DNA of 64,000 nt from Holdemania sp. Marseille-P2844. GTDB lineage: Bacteria > Bacillota_I > Bacilli_A > Erysipelotrichales > Erysipelotrichaceae. The notes under the pieces are model-generated. The model saw only the letters and a program-made list of their open reading frames with translations. It made no database searches and was not told the origin of the DNA. The position numbers and the translations under genes were made by a program. Location: assembly GCF_900120005.1 (NCBI RefSeq), contig NZ_LT635450.1, positions 122,996 to 186,995 of the forward strand, written 5' to 3'. Numbering within the stretch: the stretch's first letter is position 1; each line of letters begins with the position of its first letter. Positions 1 through 64,000 of this stretch are shown here, piece after piece.

Positions 1-57
1 GGCCTGACAGCTGCAACACTTTCTCCAGCTGCCTCTCAAAGAGGCTTCCCTATTGCT

Positions 58-525
58 TTATTTCACCGGCTCACCCGTAAACGGGTCGATAAATTCCTTC
101 ATGCTCATTTGATCTGCCAGTTTGTCTTCCTGCAACTGGTTTTGAATATACTCTTTGATTACTTTTTCATTCTTTCCTACCGTATCCACATAGTACCCTC
201 TTGCCCAGAATTTTCTGTTCCCGAATTTGTACTTCATGTTGGCATGTCGTTCAAAGATCATTAATGTTGATTTACTTTTCAAATATCCCATAAACTCTGA
301 GATGCCATACTTCGGTGGTATTTCGATCAACATATGCACATGATCTGGACACGCTTCCGCTTCCAATAGCTTGCATCCCGGTTTTCTTTCGATCAACATT
401 CTCAGAATCTTTCCGATGTCCAACCTCAATTTGTTATAGATCACCATTCTTCGATATTTTGGAACGATGATGATGTGATATTTGCATCGCCATGTCGTGT
501 GTGATAAACTGTTTTTGTCATTCAT
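58..525 (-). CDS. tnpA: IS200/IS605 family transposase TnpA
   Basis: Y1 HUH single-strand transposase of 155 residues, the usual size for TnpA. The HUH metal motif is visible as H62-V-H64 in PDHVHML, and the attacking tyrosine is probably Y126 in VIKEYIQNQ, with the following glutamine also conserved in the family. These enzymes excise and insert single-stranded circles at hairpin ends. The start ATG (523-525) has a good ribosome site, GGAGGG, about 10 nt upstream. That site lies in one arm of a perfect 13-bp inverted repeat (529-541 with 582-594), so translation is probably kept low, as is known for IS200. The gene appears intact. Confidence 0.93.
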   Translation of the reverse strand: MNDKNSLSHTTWRCKYHIIIVPKYRRMVIYNKLRLDIGKILRMLIERKPGCKLLEAEACPDHVHMLIEIPPKYGISEFMGYLKSKSTLMIFERHANMKYKFGNRKFWARGYYVDTVGKNEKVIKEYIQNQLQEDKLADQMSMKEFIDPFTGEPVK

Positions 526-528
526 TTG

Positions 529-594
529 ACAAATACCCTCCTTTATTTTGTTGTTGGCTGTCAGACCTTCTTCATTATATCGGAGGGTATTTGT
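529..594 (-). promoter_or_regulatory. Hairpin masking the tnpA ribosome site
   Basis: A perfect 13-bp inverted repeat (529-541 and 582-594) has a 40-nt loop. In the tnpA transcript the 3' arm contains the GGAGGG ribosome site, so pairing would hide it from the ribosome. IS200 tnpA is known to use a leader stem-loop for this. The role here is inferred from position and perfect pairing. Confidence 0.7.
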
Positions 595-668
595 TTTTTT
601 AACACTTTAAGCTCTGGCACCACGCGCATAGCACGTGGTATCCACTTCGTATGAAAACAGGGCCGCAA

Positions 669-1541
669 TCAGCGGCCCAGCGTGTTTTCGATCTTTTCAG
701 CGATCGCTTCTTTTTTATCGTTGATCGCCTTCTTTGTGCGGTTGCGGGTCTGATCCACCCAGGCGCGGAATTCATTGGAAAATTCCCGGTTGACCTGATG
801 CGGGAATGCCTTGTTCAGACGTGAACGAATTTTAAAAGTCCGCTTGGGAATCAAATCGATTCGGCTGACCATCTTGTCAATGATCGCCGAGAGCTGTTCA
901 TCCGCATCCGTCGAATCCATCACGGCCTGAATCCGCTCGTAAAACGGCACGTCTTCACCGACCTGATCGACGTTCTTCATCGCTTCACGCAGCTCCTGCA
1001 TACACTTTTCCAGTTCGACAAATTCCTTGTTCCGCCTTAGCAGCGCATGCACCGTCTTGAACACATCGGTGGAGAAATAGATCAACAACGCGGCATTGAC
1101 AGCCCACAACAGCGGCAGCGGAATCCGCTGGACGGCGTTATAGATCGGCGGGTGAATGACGTACACCACAAACAGGCACATCAAGCCGAACAGCGTCGAA
1201 TTCAACAGGCAGATCCGGCCGTTGAGATTAAAACGATACCGGGAATAATCCCACCAGCGGGTATGAAACATTTTCTCCATCACAAAACTGGTCAGATATT
1301 CCAGCGTGCTGGTTATCACGACGCCCCAGAGGAAAACCATCCCGTACGAATCCGCGACCGGCTCCAGCAGCGTCAAAACAAAAACGCCGCCAAAGCCGTA
1401 AATCGGACAGTAAGGTCCCGCTAAAAAACCGCGGTTAATCCATTTACGCTGACCGATGGAACAATAGAGACACTCGCAAACCCACCCTAAAAAACTGTAA
1501 ATAAAAAATAAGATCACTGCCTGAGCCGGAGTTTCGATCAT
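669..1541 (-). CDS. CmpB-like membrane protein (putative ABC-transporter type IV)
   Basis: A 290-residue protein with four or five hydrophobic segments in its first 165 residues, starting with FFIYSFLGWVCECLY and followed by the GFLAGPYCPIYGFG stretch. Both stretches are typical of the Bacillota family named putative ABC-transporter type IV (CmpB), whose real function is not established. The last 120 residues are hydrophilic, rich in Lys/Arg/Glu and probably helical in the cytoplasm. The ATG has an AGGAGGGG ribosome site. It stands alone between the IS element and a divergently transcribed antiporter. No ATPase partner is nearby, so transport activity is doubtful. Confidence 0.75.
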   Translation of the reverse strand: MIETPAQAVILFFIYSFLGWVCECLYCSIGQRKWINRGFLAGPYCPIYGFGGVFVLTLLEPVADSYGMVFLWGVVITSTLEYLTSFVMEKMFHTRWWDYSRYRFNLNGRICLLNSTLFGLMCLFVVYVIHPPIYNAVQRIPLPLLWAVNAALLIYFSTDVFKTVHALLRRNKEFVELEKCMQELREAMKNVDQVGEDVPFYERIQAVMDSTDADEQLSAIIDKMVSRIDLIPKRTFKIRSRLNKAFPHQVNREFSNEFRAWVDQTRNRTKKAINDKKEAIAEKIENTLGR

Positions 1542-1689
1542 AATATCCCCTCCTGTTTTGTGATTATTCTACGCCGTTCACCGGGTTTTCAATCGTTTTT
1601 AACTGATTTTATCCCAAAAACAGGCTTTCGCCTGTACCTCATTATACACGCTGCGGCTTTTCGCCACAACTGAAGGATTTTTTACAATC

Positions 1690-1718
1690 TTGACAATGTG
1701 TCCAAAATCCGTTTAAAT
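1690..1718 (+). promoter_or_regulatory. Promoter of the riboswitch-antiporter unit
   Basis: TTGACA at 1690-1695 and TTAAAT at 1713-1718 are separated by 17 bp. Transcription would begin near 1725, just at the first base-paired nucleotides of the fluoride-type aptamer. That fit supports both calls. Confidence 0.7.
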
Positions 1719-1725
1719 AAAGAAC

Positions 1726-1817
1726 AGGGAATGATGTCTCCCCAGGCAATGTGCCTAAACCGCTGTATCAGCTGATGACTTCTGTGTGTTTTTCGCATAG
1801 GTCGTCAGCTTTTTTTG
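1726..1817 (+). ncRNA. Fluoride (crcB-type) riboswitch with terminator
   Basis: Stem GGGA/TCCC (1727-1730, 1739-1742) encloses a loop beginning AUG. The loop bases GAUGUC (1733-1738) can pair with GACUUC (1777-1782) as a pseudoknot, with 5 of 6 pairs. The junction UAAACCGCUG, the stem GCUG/CAGC (1762-1765, 1769-1772) and UGAUGACUUCU match the fluoride riboswitch core known from crcB leaders. An extra hairpin, AGGC-AAUGU-GCCU (1744-1756), is inserted before the AAAC junction. The 3' aptamer strand AGCUGAUGAC (1770-1779) also pairs over 10 bp with 1801-1810, followed by seven T, forming a terminator exclusive with the aptamer. This predicts an ON switch: fluoride stabilises the aptamer and allows the antiporter to be transcribed. 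Confidence 0.82.
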
Positions 1818-1862
1818 TGGATTATCGGTAGAGAGCAGGAGAAATCATAGGAGGAGAAAAAA

Positions 1863-3068
1863 ATGTTGACCAGTCTCGCATGCTTATTTTTAGTAGGAAT
1901 TCTGTTCAGTCAGATATTGGAACGGCTGCGGCTTCCGGGGTTACTCGGAATGATTTTAACCGGGATTTTATTAGGGCCGTATGGCTTAAACTGGTACTCT
2001 GACAGCTTGATGGGGATTGCGGCGGAGCTGCGGCAGCTGGCGCTGGTGTTAATTCTGCTGCGGGCCGGACTGGCGCTGGATCTGAACGATTTAAAACGGG
2101 TCGGCCGGCCGGCGGTTCTGCTTTGCTTTGTACCAGCCGCTCTGGAAATTCTTGCTTATGTTGTATTGGGGCCGAAGCTTTTGGGATTATCCGTAGTGGA
2201 AAGCGCGGTCATGGGCGCGGTGATCGCTGCGGTTTCCCCGGCGGTCATCGTACCGCGGATGTTGAAGCTGATGGAGGAAAAACGCGGAACTGAACAATCC
2301 ATTCCGCAGATGATCATGGCCGGCGCCTCGGCCGACGACGTGTTTGTCATCGTGTTGTTTTCCAGCTTCCTCGCCTTAGCTCAAGGCGGTCCGCTTTCCG
2401 CCGCGGCGCTGTTTCAAATTCCAGTTTCAATTACGGTTGGGATTTTGACCGGCGCCCTGACAGGGCTAATGTTGTGCTGGTTTTTCCGGAAGATTCATCT
2501 GCGCGATTCCCTGAAGGTTTTAATTCTGATGAGCGTGGCGTTTCTGTTGCTGGAAACGGAAACCCGGCTGAAAACGATGCTGCCGTTTTCCGGTCTGTTA
2601 GCGGTAATGGCAATGGGAATTGCGATTTACAGCCGTTATACCATTTTAGCCGAACGTCTGTCGCAGAAATTTTCCCGCTTATGGGTCGGAGCGGAAATGA
2701 TGTTATTCGTTCTGGTCGGCGCGGTCGTGAATCCGGCGTATCTGTTCAAGGCCGGGGGATCGCTGATTCTTTTGATTTTCACGGCGTTGTTCTTCAGAAT
2801 GACGGCGGTAGCGTTATGTCTGATCAAAACACCGCTGAATCGGAAGGAACGGCTTTTCTGCATGATCGCATATTGCCCGAAAGCGACGGTTCAAGCTGCG
2901 ATCGGTGCGGTTCCGCTGAGTCTGGGACTGGCCTGCGGCGAACTGGTCTTAAGCGCGGCGGTGATGGCAATCCTGATCACCGCGCCGCTCGGCGCGCTGG
3001 GGATTGATCTGACTTACCGGCGGTGGCTGAAAGAAGCAAAGACTTCCGACGTTGGATTGAAAGACTGA
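1863..3068 (+). CDS. Cation:proton antiporter (CPA family), fluoride-riboswitch linked
   Basis: A 401-residue integral membrane protein with about 12 hydrophobic segments. It opens with a SQILERLRLPGLLGMILTGILLGP signature typical of Na+/H+ exchanger-domain proteins (split here: SQILERLRLPG, then LLGMILTGILLGP). The ASADDVF motif near residue 155 carries the paired aspartates expected at the ion-binding site of electrogenic CPA members. The length fits a transport domain without a regulatory C-terminal domain. The ATG follows AGGAGGAG. The gene is the only one between the riboswitch and a terminator at 3080-3105. Fluoride riboswitches are known upstream of some antiporter genes as well as crcB and CLC-F. 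Whether this protein moves fluoride, protons or sodium during fluoride stress is inference. Confidence 0.85.
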   Translation: MLTSLACLFLVGILFSQILERLRLPGLLGMILTGILLGPYGLNWYSDSLMGIAAELRQLALVLILLRAGLALDLNDLKRVGRPAVLLCFVPAALEILAYVVLGPKLLGLSVVESAVMGAVIAAVSPAVIVPRMLKLMEEKRGTEQSIPQMIMAGASADDVFVIVLFSSFLALAQGGPLSAAALFQIPVSITVGILTGALTGLMLCWFFRKIHLRDSLKVLILMSVAFLLLETETRLKTMLPFSGLLAVMAMGIAIYSRYTILAERLSQKFSRLWVGAEMMLFVLVGAVVNPAYLFKAGGSLILLIFTALFFRMTAVALCLIKTPLNRKERLFCMIAYCPKATVQAAIGAVPLSLGLACGELVLSAAVMAILITAPLGALGIDLTYRRWLKEAKTSDVGLKD

Positions 3069-3079
3069 TCGAAAGTGAG

Positions 3080-3105
3080 GACGAACTGAGAATGTTCGTC
3101 TTTTT
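3080..3105 (+). terminator. Intrinsic terminator after the antiporter
   Basis: GACGAAC (3080-3086) and GTTCGTC (3094-3100) form a 7-bp stem followed by five T, just downstream of the antiporter stop. Confidence 0.85.
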
Positions 3106-3541
3106 CATGCTCTCTATTTTATGATTTGCCGCCAGCTGTATTTGATGAAATTGAAGTCGCCGCAATGATTCTTTCAGCGGACCTTTGATTTAAAAGGCAG
3201 GCAAACGATCATTTTCGGATAGGAAGAACTTTCTTTGATCTTTTGCTTATCTTATCACTCAGTAAAATATCACTTTCGCGGAATACAATATGTTTGTTTT
3301 TTTCCTTTCCCGCGTCGCTGAAAGGAGTGATGAAATTCATCATTTTTCAACGTTTTCACGGAAAGTTCAAAGATCGTTCTTTCGAACATTCTTCACGATG
3401 ATTTCATAGAAACGCTTCATTACGACGTTTTTTCCAACTTGAGTTTCAGCCTGTCTTTTTTACGGTGGCAGCGGTTTCATTCAACGCTTGCATGCGCTGG
3501 AAGATTATGCCACAATTATCGTATAGGGAGGATGAAACATC
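3106..3541. other. Gene-free leader region of the fucose operon
   Basis: No convincing gene is seen in these 436 bases. A perfect 15-nt dyad (TGATGAA-A-TTCATCA, 3328-3342) and a bulged hairpin (GTTCAAAGA with TCTTTCGAAC, 3365-3387) lie here. They are candidate operator and leader structures for the downstream operon. No regulator gene for that operon is present nearby. A GGGAGGATG ribosome site precedes the fucA ATG. Confidence 0.5.
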
Positions 3542-4228
3542 ATGAATGAACAGGAAATCCGCGAACAGATCTGCGACGTTTGTCACAAAATGTGGCAGCA
3601 GGGCTGGGTTGCGGCCAACGACGGCAACGTGTCCGTCAAGATCGGCGAGGACCTTTATTTAGCGACGCCGACCGGCATCTCAAAAAGCTTTATCACGCCG
3701 GAAAAGCTGATCAAAATCAATGGCCAAGGCGAGGTGCTGGAAGCGCTGGAGGGTTATCGGCCAAGCAGCGAAATTAAGATGCACCTGCGCTGCTACAAAG
3801 AGCGCGAGGATGTCGGCGCGGTCGTTCACGCGCATCCGGCCACCGCGACCGGGTTTGCCTGCGCGCACGTACCGATGGACGATTACGCGATGATCGAATC
3901 GGTCATTGCGATCGGCTCGGTTCCGATCGCGCCGTACGGCACCCCGTCGACCGACGAAGTTCCGGAAGGCATCGCGCCGTTTTTGAAGGAACACGACGTC
4001 ATCTTATTGGAAAACCACGGGGCACTGACGGTCGGCTGTGATCTGATCACCGCGTATTACCGCATGGAAACGCTGGAGCTGACGGCCAAGATCATGCTGA
4101 ACGCGAGGCTGTTAGGCGGAGTAAAGGACATTTCGCGGGAAAACATTGATCGGCTGATCACCATGCGCGACACGACGTATCACGTCACCGGCAAGCATCC
4201 GGGCTATAAGAAATATTCCGGGAAATAG
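3542..4228 (+). CDS. fucA: Class II aldolase, L-fuculose/rhamnulose-phosphate type
   Basis: A 228-residue zinc class II aldolase. Zinc ligands H96 and H98 (VVHAHPAT) and H159 (LLENHGALTVG), and the catalytic acid E77 (SSEIKMH), are all present. Their spacing is the same as E. coli FucA E73/H92/H94/H155. The enzyme splits L-fuculose-1-phosphate into dihydroxyacetone phosphate and L-lactaldehyde. It is the first gene of a three-gene operon, with the kinase start 3 nt after its stop. The order aldolase-kinase-isomerase is complete for deoxysugar catabolism, but no permease, mutarotase or lactaldehyde reductase is beside it. Rhamnulose-1-phosphate specificity cannot be excluded by sequence alone; the FucI neighbour favours fucose. 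Confidence 0.85.
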   Translation: MNEQEIREQICDVCHKMWQQGWVAANDGNVSVKIGEDLYLATPTGISKSFITPEKLIKINGQGEVLEALEGYRPSSEIKMHLRCYKEREDVGAVVHAHPATATGFACAHVPMDDYAMIESVIAIGSVPIAPYGTPSTDEVPEGIAPFLKEHDVILLENHGALTVGCDLITAYYRMETLELTAKIMLNARLLGGVKDISRENIDRLITMRDTTYHVTGKHPGYKKYSGK

Positions 4229-4230
4229 CG

Positions 4231-5715
4231 ATGGAACCGTGCGTACTTGCGATTGACTTAGGCGCCAGCAGTGGCCGCGTGATCGCCGCGCAGACCGATG
4301 GAAAGACGCTTCGCTGTCATGAGATCCACCGTTTTGCCAACGAGCCGGTGGCCTGCTGTGGTTCGTTGTATTGGGACGTCTTAAACTTATTCAATCAAAT
4401 CAAAAAAGGCATTGCGCTTGCCGCGCAGCGCTACACGGTGAAATCGCTGGCAATCGACACCTGGGGCGTGGATTTCGGCTTGCTGGACGAAAGCGGCAGG
4501 CTGATCGAAAATCCGATCTGCTATCGGGACGAGCGGACCCGCGGGATTCTGAAGACGCTGAGTGAAACTATTTCGATGCAGGAGCTGTTTGCCCAGACTG
4601 GCAACACGCCGGATGAAATCAACACGCTGATGCAGCTGGCAGCCTTGAAAAACCAGCGGCCGGAAGTGCTGGAGCGGGCGCATCAGCTGTTGTTCATGCC
4701 AGATCTGATCGGCTATTTTCTGACGGGAAAGCAGGCGTGCGAGTTCACGATTGCCTCGACCTCGCAATGTCTCAATCCGGAGCGTACCGGTATTCATACA
4801 GAACTGCTTGAGCGGTTAGGACTGCAGCCGGATTTATTTGCGCCGCTGCGCTATCCGGGCGAGATATTGGGAACGTTAAAACCGGAAATTGCCGCGGAGT
4901 GCGGCTGCGGGGAGATCGACGTGCTGCTGTGCGGAGCGCATGACACGGCCAGTGCGATCTACGCGCTGCCGACGGAGGAAAACCATCCGATATTCTTAAG
5001 CTGCGGGACCTGGGCGATCACGGGTCAGATTCTCGATCAGCCGGTGATTACCGAAGCCAGCGCCCAGCTGGGTGTTTCCAACGAAGGCAGTCCCGGCGGC
5101 AAAACCCGGCTGGTGCGCAACCTGACCGGGCTGTGGATCATCCAGCAATGCAAGGCCGAGCTGCAGCGTCAGGGAACGGCGCTGACCTACGATGAAATTG
5201 AAGCGATGATGGACAAAGCCCAGAGCTACGACGGCCTGATCGACACGCAGGCGCCGACCTTCCGCGAATTCGGCCAGACGATCAGGCGAATTCACGATTA
5301 TCTGAAAGCGACCGGTCAGCCGCTGCCGCAGACGCATGGCGAGCTGTTCTGGTGCGTTTACCAGAGCCTGGCCGCACAGATGAAGCTGGCGTTCGACGAG
5401 CTGGAAGCCCTGACGGGGCAGCCTTCCGATACCTTATATATGGTGGGAGGCGGCTGTCAGTCCGCAACGCTGCGCCAGAAGATCGCCGACGCCACCGGAA
5501 AACGCGTGATTGCCGGACCCGTCGAGGCCACGGCGCTGGGCAACATCGCCGTGCAGCTGATCGCGGAAGGGCTGGTCGCGGATCATGCCCAGATCACCGA
5601 TCTGATCCAGCACAGCGAGAAAATCATGACGGCCGTTCCACAAGCTTCCATGACTTCCCAGATCACCCGGCTGAAACAATTCAAAGCTCAGGCCGCGGTG
5701 AACGAAGTGGCCTGA
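4231..5715 (+). CDS. Rhamnulokinase/fuculokinase, FGGY family
   Basis: A 494-residue FGGY-type sugar kinase. The N-terminal phosphate loop is AIDLGASSGRVI, the sugar-site region contains DTWGVDFGLLD, and GAHDTASAIYA and LSCGTWAITG lie in the second half. MVGGGCQS near residue 410 is the C-terminal nucleotide-site motif. The DLGASSGR and CGTWA signatures look more like RhaB-type rhamnulokinases than classical FucK. In this operon, next to a clear L-fucose isomerase, it probably phosphorylates L-fuculose. It starts 3 nt after fucA with no separate promoter visible, so the two are cotranscribed. The mixed identity (rhamnose-type kinase with fucose-type isomerase) is worth noting. Confidence 0.85.
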   Translation: MEPCVLAIDLGASSGRVIAAQTDGKTLRCHEIHRFANEPVACCGSLYWDVLNLFNQIKKGIALAAQRYTVKSLAIDTWGVDFGLLDESGRLIENPICYRDERTRGILKTLSETISMQELFAQTGNTPDEINTLMQLAALKNQRPEVLERAHQLLFMPDLIGYFLTGKQACEFTIASTSQCLNPERTGIHTELLERLGLQPDLFAPLRYPGEILGTLKPEIAAECGCGEIDVLLCGAHDTASAIYALPTEENHPIFLSCGTWAITGQILDQPVITEASAQLGVSNEGSPGGKTRLVRNLTGLWIIQQCKAELQRQGTALTYDEIEAMMDKAQSYDGLIDTQAPTFREFGQTIRRIHDYLKATGQPLPQTHGELFWCVYQSLAAQMKLAFDELEALTGQPSDTLYMVGGGCQSATLRQKIADATGKRVIAGPVEATALGNIAVQLIAEGLVADHAQITDLIQHSEKIMTAVPQASMTSQITRLKQFKAQAAVNEVA

Positions 5716-5767
5716 TCCGATCCTCTTCATGAAGATATAAAATAAAAAACAAAAAAGGAGAACAGAG

Positions 5768-7537
5768 ATGGAATTAAGTAAATGCAAGATTGGAATCCGT
5801 CCGACCATCGACGGCCGCTGGGGCGGCATCCGCGAAGGTCTTGAAGAACAGACGATGGGCATGGCGAAAGCCGCCAAGGCGTTGATTGAAGCCAACCTGA
5901 CCTATTCCGACGGTACGCCGGTGCAGGTCGTAATCGCTGATTCAACGATCGGCGGCGGCCGGGAAGCGGCGCTGTGCGCAGATAAGTTCGGCCGTGAAAA
6001 TGTCTGCGGCACCTTATCGGTCACGCCGTGCTGGTGCTATGGTTCAGAAACGATGGATCTTGATCCGACGACCGTCAAGGCCGTCTGGGGCTTCAACGGC
6101 ACCGAACGTCCGGGCGCGGTGTATCTGGCAGCCGTCATGGCAGCCCATGCCCAGAAGGGGCTGCCGGCCTTCTCCATTTATGGTCATGACGTTCAGGACG
6201 CCGACGACCGCTCAATTCCGGCCGACGTTCAGGAAAAGATCCTGCGCTTCGCCCGCTGCGCCATTGCGGTCGGCGAAATGCGCAACAAAGCTTATGTCAA
6301 CATCGGCGCGATTGCGATGGGCATCATGGGCAGCTGCTGCGACCCGGATTTCTTCCAGAAGTATTTAGGCATCCGCGCCGAATGGGTGGACATGTCGGAA
6401 ATCATCCGCCGCGTCAATCTGGAAATCTACGATCATGAAGAATACGAACGGGCTTACGCCTGGGTTAAGGCCAACTGTCCGGAAGGCTTCGACAAGAACG
6501 CCAAGCCGTACAGCGCCGAGGATAAGGAAAAGCAGTGGCAGTTCGTCACGAAGATGACGATGATCATCCGCGACATCATGCTGGGCAACGACAAGCTGAA
6601 TGCGATCGGCCGGCATGAGGAAGCGATCGGCCGCAATGCGATCGCGGGTGGCTTCCAGGGTCAGCGGATGTGGACCGACTACATGCCTAACGGCGACTTC
6701 GCCGAGGCGATCACTAACTCCTCGTTCAACTGGAACGGCAAAAAAGAACCGCTGGTGCTGGCGACGGAAAACGATACGCTCAACGGCGTCGCGATGTTAT
6801 TTGAAAAGCTGCTGAACCACCGTGCTTCCATCTTTGCGGACGTGCGCACCTATTGGAGTCCGGAAGCAGTCGAGCGCGTCGTCGGACGCAAACCGGAAGG
6901 CCGGGCGGCCAACGGCTTCATCCATCTGATCAACTCCGGTGCGGCGGCGCTGGACGCCACCGGCTGCGCCAAGGATGAAAACGGCCAGGGCGTCATGAAA
7001 ACCTGGTGGGAAATGACCGACGCGGACATCGACGCCTGTCTGAAGGCGACCGACTGGTGTCCGGCGGATCTCGGCTACTTCCGCGGCGGCGGCTTCTCCT
7101 CCCATTTCCGCACCCACGCAGAAATGCCGGTTACGATGGTCCGGATGAATCTGGTTCAGGGCATCGGCCCGGTCATGCAGATCGCCGAAGGCTGGACGGT
7201 CGTTCTGGATGATGAAATGCACAAAATTCTCGATCAGCGCACCGATCCGACCTGGCCGACGACCTGGTTTGTTCCGCGTTTAGACGAAGCCAATTCAGCG
7301 TTTAAGGATGTCTATTCCGTCATGGCCAACTGGGGCGCCAACCATGGCACCTTCACTTATGGCCATATCGGCAAGGATCTGATCACGCTGGCAAGCATGC
7401 TGCGAATCCCGGTTTCGATGCACAACCTGAGCGACAACGATCTGTTCCGGCCGCACAGCTGGGCGGCCTTCGGCACGAAGGATCTGGAGAGCGCCGATTA
7501 CCGTGCCTGCGCGGCTTATGGTCCGCTGTATAAATAA
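5768..7537 (+). CDS. fucI: L-fucose isomerase
   Basis: A 589-residue protein, almost the length of E. coli FucI (591). It follows that enzyme closely through [43 protein letters not shown] and [10 protein letters not shown]. It interconverts L-fucose and L-fuculose with a divalent metal, and some family members also take D-arabinose. No signal peptide is present, so it is cytoplasmic. The gene follows the kinase by 52 nt with an AAAGGAG ribosome site and ends at a strong terminator (7591-7624). It completes a cytoplasmic route from fucose to DHAP and lactaldehyde. Gut mucin or milk glycans are the likely fucose source. Confidence 0.95.
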
Positions 7538-7590
7538 AATAATTTCACGCGGTCAGTAATGACATTCAAAGATTTCTTCTGAGGAAATAT

Positions 7591-7624
7591 CAAATAAAAA
7601 GATGGAACCCCATCTTTTTATTTG
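7591..7624. terminator. Bidirectional terminator between fucI and the XRE gene
   Basis: A perfect 15-bp inverted repeat (7591-7605 and 7610-7624) with a 4-nt AACC loop. A and T runs in both arms let it serve both the fuc operon and the convergent XRE gene. Confidence 0.92.
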
Positions 7625-7708
7625 CCTTGCGTTTATAAAGCATCGTGTATTTTATTGAAACATCCGCTTGTTGTACGCTGATTCTCAAACGCAGAAAGAA
7701 AACCTGAC

Positions 7709-8119
7709 CTAAATTGTCTCCTTCCCCTGCCGCAGAAACAGAATTCCTGCGCTGGCCAGCCCCAGATCTGCCAGCTGGAACCCACTCGTGGGTTTCAGCG
7801 TCTTTAAAACAGAACACACGATCAGCGCGATGCCCATCGCGACGACCAGCGCCTTCAGCACCAGATCTACGATCTCGTTGATTCGCTTCACTAACGACGC
7901 GGGACGGGTTTCGCCCTGCATTAATTCCTCCACAGAGACCCCGAGAATTTCCGCCAGCCGCGGCAGCGATTGAATATCCGGGCAGGATAAATCCCGTTCC
8001 CATTTCGACACCGCTTTATCCGTCACCTGCATCTTTTCCGCCAACTCGGCCTGCGTCATTCCCTGCGCCTTGCGCAGCCGGGCGATGATCATGCCCATCG
8101 TTTTTCCAGATTGTTTCAT
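7709..8119 (-). CDS. XRE-family regulator with membrane segments
   Basis: A 136-residue protein. Residues 9-65 form a Cro/C1-type helix-turn-helix (MIIARLRKAQGMTQAELAEK, then VTDKAVSKWERDLSCPDI). Two hydrophobic segments follow at about 85-103 and 113-128, so it is a small membrane-anchored DNA-binding protein. This layout is common in Bacillota, and targets are rarely known. The ATG follows GAGGAGGAAGC. It lies 96 nt downstream of the nucleoside kinase gene on the same strand and may be cotranscribed with it. Confidence 0.85.
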   Translation of the reverse strand: MKQSGKTMGMIIARLRKAQGMTQAELAEKMQVTDKAVSKWERDLSCPDIQSLPRLAEILGVSVEELMQGETRPASLVKRINEIVDLVLKALVVAMGIALIVCSVLKTLKPTSGFQLADLGLASAGILFLRQGKETI

Positions 8120-8215
8120 AAGCTTCCTCCTCGCTTCTGATTTCCATCATAACCCCGGATGACCCATCCGGCAATCAACCGGAAGCAGGAACCGCTCGAC
8201 CAGAAGTTTCCCGAA

Positions 8216-9835
8216 TTATTCCTCAAACACACTGCCGCCGATGAACTCCGCCAAAATGGAATCATGCGGCACAAGTGCCGGATCGCCGCCATCGAAATAC
8301 GCAAGCAGCCGGCGGATCCGGTTAGCCTCAATATACTCCGGCGCGTCCACAGGCACCTGATCCAATAACGGCGCCAGAATTGTTTTCAAAATCGGCAGCT
8401 CATAATCCATCGACGTGTTGAACAAGCACTCTGCCTGTTCCTGATACGGATAAATATACCGATCCTCTCCAGCCTTCACCTGTTCCCAACCGTCCAGCGT
8501 ACTCTGTACGCTGCGCCCGCGGAACTGATAATCCCGCGTCATCCGTCGGATTAAACGATAATCCGTCGTTGTAATCCGATTATGCCGATCCAGATTCAGA
8601 TGCGTCAGGGCGTTGATATACACGCGAAACTTCGCGCTTTCCGCAATGTTTTCCGAGCTGCGCGGATTGAGCGCATGCAGCCCCTCCAGAATCAGAATCT
8701 GAGCCGGCTTCAGCGTCAGCGGATCACGGACAAACCGTTTCTCGCCCAGCTTGAAATCATACGTCGGCAGCACGACCGGCAAACCGCCAATTAGCGCTTC
8801 CATCGACGCGTTAAACAGTTTCAGATCCAGACATTCGATATTCTCATAATCGTGCGTTCCATCCGGCAGCCGCGGACTGTCTTCGCGGTTAAGGAAAAAA
8901 TCGTCCATCGAGATTGCGATCGGATCCCTTCCGCGCTGACGCAGCGCCAGAGCCAGGCGGCGGGAAAACGTCGTTTTCCCGGCGGAGCTGGGGCCGGCAA
9001 TCAACACGATTTTCAACTCAGGGCAAGCTGTGATTTGATCCGCCAGACGGTCCAGATCCCGCGCCACCCGGCTTTCATTGTCTGCAATAATCTGCGGCAG
9101 ACATCCCTCGCGGATTTTTTCATTCAGCTGAGAGATCATCGAAATTCCCGTTTCCCGGCCCCGCTGTTCAAACTGACGGTAAACTTCAAACAACTTCGGC
9201 TGATCAACAAATTCTTTTTCCGTGCTCAGCCAGAACCCCTGATGGACCTTCTGCAATGTAAATTGGGTGATCCACGAAGCATCCGGCAGCATCACGCCAT
9301 AAAAATAATCGTCAACTCCCGCGCAGGTATAAACGCTGCATTTCGCCGCTGTCCGCTGTCTTAACAGACTGGCTTTATCGTGCATCCCAAGCGCTTCAAA
9401 GTGCGCCACAGCCTCCGCCTTGGAAACAACACGCCGGTAAATGGGCTCCCGTTTGTCGATCATTTCCTGCATTTTCGTCTTGATCTGTTCCAATTCCTGC
9501 GATGTGACCGGTTTTTCCCGAATCAGCGTGCCATATAAGCCGCCCGCCAGTGAATGCTCGATTAAAACATCCGTGCCGTTGAAGCACAGCCGCACCGCCG
9601 TGATCAATAAAAAGCTCAGCGTGCGTTCCGTCATCATCTGACCGATCAGACTATCCCGGCGAATCCATTCAAACGCCCCGCTTTTATTCAAACGATAGTT
9701 CAAATCATGAACCTTCCCGTTTAAGATTCCGCCTGCCAGCATAAGCGGATCATCCTGCTTCGCTGCCAGCTGGGCGATCGTCAACCCCGGCTGAACCTGA
9801 ATTTCAGATTGATCCGGTAATCGAAGTGTCAACAT
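8216..9835 (-). CDS. TGS-domain nucleoside (uridine) kinase-like protein
   Basis: A 539-residue protein of the type annotated as nucleoside kinase in Bacillota. The first ~60 residues are a TGS-like fold, residues ~60-220 resemble the second editing-like domain of threonyl-tRNA synthetase, and residues ~280-500 are a uridine kinase/phosphoribulokinase P-loop domain. The Walker A motif is GPSSAGKTT, followed by SMDDFFLNR (the substrate-side aspartates) and ILILEGLHAL (a Walker B-like strand). It probably phosphorylates a nucleoside with ATP or GTP. The role of the fused TGS part is unknown. The ATG is preceded by GAGGGATG. It is cytoplasmic. Confidence 0.85.
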   Translation of the reverse strand: MLTLRLPDQSEIQVQPGLTIAQLAAKQDDPLMLAGGILNGKVHDLNYRLNKSGAFEWIRRDSLIGQMMTERTLSFLLITAVRLCFNGTDVLIEHSLAGGLYGTLIREKPVTSQELEQIKTKMQEMIDKREPIYRRVVSKAEAVAHFEALGMHDKASLLRQRTAAKCSVYTCAGVDDYFYGVMLPDASWITQFTLQKVHQGFWLSTEKEFVDQPKLFEVYRQFEQRGRETGISMISQLNEKIREGCLPQIIADNESRVARDLDRLADQITACPELKIVLIAGPSSAGKTTFSRRLALALRQRGRDPIAISMDDFFLNREDSPRLPDGTHDYENIECLDLKLFNASMEALIGGLPVVLPTYDFKLGEKRFVRDPLTLKPAQILILEGLHALNPRSSENIAESAKFRVYINALTHLNLDRHNRITTTDYRLIRRMTRDYQFRGRSVQSTLDGWEQVKAGEDRYIYPYQEQAECLFNTSMDYELPILKTILAPLLDQVPVDAPEYIEANRIRRLLAYFDGGDPALVPHDSILAEFIGGSVFEE

Positions 9836-10056
9836 CGCACATCCCTCATTTCTTTTCTATCATCATAGCATAATTCCGGCACGATTCGTACAAAGACGCC
9901 GGAATTGAACAAACCACTACTCCAGCTTATTCTTGCGGCCGGATAAGTTGCCAACGCAATTCAGTCTGGGATTCAAAGTCTTTCGCCTTATCCCTTCATC
10001 CTGTATTTAAAAGCTCTCAGATTCTCTGCCCTGCCCAGAGCTAACCCTCTCTGCGC

Positions 10057-10080
10057 AAAAAAAGACGCCCCTTCGGGACG
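10057..10080 (-). terminator. Terminator of the EEP lipoprotein gene
   Basis: On the minus strand CGTCCC-GAA-GGGGCG (10066-10080) is followed by a run of seven T (complement of 10057-10063), about 25 nt past the gene's stop. The 10.0 kb side of the gap, 9836-10056, shows nothing else convincing. Confidence 0.85.
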
Positions 10081-10103
10081 CCATTTCTTCAATCTTATTT
10101 TGA

Positions 10104-12053
10104 TTATTCGACGGTGATCAGAACGTAGCTTTCCGCTAACAGATCGCTGTCGCTCAGCAGACCGACTAAGACCTTGCCCGCCGCATTCGCAGTGACCTTG
10201 CCATTCTCATCAACCGTGGCGATGCTTTCGTCTAACGATACCCAGTTCATGTGGATATCATTGGCGCTCTTCGGCAGAACATCCGCACTCAGAGTTGCGG
10301 TTTCGCCGACTTTCAGCGCTGTTTTATCAGCTTGGACATAGACACATTCCGTCGGAACAACTTCCTTGAATGTGACGTTATCCAGCCACAGGCTGCCTTC
10401 GCCTTCACCCACGACATGCAGCGCAATCTTCACGCTGGCCGCATTGGCCGCGGTGATGACGTTGTAATCAAATTTCCGGAAATCTGCGCTCATGTTCAGG
10501 TTGTCCGTCAGCTTCGCCAGATGTGTGGAAATCGTGTTGCCTTCCGCATCCATCTGGTTGATTTCGTAACAGAAGTTGCCGGAATGCAGCGTATCGGTCT
10601 TGTGCATGAAGCTTAACTGGTAACGTTCGTTCGGCTGTACTTCAACAGTCTGTTCGATCGAAGCGTCGCCGGCATCCGCACCGGTCTTCGTGATCTTCGC
10701 CGCTTTATTCCCTGCTTCCACTTCTTCGTAAGCCAGCGCGTATTCCGCATTGCCTTCTTCCGTCGCATTGGTTAAGGTCCAGCCTTCTTCGCTTTCCATA
10801 TCGCCGTTAACCAGCAGACTTGCATCGCTGCCGGCCGTCGGTGTGATCCAGTCGCCATAGAAGCTTAACGTTGCGATCTGGCTTCCGCCTTCAACCGCGT
10901 CCAGAACAAGCTTGACATATTTGACTTCGCCGTTCAAAGCGATTTCTGTCGTGTCTTTTGTACCATCGGCAACCGCAATGTAATCCGTGCCGTTGATCGA
11001 AGTTTCAACATGGAAGCTTTCCGGTGCTTTTTCGCCCCATTGGACGCCCAGTTTCTTCGCGGTATACGGACGATCCAGCGTCAGGACGACTTCCTGTTCG
11101 CCCTCGCCGGACTGCCAGACTGTCTTTTCATCGCAGTCAACCATGTTGTACGGATGGGAATCGTCGGCTGTGCTGGTCGCCGTGACATCCTGCCCCAGCG
11201 CGCAGTCATGTTCGATCATCGGCGCCGCTTCGTCCAGCAGCTCGATATCCGCAAACATCAGTTCATGGTCAGCCATATCAGAGTGATAAGTTTCGACGTG
11301 CGTAATGTTGATGTTTTTCGTTGTGATGATGTTGTCAACGGTCATGACCTTCATTGAATCGTCAGTGCCGTTGAACGAATCAAACCAGACGCCGTCCTTA
11401 CCGTTGGAAATATTATAATTGTCTTTGAAGATGTCGTATTCATACAGGCTCTGGTCAGCGTTGAAGTCCGCGACCAGGATCTTGTATGGAATCGGATCCG
11501 CAGCCAATCGTTCAATGATTTCCGTAAACTGACGGCGGCGCAGATCGTTGTTTTCCCAGCTGGTGTGCGTGACATAGAACGCAATCTGCTTGCCTTCTTT
11601 TTCTACGACGACGCGTTCCAGCGTCTTGGTGGCTTTACTGCCCGTGCTCTCGATTGGAACTGAGCTGATTTCCTGGAATTCTAAAGAAGAAGTCGTACCG
11701 ACGCCGAAATAGCCGTCAGCGAAGTCACGTCCCTTGGCGAAGTGGACGTAGGGATAATTGTCGTTGACAAAGTCCTGAGCCATGTCGTAGTCGTTGCGGG
11801 TGTTCAGGATATCAATTTCCTGGAAACCCATGATTTCAATGCCGCGTTCATGGATGATGTTGGACATTTCCTTGATGTCCGGATGAGCCTTGGAGTCGAT
11901 GTTCCACGTCGCAACGCGCATTGTTGTGACATCGGAACCTGACGTTGGCGTCGCTTCCTGTTCCGGAGCGGCCGGGGTTTGCGAGCAACCGGTGACTGCC
12001 GTCAAACAGAGCAAACCAGCTGCCAGAAGTGCAGAGAGTTTCTTCAGTTTCAT
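10104..12053 (-). CDS. Secreted lipoprotein: EEP-fold hydrolase with discoidin, CBM-like and Big2 domains
   Basis: A 649-residue exported protein. The start chosen is MKLKKLSALL, which has AAGGAG upstream and gives a clean lipoprotein signal (lipobox TAVTGC, C23); longer starts lack a ribosome site. Residues ~45-300 are an endonuclease/exonuclease/phosphatase fold: RVATWNID, GFQEIDI, VTHTSWEN, VADFNAD and a final DHELMFADI. Residues ~310-430 resemble an F5/8 discoidin domain, ~435-580 a carbohydrate-binding sandwich (SLWLDNVTFKEV), and the last ~75 a Big2 Ig-like repeat (NWVSLDESIATVDENGKV). The fold covers DNases, sphingomyelinases and phosphatases. Surface anchoring with glycan-binding modules suggests host or polymer phosphoesters. 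The gene is monocistronic, with a cre-like site upstream. Confidence 0.82.
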   Translation of the reverse strand: MKLKKLSALLAAGLLCLTAVTGCSQTPAAPEQEATPTSGSDVTTMRVATWNIDSKAHPDIKEMSNIIHERGIEIMGFQEIDILNTRNDYDMAQDFVNDNYPYVHFAKGRDFADGYFGVGTTSSLEFQEISSVPIESTGSKATKTLERVVVEKEGKQIAFYVTHTSWENNDLRRRQFTEIIERLAADPIPYKILVADFNADQSLYEYDIFKDNYNISNGKDGVWFDSFNGTDDSMKVMTVDNIITTKNINITHVETYHSDMADHELMFADIELLDEAAPMIEHDCALGQDVTATSTADDSHPYNMVDCDEKTVWQSGEGEQEVVLTLDRPYTAKKLGVQWGEKAPESFHVETSINGTDYIAVADGTKDTTEIALNGEVKYVKLVLDAVEGGSQIATLSFYGDWITPTAGSDASLLVNGDMESEEGWTLTNATEEGNAEYALAYEEVEAGNKAAKITKTGADAGDASIEQTVEVQPNERYQLSFMHKTDTLHSGNFCYEINQMDAEGNTISTHLAKLTDNLNMSADFRKFDYNVITAANAASVKIALHVVGEGEGSLWLDNVTFKEVVPTECVYVQADKTALKVGETATLSADVLPKSANDIHMNWVSLDESIATVDENGKVTANAAGKVLVGLLSDSDLLAESYVLITVE

Positions 12054-12077
12054 TTTTCTTTCTCCTTGTTTTACGCT

Positions 12078-12091
12078 TGATAGCGCTTCCA
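12078..12091. promoter_or_regulatory. Candidate cre (CcpA) site upstream of the EEP lipoprotein
   Basis: TGATAGCGCTTCCA matches the catabolite-responsive element consensus TGWNANCGNTNWCA at all but one fixed position. It sits 25 nt upstream of the start codon, so CcpA binding would repress. It was found by eye and is not tested. Confidence 0.6.
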
Positions 12092-12289
12092 CATGAAAAA
12101 TGGTACCGCTGATTTTAAAATTTGTCCAATAATCATTTCTAATCCATAAGCTATAATTCATTATATATAAGCTTTATTTATACTTCCTTGATTTCTTTGG
12201 CCGCCGTATTTTTACGCTGAGGTTTGGGCCAGGCTGTAATGAAGGGAATTCCCCGGTAATCGCTCAGATTCACCGGCGTTAATCTGCGC

Positions 12290-12337
12290 AAAAAAAAGCC
12301 GGCCGATCAAAGTATGATTTCACTTTGTGCAGCCAGC
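12290..12337 (-). terminator. Terminator of the blaI-blaR1 operon
   Basis: On the minus strand an 8-bp GC-rich stem (12298-12305 with 12330-12337, two G-T pairs) is stacked on CAAAG/CTTTG (12308-12312, 12323-12327) and followed by eight T. It lies about 130 nt beyond the blaR1 stop. Confidence 0.88.
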
Positions 12338-12467
12338 TTCTTTAAAGCTCTTATTTTCATGGACAACGAAGTCAGTATTTCTTCCTCTGTCATCAAGCCG
12401 GTCTTTTCACAACTCGATGGAAAAGCTGTTTTTTTGCGGGATGTCAGAAACTCGGTTGTGATTAAAG

Positions 12468-15203
12468 TTATTCAAACAGGGAAGCCATCGGCTCCAGATT
12501 ATATTCTGCCGGCTGTTCGTCGGTCATCACCTGGATCAGCTGCAAAGCCAGATCCAGCGCCCGCTCATCGGTCCTGAGAATTCTGCCGTTGAGTTCGTCG
12601 AACACCGCGTATGTCGCTTCCATCAGCGCTTCGTCTTCCATGTTGAGATCGGTGGCTAAATACTGCCCGGTACTCGGATTATAGGTTGTGTTCAGCCACA
12701 CTTGAAGTTCTGGAAAATACGCATTGCATTCATACGTCGTATTGTTGCCCATCGTCGGACTGCGGTCCAGATTCACGTTGATCAAAAAGTTTCCATCCGC
12801 ACCCGGAATCACATTGCGCACTGTTTCATTCAGCCGGTAGCCGCGGTCAATATACAGCTTGTTCGTTCCGACCTCCTGCGAAATATTCAGCGTCGGAAAA
12901 TCGTTGGCCTGCGCTGTCAGCGAAATCCCTTTCTGTTGAGCATACGTCCGCTCAATGACAGCGCGCCGACCGGCATATTCGGAATAGGCATTCGATTCAG
13001 CGACAATCGCATCCATGAGCGCCAGCTTTTCCTCATTGATCTCAAACGTGAGATCCAGAACTTCAAAAACGTTGATCTTCACCGGCGAAGCCATCGCATA
13101 TTGCAGATAAGGCACCAGATCGCCCAGCGTTTCACCGCCGGACATCACCGCGAAATGCAGCGCCGGCCGCTGATCCTCCGGCAGGTTGTCCGTCGACAGA
13201 TAGCCTAACAGCTGACCCGGATGATAGATTTCTTCGCCTTCCGTGCGGTATATTCTATCATTCAAACCGCCGTAGAACGCACTGATCCCCAAGCTCGGAT
13301 GATCGACCACGAGGTAGCGACGGCCCTGTTCATCCTCGCCGATCTCACGGATCGTGCCTTCAGCCATGGCCAGAACCGGAATCCGCGTGCGGTCTTCGGT
13401 CTGATCGTCGATCAGATCCCAGCCGATCACGCCGTAATCCTCGCTGAGCTCATGGGTTTCATTCCAGGCCACTAACGGCGCTACCTGCTGCGCACCCAGC
13501 GGCAGCACCCCGAAGCTTTCCGGACAGCTGAACCGTCCGTCTTCCAACACCGCACACGTGGAATTCTGGACGATCTCCTGCTGATCATAAAGCAGAATGC
13601 GATCGACAAACTCATCCCAGAACGATTCCGGCAATGCCAGCTGTTCCGCCGCGCTGTTAATCAAATACCGGCCCGAGTTCTTATCGTAAACAAGCTGGCC
13701 GGAACCCGGCTCGTTCATTTTCGTGAACTGCGCTATCAGCTGATCGGAATTCGATCCATAGCTCAGTGAAATCGGGCCCAACGGCTCGAACACCGTGCAG
13801 TAGCTGATGGACGTCAGATGATCGCCCAACGCCAGATTGACATTGTTCAGCGCTTCCGGAATGACAAAATCATCCACATACAAATGATAAAACAGATCGC
13901 CTAAGCCCGCGCACTGCTCCGCGCCCCAGACCGAAGTTTTCAGATCGGCGGCTTCAACTTCCCCGGTTTTAAAGTCATAAGCGACCGCCACCTTCCGCTC
14001 CAAATTCTGTTCGCCCAGCACGATCACCTGATCCTGATCCATCATCGGAATGATCGACCATTGATACTGGTTATACGGTTCGTTCAGATTGACCGTCATA
14101 CTCACGCTTTCGATCTGCGCCGCTTCCGCTTCCTTCAGCAGCTCGTTAATCCGGCGCTGATCCTTGCCGAAAGCCGGATTGCTCAATAACGGCACCGCTA
14201 AGAGCAGGCACGCCGCGATCCCGGCCGCCAGCACCCAGAACGTTGGTTTCTTATAATTCAGAATATTCTTGATCCTGAGCTTCGTATTGCTTTCGCTGAA
14301 CGACAGCGCGGTGATCGTCGGCCTGGAGGCAAACTGCAATAACGTCATACCGTAATTCACCCGGCCGCCGCTTCCCAACTGGCCCAATACCGCTTCGTCG
14401 CAAGCCATTTCCATATCCTTGCTCATGAGGATGTAAGCATACCACAAAATTGGATTGAACCAGTGGAACATCAGCGCCAGCGACCCGATCATTTTAAACA
14501 CATAATCATGCCGCCGCAGATGCACACGTTCATGCGTCAGCACATATTTACGCTGGCGGGAATCCAGATCCATCGGCAGATAGATTTTCGGATGGACCAG
14601 ACCATAGATAAACGGCGAAGTGATCGCTTCACATTCATAAATGTTCTGCCGGCTGCGCATCGCAAAGCGCAGCCGATGACGCAGCGCCAGACTGTTGGCG
14701 ATCAGCAAACCGGCATAGCCGATCATCCCGATCACCCAGATCACGCTGGCCGCCTGCAAAAGCGGCGAAATCGTCGCTGTCGAAGAAGGTGCTGAAGCTT
14801 CGGCGCCGGACTGCGGCAAAGTTGGTTGGGACAGTGTCGGCTTGTGACTGTCGGAAATACCGGCGTCAGCATTAAGCTCTGTTTGAGGCAGATTGACCGC
14901 CGGATCGCCGGTTTTGATCACCGGCCGCGGCACGGCCGATACCGGTTGACTGGCGGAAGGCACGACAAACAGCACTCCGCCCCGCTCGGAAACGGCCGGA
15001 TTCGCCACGCTCAGCACGCTGAGTTGGCTGGTAAACGAAAACGGCAGCACCAATCGGATGAAAACGAACGCCCACAGGGCGTAGGAGAAAATTTTCGGCG
15101 CTTTCTTTAACGGCAGCCGCACAACCATGACCGCGGCAGCGACGATACTGGCGGCCAGGCTCATGTTTAAGATCGTCTGAAAAAGAGTCGTCAGCGTATT
15201 CAT
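12468..15203 (-). CDS. BlaR1/MecR1-like M56 metalloprotease with degenerate M23 domain
   Basis: A 911-residue membrane protein. Four transmembrane segments occur in the first ~345 residues. The M56 catalytic motif is H224-E225-R-V-H228 in VLTHERVHLRRHDY, with MACDEAVL downstream as in BlaR1. In place of the usual penicillin-binding sensor, the exported part (~345-911) holds a LytM/M23-like segment near 590-700 (GVIGWDLID, LVVDHPSLGISAFYGGL, GQLLGYLS, PALHFAVM). One histidine of each zinc motif seems lost (H-x-G-x-D reads VIGWD, and HLH reads ALH), so it is probably a binding rather than cutting domain. It overlaps blaI by 1 nt (TAATG). Inference: a cell-wall signal is sensed, the M56 site cleaves BlaI, and the operon is derepressed. 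No beta-lactamase gene is nearby. Confidence 0.85.
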   Translation of the reverse strand: MNTLTTLFQTILNMSLAASIVAAAVMVVRLPLKKAPKIFSYALWAFVFIRLVLPFSFTSQLSVLSVANPAVSERGGVLFVVPSASQPVSAVPRPVIKTGDPAVNLPQTELNADAGISDSHKPTLSQPTLPQSGAEASAPSSTATISPLLQAASVIWVIGMIGYAGLLIANSLALRHRLRFAMRSRQNIYECEAITSPFIYGLVHPKIYLPMDLDSRQRKYVLTHERVHLRRHDYVFKMIGSLALMFHWFNPILWYAYILMSKDMEMACDEAVLGQLGSGGRVNYGMTLLQFASRPTITALSFSESNTKLRIKNILNYKKPTFWVLAAGIAACLLLAVPLLSNPAFGKDQRRINELLKEAEAAQIESVSMTVNLNEPYNQYQWSIIPMMDQDQVIVLGEQNLERKVAVAYDFKTGEVEAADLKTSVWGAEQCAGLGDLFYHLYVDDFVIPEALNNVNLALGDHLTSISYCTVFEPLGPISLSYGSNSDQLIAQFTKMNEPGSGQLVYDKNSGRYLINSAAEQLALPESFWDEFVDRILLYDQQEIVQNSTCAVLEDGRFSCPESFGVLPLGAQQVAPLVAWNETHELSEDYGVIGWDLIDDQTEDRTRIPVLAMAEGTIREIGEDEQGRRYLVVDHPSLGISAFYGGLNDRIYRTEGEEIYHPGQLLGYLSTDNLPEDQRPALHFAVMSGGETLGDLVPYLQYAMASPVKINVFEVLDLTFEINEEKLALMDAIVAESNAYSEYAGRRAVIERTYAQQKGISLTAQANDFPTLNISQEVGTNKLYIDRGYRLNETVRNVIPGADGNFLINVNLDRSPTMGNNTTYECNAYFPELQVWLNTTYNPSTGQYLATDLNMEDEALMEATYAVFDELNGRILRTDERALDLALQLIQVMTDEQPAEYNLEPMASLFE

Positions 15204-15556
15204 TATTTCTTCTTCTGACGGTCCAGCAAATCTTTCAATTCGTCGATTTCTTTTTCAGACAGCTTCCGGTCCTGCAGAAAAGCGGTGACAAACTGCGGCA
15301 GCGAGCCTTTGAAAACCTGATCGACGACTTCGCCGCTTTCCTCACGTTCACATTCGTCACGTTTGTAAAGTGCTCGGACAATCGACTTTTCATTGGCGAT
15401 TACGCCTTTTTCCTGCAGCCGTTTGATGAAGGTGTAGGTCGTCGATTTCTTCCAGCCGAATTTCTGATCGCACACCGCGACCAGCTCTCCCGATGAAACC
15501 GGCTCCCTTTCCCACAACAGATCCATAAAGCGAAATTCAGCGGATGTCAATCGCAT
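15203..15556 (-). CDS. blaI: BlaI/MecI-family repressor
   Basis: A 117-residue winged-helix repressor (TSAEFRFMDLLWEREPVSSGEL; in part WKKSTTYTFIKRLQEKG is the recognition helix region), with a C-terminal dimerisation helix ending in DRQKKK. The ATG at 15556 is preferred over an upstream TTG because GGAGG lies 8 nt before it. It is the first gene of the pair with the M56 protease. A palindromic CTACA-GT-TGTAG operator overlaps its own promoter, so the pair is autoregulated, as in bla and mec systems. It differs from antibiotic systems in lacking an adjacent resistance gene; the target may be elsewhere or may be the operon itself. Confidence 0.92.
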   Translation of the reverse strand: MRLTSAEFRFMDLLWEREPVSSGELVAVCDQKFGWKKSTTYTFIKRLQEKGVIANEKSIVRALYKRDECEREESGEVVDQVFKGSLPQFVTAFLQDRKLSEKEIDELKDLLDRQKKK

Positions 15557-15591
15557 ATCCAAATCCTCCTTTTCTCTCTGTTTCTACCCAA

Positions 15592-15620
15592 AGTCTACAG
15601 TTGTAGGCTCGGGTTGTCAA
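15592..15620 (-). promoter_or_regulatory. blaI promoter with BlaI-type operator
   Basis: On the minus strand TTGACA (15615-15620) and TAGACT (15592-15597) are separated by exactly 17 bp. The dyad CTACA-GT-TGTAG (15595-15606) covers the -10 and part of the spacer. TACA/TGTA half-sites are characteristic of BlaI/MecI operators. Confidence 0.82.
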
Positions 15621-15905
15621 GTCTTCTTTTCTACTTATTTTCACCTCCCTGCAGAAAGCCGGCAAAAACGGTAACATAAAGCGATTTCCCATGCGAATCG
15701 CAATGAAGCTGAAATCACTTTTCATCACACTCGCTTGAAATTGGAAAATCCACGATCAGAGAAATTGCTGAAAAAGCCGCTGTCCGCCCTATCCCTGTAT
15801 TTGCTTCAAGGTTTGACGGGTTGTGCTTCTTCGTTTCTTTTTGGCAGGTTGCCCTTCTTTCGTTTCTTTTTTATAATAAAGAATAAAGGACAAAGATGAA
15901 AGAGT
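15621..15905. other. Gene-free spacer between blaI and the PRD-like regulator
   Basis: No gene is supported. The stretch must hold the promoter of the downstream regulator; an A/T-rich segment ending at 15895 precedes a weak ribosome site. No strong palindrome was noticed. Confidence 0.4.
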
Positions 15906-17828
15906 ATGGAAATCACAGAACGCGAAGCAAAACTTCTTCGTTATTTAAAAACACATAAAAAACCGATCAGCTGCGAGAAACTGGCTGATCTTTGCGGTTT
16001 GTCTGCCGACACTGCCCGGCGTGAACTGGGCCGCTTAAGCGTTTGTCTGAATGCTCAGACGGGGTGTCAGATTGCGGGCCGGCGGGGACAGGGTTACCGG
16101 CTGATCGTTACCCAACCGCAGCAGGTGGAAGCTTTTTTCAATGAGCTGGCGAAACAATATCATTGGGATGAACGCAACGACTTCCGGATTTTGGCTGCGA
16201 TCCTGTTATGCCGAATTCTGGCCTCTGCCCAACCGTTATCCTGGTCCGAGCTCTGTCAGGAATTTGCGATCCCTGAAAATCAGCTGCCCGCGATTGCGGC
16301 GGTGGCTCAGGAGCAGCTGGCCACCTTTGAACTGACGCTGCATCCGGAAGCCGTGGGCTTTGTCGTGGAGGGGAATGAACTGAAAAAGCGGTACTGTCTG
16401 ATCTGGCAGTCGTTATTGCTGGCAAGCCAGCCGGAAGCGGGATTGGATCGCTTCCATCCGCTGCCCGATGATTTCCGGCAGGAGCGGAAGACTGTTCTGA
16501 CCTTGTGGCCCATCATTCAGGAATGTCTGAAGTCCGTTCCGCAGCTGACATTATCCTATTCGGATTGTCAGGCTTTGATCGCAGGTCTGGTTCTCTGCCG
16601 CTGCCGGCGTGATCCGAAGCTGCGGCTGACCTTGACTGACGAACAATGGCAGACGCCTCGCGATAAGCAGTCGGCATTGTTTGTTGAGGTCTTATTTCAG
16701 CATCTGGATGGGAACGAATTCCTGGATTCCAGAGAAAACCGGCGTTTTTTGGAAGTGCTGACTTCCGCACTGCGGGGATTGAATATTTCCATTCCGGAAG
16801 CGGCGGCAGTTTCCACTTCGATCGCCTCGCCGGTTCTGGATCGGTTCGCACGGCGTTATCCATTTGATTTTACAGCGGATCCAGACTTCCGTCAGCGTGT
16901 ATCCAGCTGGTTGACGCAGTTGGATATCCGCCGGGCGTTCGCCATGCCGCCTTTTCCGTTAACGAGCGATGATCTGCTCAGCGATCCCCTCAGTGAGAAT
17001 CTGGCGCTGGAGCTGACCCGCTGTGTTGAGGATTGCATGCGCGTCCCCCTGTCTCATGATTTTAAGCAGCAGGCGGCGAAATGTTTGTTTCCTTATTTAA
17101 AGCCTTTAAGTACGGAATCCGTGTTCACCGTCTGGATCATTTCCCGGCAGGGAATTGGCGCGGCTGGGAAATGGTTGGAAACGATCCAACAGCTTTTCCC
17201 GATTTTAACCGGGACTTCCGCGCTGTTTACGTTCAAGCCGGTTGAATTTACCGCGCTGTTTCAGCTCCGGCGCGAGGCTTCTGATTTGATCTGGACGGAT
17301 ATTCCCGATCTGCCGGGAATTCCGCCGGAAAATGTATTTTACTTCAAACCGCCGCGTTCGCGCAAGAAGATCATCGACAGCGGCTTTGATCCGTATACGC
17401 CGCTGCGGGACTGGCTGGGCCGCAAATTTACCATCGTTTCCAATTCGATCCGCTTGCGGCAGAAAAAAGACCTGCCCCGGTTGTTCGATGCGATTCCCGT
17501 GATTTCAGCACGGCGGTCTCTTTCCGCTTCTGCGATCACCTGTGTTCCCATCGTCAATCAGATCATGTTCCTCGGCGGCGAAACGGCGCACCTGGAAAAG
17601 AGCGAGCTTTATTTCTGGGTCAATGACCGGCCGTTAGTCTGGGATGGACAGGAAGTCCGGTTTTTCCTCTATTACCGATGTGCCGCGCCCTTGTCAAAAA
17701 GCTGGCGGCCGCTGCAATGGGTTTGTGAGCGTTGGCTGAAATTGTCTCCATCGCGGATGATCAAGGTGCCGGCGATGGCGCCGGCAGCGTTGTATGACCT
17801 GTTGATCGACACTTGCCGGAAACGTTAA
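15906..17828 (+). CDS. BglG/MtlR-like transcriptional regulator
   Basis: A 640-residue cytoplasmic protein. Two N-terminal helix-turn-helix modules lie at about 1-65 (EREAKLLRYLKTHKKPISCE, with LADLCGLSADTARRELGRL) and 85-150. The remainder has the length and helical pattern of PRD-containing PTS regulators, with a possible EIIB/EIIA-like C-terminal part, but the usual phospho-histidine motifs are not obvious. Such proteins activate sugar operons according to PTS phosphorylation. No PTS or sugar operon is adjacent, so its target is unknown. It is a single gene bounded by a long hairpin at 17830-17904. The family assignment is moderate and the regulator call is firm. Confidence 0.65.
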   Translation: MEITEREAKLLRYLKTHKKPISCEKLADLCGLSADTARRELGRLSVCLNAQTGCQIAGRRGQGYRLIVTQPQQVEAFFNELAKQYHWDERNDFRILAAILLCRILASAQPLSWSELCQEFAIPENQLPAIAAVAQEQLATFELTLHPEAVGFVVEGNELKKRYCLIWQSLLLASQPEAGLDRFHPLPDDFRQERKTVLTLWPIIQECLKSVPQLTLSYSDCQALIAGLVLCRCRRDPKLRLTLTDEQWQTPRDKQSALFVEVLFQHLDGNEFLDSRENRRFLEVLTSALRGLNISIPEAAAVSTSIASPVLDRFARRYPFDFTADPDFRQRVSSWLTQLDIRRAFAMPPFPLTSDDLLSDPLSENLALELTRCVEDCMRVPLSHDFKQQAAKCLFPYLKPLSTESVFTVWIISRQGIGAAGKWLETIQQLFPILTGTSALFTFKPVEFTALFQLRREASDLIWTDIPDLPGIPPENVFYFKPPRSRKKIIDSGFDPYTPLRDWLGRKFTIVSNSIRLRQKKDLPRLFDAIPVISARRSLSASAITCVPIVNQIMFLGGETAHLEKSELYFWVNDRPLVWDGQEVRFFLYYRCAAPLSKSWRPLQWVCERWLKLSPSRMIKVPAMAPAALYDLLIDTCRKR

Positions 17829-17829
17829 A

Positions 17830-17904
17830 AATAAAAGACTGGTTTCCCTTATATGGAGTTGCTTTGACTGGAAATAAGCTTCTCTGGGAATACAGTCTTT
17901 TATT
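17830..17904. terminator. Long hairpin after the PRD-like regulator
   Basis: AATAAAAGACTG (17830-17841) pairs perfectly with CAGTCTTTTATT (17893-17904). An inner TTCCC/GGGAA adds 5 bp across a 2x2 internal loop, with a 37-nt loop. It begins right after the regulator's stop and could act as a terminator for both strands. The loop is longer than usual. Confidence 0.55.
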
Positions 17905-18004
17905 ATATCAATGGAATAAAAGCCAAAATTACGATTCTCAATGTGTTCAGTCTTCCTTCACTTTCTGTCAAATACAGACTGCTTTTGCACAAGGCGAAAC
18001 AAAA

Positions 18005-18256
18005 TTATTCGTAAACGAGGAGCCAGTTGGGAAAATAAGAATGCAGCATTTCGATTACAGATTCCCTGTCGTTTGCGTTATCAAGGCAGAGAACAATCCG
18101 TGGAAATTGAGGCCTGCCCGATGATTGTTCAGTTGAATCGGGCTGCCGGATCTTGATGAAAAATGAAATTTCGCCTAATTCTTCAATCGTGGGATCTCGA
18201 TCTAACGCATCCAGCAACTCTAACAGCGAAGTGTCTCCTTGTAAATTCACATTCAC
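18005..18256 (-). CDS. Possible small protein or gene remnant
   Basis: An 83-codon open frame with protein-like composition (LLELLDALDRDPTIEELGE and ESVIEMLHSYFPNWLLVYE). Its proposed ATG lacks a ribosome site, and no family is recognised. It may be a short gene using another start, or the 3' remnant of a lost gene. It is surrounded by gene-free A/T-rich DNA (17905-18004 and 18257-18501), in which I see nothing else. Confidence 0.3.
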   Translation of the reverse strand: MNVNLQGDTSLLELLDALDRDPTIEELGEISFFIKIRQPDSTEQSSGRPQFPRIVLCLDNANDRESVIEMLHSYFPNWLLVYE

Positions 18257-18501
18257 AGAGGAAATGGCGGTTTCGATTTACTCATTATACTTATATTTTA
18301 TTAATTTTCAGTATTGTACCTTCTATTTTACTCTCCTTCAATTTCTCTTGTTTCCAACCTTAATTATTCAAGGAAGTCTCCCTCACTTTGCGATCGTTTC
18401 ATTATAGAGTATTCACATTGATCTCTTTCGATCGACCTCGGAACATTTTGATCTATTTCAAATCCTGCTTCCACGGATTCTCTTTAGGCTGCAAGAAGAA
18501 T

Positions 18502-18559
18502 AAAAAAAGCCGCAACCAGGCTGCTGACTTGTATCAGAAACCTTGGTTATGGCTTTTTT
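18502..18559 (-). terminator. Terminator of the FMN/FAD reductase gene
   Basis: AGCC-gc-AACCA (18508-18518) pairs with TGGTT-at-GGCT (18544-18554), flanked by A7 and T6 runs. It ends the minus-strand reductase gene and could also work on the plus strand. Confidence 0.82.
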
Positions 18560-18582
18560 ATTAAATCTATGAAGTCTGTAAC

Positions 18583-20367
18583 TTATTTCGCAATCGCTGC
18601 GGAAGCGGCGTTGCCTGCGTTATATCCGCTGGTTACTGCCCAGCCGAACAGCGTAGCGCCCATGTAGACGTCGCCTTCCAGTCCGCCGACAACTTCACCA
18701 GCTGCGTATAAGCCTTCAACCGGCTGTTTTTCCGTGTTCAGTACCTGCATCCCGTCGTTGATACGCAGTCCGCCCAATGTCGCATAGTAACGGATATACT
18801 GCTGCAATGCGTAATATGGACCTTCTTCGCTTAACGGCGCGGTCAGTTCGCGGCCGAATTCATCTTTTTCACCCTTGGCTGCCGTTTCGTTGAACTTCGT
18901 CGCCGCTTCGGTTAACGCGCCTTCCGGCAGGTTCATCTTCTTTGCCAGATCTTCTAACGAATCCGCTTTGACCATAAACGGATTGCCTTCACCGTCGTTG
19001 GCCAGCCACTTCTCAACATCTTCATCCGAATAGATCTTCGATCCCGTCATGCCCTTATTGAAAGCGTCAAAGGATGTCTGATCCATGATCAGATACTGGG
19101 CCGAGTTCTTCTTCATTTCCTGCATCAGATCCCAGGCGTTGCCCTTTTCGTTTGCGAAACGCACGCCATCCTGATTGACCAGGAACGCCCCGGAAGCAGA
19201 ATAAGCCGCGCCGACACCCGGGTTGCAATACTGGCCTAAGCCGCTTGGCAGAATCATCGAGTTTGGCTGCGTATTGACGAATTCCATATTGAAGGTATCC
19301 GCGTTCACTGCTTCCGCCATCTTCAGGCCATCGCCCGTTGCACCCGCATGACCGGCGTAAACAAACTGCTTATATTCCTCCGGAACCATGGCGTCGTTAG
19401 CGCCGAAGCCGCCGGTTGCCAGAATCACCGCTTTGGCGTTGATCGTGTAGTTCTTCGCATCGTCGCTGGCTTTTACCCCTTTGACTACGCCGTTGTCTAC
19501 GATCAGCTCGACAGCCGGCGTATTCGTCATCACCGTGCCGCCCGCTGTTTTAAAAGTATCCGCCAAACTGGAAACCACCCCAGCGCCGCGGCCGGTGCCG
19601 GAATAACTGCGGGTTGGCTTGCCGTCTCGCTCATACGGAACATTCGCACCGTCTTCGGAAACCAGCCAGTCGAACGCCGCGCCGGTCGTATTGACATAAA
19701 TATCCAGCGTCGCTTCGTCATTGTTATTATGACCGTTTTTCAACATATCCGCTTTCAGCTGTTCCGGTGAATCTTCAAAACCATCTTCCTTCTGCCACTG
19801 GCTGCCGGTCGCCATGGTGCCGGCGCCTGCCATGGCGCTCGCGCCGCCGACAACGCCCGTCTTTTCCAACAGGATAACGTTGTTGCCGTTCTGCTGCGAA
19901 GACAAAGCCGCGGTCAGACCTGCTGCCCCGCCGCCCACGACGACGATATCCGCGTCCAACGTCACTTCTTCTTTTGTCGTCGAAGAAGATTCCGCGGATT
20001 TTGTCATTTTATCCATATCCGCGCCTGCCTGAGTTAACGCGTCTTCCATCGCCGCTTTAAAACCATTCGACGTGACCGTCGCGCCGGATACGCCGTCAAT
20101 GCCGATGGACTGGCTGTCCAGAACCTTCGTGACTAACTCCGGTAACGCTGCCGCGCCGATTCCTTCTGTTTCTGAATGCTCGATCACCTGGATATCCGTG
20201 ATCTTTTCCGCATCTACCGTGACTTCCAGCGTAATATCGCCATGGAAGCCGGCTGCCGAGGCTTTATAGGTTCCCGCTTTCATGCCGCCGGTGGCTTCCG
20301 GCGCTTTGGTTGAGCACCCCGTTGTCAGCAGCATCGCCGCCAGAACGAGGGCAACTAATTTCTTCAT
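18583..20367 (-). CDS. Flavinylated lipoprotein reductase (FMN-bind + FAD-binding fumarate reductase type)
   Basis: A 594-residue surface flavoprotein. A signal peptide ends in the lipobox LTTGC (C18). Residues ~30-115 are an FMN-binding domain with the flavinylation motif DGVSGATVTS; T97 should be covalently bound to FMN by an ApbE transferase, which is not in this window. Residues ~138-590 are a FAD-binding-2 domain (ADIVVVGGGAAGLTAAL, VILATGGFGAND, GLYAAGEVVGGLEGD). Proteins of this layout pass electrons from membrane quinol or extracellular electron transfer to fumarate, urocanate or related organic acceptors. The substrate cannot be read from sequence. The gene is monocistronic, with a strong promoter and a perfect palindrome before the start. 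Confidence 0.92.
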   Translation of the reverse strand: MKKLVALVLAAMLLTTGCSTKAPEATGGMKAGTYKASAAGFHGDITLEVTVDAEKITDIQVIEHSETEGIGAAALPELVTKVLDSQSIGIDGVSGATVTSNGFKAAMEDALTQAGADMDKMTKSAESSSTTKEEVTLDADIVVVGGGAAGLTAALSSQQNGNNVILLEKTGVVGGASAMAGAGTMATGSQWQKEDGFEDSPEQLKADMLKNGHNNNDEATLDIYVNTTGAAFDWLVSEDGANVPYERDGKPTRSYSGTGRGAGVVSSLADTFKTAGGTVMTNTPAVELIVDNGVVKGVKASDDAKNYTINAKAVILATGGFGANDAMVPEEYKQFVYAGHAGATGDGLKMAEAVNADTFNMEFVNTQPNSMILPSGLGQYCNPGVGAAYSASGAFLVNQDGVRFANEKGNAWDLMQEMKKNSAQYLIMDQTSFDAFNKGMTGSKIYSDEDVEKWLANDGEGNPFMVKADSLEDLAKKMNLPEGALTEAATKFNETAAKGEKDEFGRELTAPLSEEGPYYALQQYIRYYATLGGLRINDGMQVLNTEKQPVEGLYAAGEVVGGLEGDVYMGATLFGWAVTSGYNAGNAASAAIAK

Positions 20368-20386
20368 TTCTTCTTTCCTCCTTTTA

Positions 20387-20437
20387 TAGACGATCGTCTA
20401 CCTTTATCTATTTTATCGATTCCCACGTTGTTGTCAA
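20387..20437 (-). promoter_or_regulatory. Promoter and palindromic operator of the FMN/FAD reductase
   Basis: On the minus strand TTGACA (20432-20437) and TAAAAT (20410-20415) have a 16-bp spacer. Immediately downstream lies the perfect 14-bp palindrome TAGACGATCGTCTA (20387-20400), which includes the likely transcription start. The AGAC...GTCT form is common in TetR-family operators. No TetR gene is adjacent, so the repressor would act from elsewhere. Confidence 0.75.
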
Positions 20438-20481
20438 TCCTTTTTGTGAAAGTTTTATGATTTTCAGGGACACTCTGAAAG

Positions 20482-20517
20482 AAAAAAAGCATTGGAATTC
20501 AGCGCACTCCAATGCTT
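20482..20517 (-). terminator. Terminator of the 20.6 kb gene
   Basis: A perfect 10-bp stem, AAGCATTGGA (20487-20496) with TCCAATGCTT (20508-20517), followed on the minus strand by seven T. Confidence 0.9.
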
Positions 20518-20587
20518 ACCTGCCATTTCTAATCGCTCTTCTGATCTCGAAATAAACGTCGATCAACGGTAATCTTCACCCGGATTT

Positions 20588-21310
20588 TCAGGTTTCAAGC
20601 AGAGCTTCCAGAAACCGCGGCAGGAAGCTTTCTAAGGCATTGCGGATCCGACTCGCCGTTTCCATTTCCGAGCGGGCCCGGGCGTGAAAGCGGGCGGCGT
20701 TTAACTGGATATCCTTGAAGCCTTCGACTTCTTCCTTTAAGAGAAGCTGAACGTCCCATTCCCGGCTCCAGGCGAATTGATGCCCAAAGCGCTGCGTTTC
20801 TTTCAAGCTGCTTTTCAGCGCTTCTCCCAGCTCGCGCATTCTTGGCAGATCGTAGGGAATCTGAACGTTGGGGGCATACCCGACATAGCCGGTAAACGGA
20901 ACTCGTTGCCCTTCCGCCTCGCGCGTATCATAGCTTTGTGAGATCACGGCGTCGTATTCCTTTGCCAGTGCTTCCAGCTTCAGCGCCTGAACAAGCAACT
21001 CCGCACCGTCCTGGGCCGTTCGATCTCCCAACTGTTTTGCATCCTGCAAAAGCTGCGCTGCAATCTTTAGACATTCCTGTGATGACAGGGAAAGCGGATG
21101 CCTTTCAATTTCACTTAATTCCCGACGCACAGCCTGCGCGTCGACTTTCAGTTTCTTCTTCCAGGAAAAAATATGCTGCCGCGGCAAAATCACCAGCGGA
21201 CTGCCCTGCGCTTCCGCCAAAACCAACGTTTGTTCCAGCTCCGCTTTCCGCTGCCGCTGCTGCAGAAAGCGAAGCAGAAGCAGAGCTTGTTCATGATGTG
21301 TCAGTATCAT
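20588..21310 (-). CDS. Hypothetical helical protein
   Basis: A 240-residue soluble protein without signal or membrane segments and of no recognised family. It is rich in Leu, Glu, Gln, Lys and Arg with long predicted helices (AEKLEQT-type stretches around 15-35, 60-75 and 95-120) and is probably coiled-coil. A short segment with GYVGYAPNVQIPYDLPRM breaks the helices near residue 140-158. It lies 52 nt downstream of a methyltransferase on the same strand and may share its transcript. A strong terminator follows. No function is proposed. Confidence 0.7.
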   Translation of the reverse strand: MILTHHEQALLLLRFLQQRQRKAELEQTLVLAEAQGSPLVILPRQHIFSWKKKLKVDAQAVRRELSEIERHPLSLSSQECLKIAAQLLQDAKQLGDRTAQDGAELLVQALKLEALAKEYDAVISQSYDTREAEGQRVPFTGYVGYAPNVQIPYDLPRMRELGEALKSSLKETQRFGHQFAWSREWDVQLLLKEEVEGFKDIQLNAARFHARARSEMETASRIRNALESFLPRFLEALLET

Positions 21311-21362
21311 CGCACTCTCCTTTTTACCTTATTGCACTCCAGTTGAAACCTTCCTCACTGAC

Positions 21363-22145
21363 TCACGGCTTTCGGGCTAATTCCAAATCAATCGTATCGA
21401 CCAGCTCAATTCTGCCTCCATAACGATCAATCTTATTTTGAATTGCAGCGTAGAAATCCGCTCTCACCGCTTTGTCTAAAATGATATGATCCGACTGCGT
21501 GGCGATCAGCGAAACATAATCCTGCGCCGAATAGGATCGCTTCCTGGTATACATTCTGATTTTCTGATCCACAAAGCCATACCGCAGACTGATCTCGGAT
21601 CTTCTTTTCGCATCCGCTTCGGTAAACGGCGGCGTTGGCGCGGAATAGGCCATATATTGGGCGTAAACCTGTTGAATTTCTTCATACAACGCTGCATTGC
21701 TTTGTCGATAGTTTCCATGCTTGGCAAACCGTGCGAACACACCGCCCGGTTTTAACAGGGCATACACCTTCGAATAACCGATTTCTTCCGGGATCCAATG
21801 GAAAGCCGCCGCGGAGTATATCAGATCGAAGCGGTTCTCCGGACTTTCATAATCCTGAAAAGCGCTGGTTACAACGGTAAAATCGGGATAATCACTGAAT
21901 TTCTTCCGCGTCAGCGCTGCCAGCTGATCACCCAGCTCGACTGCGGTCAGGCGACAGCCGGTCTTTAATATCGGCGTTGTGGCCTGGCCGGTTCCAATCC
22001 CGATTTCCAGCACTTCGCTGTTTGAAGTCAGCGGCTGATAAGCAAACAAATCCTCGTATAATTCCGAGACATATTCGGGACTCCATTTGTCATATTCCTC
22101 CGCAACGGTGTTGAAGGTCCATTCCAAGCCTTGAATGATCGCCAT
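21363..22145 (-). CDS. Class I SAM-dependent methyltransferase
   Basis: A 260-residue cytoplasmic methyltransferase. Motif I is VLEIGIGTGQATTPIL, the acidic strand-2 end is AVELGDQL, motif post-I lies around SAFQDY, and FDLIYSAAAFHWIP is the motif II region typical of UbiE-like small-molecule enzymes. The start at MAIIQGLEW is chosen because AAGGAGG precedes it; an upstream frame-consistent ATG has none. The acceptor substrate cannot be told. It is followed closely by the hypothetical helical protein gene. Confidence 0.88.
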   Translation of the reverse strand: MAIIQGLEWTFNTVAEEYDKWSPEYVSELYEDLFAYQPLTSNSEVLEIGIGTGQATTPILKTGCRLTAVELGDQLAALTRKKFSDYPDFTVVTSAFQDYESPENRFDLIYSAAAFHWIPEEIGYSKVYALLKPGGVFARFAKHGNYRQSNAALYEEIQQVYAQYMAYSAPTPPFTEADAKRRSEISLRYGFVDQKIRMYTRKRSYSAQDYVSLIATQSDHIILDKAVRADFYAAIQNKIDRYGGRIELVDTIDLELARKP

Positions 22146-22534
22146 GCTTTCCTCCTTCGCCGGTACCCGGCCCTTCCATAAACTCATGTCCGATGATCCG
22201 CCGCCGTGAACGCTTGATCAGACAACAGAAAAACGCACTGTTTCCAGGCTTATTTCACGTTATTCGAAAATGATTTTCTTTATGGCATTTTTAAACTCCT
22301 TACCGGTTTTTCTGATCACAGTCATTCCGTCGTCGGTTCAAAAGTGCTGAGTTATGGATTACTTTTATTATACACGGTTTACTCTTCTCTGTCCTTCATT
22401 TTTTATAATCGGTCTTTCGCTTGCCTCATTTTCATCATCCAATGAAGCTGACAGTCAGCCAGACACAGGACTTGAACCCGGGACCGACGAATTGCGCATG
22501 CAAACATTTCATTGCAAAGGGGATCCGAGCTTCT
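22146..22534. other. Gene-free spacer with tRNA-like 3' fragment
   Basis: No gene is supported over 389 bases. On the minus strand, 22458-22491 reads like the T-arm and acceptor end of a tRNA (GGTTCAAGTCCT, then GTCTGGC). The T-stem has a mismatch, and no matching D- or anticodon arm or 5' acceptor strand is found. It may be a relic. Confidence 0.35.
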
Positions 22535-23173
22535 TCAGTGATCAAATAAGTTCCGCTCTGCAAACATCGCGGTGATAACCCTGCGCTTCGCTTCCGTAAA
22601 CGCAATCGGCTGATCATAGCTGAACGAGATCATCCTGTTGGATTTCAGAAGATAGATCGTATTTCTGTAATCTGTCTGGAGCGGGGGATCCGTGTCGGGA
22701 TTGAGCTTGGCAGCCGCAAAGTCCGCGTTCCAGACGTCCGCATCCAGTATAACCAGACCTTCCAGCGCTGCCAATGAACAGGATTTCGCTGAACAAGGAA
22801 GACCGCTTTCCCGGGCAAAGCCTGCGATCGGATCGTTTTCTTCTGCGAAATCAATAATTTCCAAATTTATATGGATTCGTATTTTTGCCCCATCATCCCA
22901 ACCGTTAAGGCTCAGCCGATACCGCTGATCATTGCGGCCATCCGTGTTCACCTGTTTACTTTCCACAACTTCCTCAGTATAGCCAAGATCCGCCATCGAC
23001 AACACCTGCGGCGCTTTCTGCCCAACAACATTCATATAGAAAAGAACTCCGGCCATGAAGAGCATAAAAATTAAAAATCTGAAATCCCGTCTGAACTCAT
23101 TATTTAACATTTCTATCTGTGGATATTTCATTCCCAGCCGATCACCGATTTCTAACAGTTTCTTATTGACCAT
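22535..23173 (-). CDS. Hypothetical single-pass membrane protein
   Basis: A 212-residue protein with one transmembrane segment near residues 32-48 (FLIFMLFMAGVLFYMNVVG) after a basic N-terminus, so the remaining ~160 residues are probably outside. The outer part is mixed alpha/beta with no recognised motif and contains two cysteines (CSAKSC) that could bridge. The start has a GGGAAGAAAA upstream region with a moderate ribosome site. It is downstream of a tRNA-Thr gene on the same strand but separated from it by the tRNA terminator. Function unknown. Confidence 0.6.
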   Translation of the reverse strand: MVNKKLLEIGDRLGMKYPQIEMLNNEFRRDFRFLIFMLFMAGVLFYMNVVGQKAPQVLSMADLGYTEEVVESKQVNTDGRNDQRYRLSLNGWDDGAKIRIHINLEIIDFAEENDPIAGFARESGLPCSAKSCSLAALEGLVILDADVWNADFAAAKLNPDTDPPLQTDYRNTIYLLKSNRMISFSYDQPIAFTEAKRRVITAMFAERNLFDH

Positions 23174-23255
23174 TTTTCTTCCCCTGCCGCTTCTTCTATC
23201 TGCTTCTTCATTAATTCTATTGTATCAAAGTTCCGTTGTTTTGAATGAAAAGCAT

Positions 23256-23286
23256 AAAAAAATCCCGCTGAATTTCTCAACGGGAT
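23256..23286 (-). terminator. Terminator of tRNA-Thr
   Basis: On the minus strand a 10-bp stem (23262-23271 with 23277-23286, one G-T pair) followed by a T run starts 13 nt after the tRNA CCA end. Confidence 0.88.
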
Positions 23287-23298
23287 ATCCTTTTCTCA

Positions 23299-23374
23299 TG
23301 GTGCCGACTATAGGACTTGAACCTACCACCTACGCGTTACGAGTGCGTTGCTCTACCGGATGAGCTAAGTCGGC
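23299..23374 (-). tRNA. tRNA-Thr (anticodon CGU), CCA encoded
   Basis: The 7-bp acceptor GCCGACT/AGTCGGC, a D-arm with AGCTCATCCGGTAGAGC, the anticodon loop CTCGTAA giving CGU for ACG codons, and the T-arm GTAGG-TTCAAGT-CCTAT are all present. The body is 23302-23374, and CCA is encoded at 23299-23301. The anticodon stem has one A-C mismatch at the loop end. Confidence 0.95.
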
Positions 23375-23794
23375 GTAAATATAGTTTATAAAAACTGTGT
23401 CCTTCTGTCAAGTTTTTTTAGCATTTTATTCGCAACTTTTGTTACTCCTCACTGGAAAAACTGCGAGAAAATTTGTTCGCTGAGATCCTCGGATTAAGAA
23501 AACTTGTTGTGAGCTTGGATTCTACACTGAATCGCGGTCAGAAACAACAAACTTCTGATCCTTCTCTCCTTCAAGCAACAATTTTCGACTTCATTTAAGG
23601 ATTAAAAAGAACACAGTGAAAATGAAAACTGGACCCGAAAAGGAAACTTTAATTGCTTTGTGAAAAACAATTTCATCATTTTCTTAGAGAGGAATTTTAA
23701 CTTTTCCGCAATCTTATTAGGGCAGGGTTTTGTTGAACCGCGGATGCCCGTCCGAATAGAGTCGACTTTTGGTCTTTTCCAATTCAATTCAAAC
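23375..23794. other. Gene-free region upstream of the toxin candidate
   Basis: A/T-rich DNA without a supportable gene. It must carry the promoter of the small toxin-like gene; a weak TTGAAC at 23733 is present, but no clear -10 was found. Confidence 0.35.
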
Positions 23795-23817
23795 CGACAG
23801 ATTTTTGTCATCTGTCG
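23795..23817 (+). promoter_or_regulatory. Leader hairpin before the toxin ribosome site
   Basis: CGACAGAT (23795-23802) and ATCTGTCG (23810-23817) form a perfect 8-bp stem with a 7-nt loop. It ends 5 nt before the AAGGAGG ribosome site, a position where structure can limit translation of type I toxins. Confidence 0.55.
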
Positions 23818-23835
23818 TCAAAGGAGGGCAATTCT

Positions 23836-24009
23836 ATGGAACATTTCCTGGAACTTTTCGATGCTGTAATTTTGAAAGTTGTATTGCCCTTGATCGAATG
23901 CACGATCAAAGTGATTGAATGCCGCTTAAAAATTATAGGGGCAAAAAAAAAGCGCTGCAACTACTCCCCAAGTGATTCAGCGCTCATCTGTCTGCCGCCA
24001 TGCTCGTAA
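23836..24009 (+). CDS. Candidate type I toxin peptide
   Basis: A 57-residue open frame with a strong AAGGAGG ribosome site 9 nt before ATG. It begins MEHFLELFDAVILKVVLPLI, has a hydrophobic/amphipathic stretch to about residue 35, then KKKR and a polar tail (CNYSPSDSALICLPPCS). This layout resembles small membrane-active type I toxins (Fst, TxpA or holin-like types). The decisive feature is opposite its 3' end: an intrinsic terminator and a matching promoter for an antisense RNA of about 110 nt. The tail codons are also the terminator stem of that RNA. Family membership is inferred from architecture; no homologue could be checked. Confidence 0.6.
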   Translation: MEHFLELFDAVILKVVLPLIECTIKVIECRLKIIGAKKKRCNYSPSDSALICLPPCS

Positions 24010-24051
24010 GAGATAGCGGTTGACGGGTGCCGCCTTTCAGCAATACCTTAC
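23943..24051 (-). ncRNA. Candidate antisense antitoxin RNA
   Basis: The promoter on the minus strand is TTGAAA (24080-24085), a 16-bp spacer, then TATACT (24058-24063). The end is a terminator, AGCGCTG (23951-23957) pairing with CAGCGCT (23978-23984), followed by nine T. The RNA would be about 110 nt and complementary to the last ~65 nt of the toxin frame plus its 3' region. A 5' hairpin (GCGG/CCGC enclosing CACCCGTCAA, about 24017-24034) could be the kissing loop. Confidence 0.6.
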
Positions 24052-24057
24052 ACCTTG

Positions 24058-24085
24058 AGTATAGGCATTCCGGATGGAATTTCAA
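24058..24085 (-). promoter_or_regulatory. Promoter of the antisense RNA
   Basis: TTGAAA-16 bp-TATACT on the minus strand, convergent with the small toxin-like gene. It matches the vegetative consensus at 10 of 12 positions. Confidence 0.65.
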
Positions 24086-24210
24086 CCTTTTCCTTCTCTT
24101 CTTGAGTACATTTATTCAATTCAGCGATGAGATTGGCCTACTCGCTATTATTCTGTTAAGCCTGTCTATTCTTGCCGGCTGAAACAAGGAAATCATGATG
24201 CTGGCTAAAC

Positions 24211-24235
24211 TAAAAGGGGAGTTCATCGTTCCCCT
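24211..24235 (-). terminator. Probable terminator of the lysine operon
   Basis: AGGGGA (24215-24220) pairs with TCCCCT (24230-24235), and a short T run follows on the minus strand just past the CBS gene stop. Moderate strength. Confidence 0.6.
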
Positions 24236-24244
24236 TCCGTTCCC

Positions 24245-24949
24245 CTATTTATCCAGCTCATACAACAGCGGCAGATCGGCGACCGTGATGATCCCGATCG
24301 GCTTCTGATGAGCACTTCCGGACTCTGTGATCAGGATTGCCGAAATGCTGACGCCGCGGTGCAGGCTTGCCTCAAACAAATCCTGTGCTTCGGTGACATC
24401 CGCCGTGCGGGGCAGAAACAGAACCCGCTCTTTTTTATCCTTAAAATACAGACAATCGCTGACCACACCGGAAAGCGGTTTGTTCGTACGGCTCTGGTGC
24501 AGCGTCCAGCGGGCGATCATCTCCATCGTTAACAGCGCGTGAAATCCGCCCTGGGCATAGACCGGCAGCTTGGAGGAGCCCATCGTTTCCATGATATCTA
24601 CCGCTTCCCGGATTTCCGTCTGGGGATCGCAGATTTTCACCGGCTTGAGAAAATGTGCGCTGACTCGCGGCGGTTCGCAGATTTTCCGCGCCAGCTCCTC
24701 AATTTCCGTAACGACCTCGTCGATGGGAATCGCGATGATATGTCCCTCGTCGGAGCGCTGGTGCACGATCGCATTGCGCAGATCGGCATATTCCTGCAGC
24801 TCCATTTCATACTTGCGGACTAACCCGCTGCTGCGGGACGCCTGGTTCAACAACTGATAAAAACGCGAATACCGTGTGACGCCGGTGATCTGCTTCAACT
24901 GCTTTTCGATCATCGCGAACGCGTTCAGAAACCGCTGTGCATTATCCAT
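24245..24949 (-). CDS. CBS-domain protein
   Basis: A 234-residue cytoplasmic protein. Residues ~1-90 are helical with an ARKICEPP end and include LRNAIVHQRSDEG, similar to regions found beside HEPN-like folds. Residues ~100-225 contain two CBS-like repeats (DIMETMGSSKLPVYAQGGFHALLT and SAILITESG...PIGIITVADLPLLYEL). CBS pairs bind adenine nucleotides and regulate partner activity. It starts 44 nt after dapH on the same strand and is probably the last gene of the asd-dapF-dapH transcript, though a link to lysine synthesis is not established. Confidence 0.7.
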   Translation of the reverse strand: MDNAQRFLNAFAMIEKQLKQITGVTRYSRFYQLLNQASRSSGLVRKYEMELQEYADLRNAIVHQRSDEGHIIAIPIDEVVTEIEELARKICEPPRVSAHFLKPVKICDPQTEIREAVDIMETMGSSKLPVYAQGGFHALLTMEMIARWTLHQSRTNKPLSGVVSDCLYFKDKKERVLFLPRTADVTEAQDLFEASLHRGVSISAILITESGSAHQKPIGIITVADLPLLYELDK

Positions 24950-24993
24950 GGAAAACCCTCCTGATGAACTCTATTATATCAGGTTTTCCGTTT

Positions 24994-25692
24994 TCACCGC
25001 GAACTATCCCTCAGCTTTTCCACAATTTCAGTTTTTTTCCGGGTTTGTTCGTCTTTTCGCTTGATCAGACGGGCCGGAACGCCAGCCGCCAGCCATCCCG
25101 GCGGCACATCTTCCGTAACGACCGCCCCGGCGGCGATCACCGCGGACTGACCGATCCGCACCCCTTCCAGAATCACGGCGTTAGCGCCGATCAAAACGTC
25201 GTCCTCAATCACCACCGGTTCCGCGCTAGCCGGCTCCAGCACCCCCGCTACAACAGCCCCGGCGCCGATGTGGCAGCGCCGGCCGATTTCTGCCCGCGCA
25301 CCGACAACCGCATTCATGTCGACCATCGTTTCCGCACCGATCTGCGCGCCAACATTGATCACCGCGCCCGTCAGAATGACCGCATTCTCCCCGATCTCCG
25401 CCGCATCCCGAATCCAGGCTCCCGGTTCAATCCGGCAAGGCAGATCCTGAATCGCAAGCAACGGCCAGGCGCTCTGGCGCTGCGGACAGACTAACCGCAG
25501 ATCGCGCAGCCGGTCTTTCTGGGCCTGCAGCTGAGGGCGCAGGCTGTCCCATTCGCCGATTACCAGCTTGAACGATTCGCCATAGACCGCGGCGTCTGTC
25601 CAGTGCGTCGGGGAGTCTTCGTTAAACAGCAAAAGCACCTCTGTGCTGCGTGGGTGATCATGCAGCTTCTGAATCAGTTCTTCGGTTTTCAT
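24994..25692 (-). CDS. dapH: Tetrahydrodipicolinate N-acetyltransferase
   Basis: A 232-residue enzyme. The N-terminal ~85 residues form the DapH-specific domain, followed by a left-handed beta-helix of hexapeptide repeats ([20 protein letters not shown], then [20 protein letters not shown]). It acetylates tetrahydrodipicolinate in the acetyl branch to meso-diaminopimelate. The start at [10 protein letters not shown] is chosen since GGAGG precedes it; its ATG overlaps the dapF stop (ATGA), indicating translational coupling. The N-acetyl-DAP deacetylase and aminotransferase are not in this window. Confidence 0.93.
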
Positions 25693-26498
25693 TCGCACGC
25701 TTTGACCTCCACCTTTCCGATATACACCGACGGGCCGGTTAATAAGCATTGTTTGTCCGGCGCTTGTTCCACTTGAAGCAGACCGCCAGGACAGCGAACC
25801 TTACAAGGCAGCGGACAGAGGCCGAAGATCGCCGCCGCGACGGCGCTGGCGCATGCGCCGGTTCCGCAGGCCAAGGTCCAGCCGACACCCCGCTCCCATG
25901 TCCTGACCTGCAGCTCGCCGTTTTCCTTCAAACGCACGAAATCCACATTCGTGCCTTCCTTAAAGAATGGATGTCTGCCGAGGGTACAGGCCTGTTCCTC
26001 GCTGACGGCTTCCGGATCCGGCGTAAAGAGCACGGTATGGGGAACGCCCAGCCAGAAGCTGCAGGACTGCTGCTGAGAAAGAAAAGGGGCGTGAAGCAAC
26101 CCTGGAAGCAGCGGTTGATTCGTCATCCGCTTCGCGTCAAAATCCGGAATGCCCGCTTCCACCCGACAGATAAACGGCTCGGTTGAACAAATCCACACGC
26201 TCCGCAATCCGTCGCCAGTTCCGATTCGATAAGGACGATCCGCCCTGATCCAGCCCTTGCGGTACGCATGATGCACAAAGCAGCGCAGACCATTGCCGCA
26301 CATTCCGGCCCGGGTTCCGTCCTGATTCCACAATTCCATGCTTAACGGATCCCGCCGGGCGATGATCAGACCATCCGCTCCGAAACCACGGTGCCGGTCG
26401 CACAGCGCAGCGACCTGTTGGGGATCGATCACCGGCGTCCGGCTGCCGTCAACAATCAGAAAATCATTGCCGCAGCCCTGATATTTTTCCAGAATCAA
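25689..26498 (-). CDS. dapF: Diaminopimelate epimerase
   Basis: A 269-residue enzyme converting LL- to meso-diaminopimelate. Both active-site cysteines are clear: MCGNGLRC near residue 67 and [11 protein letters not shown] near residue 213. The N-terminal [11 protein letters not shown] is also diagnostic. It uses a TTG start with an AGGAGTG ribosome site upstream, and lies 3 nt after asd. It ends overlapping dapH. It is cytoplasmic and supplies peptidoglycan and lysine synthesis. Confidence 0.96.
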
Positions 26499-26501
26499 AC
26501 G

Positions 26502-27503
26502 CTACACTCCTTTCTTCAACAATCCATTCTGCCAGGCCCATTCGCCGATCTGCACGGCGTTGGTCGCTGCCCCCTTGCGCAGCTGATCACAGCAGCACCA
26601 CAGATGCAGTCCCTGCTTACATGCCCCATCCTGACGCAGCCGTCCGATCACCACCGCGTCGCTGTCGGTGCATTCCTTCGGTGTCGGATACGGTGCTTCG
26701 TTGAGCACAAGCCCCGGACATTCCTCCGCGGCCTGACGGATGGCGTCCAGACTAACTTCTGTTTCAGTTTCCACATAGATCGACTCCGAATGACAGCGAT
26801 ACACCGGCACCCGCACACAGGTGCAGCTGACCTGCAGCGCTTCATCATGAAGGATCCGGCGGCCTTCGTTCTGCATCTTCCATTCCTCTGCGCTGATCCC
26901 GTTTTCATCGAAATCACCGATCTGCGGGATGACATTGAACGCGATCGGAAACGGGAACACCTCCGGGGCTGCGGACGGATCGCGGATCTGGCGTTCCAGC
27001 TCGTCCATCCCCTTCATACCCGCGCCGCTGACGGCCTGATAGGTGCTGACGATCATCCGCTTTACGCGCGTCAGCTTCAGGATCGGCGAGAGCGCCATCA
27101 TCGCCAGAATCGTCGCGCAGTTGGGATTGGCAACAATGCCGTGATGCCAGCGGATATCCCGGGCATTGATCTCGGGGATGACTAACGGCACATCCTCATC
27201 CAGTCGGAAAGCGCTGCTGTTGTCGACAAACAAAGCCCCGCTGCGGCGGATCAACGGCGCGTATTCCTTTGCCAGATCGTTATCCACCGCCCCGAACACC
27301 AGATCGACGTCCTTGAGAGCCGCTGGAGAAAATTCCTCGACAATCCCTGTCTTCGCCCCCAAATCGATCACCTTGCCGGCGCTGTGGGGACTGGCTAAAA
27401 GCTTTAACGAACGCATCGGAAACCGGCGTTCCTGCAAAATCCGGATCATCGTCCGGCCGACCGCCCCGGTTGCGCCCAGAACGGCGACATTCACTTTTTC
27501 CAC
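26502..27503 (-). CDS. asd: Aspartate-semialdehyde dehydrogenase
   Basis: A 333-residue NADPH enzyme reducing aspartyl phosphate to aspartate semialdehyde. The Rossmann start is VAVLGATGAVGRTM, the catalytic cysteine is in VANPNCATILAMM, and the active-site histidine region is near the CVRVPVYRCHSESI stretch. The start is GTG with AGGAGTG 8 nt before; an overlapping ATG 2 nt upstream is out of frame. It is first gene of asd-dapF-dapH. A terminator-shaped hairpin lies only 26 nt upstream of the start, leaving no room for a full promoter after it. Confidence 0.95.
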   Translation of the reverse strand: MEKVNVAVLGATGAVGRTMIRILQERRFPMRSLKLLASPHSAGKVIDLGAKTGIVEEFSPAALKDVDLVFGAVDNDLAKEYAPLIRRSGALFVDNSSAFRLDEDVPLVIPEINARDIRWHHGIVANPNCATILAMMALSPILKLTRVKRMIVSTYQAVSGAGMKGMDELERQIRDPSAAPEVFPFPIAFNVIPQIGDFDENGISAEEWKMQNEGRRILHDEALQVSCTCVRVPVYRCHSESIYVETETEVSLDAIRQAAEECPGLVLNEAPYPTPKECTDSDAVVIGRLRQDGACKQGLHLWCCCDQLRKGAATNAVQIGEWAWQNGLLKKGV

Positions 27504-27528
27504 ATTCTCACTCCTGTCTATTCACTCC

Positions 27529-27569
27529 AAGATAGTAAAAAGCCCGGGTTCGGCCTGGGCTTTTATCTT
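27529..27569 (-). terminator. Hairpin in the asd leader (terminator or attenuator)
   Basis: AAAAGCCC (27538-27545) pairs with GGGCTTTT (27557-27564). Inner GG/CC and outer AAGATA/TATCTT (27529-27534, 27564-27569) extend the dyad. On the minus strand the stem is followed by five T. It could end the upstream XRE transcript, or act as an attenuator for asd if the promoter lies upstream. Confidence 0.7.
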
Positions 27570-27696
27570 GAATATGGGTGAATTTCACGAAAGGACTGCC
27601 GCGATTTACATCGCTGGAAAGCGGCGGCTTCGCTCAGACGATCCAAGTCAGAAATAATTAAGACGGATAGAGTTGATTTCTGCTTCCTCAAAGAGT

Positions 27697-28479
27697 TCAG
27701 AGCTTGGCGATCTTCTCCTTGATTCTGCGCTTTGCCTTAAACAGAAAACGCGTGGCATATTGTTCATTTTTTACCAGAATCTCGTAGGTTTCGATCGTAC
27801 CCAGAGAGATGACAAAGCCACACAGTCCCAGTCCCAATCCCAGAAAAATCAATACCGACAGGGATGACCAGGGGAAAATTCCACGGATGGAAAAGACCAG
27901 TGCCAAAATTCCCAACACAAACAAAATCGTGGACGGCATCGCGATCAGAGTCGCTTTCTTTTTCAGCGCAACATATTCTTCCATCAGGGAACTGCGCACC
28001 TCCGGATCGAACAACAGCGGTTCTTCTTTCAGCACTTTGTATTGTTCCTGTTCCGCAAACATCGCGACAATCAGCGCGCAAACGCCCAACGCCCCGATCC
28101 CGGCCGCGCCCAGCAGTTTCATCGCCGGCTGATTTTCAAACAGAATAATCGGTATCCCGGTCAGCGCTCCGCATAAGAAACCCAATCCCAGAAACCGGTT
28201 GACCCGTTTCTCGCTGGCCAGAAAGCCATTCGCCATTTCCCGGCTGACATAATAGCCTTTTTCATCGGCGGCTCGCTCCACTTTTTCAGCTTTAAGCAGA
28301 TAGTCGGTCGATACCCCAAACAGCTGGGAGAGCTACAGGATTTTCTCGGTTTCCGGATATCCCTGATTGTTCTCCCACTTACTGACAGCCTGCCGGGTTG
28401 TACCCAGCTGATCGGCCAGCGCTTCCTGCGACAGGCCCTTTTCTTTGCGCAGCTTGAATAGTTTTTCTCCAAAATTCAT
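27697..28479 (-). pseudogene. XRE regulator with membrane domain, interrupted by in-frame TAG
   Basis: From the ATG at 28479 (ribosome site GAGGAGG) the frame encodes a typical XRE helix-turn-helix (MNFGEKLFKLRKEKGLSQEA, then TTRQAVSKWENNQGYPETEKIL). Codon 49 is TAG (28335-28333), where relatives have an amino acid inside helix 5; reading resumes in the same frame with LSQLFGVSTDYLLK. The remaining ~210 codons encode a linker and four hydrophobic segments (for example LGLGFLCGALTGIPIILF). One CAG-to-TAG change would explain it. The membrane half might still be made from a GTG near 28281, but the DNA-binding half is cut. A sequencing error or stop suppression is possible. Confidence 0.8.
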
Positions 28480-28682
28480 TTTTATTTCCTCCTCAGTTCT
28501 TGGATGTCCTCATCCTATCCCATTTCGAACATTCAATCTATCTCTCTAAAAATGCACTTTGTCAACTTTGCGTTGCGTTTCTGTTTTCTGGACTGTTTTT
28601 CCTTGTTTTTCACTGTTTTGCAGGATTCAAAAAGATCCCTGCGCCATAGTGCAAGGATTCGGCATGATCGCTGGTTTGACAT

Positions 28683-29153
28683 TCAGCAAACGGGAAAAAA
28701 CAAGAACATCTCACCGTTTTTCTGCGGACAATAGAATTCCTGGATGGCGCCCGCGAGCGTCAGCCCCTGCTTCTTTATTTCATCAAGACCTGTCCGCAGG
28801 ACTTCAGAGGCATCGCCCTCGACTGGAACATAGAGATAATCAAATGCGGGAATGATCCACTTTGTCCATCCTTCCGGAGCTTCCGTTTCAACCGGCACCT
28901 GCACGCCCGCCAGATAATAGCCTTCTGTCAAATGATTCTCCCAAGGTTGGAATGTCCGGTCAAAGTTCGTCATCGCGCCCCAGAAACCGGCCAGATTTCC
29001 CTGTTCATCCCGCAAAGCCAGCTGCGAAATTTCAGTGGAATGTTCATTGAAGTTTTTCCACAATCGCTGAATCCAGTTCTTATTCGTGTTTTGGGTGCTG
29101 TCCTCTTTTCCCAGAACGGCAAAAGCGGGCATCGTGCAGCGTAAGAATTCCAT
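28683..29153 (-). CDS. GyrI-like effector-binding domain protein
   Basis: A 156-residue stand-alone GyrI-like/AraC effector-binding fold. Recognisable points are the FWGAMTNFDRTFQPW core, the YYLAGVQVPVETEAPEGW strand pair, and the closing TGLDEIKKQGLTLAGAIQEFY. Such proteins bind hydrophobic or cationic small molecules, or in some cases hydrolyse them. It has AAGGAG before its ATG and lies 19 nt after a GntR regulator on the same strand, so the two may be one transcript. The ligand is unknown. Confidence 0.85.
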   Translation of the reverse strand: MEFLRCTMPAFAVLGKEDSTQNTNKNWIQRLWKNFNEHSTEISQLALRDEQGNLAGFWGAMTNFDRTFQPWENHLTEGYYLAGVQVPVETEAPEGWTKWIIPAFDYLYVPVEGDASEVLRTGLDEIKKQGLTLAGAIQEFYCPQKNGEMFLFFPVC

Positions 29154-29172
29154 CGTGTTTTCTCCTTTTGAT

Positions 29173-29892
29173 TTAATCCTCGTTCAAAGTTCTGACCATC
29201 GACAATTTGCAGCGATCAGTCCGATAATAATTAAAAGCCAGTTCAAAAGGCCTGTCCTGCGCGTCATAAAAAACCATCAGGGAACGGAGTAAAGGAAACT
29301 GATCGCGAACCTGAAGTGCTTGAGCAATCGCGCCTGACGCCCCAACCGCATCTAATTCCTGCAGACTGTAAACAGGCACAATCTTCCTGGCCCTTTTTAT
29401 ACATTGAAATAACGAGCCCTCTGCTTCCGTTTTTCCAATGACTCCGGTCATGGCTGTAACCCAGTAGGATTCCTCATAGATCAATGGAAATCCATTCGTC
29501 AAACGCGTTCGGCAAATCCGCGTCAAAGTTTCTTCCGCAGAAATCCGCAGGTACTTCATTAAGAAGGGATCTGGTTTTACATCAGTAATGGAATGTACGA
29601 TCGTCGAAGGCACATCGCCCCGCAATAAGGCCGAGCGGGTAAAACTGACGATTTCATTCATCTTTTTATAGGTAATCCGCTCACTGATAAACGTCCCTTT
29701 GCGATAATCCCGGATAACGTATCCTTCTTCAATCAGAACGTCGACGGCCTTCCTTACGGTAACTCGTGAAACGTTAAAACGCTCCTGAAGTTCTTTTTCC
29801 GAGGGCAGCCGGTCGCGGGCCTGCAGCACGCCCTGGTCTATATCGTGAATAATCGCTTTGACGATGATGTTGTATTTACTTTGTTTATCCAC
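29173..29892 (-). CDS. GntR/HutC-family regulator of the divergent PTS operon
   Basis: A 239-residue regulator. Residues ~5-70 are a GntR winged helix (LPSEKELQERFNVSRVTVRK); ~90-235 are a UTRA ligand domain (RICRTRLTNGFPLIYEESY). A GTG at 29892 is preferred as start: an earlier GTG overlaps the ribosome site GAGG. It is divergent from the PTS IIC-IID-SIS operon across a 155-bp A/T-rich gap holding the dyad ATGTATT-N8-AATACAT. UTRA domains usually bind sugar phosphates, so it probably senses the sugar imported by that PTS. Confidence 0.88.
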   Translation of the reverse strand: MDKQSKYNIIVKAIIHDIDQGVLQARDRLPSEKELQERFNVSRVTVRKAVDVLIEEGYVIRDYRKGTFISERITYKKMNEIVSFTRSALLRGDVPSTIVHSITDVKPDPFLMKYLRISAEETLTRICRTRLTNGFPLIYEESYWVTAMTGVIGKTEAEGSLFQCIKRARKIVPVYSLQELDAVGASGAIAQALQVRDQFPLLRSLMVFYDAQDRPFELAFNYYRTDRCKLSMVRTLNED

Positions 29893-29972
29893 ACAGAACA
29901 CCTCTTAGGTTATTTTACCATGTTTTCTGATATATTTCACCAAAACAGAAAAATATTATAATATATTACATT

Positions 29973-30004
29973 ATGTATTGATTTAATAATACATTAGATA
30001 TACT
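29973..30004 (+). promoter_or_regulatory. GntR operator and PTS promoter region
   Basis: ATGTATT (29973-29979) and AATACAT (29988-29994) form a 7-bp dyad with an 8-bp spacer. A TATACT -10 element follows at 29999-30004. The dyad would cover the -35 region, consistent with repression. Confidence 0.65.
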
Positions 30005-30047
30005 ATTAAATTAGTTCAAAGGTTGTAAAAACCAGAAAGGAGAGAAT

Positions 30048-30818
30048 ATGATACATCCCTGGCAAATTGCATTGATCACGCTCTATGCTTTCATTCAGCC
30101 GAACGAAAGCCGCTCCTTCAAAATTGGCATGGACATGCCGATTCTGGCCGGCTGGTTTACCGGTTTGCTTCTCGGCAATCCGCAAACGGGCTTAGTCTTA
30201 GGGGGTACGCTTCAATTAATGACGTTAGGAGTCAACACTTATGGAGGCACCTCCATTCCCAATACCACAGTCGGAGCGATCGTCGGCACGGCGCTGAGCT
30301 TGAATTCCACGCCGGAATTAGCGCTGGGGATTGCGATTCTCGTCGCCCTGTTAATGATCCAACTCGATATTCTGGCACGCTACGCCAATATCTTCTTCCT
30401 TCACCGGGCCGATCATTTCATCGAACAACGAAATTACGATAAAGCAGCATTCCAAAATTTACTCGGCATGATCGCACCGGGGCTGTCGCGTGCCGTACCA
30501 GTTTTTTTCGTTCTTTGCTTTGGGCAAAGCTTTGTCGAAGCGGTGATGGGCTGGATTCCGCAATGGTTTATGACCGGCTTGCAGGTGGCCGGCGGCGTCA
30601 TTCCAGTCGTAGGCATTTGCATCTTGTTAAACTACCTGCCGACACGCTCTAAACTTCCATTTTTAATTCTGGGGTTCCTGTTGGCCGCCTATGTGAAAAT
30701 CCCGCTGATCGGCGTCGCCGGTTTCGGGTTGGTCATTACCCTGCTGGATTATATGTACACCCGCCAGGCAGATCAACGCTGGGCCGCAATTCGCCAGGGA
30801 GGTGATCTGGATGAATAA
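30048..30818 (+). CDS. PTS mannose/fructose/sorbose-family IIC component
   Basis: A 256-residue membrane permease subunit with about eight hydrophobic segments. The family stretch GNPQTGLVLGGTLQLMTLGVN is present (split: GNPQTGLVLGG and TLQLMTLG), as is GGTSIPNTTVGAIVGTAL. IIC and IID together form the sugar channel. AAGGAGAG precedes the ATG. It overlaps the IID gene by 17 nt. No IIA or IIB gene is in this operon, so phosphoryl carriers must be supplied from elsewhere. Confidence 0.92.
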   Translation: MIHPWQIALITLYAFIQPNESRSFKIGMDMPILAGWFTGLLLGNPQTGLVLGGTLQLMTLGVNTYGGTSIPNTTVGAIVGTALSLNSTPELALGIAILVALLMIQLDILARYANIFFLHRADHFIEQRNYDKAAFQNLLGMIAPGLSRAVPVFFVLCFGQSFVEAVMGWIPQWFMTGLQVAGGVIPVVGICILLNYLPTRSKLPFLILGFLLAAYVKIPLIGVAGFGLVITLLDYMYTRQADQRWAAIRQGGDLDE

Positions 30819-31608
30819 GCTTTTTACAAAACAAGAACTGCGACGGATTAATCTGCGTCACATGTTCGGATTACAGCTGGGCCATAATTACGAAAGAATG
30901 CAGGGACTGGGCTATTTCTATGCCATCCTTCCAGCCTTGAAAAAAATCTATAAAGACGATCCGGAAGCACTCGATCGAGCCTGCCGTGCCCATATCCAGT
31001 TTTATAATACGACGCCGCAGATGTCTGAGATCATCATTGGCATGAACGTGGCGATTGAGGAAGAGGAAGGCATCGCCGCGCTGGAAACCGCAACCTCGTT
31101 AAAGACCGCATTAATGGGACCGTTTGCGGGAGTCGGCGACGTTATTTTCGGCGTCATTGCCGGAACCATCTTTGGCGCGATTGCGGGCAACATGGCGATC
31201 GCCGGCAGTACCGTGGGCATGGGAATCTGGGTTGTCTGGAACATCGCCGTTCTGTTTTTCAGAACAAAGTTATTCGATCTGGGCTACGCCCAGGGCGCTA
31301 AATTGATCACCACGATGAAAGACCAGCTTGCTTACGTCACCAACGGCGCGTCTATTCTGGGATTGATCGTCGTCGGAGCTTTGATCCCCTCTGTGATCAA
31401 GCTGAAAATTCCATATACTTTCCAATCCGGCGAGGTCAGTCTGTCCGTGCAGGAAAACCTTGATAAAATTATGCCTTATCTCCCTCAGGTTATCCTGGTT
31501 CTTCTGTGTTATCGCTTATCTAAAGTGAAAGGCATGACGGCAGGCAAGCTCATCTTTATCGTCATGATCGGTGCGATACTCTTATCCGCGCTGAAGGTAG
31601 TTGGCTGA
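30802..31608 (+). CDS. PTS mannose/fructose/sorbose-family IID component
   Basis: A 268-residue partner of IIC. The N-terminal LQLGHNYERMQGLGYFYAIL and the central MGPFAGVGDVIFG are IID hallmarks, with membrane segments mainly in the second half. The start overlaps the IIC end by 17 nt, and its TGA overlaps the SIS-domain ATG (TGATG), so the three are translationally coupled. Substrate unknown. Confidence 0.93.
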   Translation: MIWMNKLFTKQELRRINLRHMFGLQLGHNYERMQGLGYFYAILPALKKIYKDDPEALDRACRAHIQFYNTTPQMSEIIIGMNVAIEEEEGIAALETATSLKTALMGPFAGVGDVIFGVIAGTIFGAIAGNMAIAGSTVGMGIWVVWNIAVLFFRTKLFDLGYAQGAKLITTMKDQLAYVTNGASILGLIVVGALIPSVIKLKIPYTFQSGEVSLSVQENLDKIMPYLPQVILVLLCYRLSKVKGMTAGKLIFIVMIGAILLSALKVVG

Positions 31609-32315
31609 TGGAACGTAATCGTTATTTTGAAACCATCGAAGATCTGCTTCGCCGGTTGGAAATCAGTCAAAAGGAGAATATTCATCAAGCCGCGGAATTG
31701 ATTGCGGACGCCATCATGACCGGCGGAATTTTGCAGTCCTTTGGCAGCGGTCATTCCTACGCGGCCGCGATCGAAGTCGCCGGACGGGCAGGCGGTTTAT
31801 TTGCCGCGAAGGTGATTAAAGACCCGGCCATGGGAATTTACGAGGTTCTGGAAGGCTCCGGCAATATCTTAATGCGAAAGGTCGAAGTGCTTCCGGAAGA
31901 CGTTGTGATCATTATCTCTAATTCCGGACGTAATCCGCTGCCGATTGAAATTGCGATGAAAGTCAAAGACATCGGCGCAAAACTCATTGTCGTCACATCG
32001 CTGGAATCCTCTAAAAAACTGACGAGTCGGCATAGCAGCGGCCGCCTGCTTTATGAATTCGCGGACGTGATCCTGGACAATCTTTCCGTGGAAGGGGATG
32101 CCGCGATTCCGGTCGACGGACTGCCGGTCAAGATCTGCGGAACTTCCTCCATTGCCGCGGCAGCTTTGCTTCAATCCACCATTTTGGAAGCAGTGGAACT
32201 GATGCTTGCCCGCGGTTTTCAACCGCCGGTCAGACTCAGCGCCAATGTGGATGGCGGCACCGAGCGCAGCATTGAAATTGAAAAACAGTATAAGCAGCGG
32301 ATTTATCATCTTTAA
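31608..32315 (+). CDS. SIS-domain sugar isomerase
   Basis: A 235-residue cytoplasmic protein with a single SIS fold. QSFGSGHSYAAAIEVAGRAG near residue 40-60 and VIIISNSGRNPLPIEIAMK near residue 105 are the sugar-phosphate-binding motifs. Its form is that of the UPF0309 group rather than AgaS or GmhA. Coupled to a PTS, it probably isomerises or deaminates an imported hexosamine- or ketose-phosphate. The operon carries no other catabolic enzyme. Confidence 0.85.
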   Translation: MERNRYFETIEDLLRRLEISQKENIHQAAELIADAIMTGGILQSFGSGHSYAAAIEVAGRAGGLFAAKVIKDPAMGIYEVLEGSGNILMRKVEVLPEDVVIIISNSGRNPLPIEIAMKVKDIGAKLIVVTSLESSKKLTSRHSSGRLLYEFADVILDNLSVEGDAAIPVDGLPVKICGTSSIAAAALLQSTILEAVELMLARGFQPPVRLSANVDGGTERSIEIEKQYKQRIYHL

Positions 32316-32346
32316 AATTCAATTACCATTATAAAGATAGCTACTA

Positions 32347-32376
32347 AAAACGCCCTGTTCAAATACGGGACGTTTT
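32347..32376. terminator. Bidirectional terminator between SIS and ycaQ-like genes
   Basis: AAAACG...CC (32347-32355) pairs with GGGACGTTTT (32367-32376) with one mismatch. A and T runs flank both sides between two convergent genes. Confidence 0.72.
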
Positions 32377-32386
32377 CTTTTCATCG

Positions 32387-33571
32387 TTAGCTCTCTTCGA
32401 ATAAACCGTCAATGTCAGTGCAGCCGTGAAATCGGGCAAAGCGCTCCAGCGTCCGATTCAAAGTCCGGCGCAGTGTCAGGCTATCGCGGACTCTCGATTC
32501 CCGCCAGAAATGTTTTACGACTAATTTTCCTTCTGCCAATTTGGTTTCCAGCGCGATCCGTCCGAAAAAACGCTCACCCCACAGCACCGGCAGCACATAG
32601 CTGTCATATTTGCGTTGTGCTTTCGGGGTGTAAATCTCCCATTTATATTGAAAATCAAACAGTGCTTCAATCAGGCGGCGATCCCACAGCGCGTTGTCCA
32701 ACGGGCCTAAGAACTCCATGCGTTTGCGGTACGGCTCTTTCCGCATGACCATTTCCAGCCACGGCAGTGCTTCCGGCACGGTAAACAACGGCTGATCCAG
32801 CCCTTCCACCGTTACGGGAATGATCCGATCCTGCTTCAGCAACAAGGCAAACGCAGCCTGACGCTCCGGAGCCTTCATTTTTTCAATTCCCAGCCAGGCG
32901 TCGGAAGGCCGGTTCCAGCACAAGCCCAGGGCACGGATCCGGCGTTCCACGCGCCATCCGTAATATTCTTCATCGCTCGCAAACGGATCCGCCAGCGGAT
33001 CCAGCCAGGGAAACCGCGCGGAAGTCAGATTGTAATAGCGGATTGTGCCGCGCCGGTGATGGATCACGACGTCCCCGCGGTAAAGCATCACTTCCAAAGC
33101 AACTGCTGCCAGCGAAGCCGTCCGTCCCCATACCCAGACGAGATTTTCATTCCATTGTAAATCCTGCGAACAAATAACCGGATGCGTCCGCATGAACTGT
33201 TTGATCTGTGCCGCGGCGTTTTCGATCTGTTCACTCACCCGGTGATAGCTCATAGTGTGAATTCGGTTCCGCGCAAACATGGGATAATCCTGTTCCGCAT
33301 AGATCGCCATATTTTTATCCAGCGCGTCGATCAGCTTCCGATCCTTATACAATAAGGTTTCCAGCTGACTTTTCCGATAACCACCGACCCGCGCCTGCAG
33401 CACTAAATCCGCATTGCGGCCGCAGATGTCGATCGGATCAAATTGCAGACATCCCAGCTGAGCGATCAGCGTCACAATCTCTGTGTTGGTACGCCAGCGG
33501 TAAGGGCCGGACAAGCCCTGCCATAAGACATAAAACTGCCGGGCCTGGCTGCGGGTTAATGTGAATTCCAT
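32387..33571 (-). CDS. YcaQ-type DNA glycosylase (winged-helix, HTH_42)
   Basis: A 394-residue protein of the AlkZ/YcaQ superfamily. The catalytic Q-x-D motif is Q43-F-D45 in LGCLQFDPIDIC, the AlkX/YcaQ-type variant rather than QxQ. Supporting features are the GPYRWRTNTEI start, three winged-helix-like modules, and RKYDSYVLPVLWGERFFGRI, a conserved block in this family. These enzymes unhook interstrand crosslinks and bulky N7-guanine adducts without AP-lyase activity. It is a single gene, convergent with the SIS operon. Confidence 0.87.
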   Translation of the reverse strand: MEFTLTRSQARQFYVLWQGLSGPYRWRTNTEIVTLIAQLGCLQFDPIDICGRNADLVLQARVGGYRKSQLETLLYKDRKLIDALDKNMAIYAEQDYPMFARNRIHTMSYHRVSEQIENAAAQIKQFMRTHPVICSQDLQWNENLVWVWGRTASLAAVALEVMLYRGDVVIHHRRGTIRYYNLTSARFPWLDPLADPFASDEEYYGWRVERRIRALGLCWNRPSDAWLGIEKMKAPERQAAFALLLKQDRIIPVTVEGLDQPLFTVPEALPWLEMVMRKEPYRKRMEFLGPLDNALWDRRLIEALFDFQYKWEIYTPKAQRKYDSYVLPVLWGERFFGRIALETKLAEGKLVVKHFWRESRVRDSLTLRRTLNRTLERFARFHGCTDIDGLFEES

Positions 33572-33869
33572 GATCAGATCCCCATTTCTTTCCTTACTTC
33601 CAGTTAATCATAAAACAGAATTATTTTCAAGCTGTTTATCCAATGAAAACTGCTTCAGGTTTATTTCTCCCAAAGCAGTTTCTGTTCATCAGATTTTCCA
33701 AGGTTGAGACACGATGATTTGTTTATCGCTTTTCACGTTTTTGTTAGAAATCCTGATCTCAAATTCATCAGCGAGGATTATGCGCCAGCGACAAAGATTA
33801 AATTACAAACCTGTATTCCCTGAGCTTGGAAATCTTCCAAATTTCGTCAGGTCCTCGCTCATCCTCATT
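33572..33869. other. Gene-free region, possibly transcribed RNA
   Basis: No gene is seen. The plus strand has complementary blocks AGCGAGGA (about 33770) and TCCTCGCT (about 33852), and CCTGA/TCAGG, and ends in a strong terminator (33870-33911). A small structured RNA is possible but matches no family I recognise. Confidence 0.35.
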
Positions 33870-33911
33870 GCGGGCAGGAGTCAAACCATCCGTTTGCCCG
33901 CTTTTTATTTT
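33870..33911 (+). terminator. Plus-strand terminator without an obvious upstream gene
   Basis: GCGGGCA (33870-33876) pairs with TGCCCGC (33895-33901), followed by five T and more A/T. It points right on the plus strand, but the nearest upstream plus-strand gene ends at 32315, beyond another terminator. Confidence 0.75.
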
Positions 33912-34756
33912 TTATTTGATTGTTCTTTTCTCATCAGCCGTTCCATCTGAATCCGGGCTTCGGTGTAATCAAGAATACTTTTCACGATCTTATCCAATTC
34001 GCGATTCTCGCTGTAATCCGCAGGCGCAATGAAATCTGCCCGGTGATCTTCAACCAACTGCTGCGCAGCCGCTTTTTTCTTCTCTGAGTCCTTGCCATAC
34101 ACTGCGATCGACTTGCCGCCATTGACGGTAACCAGCTTCATACATGGCACATCCGTAAGTCCGTCGCCGATATAAATCATATTGGTAAACGGGATATCGC
34201 GCAGCTGATCGGGCGTGTAGCGGTTCAGATCGTTGTCGTTGTTTTCATCCAGAACACCTTTGTTGATGCGGAAAATATACTGCGTCTTGGTCGTGTAATT
34301 CACGACGGTTGCCGGCCACACCGCAACGCCGCTGGCGTTGTAGCAATATTTGCAGGCATAGATTTTTTTGAATTCTCCGGCGATGGCCGTGCCTTCGATG
34401 ATTTCCGTCAGACCCGAGGAAATGATGAAATGCTCGATTTCAATATTGTGCTGCCGGCCGTATTCGTTGATTCGGCGGAACCATTTTTCCACCCCCGGAT
34501 ACAGCTTGACATTTTTCCCCAGCGCAACGAAATCGCTGCGGCGGATCGGCTGTCCCATCAGATTGGCCTTGTTGAGCATCATATACATATACGTCAGGAT
34601 GCCGTCCATCTTCTGACTTTCCGACAGTGCGGTTACCTCGCTCCAGAACTGCGCCGGTTCGATGCCCAGAGAAGGAATAAAACTGAATTCCTGCATATCT
34701 TTCGGCGACAGTGTTTTATCAAAATCATACATGATCGCCAGCTTCGCTGTTTTCAA
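33905..34756 (-). CDS. HAD-superfamily phosphatase
   Basis: A 283-residue cytoplasmic HAD hydrolase. Motif I is IMYDFDKTLS (nucleophile and acid aspartates), motif II is in FIISSGLTEII, motif IV is YIGDGLTDVPCM. The large helical cap between I and II suggests a PSP-like C1 cap. Its start is TTG with GAGGGATG upstream. The substrate is unknown; small phosphomonoesters are usual. The gene stands alone. Confidence 0.85.
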   Translation of the reverse strand: MKTAKLAIMYDFDKTLSPKDMQEFSFIPSLGIEPAQFWSEVTALSESQKMDGILTYMYMMLNKANLMGQPIRRSDFVALGKNVKLYPGVEKWFRRINEYGRQHNIEIEHFIISSGLTEIIEGTAIAGEFKKIYACKYCYNASGVAVWPATVVNYTTKTQYIFRINKGVLDENNDNDLNRYTPDQLRDIPFTNMIYIGDGLTDVPCMKLVTVNGGKSIAVYGKDSEKKKAAAQQLVEDHRADFIAPADYSENRELDKIVKSILDYTEARIQMERLMRKEQSNKK

Positions 34757-35021
34757 AGGTCATCCCTCGTTTCTTTTCCGATCTCTATTGTACCATTTTT
34801 AGTGAATCTGTGCCTGCAGTCTGATTTGTTTTTCGTGTTTTTTGATTCGCTGCTTCCTCTTATAAATCTTGGTTTTTATGAGTCTAAATTTTATAAGGAA
34901 CAGCGAATTTTCATCGCACATTAACATTTCGTGTTAGTATGCGGTGAAAATCATGGATTTCTTCACACATTGATCAATCCTCAAAGACGCCTTACTCAAG
35001 AGCAAAAGATCTGACAAAAGA
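34757..35021. other. Gene-free spacer
   Basis: No gene, repeat or strong palindrome is seen apart from the pepV terminator at its left-to-right end. It is A/T-rich and presumably holds the HAD gene promoter. Confidence 0.4.
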
Positions 35022-35052
35022 GAAAAACCGGATTCTCAAAACAAATCCGGTT
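35022..35052 (-). terminator. Terminator of pepV
   Basis: AACCGGATT (35026-35034) and AATCCGGTT (35044-35052) form a perfect 9-bp stem, followed on the minus strand by T5. Confidence 0.9.
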
Positions 35053-35081
35053 CATCAATATACAAAAAGGTTTATCTTGTT

Positions 35082-36440
35082 TTATGCTTCCAGCAGCTTC
35101 ATCAGGGCATGAACGTAGATCTCTGCCTGCTGAAGCAGACAATCAATCCGCACAAACTCGTTGGCGTCGTGAATATGGCAGTCTTCGCCCATGAATTCAC
35201 AGCCGAAGGCGATGCAGTTATGAATTCCCTTCGCATAGGTGCCGCCGCCCATCGTGATCGGCTTGGATTCCAGATCGCCGGTGACTTCCTGATAGGCCTG
35301 AAGCAGACGCGAAACCAGCGGTGAATCGATCGGGAAGAACAGCGGTTCCGTCCGGCTGCGGACGGTGATTTTTCCTTGTGCTTCCCCGGCCAGCGCGACT
35401 TCAATCCGGCTGGCGATCTGCCCGGAATTCATCGTCACCGGAAACCGGATGTCGATGGTTCCGCGGATGACGCCGTTTTCCGCTTTAATGATACCGTTAC
35501 TGAAGGTCAGCGGACCATATTCATCCTCAACCTGGCAATCACAGCCCGCTCCATCGCAGCTCGTACCGATCCGGCGGTTGTAGAATTCAACAAAATCATC
35601 CTGCATTCCCACTTCCGCCAGAGCCGCCATCAGTTCGCCGATCGCGTTGACGCCTAGCTTCGGAGTGCTGGCATGCGCCGCCGTTCCGTAAACGTCGACG
35701 ATCAGATCGCCCTGTTCCGGTTTGATTTCAAAGGTCACCGGATGTTTTTCCAGCGCTAGGCGCAGCGCTTCTTCCGATACGGCTTCGCTGTCAACGATCA
35801 TCGTGCAGTGGTTGCAGACGACATTGGATGCCACGCCCCCGCGGATTTCCTTGATCTGTGTGCGGACGCTTTCAAAGTCCAGTCCCAGCGCGCCTTTTTC
35901 TCCATGCACGCCCGGGAACGTGCCGTCCGGCGTAAAGCCCATGTCGATATGCCCTTCTTTTTCCACATAATGCGCCAGACATTTTGATCCTGTTTCTTCG
36001 TTGGTGCCCAGAATCAGCCGGATTCGCTTGGTCAGCGGCACGTTCATATCCTTTAATACTTTCATTGCGATCATCGAAGCGACCACCGCGCCCTTATCGT
36101 CGCTGGTACCGCGGCCGTAAACCCGGTCGCCGTCGCGGGTCAGCGTAAACGGATCGGTCTTCCAGCCCTCGCCTGCCGGTACGACGTCCAGATGCGCCAG
36201 CACGCCGATCACCTGTTCGCCCTCGCCGATTTCAGCGTAGCCGGCATAATGATCGACATTCTTGACCGCAAAACCATAACCCTCCGCAATTTCCAGCGCT
36301 TTATCCAGACAGGCTGCCGGCACCTCGCCAAACGGCGCGTCCGGCTGCGGCTCGCCCTGGACTGAATTATACGAAACCAGCGTTGCCAGATCGTTCAGCA
36401 TCGCTTCTTCATAGCTTTTTACCCGTTCTTGAATCTCCAT
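35082..36440 (-). CDS. pepV: Dipeptidase PepV, M20 family
   Basis: A 452-residue zinc aminoacyl-dipeptidase. The metal motifs are VLAHLDVVPAGEGW (first His and Asp), GRGTSDDKGA (bridging Asp) and LGTNEETGSKC (catalytic Glu pair), with HIHDANEF near the C-terminus as last ligand. The length fits lactobacillal PepV (about 470). It hydrolyses dipeptides such as Xaa-His in the cytoplasm and suits a peptide-fermenting lifestyle. Single gene, with an AGGAGG ribosome site. Confidence 0.93.
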   Translation of the reverse strand: MEIQERVKSYEEAMLNDLATLVSYNSVQGEPQPDAPFGEVPAACLDKALEIAEGYGFAVKNVDHYAGYAEIGEGEQVIGVLAHLDVVPAGEGWKTDPFTLTRDGDRVYGRGTSDDKGAVVASMIAMKVLKDMNVPLTKRIRLILGTNEETGSKCLAHYVEKEGHIDMGFTPDGTFPGVHGEKGALGLDFESVRTQIKEIRGGVASNVVCNHCTMIVDSEAVSEEALRLALEKHPVTFEIKPEQGDLIVDVYGTAAHASTPKLGVNAIGELMAALAEVGMQDDFVEFYNRRIGTSCDGAGCDCQVEDEYGPLTFSNGIIKAENGVIRGTIDIRFPVTMNSGQIASRIEVALAGEAQGKITVRSRTEPLFFPIDSPLVSRLLQAYQEVTGDLESKPITMGGGTYAKGIHNCIAFGCEFMGEDCHIHDANEFVRIDCLLQQAEIYVHALMKLLEA

Positions 36441-36542
36441 TGTGTTCTATTCCTCCTGTTTACTGCTTTTCAGTTTAGCACGTTTCCCGGCGTTCGCCAA
36501 CGTTTCGCTTGAATCTTGGCCCCGCCTGTCCCATTCTCATCG

Positions 36543-37889
36543 TTACTGAATTCGCTTTTGATAGATCAGGCGGCAAGGCTGGGAAGCATCGGTATTCGGT
36601 TCGCAAGCCATTTCCCAGATCACCAGCGGAGAATCCGGATCCTGCGCCATTTCCCGAATCGCCGGAATATAGTATTCGTTGCCCTGTTCATCCCGGATAA
36701 AACTTGTGTTTTCAATCTCCTCGCCCCGGACATAGCGGACGATCTGGCGCTCGCCTTCCGTCCGTCGCTCCGTCACGATCGCTATCGGTTCCGCCGCTGC
36801 TTCAATTTCCGGCGCTCCTGCGGCACTGCGGATCAGAATACAATCCTCAGCGGTATCTGCATCGTAAATAATCCCTTCGTGTTCAAAGGTCGCCAGCGGC
36901 AGCGTCCGGCCTAAGAGCGCGGTTGACACTGCGTTCACATCCCCAATGCGCACCACTGCCAGCAACTCCTCCGCGACAGCTTCCGGCAGATTCAGTAAAA
37001 GTGGATCTCCGCCCATGCCGCTGGCCGGACAGATCAGCTGATCGGGTTCCCCTTCGCAAAGATAGGTCTTCGACGCCGCCATCAGATTCAGAAGCAGCGT
37101 TTCATTGGCCTGAAGCTGATCGGGGCGGGTGAATTCCTGGCCGGTCAGCGCGGCGAAATAAAACGCGATCTCCTCGCCGGACAGCGTCGGATTCAGCTCC
37201 CCGATAGAGAATTGATACGTCTGCGGATCCTCTTGCTTCGCAAACCCGCCGCTGTTCCGGGAGTAGGGTTTCAGCTGCGCGTATTCGTAATCCTGCGTAT
37301 TCAGAATCACCGTGCGCAGCTCAAACAAGGCCTTTTCAGCCTGTTCCCGGCTTTTTTCCACTTCCGTTTGATGCGTCTGAGCCGCTTGCTGCACTGCTTC
37401 GGCCAAGGCCGGAGTCACCTGTTCATCGGGAGCGTCGACCGGCCAGCGCGTCGTCTTGGAGGACGTCGTCACCGCCGCCGTGCACGTACTCTGATAACCA
37501 TCGCAGATCAGCTCCACATAAGCCTGCTTCGTTACGCCGTCTTCCTGAAAGGAAACCACATCCTGACAGGTGTAATTCAGCTCCGCGGTATCGTTGACCG
37601 GATCCCAGATCAGCAGCGGATGATCGCGCTGGCCGACATACAGCACGACCAGATTGTTCGCGTTGCGCCACAGCTCAAACGGCTGGGCCTCGCCTTGTTC
37701 GTCAATGAAGATTTCAGCCTCTTTCAGCCGCTTGAACATCGCGCTGATCGTTTCGTCGGTCAGCTTCGTTCCAGCCAGACGCTCCGCTTCCGCACTTGCG
37801 GTCGGTACGGCCGCCGGCGACGCTGGTTTTGGCGTACACCCGGTGAATAAAAAGCCGGCAGCCAGTACCAGAATAAGTTTCTTTCTCAT
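36543..37889 (-). CDS. Hypothetical lipoprotein
   Basis: A 448-residue exported protein with a clear lipoprotein signal (LVLAAGFLFTGC, C18) and an Ala/Pro/Ser linker to ~33. The mature part is acidic, without a recognised domain. It has features of the DUF4300/DUF-type sensory lipoproteins of Bacillota: short beta strands and pairs of cysteines (TCQDV, ICDGYQSTC, CEGEPDQLIC). It lies 102 nt upstream of pepV on the same strand and may be cotranscribed. Function unknown. Confidence 0.7.
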   Translation of the reverse strand: MRKKLILVLAAGFLFTGCTPKPASPAAVPTASAEAERLAGTKLTDETISAMFKRLKEAEIFIDEQGEAQPFELWRNANNLVVLYVGQRDHPLLIWDPVNDTAELNYTCQDVVSFQEDGVTKQAYVELICDGYQSTCTAAVTTSSKTTRWPVDAPDEQVTPALAEAVQQAAQTHQTEVEKSREQAEKALFELRTVILNTQDYEYAQLKPYSRNSGGFAKQEDPQTYQFSIGELNPTLSGEEIAFYFAALTGQEFTRPDQLQANETLLLNLMAASKTYLCEGEPDQLICPASGMGGDPLLLNLPEAVAEELLAVVRIGDVNAVSTALLGRTLPLATFEHEGIIYDADTAEDCILIRSAAGAPEIEAAAEPIAIVTERRTEGERQIVRYVRGEEIENTSFIRDEQGNEYYIPAIREMAQDPDSPLVIWEMACEPNTDASQPCRLIYQKRIQ

Positions 37890-38121
37890 TGCGGATACTC
37901 CTTCCTCACTTTGACATTTTCCTTATTTATCCTTCTCGTTTTCTTATGTTGATGAAATTCATCTCTATTATATCAGATGAAACGCTGAAAACGGAGCGCA
38001 GTCTGCATTGTTAAAAACTTGAAAGGAATTCGGCACAAGCTTGCCTTGGAAATTACAGAAACCAGCCAAAGCATCAGGAAATCCGCTCACTCCGCGCCAG
38101 CTCGGCTTTGATCACTTCGAC
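37890..38121. other. Gene-free spacer
   Basis: No gene is seen. It holds the promoter region of the lipoprotein gene; nothing else stood out before the terminator at 38122-38175. Confidence 0.4.
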
Positions 38122-38175
38122 AAAAAAAGCTCTGGGTTCGATTCCTGAAACCAAAACAGGAAGAGAACTCAGAGC
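38122..38175 (-). terminator. Terminator of the first Tat flavoprotein
   Basis: GCTCTGGGTT (38129-38138) pairs with AACTCAGAGC (38166-38175) with one mismatch, an inner TTCCTG/CAGGAA stem extends it, and seven T follow on the minus strand. Confidence 0.9.
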
Positions 38176-38205
38176 GAATAGATCGCATCCGTCAGAAATA
38201 AATTC

Positions 38206-39861
38206 TTATTTCGATGCCAACAGCTTCGCGACGTTATAACCGAACGTAATGCAGCGGCTGTGAGAAATGCAGTTCAGATTGTGCGGATAGGTTCCGTGGA
38301 ACATCGAACCGGAAACATTGCCGATCGCGTATAAACCCGGGATGACGTTGAATTCCGTATCCAGAACTTCTGAATTCGGCGTGATCTGCAACCCGCCGGC
38401 GGTGCACAGCGCCGCGGCGCCTTCCAGATTCGCATAGAACGGCGCAGTTTTGATCGGATGCATCATGCTTGGAAGCATGTGGAAATCGGTATCCTCGCCG
38501 GCTTCGCACATGGCGTTCCAATGATTGATCGTTTCGACAAACGCGTCGGCGGGCACGCCCATCAAGCCCGCCAGTTCTTCCAGCGTATCGGCTTTTAACG
38601 CGTTTTCGCTTGTCGCCGCGCCGACCCAGACTTCCTTCGGTCCATAGCAGGAAGACGACGGCGTCCACATCTTGTCGATCGCGCCCGCGGCATCGCCGTC
38701 GGTAATATACCAGTTGATTGCGCCCGGCTGGTTCTGCATCGCCAGCGCCAGATGATTGTACGGTTCATATTCCGGCGTAAACCGCTTGCCCAGCTTATTG
38801 ACGCGCAGATACGGCATCAGCTGCGCCGGATCAAGCATCAGCGGATGCGGATATTCGTCCTCAATCGCGCCGACCGCTTTGCCCATTTCATGACCGTCGC
38901 CAGTGTTGGATGCCGTGCCGTTCATCCAGTGATTCAATGCCAGATCACGCGGACGGCAGCATTCCTTCAGCTTGGTCGGGTTAAATTCATAACCGCCGGT
39001 CGCCAGAACAACGCCTTTGGCGCACAGATATTTCACATAGCCTTCCGCCGTCCTGGCGATCACGCCGACGACTTTTCCATCTTCTTTAATCAGCTGGCAG
39101 GCCGGAGTTTCCATCAGCACTTCCGCGCCGGCTTCCTTGACCTTGCTTGTTAGCAGCTCGACGATTTCCGCCGGAGCCAGCGGGATATTGATCGACGTGT
39201 TCCAGGAACGACTCAGCGATGTGATGTCGTAAGGTTCGTAGAAATCCGGGAAATCCCCGGCCGCAAAGGTCAGCTTGAAATCCTCATCCGGCAGGCCGAA
39301 CAGATCGAGGAACCAGTTGATCGCTTCCTCCTGCGTGTCGATCCACCGCTGATAGATCGCCTGATTGCCATAGAACATGGAATTGACCATCGCATCGTCC
39401 AGCCACTGCTTCGTGTCGAACTCCACGCCGTATTTTTTATGAATCCGGTCGGTTAATCCGCCGATCGTCGCTGAACGGTACGTGCCGACCTGGCCTTTTT
39501 CCAGAACGACGGTTTTTAACCCCTGCTGCGCGCTGGCGATGGACGCCGCGAAACCGGCCGGGCCCATACCGCACACCACGACATCGACATTTTCAGTCTT
39601 CACAATTTCAGAATCCGCGATCGGCTCCTTCACGAAGGCCACGACGCCTTCCATCGGAACCTTCGGTTCCAGTGCTTCAACTGCCGGCCAGCCTGCAGAA
39701 GATGCGGATGACGTTGATTCACATGGCGGACATTCCTGTTTTTCCGTGGTGGAAGCGCAGCCCCCTAACAGCCCCGCAGCCGCGACGCCCAGTGCTCCGG
39801 CCGCTGTGCCCTTTAAGAAGTCCCGGCGGCTGATGCCTTTGATCTTGTTTGAATTTGACAT
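38206..39861 (-). CDS. Tat-exported FAD-binding reductase (fumarate reductase-like)
   Basis: A 551-residue flavoprotein. The start MSNSNKIKG is chosen because AGGAGGG precedes it. A twin-arginine signal (ISRRDFLKGTAAGALG) ends near a lipobox-like LLGGC, so it may be a Tat lipoprotein. After a Ser/Cys-rich linker, residues ~95-545 are a FAD-binding-2 domain (VDVVVCGMGPAGFAASIAS, GVVLATGGYEFNP, GLYAIGNVSGSMF). It lacks the covalent-FMN domain of the 18.6 kb reductase, so electrons must come from another carrier. It is divergent from a LysR gene, the likely regulator. The acceptor substrate is unknown. Confidence 0.9.
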   Translation of the reverse strand: MSNSNKIKGISRRDFLKGTAAGALGVAAAGLLGGCASTTEKQECPPCESTSSASSAGWPAVEALEPKVPMEGVVAFVKEPIADSEIVKTENVDVVVCGMGPAGFAASIASAQQGLKTVVLEKGQVGTYRSATIGGLTDRIHKKYGVEFDTKQWLDDAMVNSMFYGNQAIYQRWIDTQEEAINWFLDLFGLPDEDFKLTFAAGDFPDFYEPYDITSLSRSWNTSINIPLAPAEIVELLTSKVKEAGAEVLMETPACQLIKEDGKVVGVIARTAEGYVKYLCAKGVVLATGGYEFNPTKLKECCRPRDLALNHWMNGTASNTGDGHEMGKAVGAIEDEYPHPLMLDPAQLMPYLRVNKLGKRFTPEYEPYNHLALAMQNQPGAINWYITDGDAAGAIDKMWTPSSSCYGPKEVWVGAATSENALKADTLEELAGLMGVPADAFVETINHWNAMCEAGEDTDFHMLPSMMHPIKTAPFYANLEGAAALCTAGGLQITPNSEVLDTEFNVIPGLYAIGNVSGSMFHGTYPHNLNCISHSRCITFGYNVAKLLASK

Positions 39862-39936
39862 ACTTTCCCTCCTGTTTGTCTTTTCTTTCTTCATTATAAA
39901 AGGCTTGTTTGTGAATTGACAAACAGATAAAAGTTA

Positions 39937-39963
39937 GGGGATACAATTAAAAGTTGTATCCCC
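39937..39963. promoter_or_regulatory. LysR-type dyad between divergent genes
   Basis: GGGGATACAA (39937-39946) and TTGTATCCCC (39954-39963) are a perfect 10-bp inverted repeat with a 7-bp spacer. It lies between the flavoprotein gene and its LysR neighbour, the usual place for a LysR recognition site. A TTGTCA...TATAAT promoter toward the flavoprotein lies adjacent. Confidence 0.75.
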
Positions 39964-40007
39964 TGTTAAGTCATGATAAGCTGAAGCAAAGAAGAGGAGA
40001 AAACGCC

Positions 40008-40880
40008 ATGAATCCCAAACAGCTGCATTGTTTTATCACCGCCGCCCAGGAGGGCAGCTTTTCCAAAGCCGCGAAAAAACTTTACCTTTCCCAGCAGGCG
40101 TTAAGTAAAACGATCGACAAGCTGGAGGAAGAACTGGACGTGCCGCTGTTTATCCGCGGCGTGGCCGGACTGCAGCTGACCCGTTATGGCGAAGCTCTGC
40201 GCCAGTCGGCCTTTCCTTATTTACAGATGCATGACAACATCATCGCCGATCTGCAGGCCATGAAAAACGAAAGTCCGCAGACGCTGTCGCTGGGCTATCC
40301 GACGGGGCTGTTAATCAACTTTCCGGATGATTTTCTGACCCGTTTCATCATGGCGCATCCAGAGGTCGATTTTCAGATTTACAGCGCGCCGGACGATTCC
40401 TACAATCGCTCGCTGCAATCCAGCGAAATTGATATTTATTTCTGCACGATGCTGTATAACGCGCCGATGGTTCAAGTCCAGTATCACTACCGGCATCCCG
40501 TCTTCGCTGTGTTAAGTCAGGATCATCCGCTCGCCGCCAAGCCGGTGTTGTCGCTGGCGGACTTCCGCGGTCAGAAGCTGATCGGTTTAAACACCGAGAA
40601 TGCTCTGAATGCCCGGATGGAACAAATATGTCAAAAACAGGGACTAAAGGCGACGATGGTCTTTTCCCCGGCGGAAATGGGCTTGATTTTCAAGCTGATC
40701 GAAAGCACCCGCTGCGTCAGCTTCTTCGGCAGCGATTCGATCCCGCTTCCGCCCTCAATCGTGAAGCGGCCGATTGAGGATCTGGATCTGGATTATGAAT
40801 TCCTGATCATTACGCATAAGAACGCACCGGTTACGCCGATCATGGAAGAATTCATCCGCTACACCCGCGGCTTCTTTTAA
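40008..40880 (+). CDS. LysR-family regulator
   Basis: A 290-residue regulator. Residues 1-60 are the LysR helix-turn-helix (LHCFITAAQEGSFSKAAKKL, then LSQQALSKTIDKLEEEL); the rest is the periplasmic-binding-like effector domain. The start at MNPKQL follows GAGGAG. An upstream ATG inside the operator dyad would add 18 residues but lacks a ribosome site. It is divergent from the Tat flavoprotein and probably activates it in response to that enzyme's substrate. Confidence 0.92.
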   Translation: MNPKQLHCFITAAQEGSFSKAAKKLYLSQQALSKTIDKLEEELDVPLFIRGVAGLQLTRYGEALRQSAFPYLQMHDNIIADLQAMKNESPQTLSLGYPTGLLINFPDDFLTRFIMAHPEVDFQIYSAPDDSYNRSLQSSEIDIYFCTMLYNAPMVQVQYHYRHPVFAVLSQDHPLAAKPVLSLADFRGQKLIGLNTENALNARMEQICQKQGLKATMVFSPAEMGLIFKLIESTRCVSFFGSDSIPLPPSIVKRPIEDLDLDYEFLIITHKNAPVTPIMEEFIRYTRGFF

Positions 40881-41036
40881 GTTTTCCCGGATCCCTGAAC
40901 TTTTTACCACAGGATTCTCCAATAAGAATTCCTCTGTTTTTTCTGATTTCGCAAACAGAATGCGATTTCCTGATGATCATTTTTTTATTCTCACTTTACG
41001 ATTCTCAGCCCTTAACTGCGGCTTGGACAGGAAATC

Positions 41037-41060
41037 AAAAAGCTGCGTTAAAAGCAGCTT
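41037..41060 (-). terminator. Terminator of exoA
   Basis: AAGCTGC (41040-41046) pairs with GCAGCTT (41054-41060), followed on the minus strand by T5. Confidence 0.82.
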
Positions 41061-41092
41061 GATCCGTCTTTATCTTCCATGAATTAAGTCCA

Positions 41093-41851
41093 TTAAAATT
41101 CGATTTCAACCCCGACCGGACAATGATCCGAACCCAGGATATCCCCATAGATAACACTGTCCTTCACCTGATTCATCAGCCGCTGGGAAACGATGAAATA
41201 GTCGATCCGCCACCCGACGTTCTTCGCGCGGGAATTGAAGCGATAGGACCACCAGGAGTATTCAACCTTTTCCGGGTATAAGGTTCTGAACGTATCCGCA
41301 AACCCCAGGCCCAGCAGATCGCGCATCTTCTGGCGCTCCTGATCGGAGAAGCCCGGGTTAAAATGATTCGTCTTCGGATTCTTCAGATCGATCTCCTCCA
41401 CGGCCACATTCAAGTCTCCAGTATAAACAACCGGCTTGATTTCGTTCAGCTTTGCCAGATGCCGCGCCATCGCGTCTTCCCACTGCATCCGGTAATCCAG
41501 ACGGGCCAGTTCTTCCTTGGAGTTCGGCACATAGGCGGTGACAAAATAGAATTGTTCAAATTCCAGTGTGATCACACGGCCTTCCTTCGGATGCTCCCCT
41601 TCCGCTTCGTCAAAATCATAACGCACGGACAGCGGCTTTTGTTTTGTGAACACCGCGGTGCCCGAATACCCTTTTCTTTCCGCACTGTGCCAGTATTGAT
41701 GATAACCCGGCAATTCTAGTTCGATCTGATGGGGCTGCAGCTTGGTTTCCTGCAGCGCGAAAATATCTGCATCCTGTTCGTTAAAAAAATCCATAAAGCC
41801 TTTTTGGATACAGGCTCGTAACCCGTTAACATTCCATGATATCAGTTTCAT
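41093..41851 (-). CDS. Exodeoxyribonuclease III / AP endonuclease
   Basis: A 252-residue EEP-fold enzyme. KLISWNVNGLRA, FALQETKL, YTGDLNVA, YSWWSYR and ILGSDHCPVGVE are the ExoIII/ExoA motifs with metal and catalytic residues. It nicks DNA at abasic sites in base-excision repair. The start MKLISWN is chosen with AGGTG before it; a 4-residue-longer start is poorer. Single gene. Confidence 0.95.
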   Translation of the reverse strand: MKLISWNVNGLRACIQKGFMDFFNEQDADIFALQETKLQPHQIELELPGYHQYWHSAERKGYSGTAVFTKQKPLSVRYDFDEAEGEHPKEGRVITLEFEQFYFVTAYVPNSKEELARLDYRMQWEDAMARHLAKLNEIKPVVYTGDLNVAVEEIDLKNPKTNHFNPGFSDQERQKMRDLLGLGFADTFRTLYPEKVEYSWWSYRFNSRAKNVGWRIDYFIVSQRLMNQVKDSVIYGDILGSDHCPVGVEIEF

Positions 41852-42360
41852 AAAGCACCTCATTTTTCTGATTTCATTTAACCAGATTTCGACAGATTTT
41901 TCTACTCCTTTGATTCATTCTCCTGCATGATTCCTTGATTAACGCCGAATATCCGATTCTACATGCGATATAATAAACATAACAAGCGTTATTCGTCATC
42001 AAATGGAAATAGGTCCGCAAACATCAAAAGGATCCTGTTATTCTTGTTAATTTAGCATGTAAACGTCCAATGTTCTCAATCGTTAACCGTTACGGTTTCC
42101 ACATTGCTTCCGGTCAAGAATAGTTGGATTAATTTTACTGAAAATGGAAGTTTTTCCATCATCAAACCAATCACTCAATTCATATTTTTCCTATCGCAAG
42201 TTTTCAAAAGAATAATCAAGATCAGGTCTTTAAGATCAATGTTGAAAAGAACTTCTTCTTTATTCCATACAATCATAAATTGAAACGCTGATCTCACGCT
42301 CCTGTAAAAATAACGCATTAGCATACGGATTTTCTTATTTCAATTCTTATCCAGATTTCT
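41852..42360. other. Gene-free 500-bp region
   Basis: No gene is found. The one clear structure is the dyad AACCGT-T-ACGGTT (42085-42097). The remainder is A/T-rich. It separates exoA from the terminator of the second Tat flavoprotein. Confidence 0.4.
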
Positions 42361-42395
42361 AAAAAAGCACGATTTCTGAATGAGAAACCGTGCTT
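42361..42395 (-). terminator. Terminator of the second Tat flavoprotein
   Basis: AAGCACGATTTCT (42365-42377) pairs with AGAAACCGTGCTT (42383-42395) except one A-C mismatch, followed by T6 on the minus strand. Confidence 0.9.
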
Positions 42396-42416
42396 GACTC
42401 TCGAATACGATCAGCT

Positions 42417-44132
42417 TTAAATCTGGTCTTCACCCGCGATTACGTTGACCGCTTTCAAGGCAAAGGTCAGCGTCCGTCCGCAAGCCAGACCCGGGAACAG
42501 TTCCGGATAGTTGTTCGCAAAGAAACTACCGGAAACGTTGCCGATCGCATACAGGCCCGGAATGACGTTCTTCTCTTTATCCAGAACCTGCATCTTATTG
42601 TTGATCTTCAGACCGTCGCCGGTGCACAACAGACTGGCGCCCAGCCATACACCATAGAACGGCGCTTTGCGCAGCTGTGAAAGATAATGACTTGACTTAA
42701 AGAATTCATCGTCTTCCCCTCGATCATAAATCGCGTTGTAGCGATCGCACTGAGCTAAGAACTGAACCTTGGCTTCGCCTTCAAAACCCAGCTTGTCCGC
42801 CAGCTCGTCCAGCGTATCAGCTTTCATGATAATGCCTTCCTCGACATACTTCTCCATCTGTTCCGCTATTCGCTCCGGCATAATCCGGGTCAGTGAGGAA
42901 CAGCCCAGCGTATGAAACTTCTGCCAGTCTGACTGGAAATCCCCATCATAGACCTGGCAGTATACGCCGCCTTTCTGATTCGCCGCAGCGAAAACGATAT
43001 CGTTGTACGGGCAGCCTTCATTGGCAAAGCGGACGCCATCGCGATTGACCTTCATAAACGGCTGCGTGCCCGGATTCCATTGATAGATCGTGCCCGGGAA
43101 CTGCTTGGATCCGTTAGAGGCTTCAACATATCCGGCGTTCACGCCCGGCGCTACTGCGCCGCGGTCAAATAACATCGGAGCGGATTCCTTGTCCATATCC
43201 GCACCGGCCCACAAGCCCGCTTTGATTCCATCGCCATGATTCATCGCGAAATAGCTGCTTGCGGTTGTGCAGGATACCGCCAGCGGAGACAACGCCTCCA
43301 TCATATCCGGATTGCCTTCATATCCGCCGGTCGCCAGAATCACGCCTTTGCTCGTGGTGATTTTAATATATTCGCCAGCACTGTTCTGAACGATTGCCCC
43401 GGTCACCGCGCCGTTTTCTTTGATCAATTCGATCAATGCATGCTCAAAATCGACATGATAGCCCTTTTTCTCGATGTAATCCACAAACAACTTGTTCCGC
43501 GGCGTATCCGCCCACTCGCTGTCTGGGCGTGGATTGTAATTATGCTGGGTCGGAGCATGGTAATAATCGGTGCCTTCCTCTGCTTCGCCGGTATCGGCTT
43601 CAAAGTAGCAGTCATAGCCATAGGAATCCATGATCGCCTTGACATAATCGTGCATGGCCGCAGATTCATCCAGCCAGACCCGAACGACGCTCTGATCCAG
43701 TTTTCCGGAAGCATACCGCGACAGCTCCGTCATCGCGCGCTGCCGGTCGATTGGCTTGCCTGCGGCTAACGCGTCTGCGGAATCCGCCGCCGCATACCAG
43801 TTGCGGGTATCGCAGACAAAGCTGTTCTGTTCGACAACCCGGAAGTCCAGTCCCAGATCCGCCGCTTTGACCGCCGCCATCATGCCGCCGTTGCCCGCGC
43901 CGACGATCAGCACTTCAGTCTGCCATGTTTCTTTAATGTCGCTATCCTGTATCTGCGGCTGCTGACCCAGCCAGTTTTCGGATGTAGCTTCCGGATTGGC
44001 CGTCGGCGTCGCTGCCGGCTGTTTCTCCGCCGATTCCCCACACGCGCTCAACAAGCCCAGCGCTGCCAGCGACACGGCGCCCGCCGCGCTGCCCTTCAGG
44101 AATTCCCGTCTTGAAATCCCGTTTTTCTTCAT
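42417..44132 (-). CDS. Tat-exported FAD-binding reductase (second copy)
   Basis: A 571-residue relative of the 38.2 kb flavoprotein. The start MKKNGISRREF has AGGAGGAAAG upstream. The Tat signal is ISRREFLKGSAAGAVS, with the possible lipobox LLSAC. A FAD-binding-2 domain covers ~80-570 (TEVLIVGAGNGGMMAAVKAA, GVILATGGYEGNP, GLYAIGNVSGSFF). It has no FMN domain. A LysR gene lies 85 nt upstream on the same strand, with a dyad GATA-N4-TATC (44198-44209) and a TATAAT box between, so the gene has its own regulated promoter. The substrate differs presumably from that of the first copy. Confidence 0.9.
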   Translation of the reverse strand: MKKNGISRREFLKGSAAGAVSLAALGLLSACGESAEKQPAATPTANPEATSENWLGQQPQIQDSDIKETWQTEVLIVGAGNGGMMAAVKAADLGLDFRVVEQNSFVCDTRNWYAAADSADALAAGKPIDRQRAMTELSRYASGKLDQSVVRVWLDESAAMHDYVKAIMDSYGYDCYFEADTGEAEEGTDYYHAPTQHNYNPRPDSEWADTPRNKLFVDYIEKKGYHVDFEHALIELIKENGAVTGAIVQNSAGEYIKITTSKGVILATGGYEGNPDMMEALSPLAVSCTTASSYFAMNHGDGIKAGLWAGADMDKESAPMLFDRGAVAPGVNAGYVEASNGSKQFPGTIYQWNPGTQPFMKVNRDGVRFANEGCPYNDIVFAAANQKGGVYCQVYDGDFQSDWQKFHTLGCSSLTRIMPERIAEQMEKYVEEGIIMKADTLDELADKLGFEGEAKVQFLAQCDRYNAIYDRGEDDEFFKSSHYLSQLRKAPFYGVWLGASLLCTGDGLKINNKMQVLDKEKNVIPGLYAIGNVSGSFFANNYPELFPGLACGRTLTFALKAVNVIAGEDQI

Positions 44133-44197
44133 CTTTCTTTCCTCCTGTTTGTGTAAATCCACACATTCACATTATAAAAGAAAGTCATGCTTTTTCT

Positions 44198-44209
44198 GAT
44201 AGGAGTATC
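44198..44209. promoter_or_regulatory. Possible LysR site upstream of the second flavoprotein
   Basis: The dyad GATA-GGAG-TATC lies about 20 bp upstream of a minus-strand TATAAT (44174-44179 region), between the LysR stop and the flavoprotein start. A short site, so the evidence is modest. Confidence 0.45.
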
Positions 44210-44217
44210 GAATAGGC

Positions 44218-45093
44218 TTATGATGATTTCAAATAACGCAGCAGCTGTTTCAATACCGGATTGGTCGCGTCTTTGCGGTAAACTAATCCCAGATGTACGG
44301 TTTCCGGTGTCTGTGAGCGGATCGGCACCGCTTTGATCAGCGGACTGTCTGCCAGGATACCGCCTTCCGGCGCCAGAATGACACCCTGATTCAGTTCCAG
44401 CAGCCGCCGGGAAGCGGGTACATCCTTAACCGGTGTCAAGACGATGGAAGCCCGCAGCGAGGGATTGAATTTTTCCAGATAAGCGCTGTACCGCCAGCTC
44501 TGCCGCCCGCGCGCAAACACGATCTGCGGCCATGCGGCCAGTTCGTCATACGTTACGCTGGATTGCGAAGCCAACGGATGGCGGAGATTAAGATAAGCCT
44601 TCAATTCTCCGCAAAACAGCTCGCGATAGACCAGCGATGGGGAATCGACGTCCTTGCGCCAGTTCATGCAGCAGTCGATTTCACCGCTTTCAACCTGGCT
44701 TAGTCCGCGCGTAAAATCGACTGGAATCATATCCAGCCGCACCTGCGGCATTGCCTGTGTCAATTTTTCCAACGCCCTCATGAGCGGCGCTTCCGCAAAC
44801 CCGATCACGCCGACTTTTAATGTCAGCATCGCCTGATGGGCCTTCCGCGCTTCCTCCACGGCTGCCTGATATTGATGGAGAAGCTGCCGAGCCTGAGGAT
44901 AGAAAACCGCTCCGGCCGGCGTCAAAGCGACCTGATTGCGATCCCGTTCAAACAATTCAAATCCCAGCTCCTGTTCCAGCAGATGAATAACCCGGCTGAT
45001 GGAGGGCTGCGAACAATGCAGCGCCTGAGCGCTCTTAGAGAAATTCAACGTTTCGGCCACATGCACAAAACATTCCAAACGATCCACTTTCAT
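44218..45093 (-). CDS. LysR-family regulator
   Basis: A 291-residue LysR protein. Its helix-turn-helix is LECFVHVAETLNFSKSAQAL with CSQPSISRVIHLLEQELGF; an effector domain follows. The start MKVDRLECF is preferred since AGGAAGG lies before it; the longer MMNQQ start has none. It is upstream of, and co-directional with, a Tat flavoprotein, unlike the divergent pair at 38-41 kb. A gap of 85 nt with a dyad suggests it controls that gene. Confidence 0.92.
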   Translation of the reverse strand: MKVDRLECFVHVAETLNFSKSAQALHCSQPSISRVIHLLEQELGFELFERDRNQVALTPAGAVFYPQARQLLHQYQAAVEEARKAHQAMLTLKVGVIGFAEAPLMRALEKLTQAMPQVRLDMIPVDFTRGLSQVESGEIDCCMNWRKDVDSPSLVYRELFCGELKAYLNLRHPLASQSSVTYDELAAWPQIVFARGRQSWRYSAYLEKFNPSLRASIVLTPVKDVPASRRLLELNQGVILAPEGGILADSPLIKAVPIRSQTPETVHLGLVYRKDATNPVLKQLLRYLKSS

Positions 45094-45224
45094 TTCTGTT
45101 TTTCCTTCCTGTTGATTCATCATACCCGTGTGAACGTAAAAAGATAAGCTGCAATTTTACTGATATAGCGCTGATCTTTATCTTTGATTCTATAATTATA
45201 CTCGCTTGATTGTTAACATTCTAA

Positions 45225-45259
45225 TTAAAAATACAGCTGGCGTTCAGCACAACTGTATT
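45225..45259 (-). terminator. Terminator of the pepP-HAD operon
   Basis: AATACAG (45230-45236) pairs with CTGTATT (45253-45259), with extra CA/TG pairs inside, followed by T5 on the minus strand, 15 nt past the HAD gene stop. Confidence 0.82.
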
Positions 45260-45273
45260 CTTTCTCCACTATT

Positions 45274-46131
45274 TTATTGGACCAGCTGCCGCAGGGCCTC
45301 GCCGACCCCATCCTCGTCGTTGGTCAGCGTGATGTAATCCGCGCGTGCTTTTACCGGTTCGACGGCATTGCCCATCGCCACGCGCAGGCCACAGCCTTCA
45401 AACATCGGCAGGTCGTTGACGCTGTCGCCGATGCCCAGAATCTGAGCCGGGTCGATCCCCAGCTGATCAGCTGCCTTGCGGATCGCGATACCTTTGTCCG
45501 CCTTGGCACTGATCACTTCGATATCGCCGTATGGATAGATGAAGATCCGGATACCGGAAAGCGGCCGCAGCTGCTGCGCGATCGCTTCCGTCCGGCCGCG
45601 CGCCCGGATCAACAGTTTATAAACCGGATCCGGATTCTGCCGCGCAATGGCGGGCAGATCCTGATTGGAATGCACCACAATCCGATGCTGCGGCGGCTGA
45701 TCGGCGGTATAGGCCACATAATCGCCGGATAGCGGGACGTCGTGACTGCACCAGATCGTGTTCAGCTGTTTCATAAACGCCGGACAATCTTCACGTTTCA
45801 GCAGGGTCAGCACCTCGTTAAGCGCCGCCCGGGGAATCGGTTCCCCCTGAGCCTGACCATGAAAGGACCGGTAAGCACCGACAAAGCCGATCACCGATAA
45901 CCGCGGATCGATCATCTGCGCCGTCTTGTAGGCGAACTGATAAGCCCGGCCGGACACCACGGCCACTTCCACGCCCTGATCCAGACAACGCTGGATCTGC
46001 TGGCGGCTCAGCGAGCCGACTTCCTTTTTTCCATTGAATAACGTTCCATCCAGATCCAGACAAACCATTCGGATCGGACGGGGACTGACAGACTGCTCCC
46101 TTAAATCGACCGGGTTGCGGTTTTCAGCCAT
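45274..46131 (-). CDS. HAD hydrolase, Cof/SupH type
   Basis: A 285-residue phosphatase. CLDLDGTLFNG is motif I, VAVVSGRAYQF motif II, AKADKGIAI the lysine motif and ILGIGDSVNDLPMF motif IV, in the C2-cap arrangement of Cof proteins. These dephosphorylate sugar phosphates and cofactor phosphates. The ATG has GAGGAGG before it and overlaps the end of the aminopeptidase gene by 31 nt, so translation is coupled. Confidence 0.92.
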   Translation of the reverse strand: MAENRNPVDLREQSVSPRPIRMVCLDLDGTLFNGKKEVGSLSRQQIQRCLDQGVEVAVVSGRAYQFAYKTAQMIDPRLSVIGFVGAYRSFHGQAQGEPIPRAALNEVLTLLKREDCPAFMKQLNTIWCSHDVPLSGDYVAYTADQPPQHRIVVHSNQDLPAIARQNPDPVYKLLIRARGRTEAIAQQLRPLSGIRIFIYPYGDIEVISAKADKGIAIRKAADQLGIDPAQILGIGDSVNDLPMFEGCGLRVAMGNAVEPVKARADYITLTNDEDGVGEALRQLVQ

Positions 46132-47885
46132 TGCGCTTCCTCCTCATTAAGATACGGCGTTAAAGCCTCGCGAACGCGCAGATGATAGCGGTTCAGTGCC
46201 TCACGGGCAGCCGGCGTCAGAACCTGCGGGTCAACCGCGTCCAGATCGATCGGTGCCAAGGTTGTCGTTTCAAATTCCATAAACTGACCATAGAAGTTCT
46301 TCTCGCCGCAGCGGACGATCAGCTCGTTTTCAATCCGGATGCCAAATTTTCCTTCGATGTAAACGCCCGGTTCATCGGTGACCACCATTCCCGCTTCCAG
46401 CCGTTCCATTTCATTCAGCGCCGCCGTCTTCTTCCAGCGGATTCCATGCGGGCCTTCATGCACGTTCAACAGATATCCGACGCCATGACCGGTACCGCAC
46501 TGATAATCCAGATTCAGCTGCCACACGGGTCCGCGGGCAAGGATGTCCAGATTGATTCCGCTGCAGCCATACAGAAACCGCGCTTCCGACAGGTTCAGCA
46601 TCCCCTGCAGCACCGTTGTATAGACCTTTTTGATTTCCGGCGAACATGGCCCCAGCGCAAACGTCCGGGTGATATCCGTCGTGCCTTCCCAATACTGACC
46701 GCCCGAGTCGATCAAAAGCAAACCCTCCGCCGCGACCGGCACCTCGTGCTGCGGATCAGCGCTGTAATGCATCATCGCTGCGTTGGCCTTATAGGCGCAG
46801 ATCGTGCCGAAGCTTTCCTCGATGAAGCCTTCCTGCTCGGCGCGCAGCTCATGCAGCTTCGTTTGAATTGAGCATTCGCTCATCGCTTCTTTGCCGACAC
46901 GGGTTTTCAGCCAGTACATCAGCTTTGTCACCGCGACGCCGTCCTTGAGATGCGAACGCCGCAGGTTTTCAATCTCCGTTTCATTCTTGATCGCTTTTCT
47001 TAAGACAATCGGATTGGTTTTCTCAATCCGCCGGCAGTGCCGGGGAATCGCGCGGAGGATCGCGTAATTGAGCTTCTGCGGATCAGCCCAGACCGTTTGC
47101 GCCGGTAGCGCCGCAACGTCTCCAAGGAATGTATCGTAATCCTTGATTTCAATATTCAGATCGAACAACGCCTGCCGGTCGGATTCCGACAGCTTGCGCG
47201 GATCCAGATACAGCACGGCCTGCTCCAGTGTCACGCAGCCATACGCCAAAACAACCGGATTGTACAGCACATCGTCGCCGCGCAGATTGAACAGCCACGC
47301 CAGATCATCGAGCGTCGAGATCAACAGCGCCTCAGCGCCTTCCTTGCGCATGACCGCACGGATTTCATCCAGCTTCTGCGCCGTCGTCCGGCCGCTGTAA
47401 CGTTCTTCTAACAAGACCGCCTTCGCTTCTGATAAGCCCGGCCGGTCCTTCCAGATCAAATCCACAAGATCCTCCGTGCTTAAAATCTGTGCCTGCTTCC
47501 TTGCCAGCATTGCTTCCAGCTGGCTGCCCAGCGCCCCGCTGACCATCCGTCCGTCGAAGGCCAGACAGCCGCCCTGCGGCATTTCCTGCTCGATGAACTG
47601 CGGGAAGTCGATCACGCCTTCCTGCCCCATCTTATATAAAGTAATCCCCGAACCGGCCAGCTGCCGTTCCGCCTGAATAAAGTAACGGCCGTCAGTCCAC
47701 AATCCCGCCTGATCGCGCGTGACGACCAATGTCCCCGCCGAACCGGTAAAGCCCGACATCCACGCCCGGGCCTTGAAATAATCGCCGATGTATTCGCTGC
47801 CGTGAAAATCAGACGACGGAATCAGCACGATATCCACATGTTTCTGTTCCATCACCTGCCGCAGCTGTATTAATGTTTCTCTCAT
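46101..47885 (-). CDS. pepP: Xaa-Pro aminopeptidase (M24B)
   Basis: A 594-residue protein with two creatinase-like N-terminal domains and a C-terminal pita-bread metallopeptidase. Ligands are visible in LLIDSGGQYWEGTTDITRTF (split here: DSGGQYWEGTTD, the two aspartates), GTGHGVGYLLNVHEGP (His), VVTDEPGVY (Glu) and GIRIENEL (Glu). It removes N-terminal residues before proline in the cytoplasm. The ATG at 47885 is chosen: AGGAGGG lies 7 nt before, whereas the GTG six bases upstream abuts the ribosome site. Confidence 0.95.
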   Translation of the reverse strand: MRETLIQLRQVMEQKHVDIVLIPSSDFHGSEYIGDYFKARAWMSGFTGSAGTLVVTRDQAGLWTDGRYFIQAERQLAGSGITLYKMGQEGVIDFPQFIEQEMPQGGCLAFDGRMVSGALGSQLEAMLARKQAQILSTEDLVDLIWKDRPGLSEAKAVLLEERYSGRTTAQKLDEIRAVMRKEGAEALLISTLDDLAWLFNLRGDDVLYNPVVLAYGCVTLEQAVLYLDPRKLSESDRQALFDLNIEIKDYDTFLGDVAALPAQTVWADPQKLNYAILRAIPRHCRRIEKTNPIVLRKAIKNETEIENLRRSHLKDGVAVTKLMYWLKTRVGKEAMSECSIQTKLHELRAEQEGFIEESFGTICAYKANAAMMHYSADPQHEVPVAAEGLLLIDSGGQYWEGTTDITRTFALGPCSPEIKKVYTTVLQGMLNLSEARFLYGCSGINLDILARGPVWQLNLDYQCGTGHGVGYLLNVHEGPHGIRWKKTAALNEMERLEAGMVVTDEPGVYIEGKFGIRIENELIVRCGEKNFYGQFMEFETTTLAPIDLDAVDPQVLTPAAREALNRYHLRVREALTPYLNEEEAQWLKTATRSI

Positions 47886-48186
47886 ATCCACCCTCCTAGA
47901 CGTCCCTTATTGTAGCTCAAATAGCGGAAAAATACAGCCTTCTTCCAACAACTTCACCGCTTTTGCGATAACTTTGAGCCTTTCATCCTCTCTGTTCGAG
48001 GATCCTCCTTGAAAATCCTATTTCTATCCAAACGCTGCATCCGCCTCGTTTTCCATACCTGCAGTATTCCTGCTTTGACATTCGCAGACTTTCGGGAAGC
48101 GCAGCTTTTCATGATCTTCCAGCAAGCCGGCATTTTCTCGCTTTGTGAATTATGGTATAGTGATGATAACAATTTCGGAGGTTTTC
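47886..48186. other. Divergent spacer between pepP and the GH2 gene
   Basis: No gene is seen. A TATAGT box at about 48154 followed by GATAACAATTTC (48165-48176) precedes the GH2 ribosome site CGGAGG. The latter 12-mer equals half of the E. coli lac operator but lacks its partner half. Confidence 0.45.
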
Positions 48187-51100
48187 ATGAAAAAAATCAT
48201 ACTTGGATTGGTTATCAGCGGCCTGATCTTAGGCGGCTGTTCATCGAAAATGGATCAGTTTGTCGAACCGCAGGGTACGCCGCGGCCGAGCATTGAACCG
48301 CTGCCGACCGACGCTTCGTTTGCGGGCGAGGAATGGTACGATCAGATGGAGGTCTGGCAGCTTCACCGGGAACCGGCCCGGGCTGCCCTGACGCCTTATC
48401 CTTCATCCCAGCAGGCGCTTCTGGCAGAGACCAGCGCTCTGGATGAAATCAATGCCGCCTCGTCCTCGCGGATTCAGTCGCTCAATGGCCGCTGGGCGTT
48501 TTACTATGCCGCCAAACCGACGGACCGTTTAAAAAACCTGGCGGGCTACGACGCGCAATGGTATTGGGAAGATTGGGACACGTCGGATTGGGATCAGATC
48601 GACGTACCGTCCAATATTCAGACTCAGTGGAAGGAAGACGGCAGCTTCCGCTATGAGCCTCCGATTTACATCAATCAGATTTATCCGTGGCTGAACTATG
48701 AAGCGATCCAATACGGCGCACAGGGGCAGCCCGTCGCCGCGACCGCCGTCAACAGCGTCGGTCACTACAAGCGCGAGTTTACGCTGGATGAAGGGCTGCA
48801 GAACAAGCATGTCTTCCTGCGCTTTGAAGGTGTGGAGTCGGCGTTTTATGTTTATATCAATGGTCAGCCGATCGGCTACAGCGAAGACAGCTACACACCC
48901 GCGGAGTTCAATATCACGCCTTACTTAAAGGAAGGCGTCAATACGATCGCAGTCGAGGTCTACCGCTGGTCGGACGGCAGCTACTTTGAAAATCAGGATT
49001 TTATCCGGCTGTCCGGAATTTTCCGCGATGTAACCTTGATCGGGCGGGAAGCGGTGGAAATCCGCGATCTGTTTGTACAGAGCGATCTCGCTGAGGACTA
49101 CGCCCAGGCGCAGGTTCAGGTTGACGTCGATCTGCGTAATCTTTCGCAGCAGCCGCAGGCAGGCTGGACGCTGGAAATGGAGCTGGTCGATCAGGGCCAC
49201 GCCGTGTTCAATCAGCCCCTGAACCTCGAAAGTCCGGAATTACCCGTACTGGAAACAACTGAAAATCAGACGGGAACTACGCTGAGCGCTCATTTCACGA
49301 TTGATCAGCCGAAGCTGTGGACACCCGATCAGCCGCATCTTTACTCGCTTGTCCTCACGCTGAAAAACGCAGCGGGCGAGGTTATGGAAAGCGTTTGCCA
49401 GCGGATCGGGCTGCGCGGAATCGAAGTTCAGACCGTCGACGGTGTCCAGCAGATGCTTCTCAACGGGAAACCCTTGATGCTCAAAGGCGTCAACCGCCAT
49501 GAAACCGATCCAGTCAAGGGCCGGGCCTTGGGCGCGCAGGAAATCATCACCGATCTGAAGCTGATGAAGGCCTACAACATCAACGCCTTCCGCACCTCGC
49601 ATTATCCGAATCATCCGCTGACCTGCGACGTTGCGGATGAGCTGGGGCTGATCGTCGTGGATGAAGCCAACATTGAATCGCATATCGGAGAGAAGGAGCT
49701 GGGCGTTCCCGGCAACAATCCGCTCTACAACGGATTGATCATGGACCGGACCGTCAGCATGGTCGAACGGGATAAAAACCACGCCAGCGTGCTGTTCTGG
49801 TCGCTGGGCAACGAAGCGACGTATCACGAATATGAAATGAATGAAAATTATCCGTTTTACAACACTTCGATGTGGATCCTTCAGCGGGATCCGAAGCGTC
49901 TGCGTGTGTATGAGCGCGACAACCGGATCGGCGATACCCGCGAAACGTCGATGGTCGATGTGGCCAGCAGTCAGTATTGGACGCTGGATCAGCTCAAAGA
50001 TTACGCTAAGAAAAACAAGCACGCGTTTTTCCAGTCTGAATATATTCACGCGATGGGCAACGGCGTCGCGAATTTAGCGGAGTATTTCGCGTTGTTTAAA
50101 ACCTATCCGCAGCTGCAGGGGGGCTTCATCTGGGATTTCATCGACCAGACGATTCTGACCGGCGATCCGGTCACAGGCCAATTCTATTACGGCTACGGCA
50201 GCGACTGGGGAACGCCGCTCAACGACGGTGATTTCTGCGGCAATGGCTTAGTCAATGCCGACCGCACCCCGAGCGCAGAGCTGGAGGAAGTGAAGAAGGT
50301 CCAGCAGGACGTCAGCTTCACCTATGATTCCAAAAAGCGCCGGTTAACGATAACCAACGAATTCCTGGCGACCGATCTGAATGCTTTTGCGGTCGAGCTG
50401 AACTTCTACCAGAACGGTACGCTGTTCCATACGGCAGCCTTAAGCGAAGCAGAAAAAGCACTGCCGCCCGGGATGTCCAAAACGATCGACGTCGCGCTGC
50501 CGGATTATGATTCCGACGCGGAAGTGATTCTGGAGATCGACGTGAAATACAGCCAGGATCAAAGCTGGGCCAATGCTTATGGCGGAAAACAGGGCGATAT
50601 CCTGGCGTTTGAACAGTTTGTTCTGCAGGAAGGCAAGCCAGCGGCATTCGTGTCCCCGGATCTTTCGCTGACCGTAAGCGAGCAGGAGGGCAAATGGACG
50701 ATTCAGGGCCGGACTGAACAAAATGAGGACTTTGAAATGATTCTGAATCCCGCAAAAATGGAAATTGAAGCTTACCGGCTCGGCGATCAGACCTTCCTGA
50801 CCGGCGGTCCGCAGCCGTCGTTCTACCGTGCCGAAACCTCCGGCGATCCGCAGTTCTCCGAAGCTGTCCGGCAGGCTGGCAAAGCGGTTGAGTACAAATC
50901 GCCTTCAATTCAGCGCAAAGAAGAAAACGGTGAAGTAAAACAGCTGACGATCAAGGCTTCCGGGACGATCAACGAATTCAACACCAGTCTGGAAACGGAG
51001 ATTACCATTCAAGGCAATGGTCAGGTCGCGGTGGCGATGACGATGAAAGTGCCGTCGAAAGAGAAGGTCGGTCCACTCGCCCGGGCAGGGCTGACGCTCA

Positions 51101-51537
51101 GTCTGGACGCTTCGTTAAACGAGATCCGCTACAATGGCCGCGGACCCGAAGAGAATTACATCGACCGCCATACCGGTTCCCGGTTGGGACAATGGACGGC
51201 AAAGATTAATGATTTCTATAACGATCAGCTGCTGAAACCGCAGGACAGCGGCAACCGGACAGAGGTCCGCAGCCTGACGCTCAACGGTGAAACGAACGCG
51301 CTGACCCTGACGTTTGACGAACCTGTCGGCATGAACATCATGACCTGGGATGAACTTTCACTCGCCTCCGCCGCGCATATGAAGGACGCGCAAAAGTTAG
51401 ATCAGCCGCTGCTGCATCTGGACGCTGCCCAGCGTGGATTGGGCAACGGCAGCTGGGGCGCAGAGCCGTTAAAAGAATATCAGATTAAGCAGAATCAAAC
51501 CTATACGGTTTCGTTTCAAATCAAACCCGGTCAATAA
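48187..51537 (+). CDS. Lipoprotein beta-galactosidase, GH2
   Basis: A 1116-residue LacZ-type enzyme with a lipoprotein signal (VISGLILGGC, C17), so it acts outside the cell. The order is the sugar-binding jelly roll (~85-270), Ig-like domain, catalytic TIM barrel (~440-740), DUF4981-like linker and the Bgal small chain (~850-1110, with NGRGPEENYIDRHTGS). The acid/base is E543 in WSLGNEAT, and the nucleophile is E618 in FFQSEYIHAMGN. The start MKKIILG has CGGAGG 9 nt before. It releases terminal beta-galactose from glycans or lactose at the surface. It is monocistronic, followed by three hairpins. Confidence 0.93.
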   Translation: MKKIILGLVISGLILGGCSSKMDQFVEPQGTPRPSIEPLPTDASFAGEEWYDQMEVWQLHREPARAALTPYPSSQQALLAETSALDEINAASSSRIQSLNGRWAFYYAAKPTDRLKNLAGYDAQWYWEDWDTSDWDQIDVPSNIQTQWKEDGSFRYEPPIYINQIYPWLNYEAIQYGAQGQPVAATAVNSVGHYKREFTLDEGLQNKHVFLRFEGVESAFYVYINGQPIGYSEDSYTPAEFNITPYLKEGVNTIAVEVYRWSDGSYFENQDFIRLSGIFRDVTLIGREAVEIRDLFVQSDLAEDYAQAQVQVDVDLRNLSQQPQAGWTLEMELVDQGHAVFNQPLNLESPELPVLETTENQTGTTLSAHFTIDQPKLWTPDQPHLYSLVLTLKNAAGEVMESVCQRIGLRGIEVQTVDGVQQMLLNGKPLMLKGVNRHETDPVKGRALGAQEIITDLKLMKAYNINAFRTSHYPNHPLTCDVADELGLIVVDEANIESHIGEKELGVPGNNPLYNGLIMDRTVSMVERDKNHASVLFWSLGNEATYHEYEMNENYPFYNTSMWILQRDPKRLRVYERDNRIGDTRETSMVDVASSQYWTLDQLKDYAKKNKHAFFQSEYIHAMGNGVANLAEYFALFKTYPQLQGGFIWDFIDQTILTGDPVTGQFYYGYGSDWGTPLNDGDFCGNGLVNADRTPSAELEEVKKVQQDVSFTYDSKKRRLTITNEFLATDLNAFAVELNFYQNGTLFHTAALSEAEKALPPGMSKTIDVALPDYDSDAEVILEIDVKYSQDQSWANAYGGKQGDILAFEQFVLQEGKPAAFVSPDLSLTVSEQEGKWTIQGRTEQNEDFEMILNPAKMEIEAYRLGDQTFLTGGPQPSFYRAETSGDPQFSEAVRQAGKAVEYKSPSIQRKEENGEVKQLTIKASGTINEFNTSLETEITIQGNGQVAVAMTMKVPSKEKVGPLARAGLTLSLDASLNEIRYNGRGPEENYIDRHTGSRLGQWTAKINDFYNDQLLKPQDSGNRTEVRSLTLNGETNALTLTFDEPVGMNIMTWDELSLASAAHMKDAQKLDQPLLHLDAAQRGLGNGSWGAEPLKEYQIKQNQTYTVSFQIKPGQ

Positions 51538-51593
51538 TCCCAATCGCAGGATTTCAGTCTGAAACACCCCGGCCGCCAGCTCTGTGGAAAACA

Positions 51594-51676
51594 GACCGGC
51601 GCCTGATGGATCGTTCAGGCAATCCGGTCTTGCGAAAGAAAAGATAGGGAATCCCGGTTTACAATCGGATTTCCCT
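51594..51676 (+). repeat. Two stable hairpins after the GH2 gene
   Basis: The first is GACCGG-C-GCCTGA (51594-51606) pairing with TCAGGC-AAT-CCGGTC (51615-51629). The second is GGGAAtccCG with CGgatTTCCC (about 51648-51676). Neither has a T run, so they look like mRNA-protecting structures before the terminator. Confidence 0.6.
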
Positions 51677-51696
51677 GTGAGTTCAATAAATCTTGC

Positions 51697-51738
51697 GAAA
51701 AGCCGCCCGATTTCGATTGTGAAATCCGACGGCTTTTC
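51697..51738. terminator. Bidirectional terminator between GH2 and GNAT genes
   Basis: AAAAGCCG (51698-51705) pairs with CGGCTTTT (51730-51737), with an inner GATTTC/GAAATC stem. It is flanked by A and T runs between convergent genes. Confidence 0.87.
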
Positions 51739-51762
51739 TTTCTTCATATCTGCGTAAGCAAG

Positions 51763-52230
51763 CTAAAGTTTCTGATAAAACACCAACGTCATCCGGGGAT
51801 TCACCGCCGCGGTTTTTCCTGTCTTCCGATATCCCATTTTCTCATAGAGATGGACCAGACGTTCCTCCTGTAAAATCGTATCCAGCTCCCATCCTCGCTC
51901 GCCATGGATTTTCTCAGCCTGTCGAATCGCTTCCTGCGCATAGCCCCGGCCCTGAAACTGCGGGAGAATGAACATCGGGGAAAGGCGCTTACGACTTCCA
52001 TCCTGCTTGTCGGTGACGCTCAGTGCGCCAACCGGATTCCCATCTACGTCAATGAAATAATAATAACGGTCTTTTTGCGAACAGCGAAGCCGCAGTTGGT
52101 CCAGCGATTGATTGGCGGGACTGGTATCGTAATCCTGATATCGTTCCAACAGCTCGAGAAAAGCAATTTTCTGCATTTCCCAGATGACCGGCGCATCCTC
52201 CGCGGACGCTAAGCGTAACAGCAGCCGCAT
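51763..52230 (-). CDS. GNAT-family N-acetyltransferase
   Basis: A 155-residue acetyltransferase. MFILPQFQGRGYAQEAIRQAE holds the acetyl-CoA pyrophosphate loop (Q-x-x-G-x-G/A). The helix HGERGWELDTI and LYEKMGYRKTG complete the fold. The start MRLLLRLASAED is chosen; a much longer frame upstream overlaps the preceding gene and has non-protein composition. It begins 2 nt after the stop of the small membrane protein gene, so the two form one operon. The acceptor is unknown. Confidence 0.87.
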   Translation of the reverse strand: MRLLLRLASAEDAPVIWEMQKIAFLELLERYQDYDTSPANQSLDQLRLRCSQKDRYYYFIDVDGNPVGALSVTDKQDGSRKRLSPMFILPQFQGRGYAQEAIRQAEKIHGERGWELDTILQEERLVHLYEKMGYRKTGKTAAVNPRMTLVFYQKL

Positions 52231-52232
52231 GA

Positions 52233-52556
52233 TCAAGCCTCGCGCTTGGCCGCGGATTTCCAGCACAGCCAGCCTGAGCCGCACGAATAGGCGATCAACA
52301 GCATCCCCGCCGGCCACTCCTTCACGATCTGCCCGGTTTCCCGCAGCCCCATTCCGATCAACAGAGCACCGACCGCAATCCCAAACAGACAACCCAACGC
52401 GATTTTCCTGGCCATCAGGACAGCGCCAGCCGCCAGAAGTGCGGTACACACCCAAGCCAGGGGATTGATCGCTCCAAAATCACCGAGCACTCCTCCGCAA
52501 AAACCGTAGAACAAGCCGGCCAGCACAGCCGGGATAAAATAGAAAAGCTTCGCCAT
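52233..52556 (-). CDS. Small membrane protein
   Basis: A 107-residue protein with about four hydrophobic segments (FYFIPAVLAGLFYGFCGG, WVCTALLAAGAVLM, GCLFGIAVGALLIGMG, AGMLLIAYSCGSG). Start MAKLFYF chosen with GGAGG 8 nt upstream. It is coupled to a GNAT gene. Family not recognised. Confidence 0.65.
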   Translation of the reverse strand: MAKLFYFIPAVLAGLFYGFCGGVLGDFGAINPLAWVCTALLAAGAVLMARKIALGCLFGIAVGALLIGMGLRETGQIVKEWPAGMLLIAYSCGSGWLCWKSAAKREA

Positions 52557-52705
52557 CCGCCGATCCTCCATTTTTAAATAACGTAAATCATTCCCTGCAT
52601 CATTGGTCTTATTCTATCATAAATTCCAGAGCTGCCGGAGGATTCCTGTACAAAAAGCGCTGAGGAGCGGAATTTTCCGTTTCTCAGCGCTTTACTTTCG
52701 CTTAT

Positions 52706-54073
52706 TTATTGCCAGCGCCCGCGCGGATCGTAATCCTGCGGATCCTTGCTTGACGCGTTGACGCATTCTTTTTTGTTTACCTTGTACTCCGGCTTCATTT
52801 CCAGCTCACCGTGAAGGATCGGATCCTGCGTCCGGATCTGGAATGCTCTGAGTTTTTCACGCAGGTCTTCCAGAATTTCCTGATAGCGCGGATCCTGCGC
52901 CAGATTCTTCCGCTCGTCCGGATCGTAGTAACAATCGTACAACGCTTCCGTATCTTTTGTCTGCGTAGCTAAATCGTTGCGCATGTAGAAATCCTTGGAT
53001 GCCGACGAGTCCATATTCGACAGGTTCAGCTTCGTCCAGCTTTCGTCATAGTAGCGGATATATTTATACCGGCGTGTGCGCACACAGCGGATCGGTTCAT
53101 AGCTGGTATGGAAATTCACCTCGGCAAAGATCTCAGAAACCGGCTCCGCGCTGATGTTCTCGAAGACTTCCGCAAACGAGGTGCCTTCCAGATAGTCTGG
53201 TTTTTCCAGCTGAAGCAGATCGCACAGCGTCGGCATCACGTCGACATGCGAAACCAAAGCGTCGATGACCTGACCGTTGGCCTTCGCCCCCGGCACCCGC
53301 ATGATCAGCGATACGCCGATCCCGCTGTCGGTCAGATTGCATTTATTAAACGGCAGCGCTACGCCGTGATCGGTCGTGAACATCACGATTGTCTTCTCCA
53401 TCAGTCCCGTTTCCTTCAGCTTGGCGATGACCTTGCCGAAATTCTGATCCATGTAATAGGCTGAAGTCAGAAACTGCGCCTGATCGTGCCGGGTTTCCCC
53501 ATTGTCGTCGATCGGAAACGGCGGGCGTACATAGCGCTCGTCCACCGCCTCGCAGATCTCAACCGGATAAGGCCGGTGCGTGCTGTGCATGCCATAGCTG
53601 AGGAAAAACGGTTCGTCCGCTTTCGCCTGATCCAGCCACTGACAGACATGATCGGCATTGACGGCGTCCCACAGATGCAGGTCTTCCTTTTTATAAGGAT
53701 CTGCGGAAGCGGTCAGCACCTCATTGTAGCCCAGCTTGCCGGGGGCGTCGGCGTCCAGATACCAGCCAGATTCGTGCTGGATGCCGCACAGGACAGTATG
53801 ATAGCCATGACGCCCCAGAAACTGCGCCAGATGGCGGCGGTAGTCGGTCAGTCCAAACCCCCGCTGAGCCAGACCAAGCATCCCGTTTTGATGCGGATAG
53901 GTCCCTGTCAGCAGCGCCGCGCGGCTGGGCGAACAGGTCGGCCCCGCGCAGTATGCCTGGGTGAACACAGCGGCATCCCGGGCAAACGCCAACAGATTGT
54001 CCGTCGGTGCGTTCACGCCGTAGGGGCTTACCATCCGCCCGCTGTCATGGGTGTGAATATACAGAATATTCAT
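52706..54073 (-). CDS. Cytoplasmic sulfatase, Cys-type
   Basis: A 455-residue type I sulfatase. C47-S-P-S-R51 in GPTCSPSRAALLTG is the formylglycine motif in its cysteine form, matured in anaerobes by a radical-SAM anSME enzyme, which is absent from this window. VMFTTDHGVALPF supplies metal/active-site Asp and His. There is no signal peptide, so it acts inside on an imported sulfate ester. The IQHESGW and MHSTHRPYP blocks resemble the heparan N-sulfoglucosamine sulfohydrolase-like group, but substrate class is inference. It follows the PHP-like gene by 2 nt and is last in the PTS operon. Confidence 0.92.
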   Translation of the reverse strand: MNILYIHTHDSGRMVSPYGVNAPTDNLLAFARDAAVFTQAYCAGPTCSPSRAALLTGTYPHQNGMLGLAQRGFGLTDYRRHLAQFLGRHGYHTVLCGIQHESGWYLDADAPGKLGYNEVLTASADPYKKEDLHLWDAVNADHVCQWLDQAKADEPFFLSYGMHSTHRPYPVEICEAVDERYVRPPFPIDDNGETRHDQAQFLTSAYYMDQNFGKVIAKLKETGLMEKTIVMFTTDHGVALPFNKCNLTDSGIGVSLIMRVPGAKANGQVIDALVSHVDVMPTLCDLLQLEKPDYLEGTSFAEVFENISAEPVSEIFAEVNFHTSYEPIRCVRTRRYKYIRYYDESWTKLNLSNMDSSASKDFYMRNDLATQTKDTEALYDCYYDPDERKNLAQDPRYQEILEDLREKLRAFQIRTQDPILHGELEMKPEYKVNKKECVNASSKDPQDYDPRGRWQ

Positions 54074-54075
54074 GG

Positions 54076-55620
54076 TTATTCCCCTTTCTTTTCAACAAAG
54101 ACCGGGCTTGTCCAGGCGCATCCTCCGTTTCTTTCCCAGATTCGTAAGCGCAGATGCTTGACGTCGCTCAGATCCAGCGTTCTTTCCAGCTGGACATGAT
54201 AGCCGTTTTCCACAACGGCCTGGCCGATTTTGAATTTATACGCGTTATGCCACCACGGATCAGTCCGGTAATAATCTGTGAAGTTAAAGCGATCTTTCAC
54301 CAGCTGACGCGCTTCCTCTTCCAGCTCCACGACCCGCGAGGTCTTTAACAGATCCCCGACTGCCAGCGGATATTCAACGCCGTCGACGCTCAGCAGCACC
54401 GTGCCTTCCCGATCGGTTTCCACTTCAAAGATAAAGCCTTCCGTCGTGACAGCCGACGGTCCCATCCACTTGCCAGTGGCCGTTGTCTTGTACGTTGTCA
54501 GATCAAATTCGCAGCGGTTATCCGTCACGTCGTGCAGATCCTGTCCGAAGTTGCTCCAGCATTTTTCGATGCTGAGGAGTTTTCCACCTGGAACTTCCAG
54601 CGCGCCTTTCCATTGACGCGAAGCGATGTCCGGGAAAATCCGGCGGTCCGGTCCCCAGCCGAATTCCACTTTAAATTTGAAACGGATCGTCTCACCCAGC
54701 GGCTTGCGCTCCCAGGTGGAGGTATGCGGAATCATCTCCACAACCTGATTGTCTTCAATGACTTCAATCCGGTCGATCGCGTCGCTGCCGATCACGTCCA
54801 GCGTCAGTTTCGCTTTCGGATTTGGTTCGATGACATCGCCCATCAGCTTGCCGTCGACCTGCATCCTGACCTGAATCCGATCCTTCGATACGCCGTAGGT
54901 ATGACGCTTCTGCATCGCGTCCCAGATCGCTTCCTTCGTGTTGCCCTCGGCTAAGCAGGCCATGTAGCCAAAGCCATAGACGCAAGGAGCGGAATGGTTG
55001 TCGCCCGAGGCGATGACGCCGAATTTGTAGCCATCTTCCCACCCCCGTTCAACACAGGTTTCGCCCGTCCGCGGTCCCATGTGGACATGGCGCGTCATTT
55101 CAATCGGGCCGTTGTCGTTTTCACTGCTGCCGTGGGAAGAATAGATTTCCACAAACGGCGAGAAGGCTTCGTTATGCGTGGCCCAGTTCTTGCCGCGGTT
55201 TTCCAGCTGATAAGCCAGATGATGCGGAATCCCGATCACGTCCTTACCCGCATAGGCTTGGACCAGATCCGCATAGCGCAGCGGATATTCCATCTTCTGC
55301 CGGTTATCCTTGCAGAAAACATTGTGATCGCCATCCTGTCCGGCGCCCTGCCACTCGTAGCCCATAAACATCGGGAATCCGGCGGCGTTGACTTTCTCCG
55401 TAAACTCGCGCAGTGCTTCCCAGTCTTTTTCAATTACGTCTAATGGATAACGGTCTTCCACGCCCAGCCCCGTTTCATCCTTGCGCATGGTATAAGGATA
55501 ATAGGCGATTGGCCAGAAATCCATCATCTTCTGTACCTGGTCAAACCATTGCGGCAGTTCGTTCATCTGTTCGTGGTGGATGTTGCTGTGCATATCCGTC
55601 CAAAGAATTTTATAATCCAT
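54076..55620 (-). CDS. PHP-like/DUF3604-like metal hydrolase
   Basis: A 514-residue cytoplasmic protein. Metal-binding motifs of a PHP-type barrel are visible: WTDMHSNIHHEQ (D9, H11, H15), GYEWQGAGQDGDHNVF, IGIPHHLAYQ, VEIYSSHGSSEND and IASGDNHSAPCVYGFG. Residues ~260-514 are mostly beta and may bind a carbohydrate or form a lid. I read it as related to DUF3604, whose chemistry is not established. It lies between a PTS and a sulfatase with a 2-nt gap to the latter, so a role in opening or dephosphorylating an imported sulfated sugar is likely. It has GGGAGG before ATG. Confidence 0.7.
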   Translation of the reverse strand: MDYKILWTDMHSNIHHEQMNELPQWFDQVQKMMDFWPIAYYPYTMRKDETGLGVEDRYPLDVIEKDWEALREFTEKVNAAGFPMFMGYEWQGAGQDGDHNVFCKDNRQKMEYPLRYADLVQAYAGKDVIGIPHHLAYQLENRGKNWATHNEAFSPFVEIYSSHGSSENDNGPIEMTRHVHMGPRTGETCVERGWEDGYKFGVIASGDNHSAPCVYGFGYMACLAEGNTKEAIWDAMQKRHTYGVSKDRIQVRMQVDGKLMGDVIEPNPKAKLTLDVIGSDAIDRIEVIEDNQVVEMIPHTSTWERKPLGETIRFKFKVEFGWGPDRRIFPDIASRQWKGALEVPGGKLLSIEKCWSNFGQDLHDVTDNRCEFDLTTYKTTATGKWMGPSAVTTEGFIFEVETDREGTVLLSVDGVEYPLAVGDLLKTSRVVELEEEARQLVKDRFNFTDYYRTDPWWHNAYKFKIGQAVVENGYHVQLERTLDLSDVKHLRLRIWERNGGCAWTSPVFVEKKGE

Positions 55621-55662
55621 ACGTCTATTTCCTCCCTTTATCGTTATTGTTTACACTCATTT

Positions 55663-55724
55663 CTGTTTCATCAGAGAATGAAGATTCATTTTCTGATGAA
55701 ACAGACAGGCGCAATCAGCGCCTG
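55663..55724 (-). repeat. Paired intercistronic hairpins between IID and the PHP-like gene
   Basis: The first is a ~19-bp stem: 13 perfect pairs (55663-55675 with 55692-55704), plus a G-T pair and AATGA/TCATT inside. The second is CAGGCGC (55706-55712) with GCGCCTG (55718-55724). No T run follows, so transcription should pass through. Such structures often mark processing sites or shield upstream mRNA. Confidence 0.8.
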
Positions 55725-55735
55725 ACTGTCGTGAA

Positions 55736-56548
55736 TTACATAATGCCTAACAGAACCATGACGGCAGCCAGACCCAGGATGCCAAGGATCAGCTTGTTGC
55801 TGTTCCAGCCCTTTTTGTCCGCCAGCAGCCAGCAGCCCACGGTGACTAACATCGGGACCAAAGTCGGCATGATCTTGTTCAGGATTTCCTGAATCGAAAC
55901 GGTCATTTCTCCTGCCGTGAAGACAAACTTGATCGGCGCAGCCACGGTCGTCGAAGCGACGCCGCCGATAACGATCAGACCGACCATCGTCAGTGCAGTC
56001 GTGATCTTGTCTTTGATTTCCTTGTTCATCAACAGCTTGACGGCATCCATGCCTAAATCATAGCCCTTCATGAACATGAAGTATTTTAACGGAATGACGG
56101 TACCCAGCCAGGCGATCACAAAAAAGATCGCGCCGATCGGCGAACCGCCGGCAGACAAACCGATCGCGATCGAAAGCAGGATCGGGCTGTAGGTTCCCAT
56201 TAAGATGGAATCGCCGATGCCGGCAAACGGACCCATCAGGGCGTTCTTGGTGCCCATGATCAGTTCCGCGTCGACTTCGCCGCCGTTGGCCCGCGCTTCT
56301 TCCAGAGCGATCGTGATGCCCGGGATGACGCTGCCCAACTGCGGTTCCGTATTGAAGAACTGCATGTGGCGGGTCAGCGCCGCTTCCAGTTCCTCCGGAT
56401 TATCGCCGTATAACTTTTCCAGAGGTTTCGACATCGTATGACAGAAGGCCAAACCCTGCATACGTTCAAAGTTCTGCGCGCAGTGGTGGAAGAACATCCA
56501 AGTCCATGCGGCGTTCTTAACGTCCTTGCGGTCCAGTTTCTTACTCAT
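55736..56548 (-). CDS. PTS mannose-family IID component
   Basis: A 270-residue IID subunit. FFHHCAQNFERMQGLAFCHTM, MQFFNTEPQLGSVIPG and MGPFAGIGDSILMGTYSP are IID motifs. The start MSKKLDRKD has GGAGGAGAT before it and overlaps the IIC end by 8 nt. Membrane segments fill residues ~120-270. It forms the channel with IIC. No IIA/IIB in the operon. Confidence 0.94.
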   Translation of the reverse strand: MSKKLDRKDVKNAAWTWMFFHHCAQNFERMQGLAFCHTMSKPLEKLYGDNPEELEAALTRHMQFFNTEPQLGSVIPGITIALEEARANGGEVDAELIMGTKNALMGPFAGIGDSILMGTYSPILLSIAIGLSAGGSPIGAIFFVIAWLGTVIPLKYFMFMKGYDLGMDAVKLLMNKEIKDKITTALTMVGLIVIGGVASTTVAAPIKFVFTAGEMTVSIQEILNKIMPTLVPMLVTVGCWLLADKKGWNSNKLILGILGLAAVMVLLGIM

Positions 56549-57335
56549 CGTAATCTCCTCCTTCATCAGCGGCAGCCGCGTTGCCGGCGCCGTTATATTT
56601 CGCCATAACGAACAGCAGCGCGACGCCGACGGCCATAATGGTTAACGCGGTAGTCGTCATGCCGGTCGCCTGAGTGATGATCCAGCCCATTAAGAACAGC
56701 ACGATCATCCACTTTTCGGCAACGATCTGCTTCAGCAGCAGCGCGAAGCCCAGCGCCGGAAGCATCTTGCCGGCAACCTGCAAAAACTGTAAGACGATCG
56801 GCGGCAGCGCGTGCAGAATCGCTTCCGCAGCCGGAGCGCCGAAGTAGCAGGCGATCGTTACGACGCTGACGCGTTCAACTAAATGCAGAATTGTGCCGCA
56901 CAGGTTGTTGCGGGCGATTCCCGAAACATTGCCCTGTTCCGCACATTTATCGCCCCGGTGAACCCAATACGAGTTGACCGTCATCGTGAAGTTGTGCATC
57001 GCGGTGCCTAACGCGCCTAACGGAATGGCTAACGCGATCGCTGCTTCCGCGCCGCCGCCCGCAACCATCGCTAACGGAATACCGATGAACGCCGCGTAGT
57101 TCACGTCAGACGGCATTGCGCCGCCCGCGACGATCTGGCCCAGATACATGGCCTGAACCGCCACGCCGCACAATACGCCGGTGGTGACGTCCCCCAGAAT
57201 CAAACCGACGATAGCGCCCGCTACCAACGGTCTGCCGACACAGTAGAATCCGCCAGTCGTACCAAACAGCCATGGTACCTGGTTTCGGCCGAGATAAGCG
57301 AATACGCCTATCAGGAGTGCCTGAATTAAAGACAT
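56541..57335 (-). CDS. PTS mannose-family IIC component
   Basis: A 264-residue IIC subunit (start MSLIQALLIGVFAYLG), with GAIVGLILGDVTTGVLCGVAVQ (split in family as GLILGDVTTG) and QIVAGGAMPSDVNYAAFIGI. About nine hydrophobic segments. It is the first gene of the PTS-PHP-sulfatase operon, with GGGAGGAAAAA before ATG. The promoter lies in the 203-bp divergent gap with the GntR gene. Confidence 0.93.
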   Translation of the reverse strand: MSLIQALLIGVFAYLGRNQVPWLFGTTGGFYCVGRPLVAGAIVGLILGDVTTGVLCGVAVQAMYLGQIVAGGAMPSDVNYAAFIGIPLAMVAGGGAEAAIALAIPLGALGTAMHNFTMTVNSYWVHRGDKCAEQGNVSGIARNNLCGTILHLVERVSVVTIACYFGAPAAEAILHALPPIVLQFLQVAGKMLPALGFALLLKQIVAEKWMIVLFLMGWIITQATGMTTTALTIMAVGVALLFVMAKYNGAGNAAAADEGGDYDE

Positions 57336-57413
57336 AAAGTTTTTCCTCCCTATTTCTCATAAACCCCTCAAGGTTTATCTCCGAGTCCATTGTATTATCA
57401 ATATCATAATTTA

Positions 57414-57442
57414 TCAATACAAATTTTGTAATTTATTGTCAA
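57414..57442 (-). promoter_or_regulatory. Promoter and GntR operator of the sulfatase-PTS operon
   Basis: On the minus strand TTGACA (57437-57442) and TATTGA (57414-57419) have a 17-bp spacer. The palindrome TACAAA-T-TTTGTA (57418-57430) fills the spacer and touches the -10, an ideal repression site. Confidence 0.78.
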
Positions 57443-57461
57443 TTCAAGTCACATTTTCTCA

Positions 57462-57519
57462 ATTTGTATTACTATTAACCCCTTTCTTTCTTGTCATAAT
57501 AATACAAATATGCTATGAT
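57462..57519 (+). promoter_or_regulatory. Promoter of the GntR gene with flanking inverted repeat
   Basis: TTGTCA (57491-57496), 17 bp, TATGAT (57514-57519). ATTTGTATTA (57462-57471) and TAATACAAAT (57500-57509) form a perfect 10-bp inverted repeat that brackets the -35. Both arms share TACAAAT with the operator of the divergent operon, so autoregulation, perhaps by looping, is likely. Confidence 0.72.
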
Positions 57520-57538
57520 TGGCACAGAAGGTGAAACC

Positions 57539-58264
57539 ATGGCAAGCTCAAAGCAAGCGCGGATTCCGCGATATAAACAAATTGAAAATGATCTGATTGA
57601 TAAAATCAACAGCGGCGTATACGTCACGGACGACCTGCTTCCCACCGAGGCTGAGCTGTCCAGGGAATACGGCGTCTCGCGCGTAACCGTCCGTCAGGCC
57701 CTGGGCAATCTGACCACCCGGGGCTACATCTACCGCAATCAGGGCAGCGGCTCGTTCGTCGCCAAGCCCAACGTCATCCAACGCACCCCGCTGATCAAAA
57801 GCTTCAGCGACGATATGCGGGACATGGGAAAAGTGCCGACCTCCATCGTCAATACCTTTTCCGTGACCACCGCCGGCAAGACCGTCGCGCGGATTCTCGG
57901 CATCCGGCCGGAGGATCGGATTTACTACATCGAGCGGACGCGGATGGCCGACGACGTACCGATCATGTTTGAACGTACCTACATGGCCGTCGATCTGCAT
58001 CCCGACATGTCGATTAAAATTCTGGAATCCTCAAAATACGACTATGCCGAAAAAAACGGCTACGACATCGACTGTGACTATCAGAATATCTCGGCGATTT
58101 TCCCGCCCGAATACATTGCGGAAATCCTGCGCTGCGATCCCAAGATGCCGATCATCAAGATCGCAAATACAGTTTATATGAAAAACGGGAAGATTTTCGA
58201 TTTCGACGAATTGTATATGCATCCCGAATTGTACCAGCTGAATATCGTCAAACGCCGGGAATAA
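57539..58264 (+). CDS. GntR/HutC-family regulator of the sulfatase-PTS operon
   Basis: A 241-residue regulator. Winged helix ~10-75 (LLPTEAELSREYGVSRVTVR), UTRA domain ~95-235 (YYIERTRMADDVPIMFERTY). The start MASSKQARI is used; AGAAGG lies before it. It is divergent from the PTS-PHP-sulfatase operon, with TACAAA-type dyads in the shared gap. It should sense a sugar phosphate made by that PTS. Its stop codon lies in the loop of its own terminator. Confidence 0.92.
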   Translation: MASSKQARIPRYKQIENDLIDKINSGVYVTDDLLPTEAELSREYGVSRVTVRQALGNLTTRGYIYRNQGSGSFVAKPNVIQRTPLIKSFSDDMRDMGKVPTSIVNTFSVTTAGKTVARILGIRPEDRIYYIERTRMADDVPIMFERTYMAVDLHPDMSIKILESSKYDYAEKNGYDIDCDYQNISAIFPPEYIAEILRCDPKMPIIKIANTVYMKNGKIFDFDELYMHPELYQLNIVKRRE

Positions 58265-58275
58265 TCCCGGTTTTC
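58255..58275 (+). terminator. Terminator of the GntR gene
   Basis: CCGGGA (58255-58260), loop ATAA containing the stop codon, TCCCGG (58265-58270), then TTTTC. Confidence 0.85.
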
Positions 58276-58723
58276 TTTTGGCGTTCCCGCTTTTTGTCTT
58301 CGCAGAAAGTAACGCAGGCCAGCCATCAGGCTGAACAATACCCTCGGATTCAGACTTGATCAGAACAAGGAAACAACCAACGCTTTCCTTCAACGGTCTT
58401 GTAAAACGGTCAGACTGTTTTCAATGCTTCAGAATTGTTTTTTTGAATAAGGGGAGAGGGACGATCCGTATTTGGAGGTTTGAAGGAAGTTGCAAACAGA
58501 AATCAGTCTGGAACAGGGAAATCGTCCCTCTAGTATTAATATTGCGCAAAATTGAAAAAAGCCCCTCTTTTTTTTGATTTTTTTAAAATTTTTACTATTT
58601 CGATGATTTCGCCCCTGTTTTTCATTCAATTCGATGATTTTCCTCGCGCGATCCTTTACAATAGGATCAAGGTCCCAATTCAGATTTGACACTGGAAAAA
58701 GAACGCAAAAAGGAGGTTCAATC
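58276..58723 (+). other. Gene-free region with long hairpin and nitroreductase promoter
   Basis: AGAGGGACGAT (58455-58465) pairs perfectly with ATCGTCCCTCT (58521-58531) around a 55-nt loop. A second CCCTCT followed by a T run at 58563-58576 could compete for AGAGGG. TACAAT at 58657-58662 is a likely -10 for the nitroreductase, enclosed by GATCCT/AGGATC (58650-58655, 58663-58668), a possible operator. Confidence 0.5.
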
Positions 58724-59281
58724 ATGGAATTGGAAGAAGTAATCGCACAGCGGCGAAGTATCCGCAAGTTTGAAACAAAACCTGTGGAAAAAGCCAAACT
58801 GGAAAAGCTGATCGAAGCCGCGCGGCTGTGTCAGTCGGCGAAAAACCGCCAGCCCTGGCAATTTATGATTTTAGAGGATGGCCGGAAAGATCAGGTCGCC
58901 GGGATTATGCTTCAGCTGTTTGAAAGTCACGATGAAGAACTGCCCGGCTATGTCAACAGTTCCAGGCACACCGCTCAGATTATACAAAACGCGCCTGTCC
59001 TGATGCTTGTCTTCAGAGAACCGGACGAGCTGTGGATCCCCGGTGATCTGTTATCCATCGGCGCCGCAATCGAGCATGTTTGTCTGGAAGCGGTGAACCT
59101 CGGCTTAGGCGCTTTGTGGATCCGCGATACCGAATATACGGAAAAGGAAATCTGCGCCTATGTAGGTTATCCTCAGCTGCAGTTAGTCTCCGCTATTGCG
59201 CTGGGCTACCCGGCCGAACAGCCCGCTCCGCGCCCGCGGAAAACTCCCGAAGCGCTTCTGCTTCCATTTCAGGGACGTTAA
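58724..59281 (+). CDS. Nitroreductase-family protein
   Basis: A 185-residue FMN-dependent oxidoreductase. AQRRSIRKFETKPV at the N-terminus and SAKNRQPWQFMIL are FMN phosphate-binding signatures; LGLGALWIRDTEY and ALGYPAEQPAPRPRK close the fold. Members reduce quinones, nitro compounds or other small acceptors with NAD(P)H. The start MELEEVI has AAGGAGG before. Single gene with a terminator over its stop; the palindrome over its -10 suggests repression. Confidence 0.9.
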   Translation: MELEEVIAQRRSIRKFETKPVEKAKLEKLIEAARLCQSAKNRQPWQFMILEDGRKDQVAGIMLQLFESHDEELPGYVNSSRHTAQIIQNAPVLMLVFREPDELWIPGDLLSIGAAIEHVCLEAVNLGLGALWIRDTEYTEKEICAYVGYPQLQLVSAIALGYPAEQPAPRPRKTPEALLLPFQGR

Positions 59282-59295
59282 CGCGTCCTTTTTCT
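59273..59295 (+). terminator. Terminator of the nitroreductase gene
   Basis: GGACG (59273-59277) and CGTCC (59284-59288) with the stop codon in the loop, then T5. Confidence 0.75.
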
Positions 59296-59363
59296 TTTTC
59301 TCATCCTGACCGGGTATGATTTGACCCGGCCGGTTTATCCTATATAAAGGATCGGGGACCGCA

Positions 59364-59435
59364 AAGGAATTTAAGTTATGAAAAAGCAAGGAATTTAAGT
59401 CCTGAAAAGATAAGGAATTCGAGTCTTGAAAAAGC
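59364..59435 (+). repeat. Three 24-bp tandem repeats upstream of copA
   Basis: Units at 59364-59387, 59388-59411 and 59412-59435 all begin AAGGAATT and carry AGT..TGAAAA at the same place. They have an exact 24-nt period and end 8 bp before the copA -35. A helical period of about 2.3 turns and promoter-proximal place suggest repeated protein sites, but slippage is also possible. Confidence 0.85.
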
Positions 59436-59442
59436 ATTGCGA

Positions 59443-59501
59443 TTGACAGAAAAAACGATGTGCGTTATGCTACTTCCATACACCCCCTAGGGGTGGGGTA
59501 C
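59443..59501 (+). promoter_or_regulatory. copA promoter and CsoR operator
   Basis: TTGACA (59443-59448), 17 bp, TATGCT (59466-59471). Just downstream, 59478-59501 reads ATACACCCCCTAGGGG then TGGGGTAC, a G/C-rich dyad ending in TAC/GTA like known CsoR sites. It covers the start of transcription, and csoR is in the same operon. Confidence 0.8.
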
Positions 59502-59514
59502 TCGAGGTGATGAA

Positions 59515-62076
59515 ATGAAGAAAACTTATGATGTTACAGGCATGAGCTGCTCCGCCTGCAGCGCTGCGATCGAGCGCGGCGTGCGCAAGCTGGACGGCGT
59601 CGAACAATGCGACGTCAATCTGTTGGCGAACAAGATGACCGTCAGCTTCGATGAAAATCAGCTGACCAGCGATAAGATTCTGCAGGCTGTCGAACAGGCC
59701 GGCTATCACGCCGAGGAGCACGGCGCACCCGCGGCGGCTTCCAAAGCGTCAGCCGCGGAAAATCCGATGGAGAAGCAGATCAAAACGATGAAGACCCATT
59801 TTATCATCTCCGTCGTCTTCATGCTTCCGCTGTTCTATCTGTCGATGGGCCACATGATGGGCTGGCCGCTTCCGGCGTTTTTCCTCGGTCATGAAAACAC
59901 GATGAACTTTGCGCTGACGCAGTTTCTGTTGTGTCTGCCGGTTGTGATCGTCAACGGCCACTACTTTACCAACGGTTTCAAGAACCTGTTCCGGCGCTCG
60001 CCGAACATGGATTCGCTGATCGCCATCGGTTCCGCCGCCGCGATCGTCTACGGCGTGATCGCGCTGTATGAAATCGGCATGGGACTGGGCGCGCAGGATA
60101 TGGTCAAGGTTCACAGCTGGGCGATGGACATGTATTTTGAGACTTCGGCGATGATTCTGACCTTGATCACGCTGGGCAAATATCTGGAAACCCGCTCCAA
60201 GGGCAAAACCTCGGAAGCGATCGCCAAGCTGATGGATCTCGCGCCGAAAACTGCCTGGGTCCGCCGCGGTGAAGAGTTCGTGGAAATTCCCGTCGAGGAT
60301 GTCCGCCCGGGCGACCGCCTCCGCGTCAAGCCGGGCCAGAGCGTACCGGTCGACGGCGTGATCGTACAGGGCAGCGCGGCCTTTGACGAATCGGCGATCA
60401 CCGGCGAAAGCATTCCGGTCGAACGCACCGTCGGTGAAAAGATCATCGGCGCAACCGTCAACAAAAGCGGCGCGGTGGAAATGGAAGCGACGCTGGTCGG
60501 TGAGGACACCACGCTCTCGCAGATCATCCGGCTGGTAGAAGAAGCGTCAGCCTCCAAAGCGCCGATCGCCAAGCTGGCCGACAAGGTCAGCGGCGTCTTC
60601 GTTCCCGTTGTAATCACGATCGCCCTGGCGGCCGCCGTCATCTGGCTGCTTCTGGGCGAATCAATCAGCTTCGCGGTATCGATCGGAATCGCCGTCCTGG
60701 TCATTTCCTGTCCGTGCGCGCTGGGGCTGGCAACACCGACCGCGATCATGGTCGGCACCGGCAAGGGTGCGGAGAACGGTATTCTGATTAAATCCGGCGA
60801 AGCGCTGGAAACAGCGCATTCCTTACAAACCGTCATTCTGGATAAAACCGGCACGGTCACAACCGGCAAGCCGGAAGTCACCGAGGTCACGGTTCTGGGC
60901 GAAAGCGAAGCCGCGCTGCTGGACGCCGCCGTTTCCTTGGAAGCGGTGTCCGAGCATCCGCTGGCGGAAGCGATCGTGCGCTATGGTCAGAAACAAAATG
61001 CCAAGATCCAATCCGTTGATCAATTCGAGAACATCGCCGGCCAGGGTGTTCGGGCGTTGATCGACGGCCAGCCGACCGCTGCCGGCAATCTCAGAATGAT
61101 GCAGGCGATGGGACTGGCGGACAAGCAGATCGAACAGCTGCATCACAACGCCGCATCGCAGGGCCGCACGCCGTTGTTCATCGCCCAGAGCGGAGTGGTT
61201 CTGGGAATGATCGCCGTCGCTGATACGATCAAACCGACCAGCCGCGCCGCGGTCGCTGAATTCAAACGGATGGGAATCGACGTGATCCTGCTGACCGGCG
61301 ACAACCCGCAGGTGGCCCAGGCGATCGCCGCCCAGGCCGGGATCGACAACGTGATCGCCGAGGTTCTGCCGTCCGATAAGCAGCGGGTCGTCAGCCAGGT
61401 TCAGGCCGAAGGCCGCAAGGTCGCCATGATTGGCGACGGCATCAACGACGCCCCGGCGCTGGCCCAGGCGGACGTCGGCATCGCGATCGGCGCGGGAACA
61501 GACGTGGCGATTGAATCCGCCGATATCGTCTTGATGAAAAGCGATCTGTGGGACGCCGTCACGGCCATCAAGCTCTCCAAAGCTGTCCTGCGCAACATCA
61601 AGCAGAATCTGTTCTGGGCTTTGATCTACAACAGCATCGGGATTCCGCTGGCCGCCGGCGTGTTCATTCCGCTGTTAGGCTGGAAGCTGAATCCGATGTT
61701 CGGCGCGGCGGCGATGAGCTTAAGCTCCGTCAGCGTCGTTTCCAACGCGCTGCGGCTGAAATTATTCTCCAGTCCGCGCCCGGCCGGACTCCCGGAGTCT
61801 TCCTCGGCGCCTGCCGCGCAGGTTGCCGTCCAGCATATTGAATTTAAAAATAAAGGAGAAAAGAACATGACAAAAACTATGATCGTAAACGGAATGGCCT
61901 GCGCTCATTGCAAGGCCCGCGTCGAAGCCGCGCTCAACGCCGTCGCCGGCGTCGAAAAAGCAGAGGTCACGCTGGACGAAAAGAAAGCGGTCGTCAGCTG
62001 CAGCCAGCCGGTGGAAGACAGCGCGCTGATCCAGGCCGTTACCGATGCGGGATACGAAGTCGTTTCCGTCGCGTAA
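59515..62076 (+). CDS. copA: Copper-exporting P-type ATPase with fused CopZ domain
   Basis: An 853-residue P1B-1 ATPase. An N-terminal HMA domain has GMSCSAC (C12, C15). The core has TGES, the membrane metal motif SCPCALGLATPT, DKTGT, SEHPLAEA and GDGINDAPAL, with about eight membrane segments. After the last helix a Pro/Ser/Ala linker leads without a stop into a second HMA domain (VNGMACAHCKARVEAAL) at ~785-853. The linker's EFKNKGEKN is the translation of a ribosome site (AAAGGAGAA) and is followed by ATG. Relatives usually have copZ as a separate downstream gene. It exports Cu(I) under CsoR control. Confidence 0.95.
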   Translation: MKKTYDVTGMSCSACSAAIERGVRKLDGVEQCDVNLLANKMTVSFDENQLTSDKILQAVEQAGYHAEEHGAPAAASKASAAENPMEKQIKTMKTHFIISVVFMLPLFYLSMGHMMGWPLPAFFLGHENTMNFALTQFLLCLPVVIVNGHYFTNGFKNLFRRSPNMDSLIAIGSAAAIVYGVIALYEIGMGLGAQDMVKVHSWAMDMYFETSAMILTLITLGKYLETRSKGKTSEAIAKLMDLAPKTAWVRRGEEFVEIPVEDVRPGDRLRVKPGQSVPVDGVIVQGSAAFDESAITGESIPVERTVGEKIIGATVNKSGAVEMEATLVGEDTTLSQIIRLVEEASASKAPIAKLADKVSGVFVPVVITIALAAAVIWLLLGESISFAVSIGIAVLVISCPCALGLATPTAIMVGTGKGAENGILIKSGEALETAHSLQTVILDKTGTVTTGKPEVTEVTVLGESEAALLDAAVSLEAVSEHPLAEAIVRYGQKQNAKIQSVDQFENIAGQGVRALIDGQPTAAGNLRMMQAMGLADKQIEQLHHNAASQGRTPLFIAQSGVVLGMIAVADTIKPTSRAAVAEFKRMGIDVILLTGDNPQVAQAIAAQAGIDNVIAEVLPSDKQRVVSQVQAEGRKVAMIGDGINDAPALAQADVGIAIGAGTDVAIESADIVLMKSDLWDAVTAIKLSKAVLRNIKQNLFWALIYNSIGIPLAAGVFIPLLGWKLNPMFGAAAMSLSSVSVVSNALRLKLFSSPRPAGLPESSSAPAAQVAVQHIEFKNKGEKNMTKTMIVNGMACAHCKARVEAALNAVAGVEKAEVTLDEKKAVVSCSQPVEDSALIQAVTDAGYEVVSVA
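61867..62076 (+). CDS. copZ: CopZ copper chaperone made from an internal start (candidate)
   Basis: This is the last 69 codons of copA in the same frame. AAAGGAG (61853-61859) lies 7 nt before the ATG at 61867, giving MTKTMIVNGMACAHCKARVE, a full-length single HMA chaperone of the normal CopZ size. It would deliver Cu(I) to CopA or CsoR. The arrangement implies that copA and copZ were once separate, that the copA stop was lost, and that the copZ start was kept. Two products from one frame are inferred. Confidence 0.65.
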   Translation: MTKTMIVNGMACAHCKARVEAALNAVAGVEKAEVTLDEKKAVVSCSQPVEDSALIQAVTDAGYEVVSVA

Positions 62077-62343
62077 ATGAAAGCCGACGCCGCCCGCACC
62101 CTGCAGCTGTTAAAAACAGCGCGGGGACAGATCGACGGCGTGATCCGGATGGTCGAGGACGACCGCTACTGCATCGACATCTCCAACCAGATCCAGGCCG
62201 CCTCGGCGATTCTGGCAAAGGTCAATCAGGAGATTTTAAGCGCCCACATTCACGGCTGCGTGAAGGACGCGATGCATGGCCAACCGGAAGACGCCGAAGC
62301 GAAGATTGAAGAAGTGCTGGAGATTCTGGACCGCTGCTTATAG
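62077..62343 (+). CDS. csoR: Copper-sensing repressor CsoR
   Basis: An 88-residue all-helical repressor. Cu(I) ligands C32, H57 and C61 have the spacing of the CsoR triad (C-x24-H-x3-C). It starts directly at the base after the copA/copZ stop (TAAATG), so its translation is coupled. Copper binding releases the operator upstream of copA and derepresses the operon. A terminator follows at 62368. Confidence 0.94.
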   Translation: MKADAARTLQLLKTARGQIDGVIRMVEDDRYCIDISNQIQAASAILAKVNQEILSAHIHGCVKDAMHGQPEDAEAKIEEVLEILDRCL

Positions 62344-62367
62344 CGTCGGATCTCTTTACTTAGAAAG

Positions 62368-62390
62368 CCCGGAATTTTCCGGGTTTTTTT
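62368..62390 (+). terminator. Terminator of the cop operon
   Basis: CCCGGAA (62368-62374), TT, TTCCGGG (62377-62383), then T7. Confidence 0.93.
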
Positions 62391-62490
62391 CTGCTTCTTA
62401 AGCGTTATCCCTGATCCATTCCGTTTTCATCCTTTTTCTACCACTTTCGTTTTCCCGAAATCAGAAACAGTCCGGTAGAGAACAGATCCG

Positions 62491-62499
62491 CATGCTATA
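62491..62499 (+). promoter_or_regulatory. Extended -10 promoter of trkAH
   Basis: TGCTATAAT is an extended -10 with a perfect TATAAT at 62494-62499 and no good -35. A short leader with a CCCGC/GCGGG hairpin (62528-62552 region) follows before the AGGAGG of trkA. Confidence 0.6.
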
Positions 62500-62580
62500 A
62501 TGAAGAAAAGAACAACCTCACGGACTGCCCGCCAGCTTGTCCGAAGCGGGAAGCCCTCCGATCAATCAGGAGGAACGCTT

Positions 62581-63954
62581 ATGAATATCATTATTTCCGG
62601 CTGCGGCAACGTCGGCTATCATCTGGCCCGCACCTTGATGAAAGAAGGGCATAACGTCACCGTTATCGACGCGGATCCCGAAGTCTGCCAGCGCGTCAGC
62701 CGCCAGCTCGACGTTTTATGCCTGCAGGGATCCGCGCTGGACCTCGACGTTCAAAATGCCGCCGGGGCAGATCATGCCTATCTGTTTATCGCCGTAACCC
62801 GCGATGAAAAAGCCAACATGCTCAGCGCGTTAATGGCCCGGCATTCAGGCTGTCGGATCGCCTTAATCCGGATGCAGGAATCCACCGCTTTAAAATCTCT
62901 GTCCTTACTCAGTCAGGATTTAAACTTATCGCTGTCGCTGAATCCGGACGAACTGGCAGCCCGGGAGCTGGTCAGAATTCTGGAATTTCCGGCGTCGGTC
63001 AATGTCGACAGCTTTTCTGCCGGGCGCGTGGAACTGATGGAATTCGAGGTTCAGCCCGGTTCAGCGCTGATCGGAAAGAATCTGACGGCAATCCGCAAAG
63101 CCTATCCCGGCCGCTATTTGTTCAGCTTGTGTCTGCGCGGCGATCAGGCTTCGATCCCCCGCGGCGATTTCATCGTCCAGGCCCGGGATCATTTAACCCT
63201 GACCGCTTCGCGTTCCCAAGCGCTGGCATTGTTCAGCCGCTTAAAACTGCGGACAACCGGAATCCGGCAGCTTCTTATTCTGGGCGGCGGCGATCTCGGC
63301 TTATCCCTCTGCCAGCAGCTGGCGGATCAGCCGGTTCAGATCACGCTCGTGGAAAAGGATCCGGCCCGCTGCGCCCTCATCAGCACCTGGTTTCATAAAG
63401 TGGACGTCTGCCGGGGCGATGCGACCAATCATCCGTTTTTACAGACATTGAACTTTGATGCGATGGATGCTCTGATCGCCGTGATTGGCAGCGATGAAAT
63501 CAACGCCATGCTTGCGCTGTATGGCAGAAGCCGGCAAATCGGCCTGGTCTTCTGCCGTCAGAATACGCATTCCTATCTGCCGATCCTGCACGAAGCCAAA
63601 ATCCGTACCGTCATGCCCAAGGATCTGGCAACCGAACAGATTCTCGGCTATGTCCGTTCGATCGACAGCCGCGATGAAAATCCGATCATTACGCTGCACA
63701 CGCTGGCCGGCGGTCAGATCGAAGCGCTTGAATTTGAAATCGGGCCGGATGCCCGGCGCATTGTCGCCGCGCCTTTACAGGCGCTGCCGTTGAAGAAAAA
63801 CATTCTGATCACCGCGGTTCTGCGGCATGCCCAGATGATCATCCCGGGCGGCCGGGATCAGCTGCAAACCGGCGATTTCATCATTGTTTTAGCCCCGGCC
63901 GGGCAAGTTCACCGTCTCGCGGATCTGCTTGAAACTCCGCTGCGGTCGGTATGA
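62581..63954 (+). CDS. trkA: Trk potassium uptake regulator TrkA
   Basis: A 457-residue peripheral membrane protein with two RCK halves, each with a Rossmann NAD(H) site and a TrkA-C domain. First: MNIIISGCGNVGYHLARTL, VIDADPE, TRDEKANM, then GSALIGKNL. Second: LLILGGGDLGLSLC, LVEKDPAR, GDATN, GSDEINAML, then the C-terminal domain. It gates TrkH-mediated K+ uptake by nucleotide. The start MNIIIS is used, with AGGAGGAA before it; a 27-residue extension begins at the -10 box and cannot be real. Its stop overlaps the trkH start (ATGA). Confidence 0.94.
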   Translation: MNIIISGCGNVGYHLARTLMKEGHNVTVIDADPEVCQRVSRQLDVLCLQGSALDLDVQNAAGADHAYLFIAVTRDEKANMLSALMARHSGCRIALIRMQESTALKSLSLLSQDLNLSLSLNPDELAARELVRILEFPASVNVDSFSAGRVELMEFEVQPGSALIGKNLTAIRKAYPGRYLFSLCLRGDQASIPRGDFIVQARDHLTLTASRSQALALFSRLKLRTTGIRQLLILGGGDLGLSLCQQLADQPVQITLVEKDPARCALISTWFHKVDVCRGDATNHPFLQTLNFDAMDALIAVIGSDEINAMLALYGRSRQIGLVFCRQNTHSYLPILHEAKIRTVMPKDLATEQILGYVRSIDSRDENPIITLHTLAGGQIEALEFEIGPDARRIVAAPLQALPLKKNILITAVLRHAQMIIPGGRDQLQTGDFIIVLAPAGQVHRLADLLETPLRSV

Positions 63955-64000
63955 ACAGGAAGCTGGCCGGTTGGATCGCCGGCGCTTCACTGCTCGGATC
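63951..64000 (+). CDS. trkH: TrkH potassium transporter (5' end only)
   Basis: The window ends after 16 codons (MNRKLAGWIAGASLLG). The ATG overlaps the trkA TGA. A basic then hydrophobic start and the position after trkA fit TrkH, but the visible part is too short to prove it. Confidence 0.6.
   Translation, partial: MNRKLAGWIAGASLLG

Follow-up and report, generated by a model that had tools for sequence, protein, structure and literature searches.

Among the bacteria of the gut, sulfatases have been studied best in Bacteroides, where these enzymes are exported. A cytoplasmic route has been described in streptococci, which take up unsaturated glycosaminoglycan (GAG) disaccharides through a PTS and cleave them inside the cell (PMC9067506). 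The characterized enzymes of the S1_8 sulfatase family act at C2, on either an O-sulfate or a 2-N-sulfate (PMC12549532; PMC10154612), and a single residue, Arg282, distinguishes human sulfamidase (N-sulfoglucosamine sulfohydrolase, SGSH) from the O-sulfatases, which have lysine (PMC4014121). A literature search for a cytoplasmic sulfatase together with a PTS found nothing, and in the same literature DUF3604 was mentioned in only one unrelated paper and never together with a sulfatase.

The locus described here lies in a 64-kb stretch of Holdemania DNA (hereafter ‘the window’). It resembles the streptococcal GAG-disaccharide system in its mannose-family PTS uptake and predicted cytoplasmic processing; however, whereas that system has a cytoplasmic GH88, the window operon lacks GH88 and carries a PHP-fold protein and a cytoplasmic sulfatase. 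We give even chances to the reading that the operon is regulated and serves the breakdown of a sulfated sugar, most likely one of glucosamine type or a short alpha-glycoside of such a sugar. If that is true, it would represent a conserved cytoplasmic route in Bacillota, by which sulfated sugars of host or dietary origin, too, are imported and then desulfated inside the cell. The recurrence of the PHP partner enzyme across many Bacillota and a few other phyla makes the gene set a candidate for a new step of sugar breakdown, and the operon context offers a tractable assay for the PHP/DUF3604-like enzyme family.

Layout, probable control and candidate PTS partners of the operon

All five genes were found in the window. 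The GntR/UTRA regulator (57515..58264, plus strand; PF00392 at 66.6 bits, PF07702 at 102 bits) is divergent from four minus-strand genes: the mannose-family PTS components IIC (56541..57335; PF03609, 215.8 bits) and IID (55736..56566; PF03613, 297.9 bits), a 514-residue DUF3604-like protein predicted to be a PHP-fold metalloenzyme (54076..55620) and the sulfatase (52706..54073). Coordinates and Pfam profile matches agree with the original prediction of a single minus-strand operon facing a divergent regulator, and the operon is confirmed as real. The closest NCBIfam model to IIC is AgaW, with a score below its cut-off. Translation of the regulator probably begins at the second ATG (57539), and that of IID probably at 56548, downstream of AGGAGG.

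The matching operators that had been claimed for the regulator and the operon are borne out by the intergenic sequence. A predicted operator cluster (57390..57507, no strand assigned), composed of the near-perfect palindrome AATACAAATTTTGTAAT at 57416-57432 and half-sites at 57390, 57464 and 57501, overlaps promoter-like elements of both the regulator gene and IIC. The 180-bp gap between these two genes contains four TTGTATT/AATACAA half-sites, as compared with seven elsewhere in the 64 kb (Fisher p ~2e-8), while the palindrome occurs as a single copy in the whole genome (reversed control, 0), and related half-sites are found at the same location in relatives. The GntR/UTRA protein is likely to be a local repressor of the operon, and a GntR gene is present at 32 of the 54 PHP-protein loci of the neighbourhood survey described below. 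Control by the same regulator of more distant loci (those of the orphan IIB, GH88 or the maturase anSME) is unsupported, the operator search having found no operator shared with them.

Two hairpins punctuate the operon. The first (55662..55705, minus strand), between IID and the PHP gene, has a perfect 14-bp stem without a T-run; its 120-nt surroundings give a z of -4.8, with equal stability in none of 200 shuffles, and the stem is conserved in three Holdemania with differing loops. The second, terminator-like, with 18 pairs (52654..52693, reported on the plus strand), lies at the operon end. An Rfam search of the region matched no family.

The operon carries IIC and IID, and the original prediction had listed IIA, IIB and the sulfatase maturase as missing. 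That is correct for the operon, but not for the genome, where all three are encoded elsewhere. The maturase is a near-complete anSME that scores 335.7 bits against TIGR03942, just below the cut-off of 349.45, and is 56% identical to the anSMEs carried within relatives’ operons; the genome that encodes the sulfatase therefore also encodes the anSME expected for its anaerobic maturation. Among the 26 IIB genes of the genome, two resemble the IIB of related operons: an orphan IIB (49% identity) and the IIB of an IIA-IIB pair (48%) that sits beside GH88 and an RpiR regulator. Recognizable IIC/IID genes were not found near either of them, and we infer that IIA and IIB encoded elsewhere serve the operon’s IIC/IID.

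This second orphan cluster invites a tentative alternative, which we hold to be rather unlikely, in which the system handles the products of GAG lyases. The PTS would import unsaturated sulfated uronate-hexosamine disaccharides, the GH88-side IIA-IIB some 150 kb away would serve IIC/IID, GH88 would take the unsaturated uronate and the sulfatase would take the sulfate. The presence of the RpiR-IIA-IIB cluster beside GH88 in the same genome, with its operon-type IIB, speaks for this arrangement, as does the streptococcal precedent of PTS import followed by cytoplasmic cleavage (PMC9067506). Against it, the GntR palindrome was not found at the GH88 locus or the orphan IIB locus; inspection by eye of the PHP gene's surroundings, in those loci that were read, revealed no GH88, Kdu enzyme or polysaccharide lyase; and the PHP protein would be left without a clear job.

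The sulfatase and the PHP-fold protein

The sulfatase was described at the outset as a Cys-type enzyme without a signal peptide, and both points hold. It matches PF00884 (153.6 bits) and SGSH_C (69 bits), and its CSPSR motif (53921-53935; residues 47-51) retains Cys47 and Arg51 invariantly in 37 homologues. With this C/S-x-P-S-R motif and fold matches of Z >30 to many sulfatases, it has the features of a type I FGly sulfatase. The first active-site motif (THD) begins only 6-11 residues from the N-terminus in 37/37 homologues, which leaves no room for a signal peptide and excludes a missed signal sequence; the enzyme is thus predicted from its sequence to be cytoplasmic, without an export signal. 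In an AlphaFold2 model (pLDDT 93.9), the closest fold is human sulfamidase (Z 42.5 over 406 residues, 29% identity; runner-up Z 37.9), the top ranks being SGSH, S1_8C and S1_8A, whereas the closest relative by sequence profile is S1_8A of a marine Pseudoalteromonas (9bb9, 211 bits). Assignment as an S1_8-like sulfatase is therefore supported by its nearest relatives in both sequence and modelled fold.

The enzyme shares with SGSH (4mhx) and the lambda-carrageenan sulfatases S1_8A-C (9bb9, 9bbd, 9bba) the fold over ~406 residues, the CxPSR FGly motif, the HR motif at the catalytic His and the SGSH_C domain. Unlike those enzymes, which are lysosomal or exported, it is predicted to be cytoplasmic, and it differs from them within the active site: the metal ligand Asp31 of SGSH is replaced by His9 (His in 37/37), Lys123 is lost (its counterpart being residue 98, Ile, by K-x-H spacing, or Gln99), and Arg282 is replaced by Lys244 (Lys in 37/37). 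Such departures from the norm count against the reading that we prefer.

The last of these replacements bears on a further alternative, a true N-sulfoglucosamine sulfohydrolase, for which imported GlcNS would become GlcNS-6-phosphate and then GlcN-6-phosphate, to be deaminated by NagB. Human sulfamidase is the top structural match by a clear margin, and NagB or NanE-like genes are found in relatives; nonetheless, the residue that marks SGSH (PMC4014121) is lysine in every homologue, sulfamidase identity is accordingly unsupported, and we would place only modest weight on this route. With sulfamidase as its best fold match but lysine throughout in place of the SGSH-specific arginine, the enzyme may act on either an N- or an O-sulfate.

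PHP folds span diverse chemistry, a further point against the preferred reading. The PHP-like metal motifs originally noticed in the 514-residue protein proved invariant across an alignment of 47 sequences (D9xH11, E89, H99, H133/H134, E158, H163 and D207xH209, all likely metal residues), which also revealed two conserved basic motifs specific to the family, RGKNW and HxHMGPR. The AlphaFold2 model (pLDDT 93.8) predicts a PHP domain at approximately residues 3-248, matching 2anu (TM0559; Z 17.0, rmsd 3.5 over 210) and 3e38 (BVU_3505; Z 16.9), followed by a beta-sandwich region (250-514) with only middling fold matches. On this modelled barrel and these putative metal motifs, the protein is placed in the PHP superfamily. 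It shares with the DUF3604/PHP superfamily the domain fold and the histidine/aspartate motifs, but differs in its own basic motifs, in its C-terminal beta-sandwich and in the extent of its DUF3604 match (PF12228, 48.2 bits versus a cut-off of 20.4), which covers only 37 residues (218-254; model positions 379-415 of 591). A sequence search found no solved relative, and CehA/McbA-type metallohydrolases are absent among the fold matches listed, an absence that rules out nothing. Two distant, very long DUF3604-like proteins contain only S-layer, InlB-like repeat, Fn3-associated and similar domains, and give no clue to function.

Conservation and variation of the neighbourhood

Of the named relatives, Holdemania filiformis and H. 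massiliensis are the closest, their PHP proteins showing 98% and 92% identity, respectively. Across 295 genomes of the order, close homologues of the PHP protein are present in 13 and of the sulfatase in 12; both occur in 11, PHP alone in two, sulfatase alone in one and neither in 281 (Fisher p 3e-17 with relatedness ignored, and the homologues are related, so that this raw co-occurrence overstates independence). A GTDB scan yielded 54 PHP-protein loci (37-98% identity) distributed over Bacillota, Fusobacteriota, Synergistota and Actinomycetota, with the sulfatase within 10 kb of the PHP gene in 39 of them (several contigs are short, and drafts give minimum counts). Genes in this survey were called mechanically as ORFs or taken from tblastn hits and were named by BLAST against a seed set, so that families without a seed went uncounted. 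The expected conservation of a PHP-sulfatase-PTS neighbourhood is thereby upheld.

Genes added to the operon in these 54 loci include IIB (27), a second cytoplasmic sulfatase with a CVPSR motif (20), anSME (12), TauE (12; checked by PF01925) and NanE (7); IIA also recurs, and NagB (3 of 54), GH4, an FGE-like gene and SIS proteins are scarcer. The NanE-like proteins, of which both tested exceeded the NF002231 cut-off, resemble the ManNAc-6-phosphate 2-epimerase NanE (4utu) and provide an epimerase partner in seven loci. However, the loop TTLSGYT is replaced by APTxxRF in 6/7, and their substrate may therefore differ. On the strength of these amino-sugar genes, we infer that the likeliest class of substrate is a glucosamine-type sugar, although all of them belong to relatives (NanE 7, NagB 3 of 54 loci) and the window operon contains no amino-sugar enzyme.

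The GH4 genes raise the competing possibility of a 2-O-sulfated neutral alpha-glucoside (sulfotrehalose, for example), desulfated and then cleaved by a 6-phospho-alpha-glucosidase. The GH4 is closest to maltose-6'-phosphate glucosidase (1u8x, 399 bits), a match that also counts in favour of the preferred reading, and loci of Halolactibacillus and Maledivibacter join such a GH4 and the PHP protein to a sucrose/trehalose-like PTS IIBC and an S1_8-like sulfatase; lysine in place of Arg282 fits an O-sulfatase. Since the NagB, NanE-like and SIS genes of other loci indicate amino sugars, we regard this substrate as improbable.

The uptake system itself varies: most loci have a mannose-family PTS, others a glucose-type PTS, a sucrose/trehalose-like PTS or TctABC (9 of 54 loci, named by eye from sequence). 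TctABC transporters do not phosphorylate their cargo. That the PHP protein is a mere phosphatase removing the PTS-added phosphate is set aside because of these nine loci and is very doubtful, even though phosphoesterases occur among PHP folds (2anu and 3e38 are so described).

The same loci argue against the PHP protein and sulfatase as a fixed pair. The PHP protein persists in two draft genomes: one of Vagococcus humatus, in which anSME gave no match and the only sulfatase-fold proteins are long ones of lipoteichoic-acid-synthase size, and a Tepidanaerobacter MAG, in which the radical-SAM match was no more than weak and nothing matched a sulfatase (incomplete assembly may mislead here); conversely, one genome keeps the sulfatase, with GH4 adjoining and the PHP protein missing. 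The original idea of a sulfated-sugar PTS module thus stands as regards its conservation, cytoplasmic location, PTS linkage and the physical and phylogenetic association of PHP protein with sulfatase, but not as a fixed pair acting on a phosphorylated sugar. Taken together with the TctABC loci, the two drafts and the contrasting genome indicate that the central catabolic role probably belongs to the PHP protein, with the sulfatase as an accessory, a strict pair being unlikely.

A candidate pathway

In the preferred reading, a sulfated glucosamine-type sugar would be imported and phosphorylated, presumably at C6, by IIC/IID with IIA/IIB from elsewhere. The FGly sulfatase, matured by the distant anSME, would cut off the sulfate in the cytoplasm, at C2 if family precedent is a guide, as an accessory step opening the sulfated form of the sugar. 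The PHP-fold protein would then perform the core step, hydrolysis of another bond in that sugar. In relatives the product may pass to hexosamine-6-phosphate metabolism through the NanE-like protein and NagB, and TauE is a possible exporter of the sulfur anion set free. A bolder version, in which the PHP protein carries out a catabolic reaction new to its superfamily, cleaving a glycosidic or other non-phosphate bond in an imported amino sugar, whether sulfated or not, and replacing GH4/GH88 in a cytoplasmic desulfation pathway of four phyla, is on balance unlikely.

The history of the PHP gene was viewed through a quick tree with some long branches, on which the transporter label changes five times, versus 15 in shuffles. 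Within it, the Actinomycetota sequences fall among Enterococcus-type ones, a placement that is suggestive of transfer.

The PHP gene and the hairpin upstream of it

The window copy of the PHP gene is intact, unlike that of Holdemania filiformis DSM 12042 (loci L015 and L034), where the gene is split over two frames at about residue 464, its reading frames being 96-98% identical to the window protein; that record thus has a frameshift or assembly error at this point. The gap between the IID and PHP genes holds an RNA hairpin (window 55662-55705) with a perfect 14-bp stem, which is common to three Holdemania, while the loops differ. The hairpin is not followed by a T-run, and may therefore serve in mRNA processing or stability rather than in termination.

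NanE-like epimerases and a second DUF3604-like protein

The NanE-like epimerases encoded near the PHP gene in six loci of relatives (L060, L063, L070, L085, L087 and L093) share a changed loop, in which TTLSGYT is replaced by APTxxRF; the catalytic Lys and Glu positions look retained.

A second DUF3604-like protein, of 761 aa, is encoded in the window genome (L048 8156-10441; C17:123993), in a setting that looks like a BMP-lipoprotein/ABC transporter operon. The gene for its homologue adjoins a GPH-type symporter in a related genome (L049), and in Tepidanaerobacter (L092) a similar gene adjoins a PHP gene of the 514-aa type.

PTS genes with GH88 and GH4

On contig C13 of the window genome (about 24-28 kb; L192 6183-9670), an orphan RpiR-IIA-IIB set adjoins a GH88-family gene, with no recognisable IIC or IID nearby: a PTS half in search of a partner. 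In Halolactibacillus (L094, L096) and Maledivibacter (L153), all halophilic bacteria, a single cluster combines GH4, the PHP protein, PTS IIBC and a sulfatase, and the Halolactibacillus clusters also carry NagB and an FGE-like gene.
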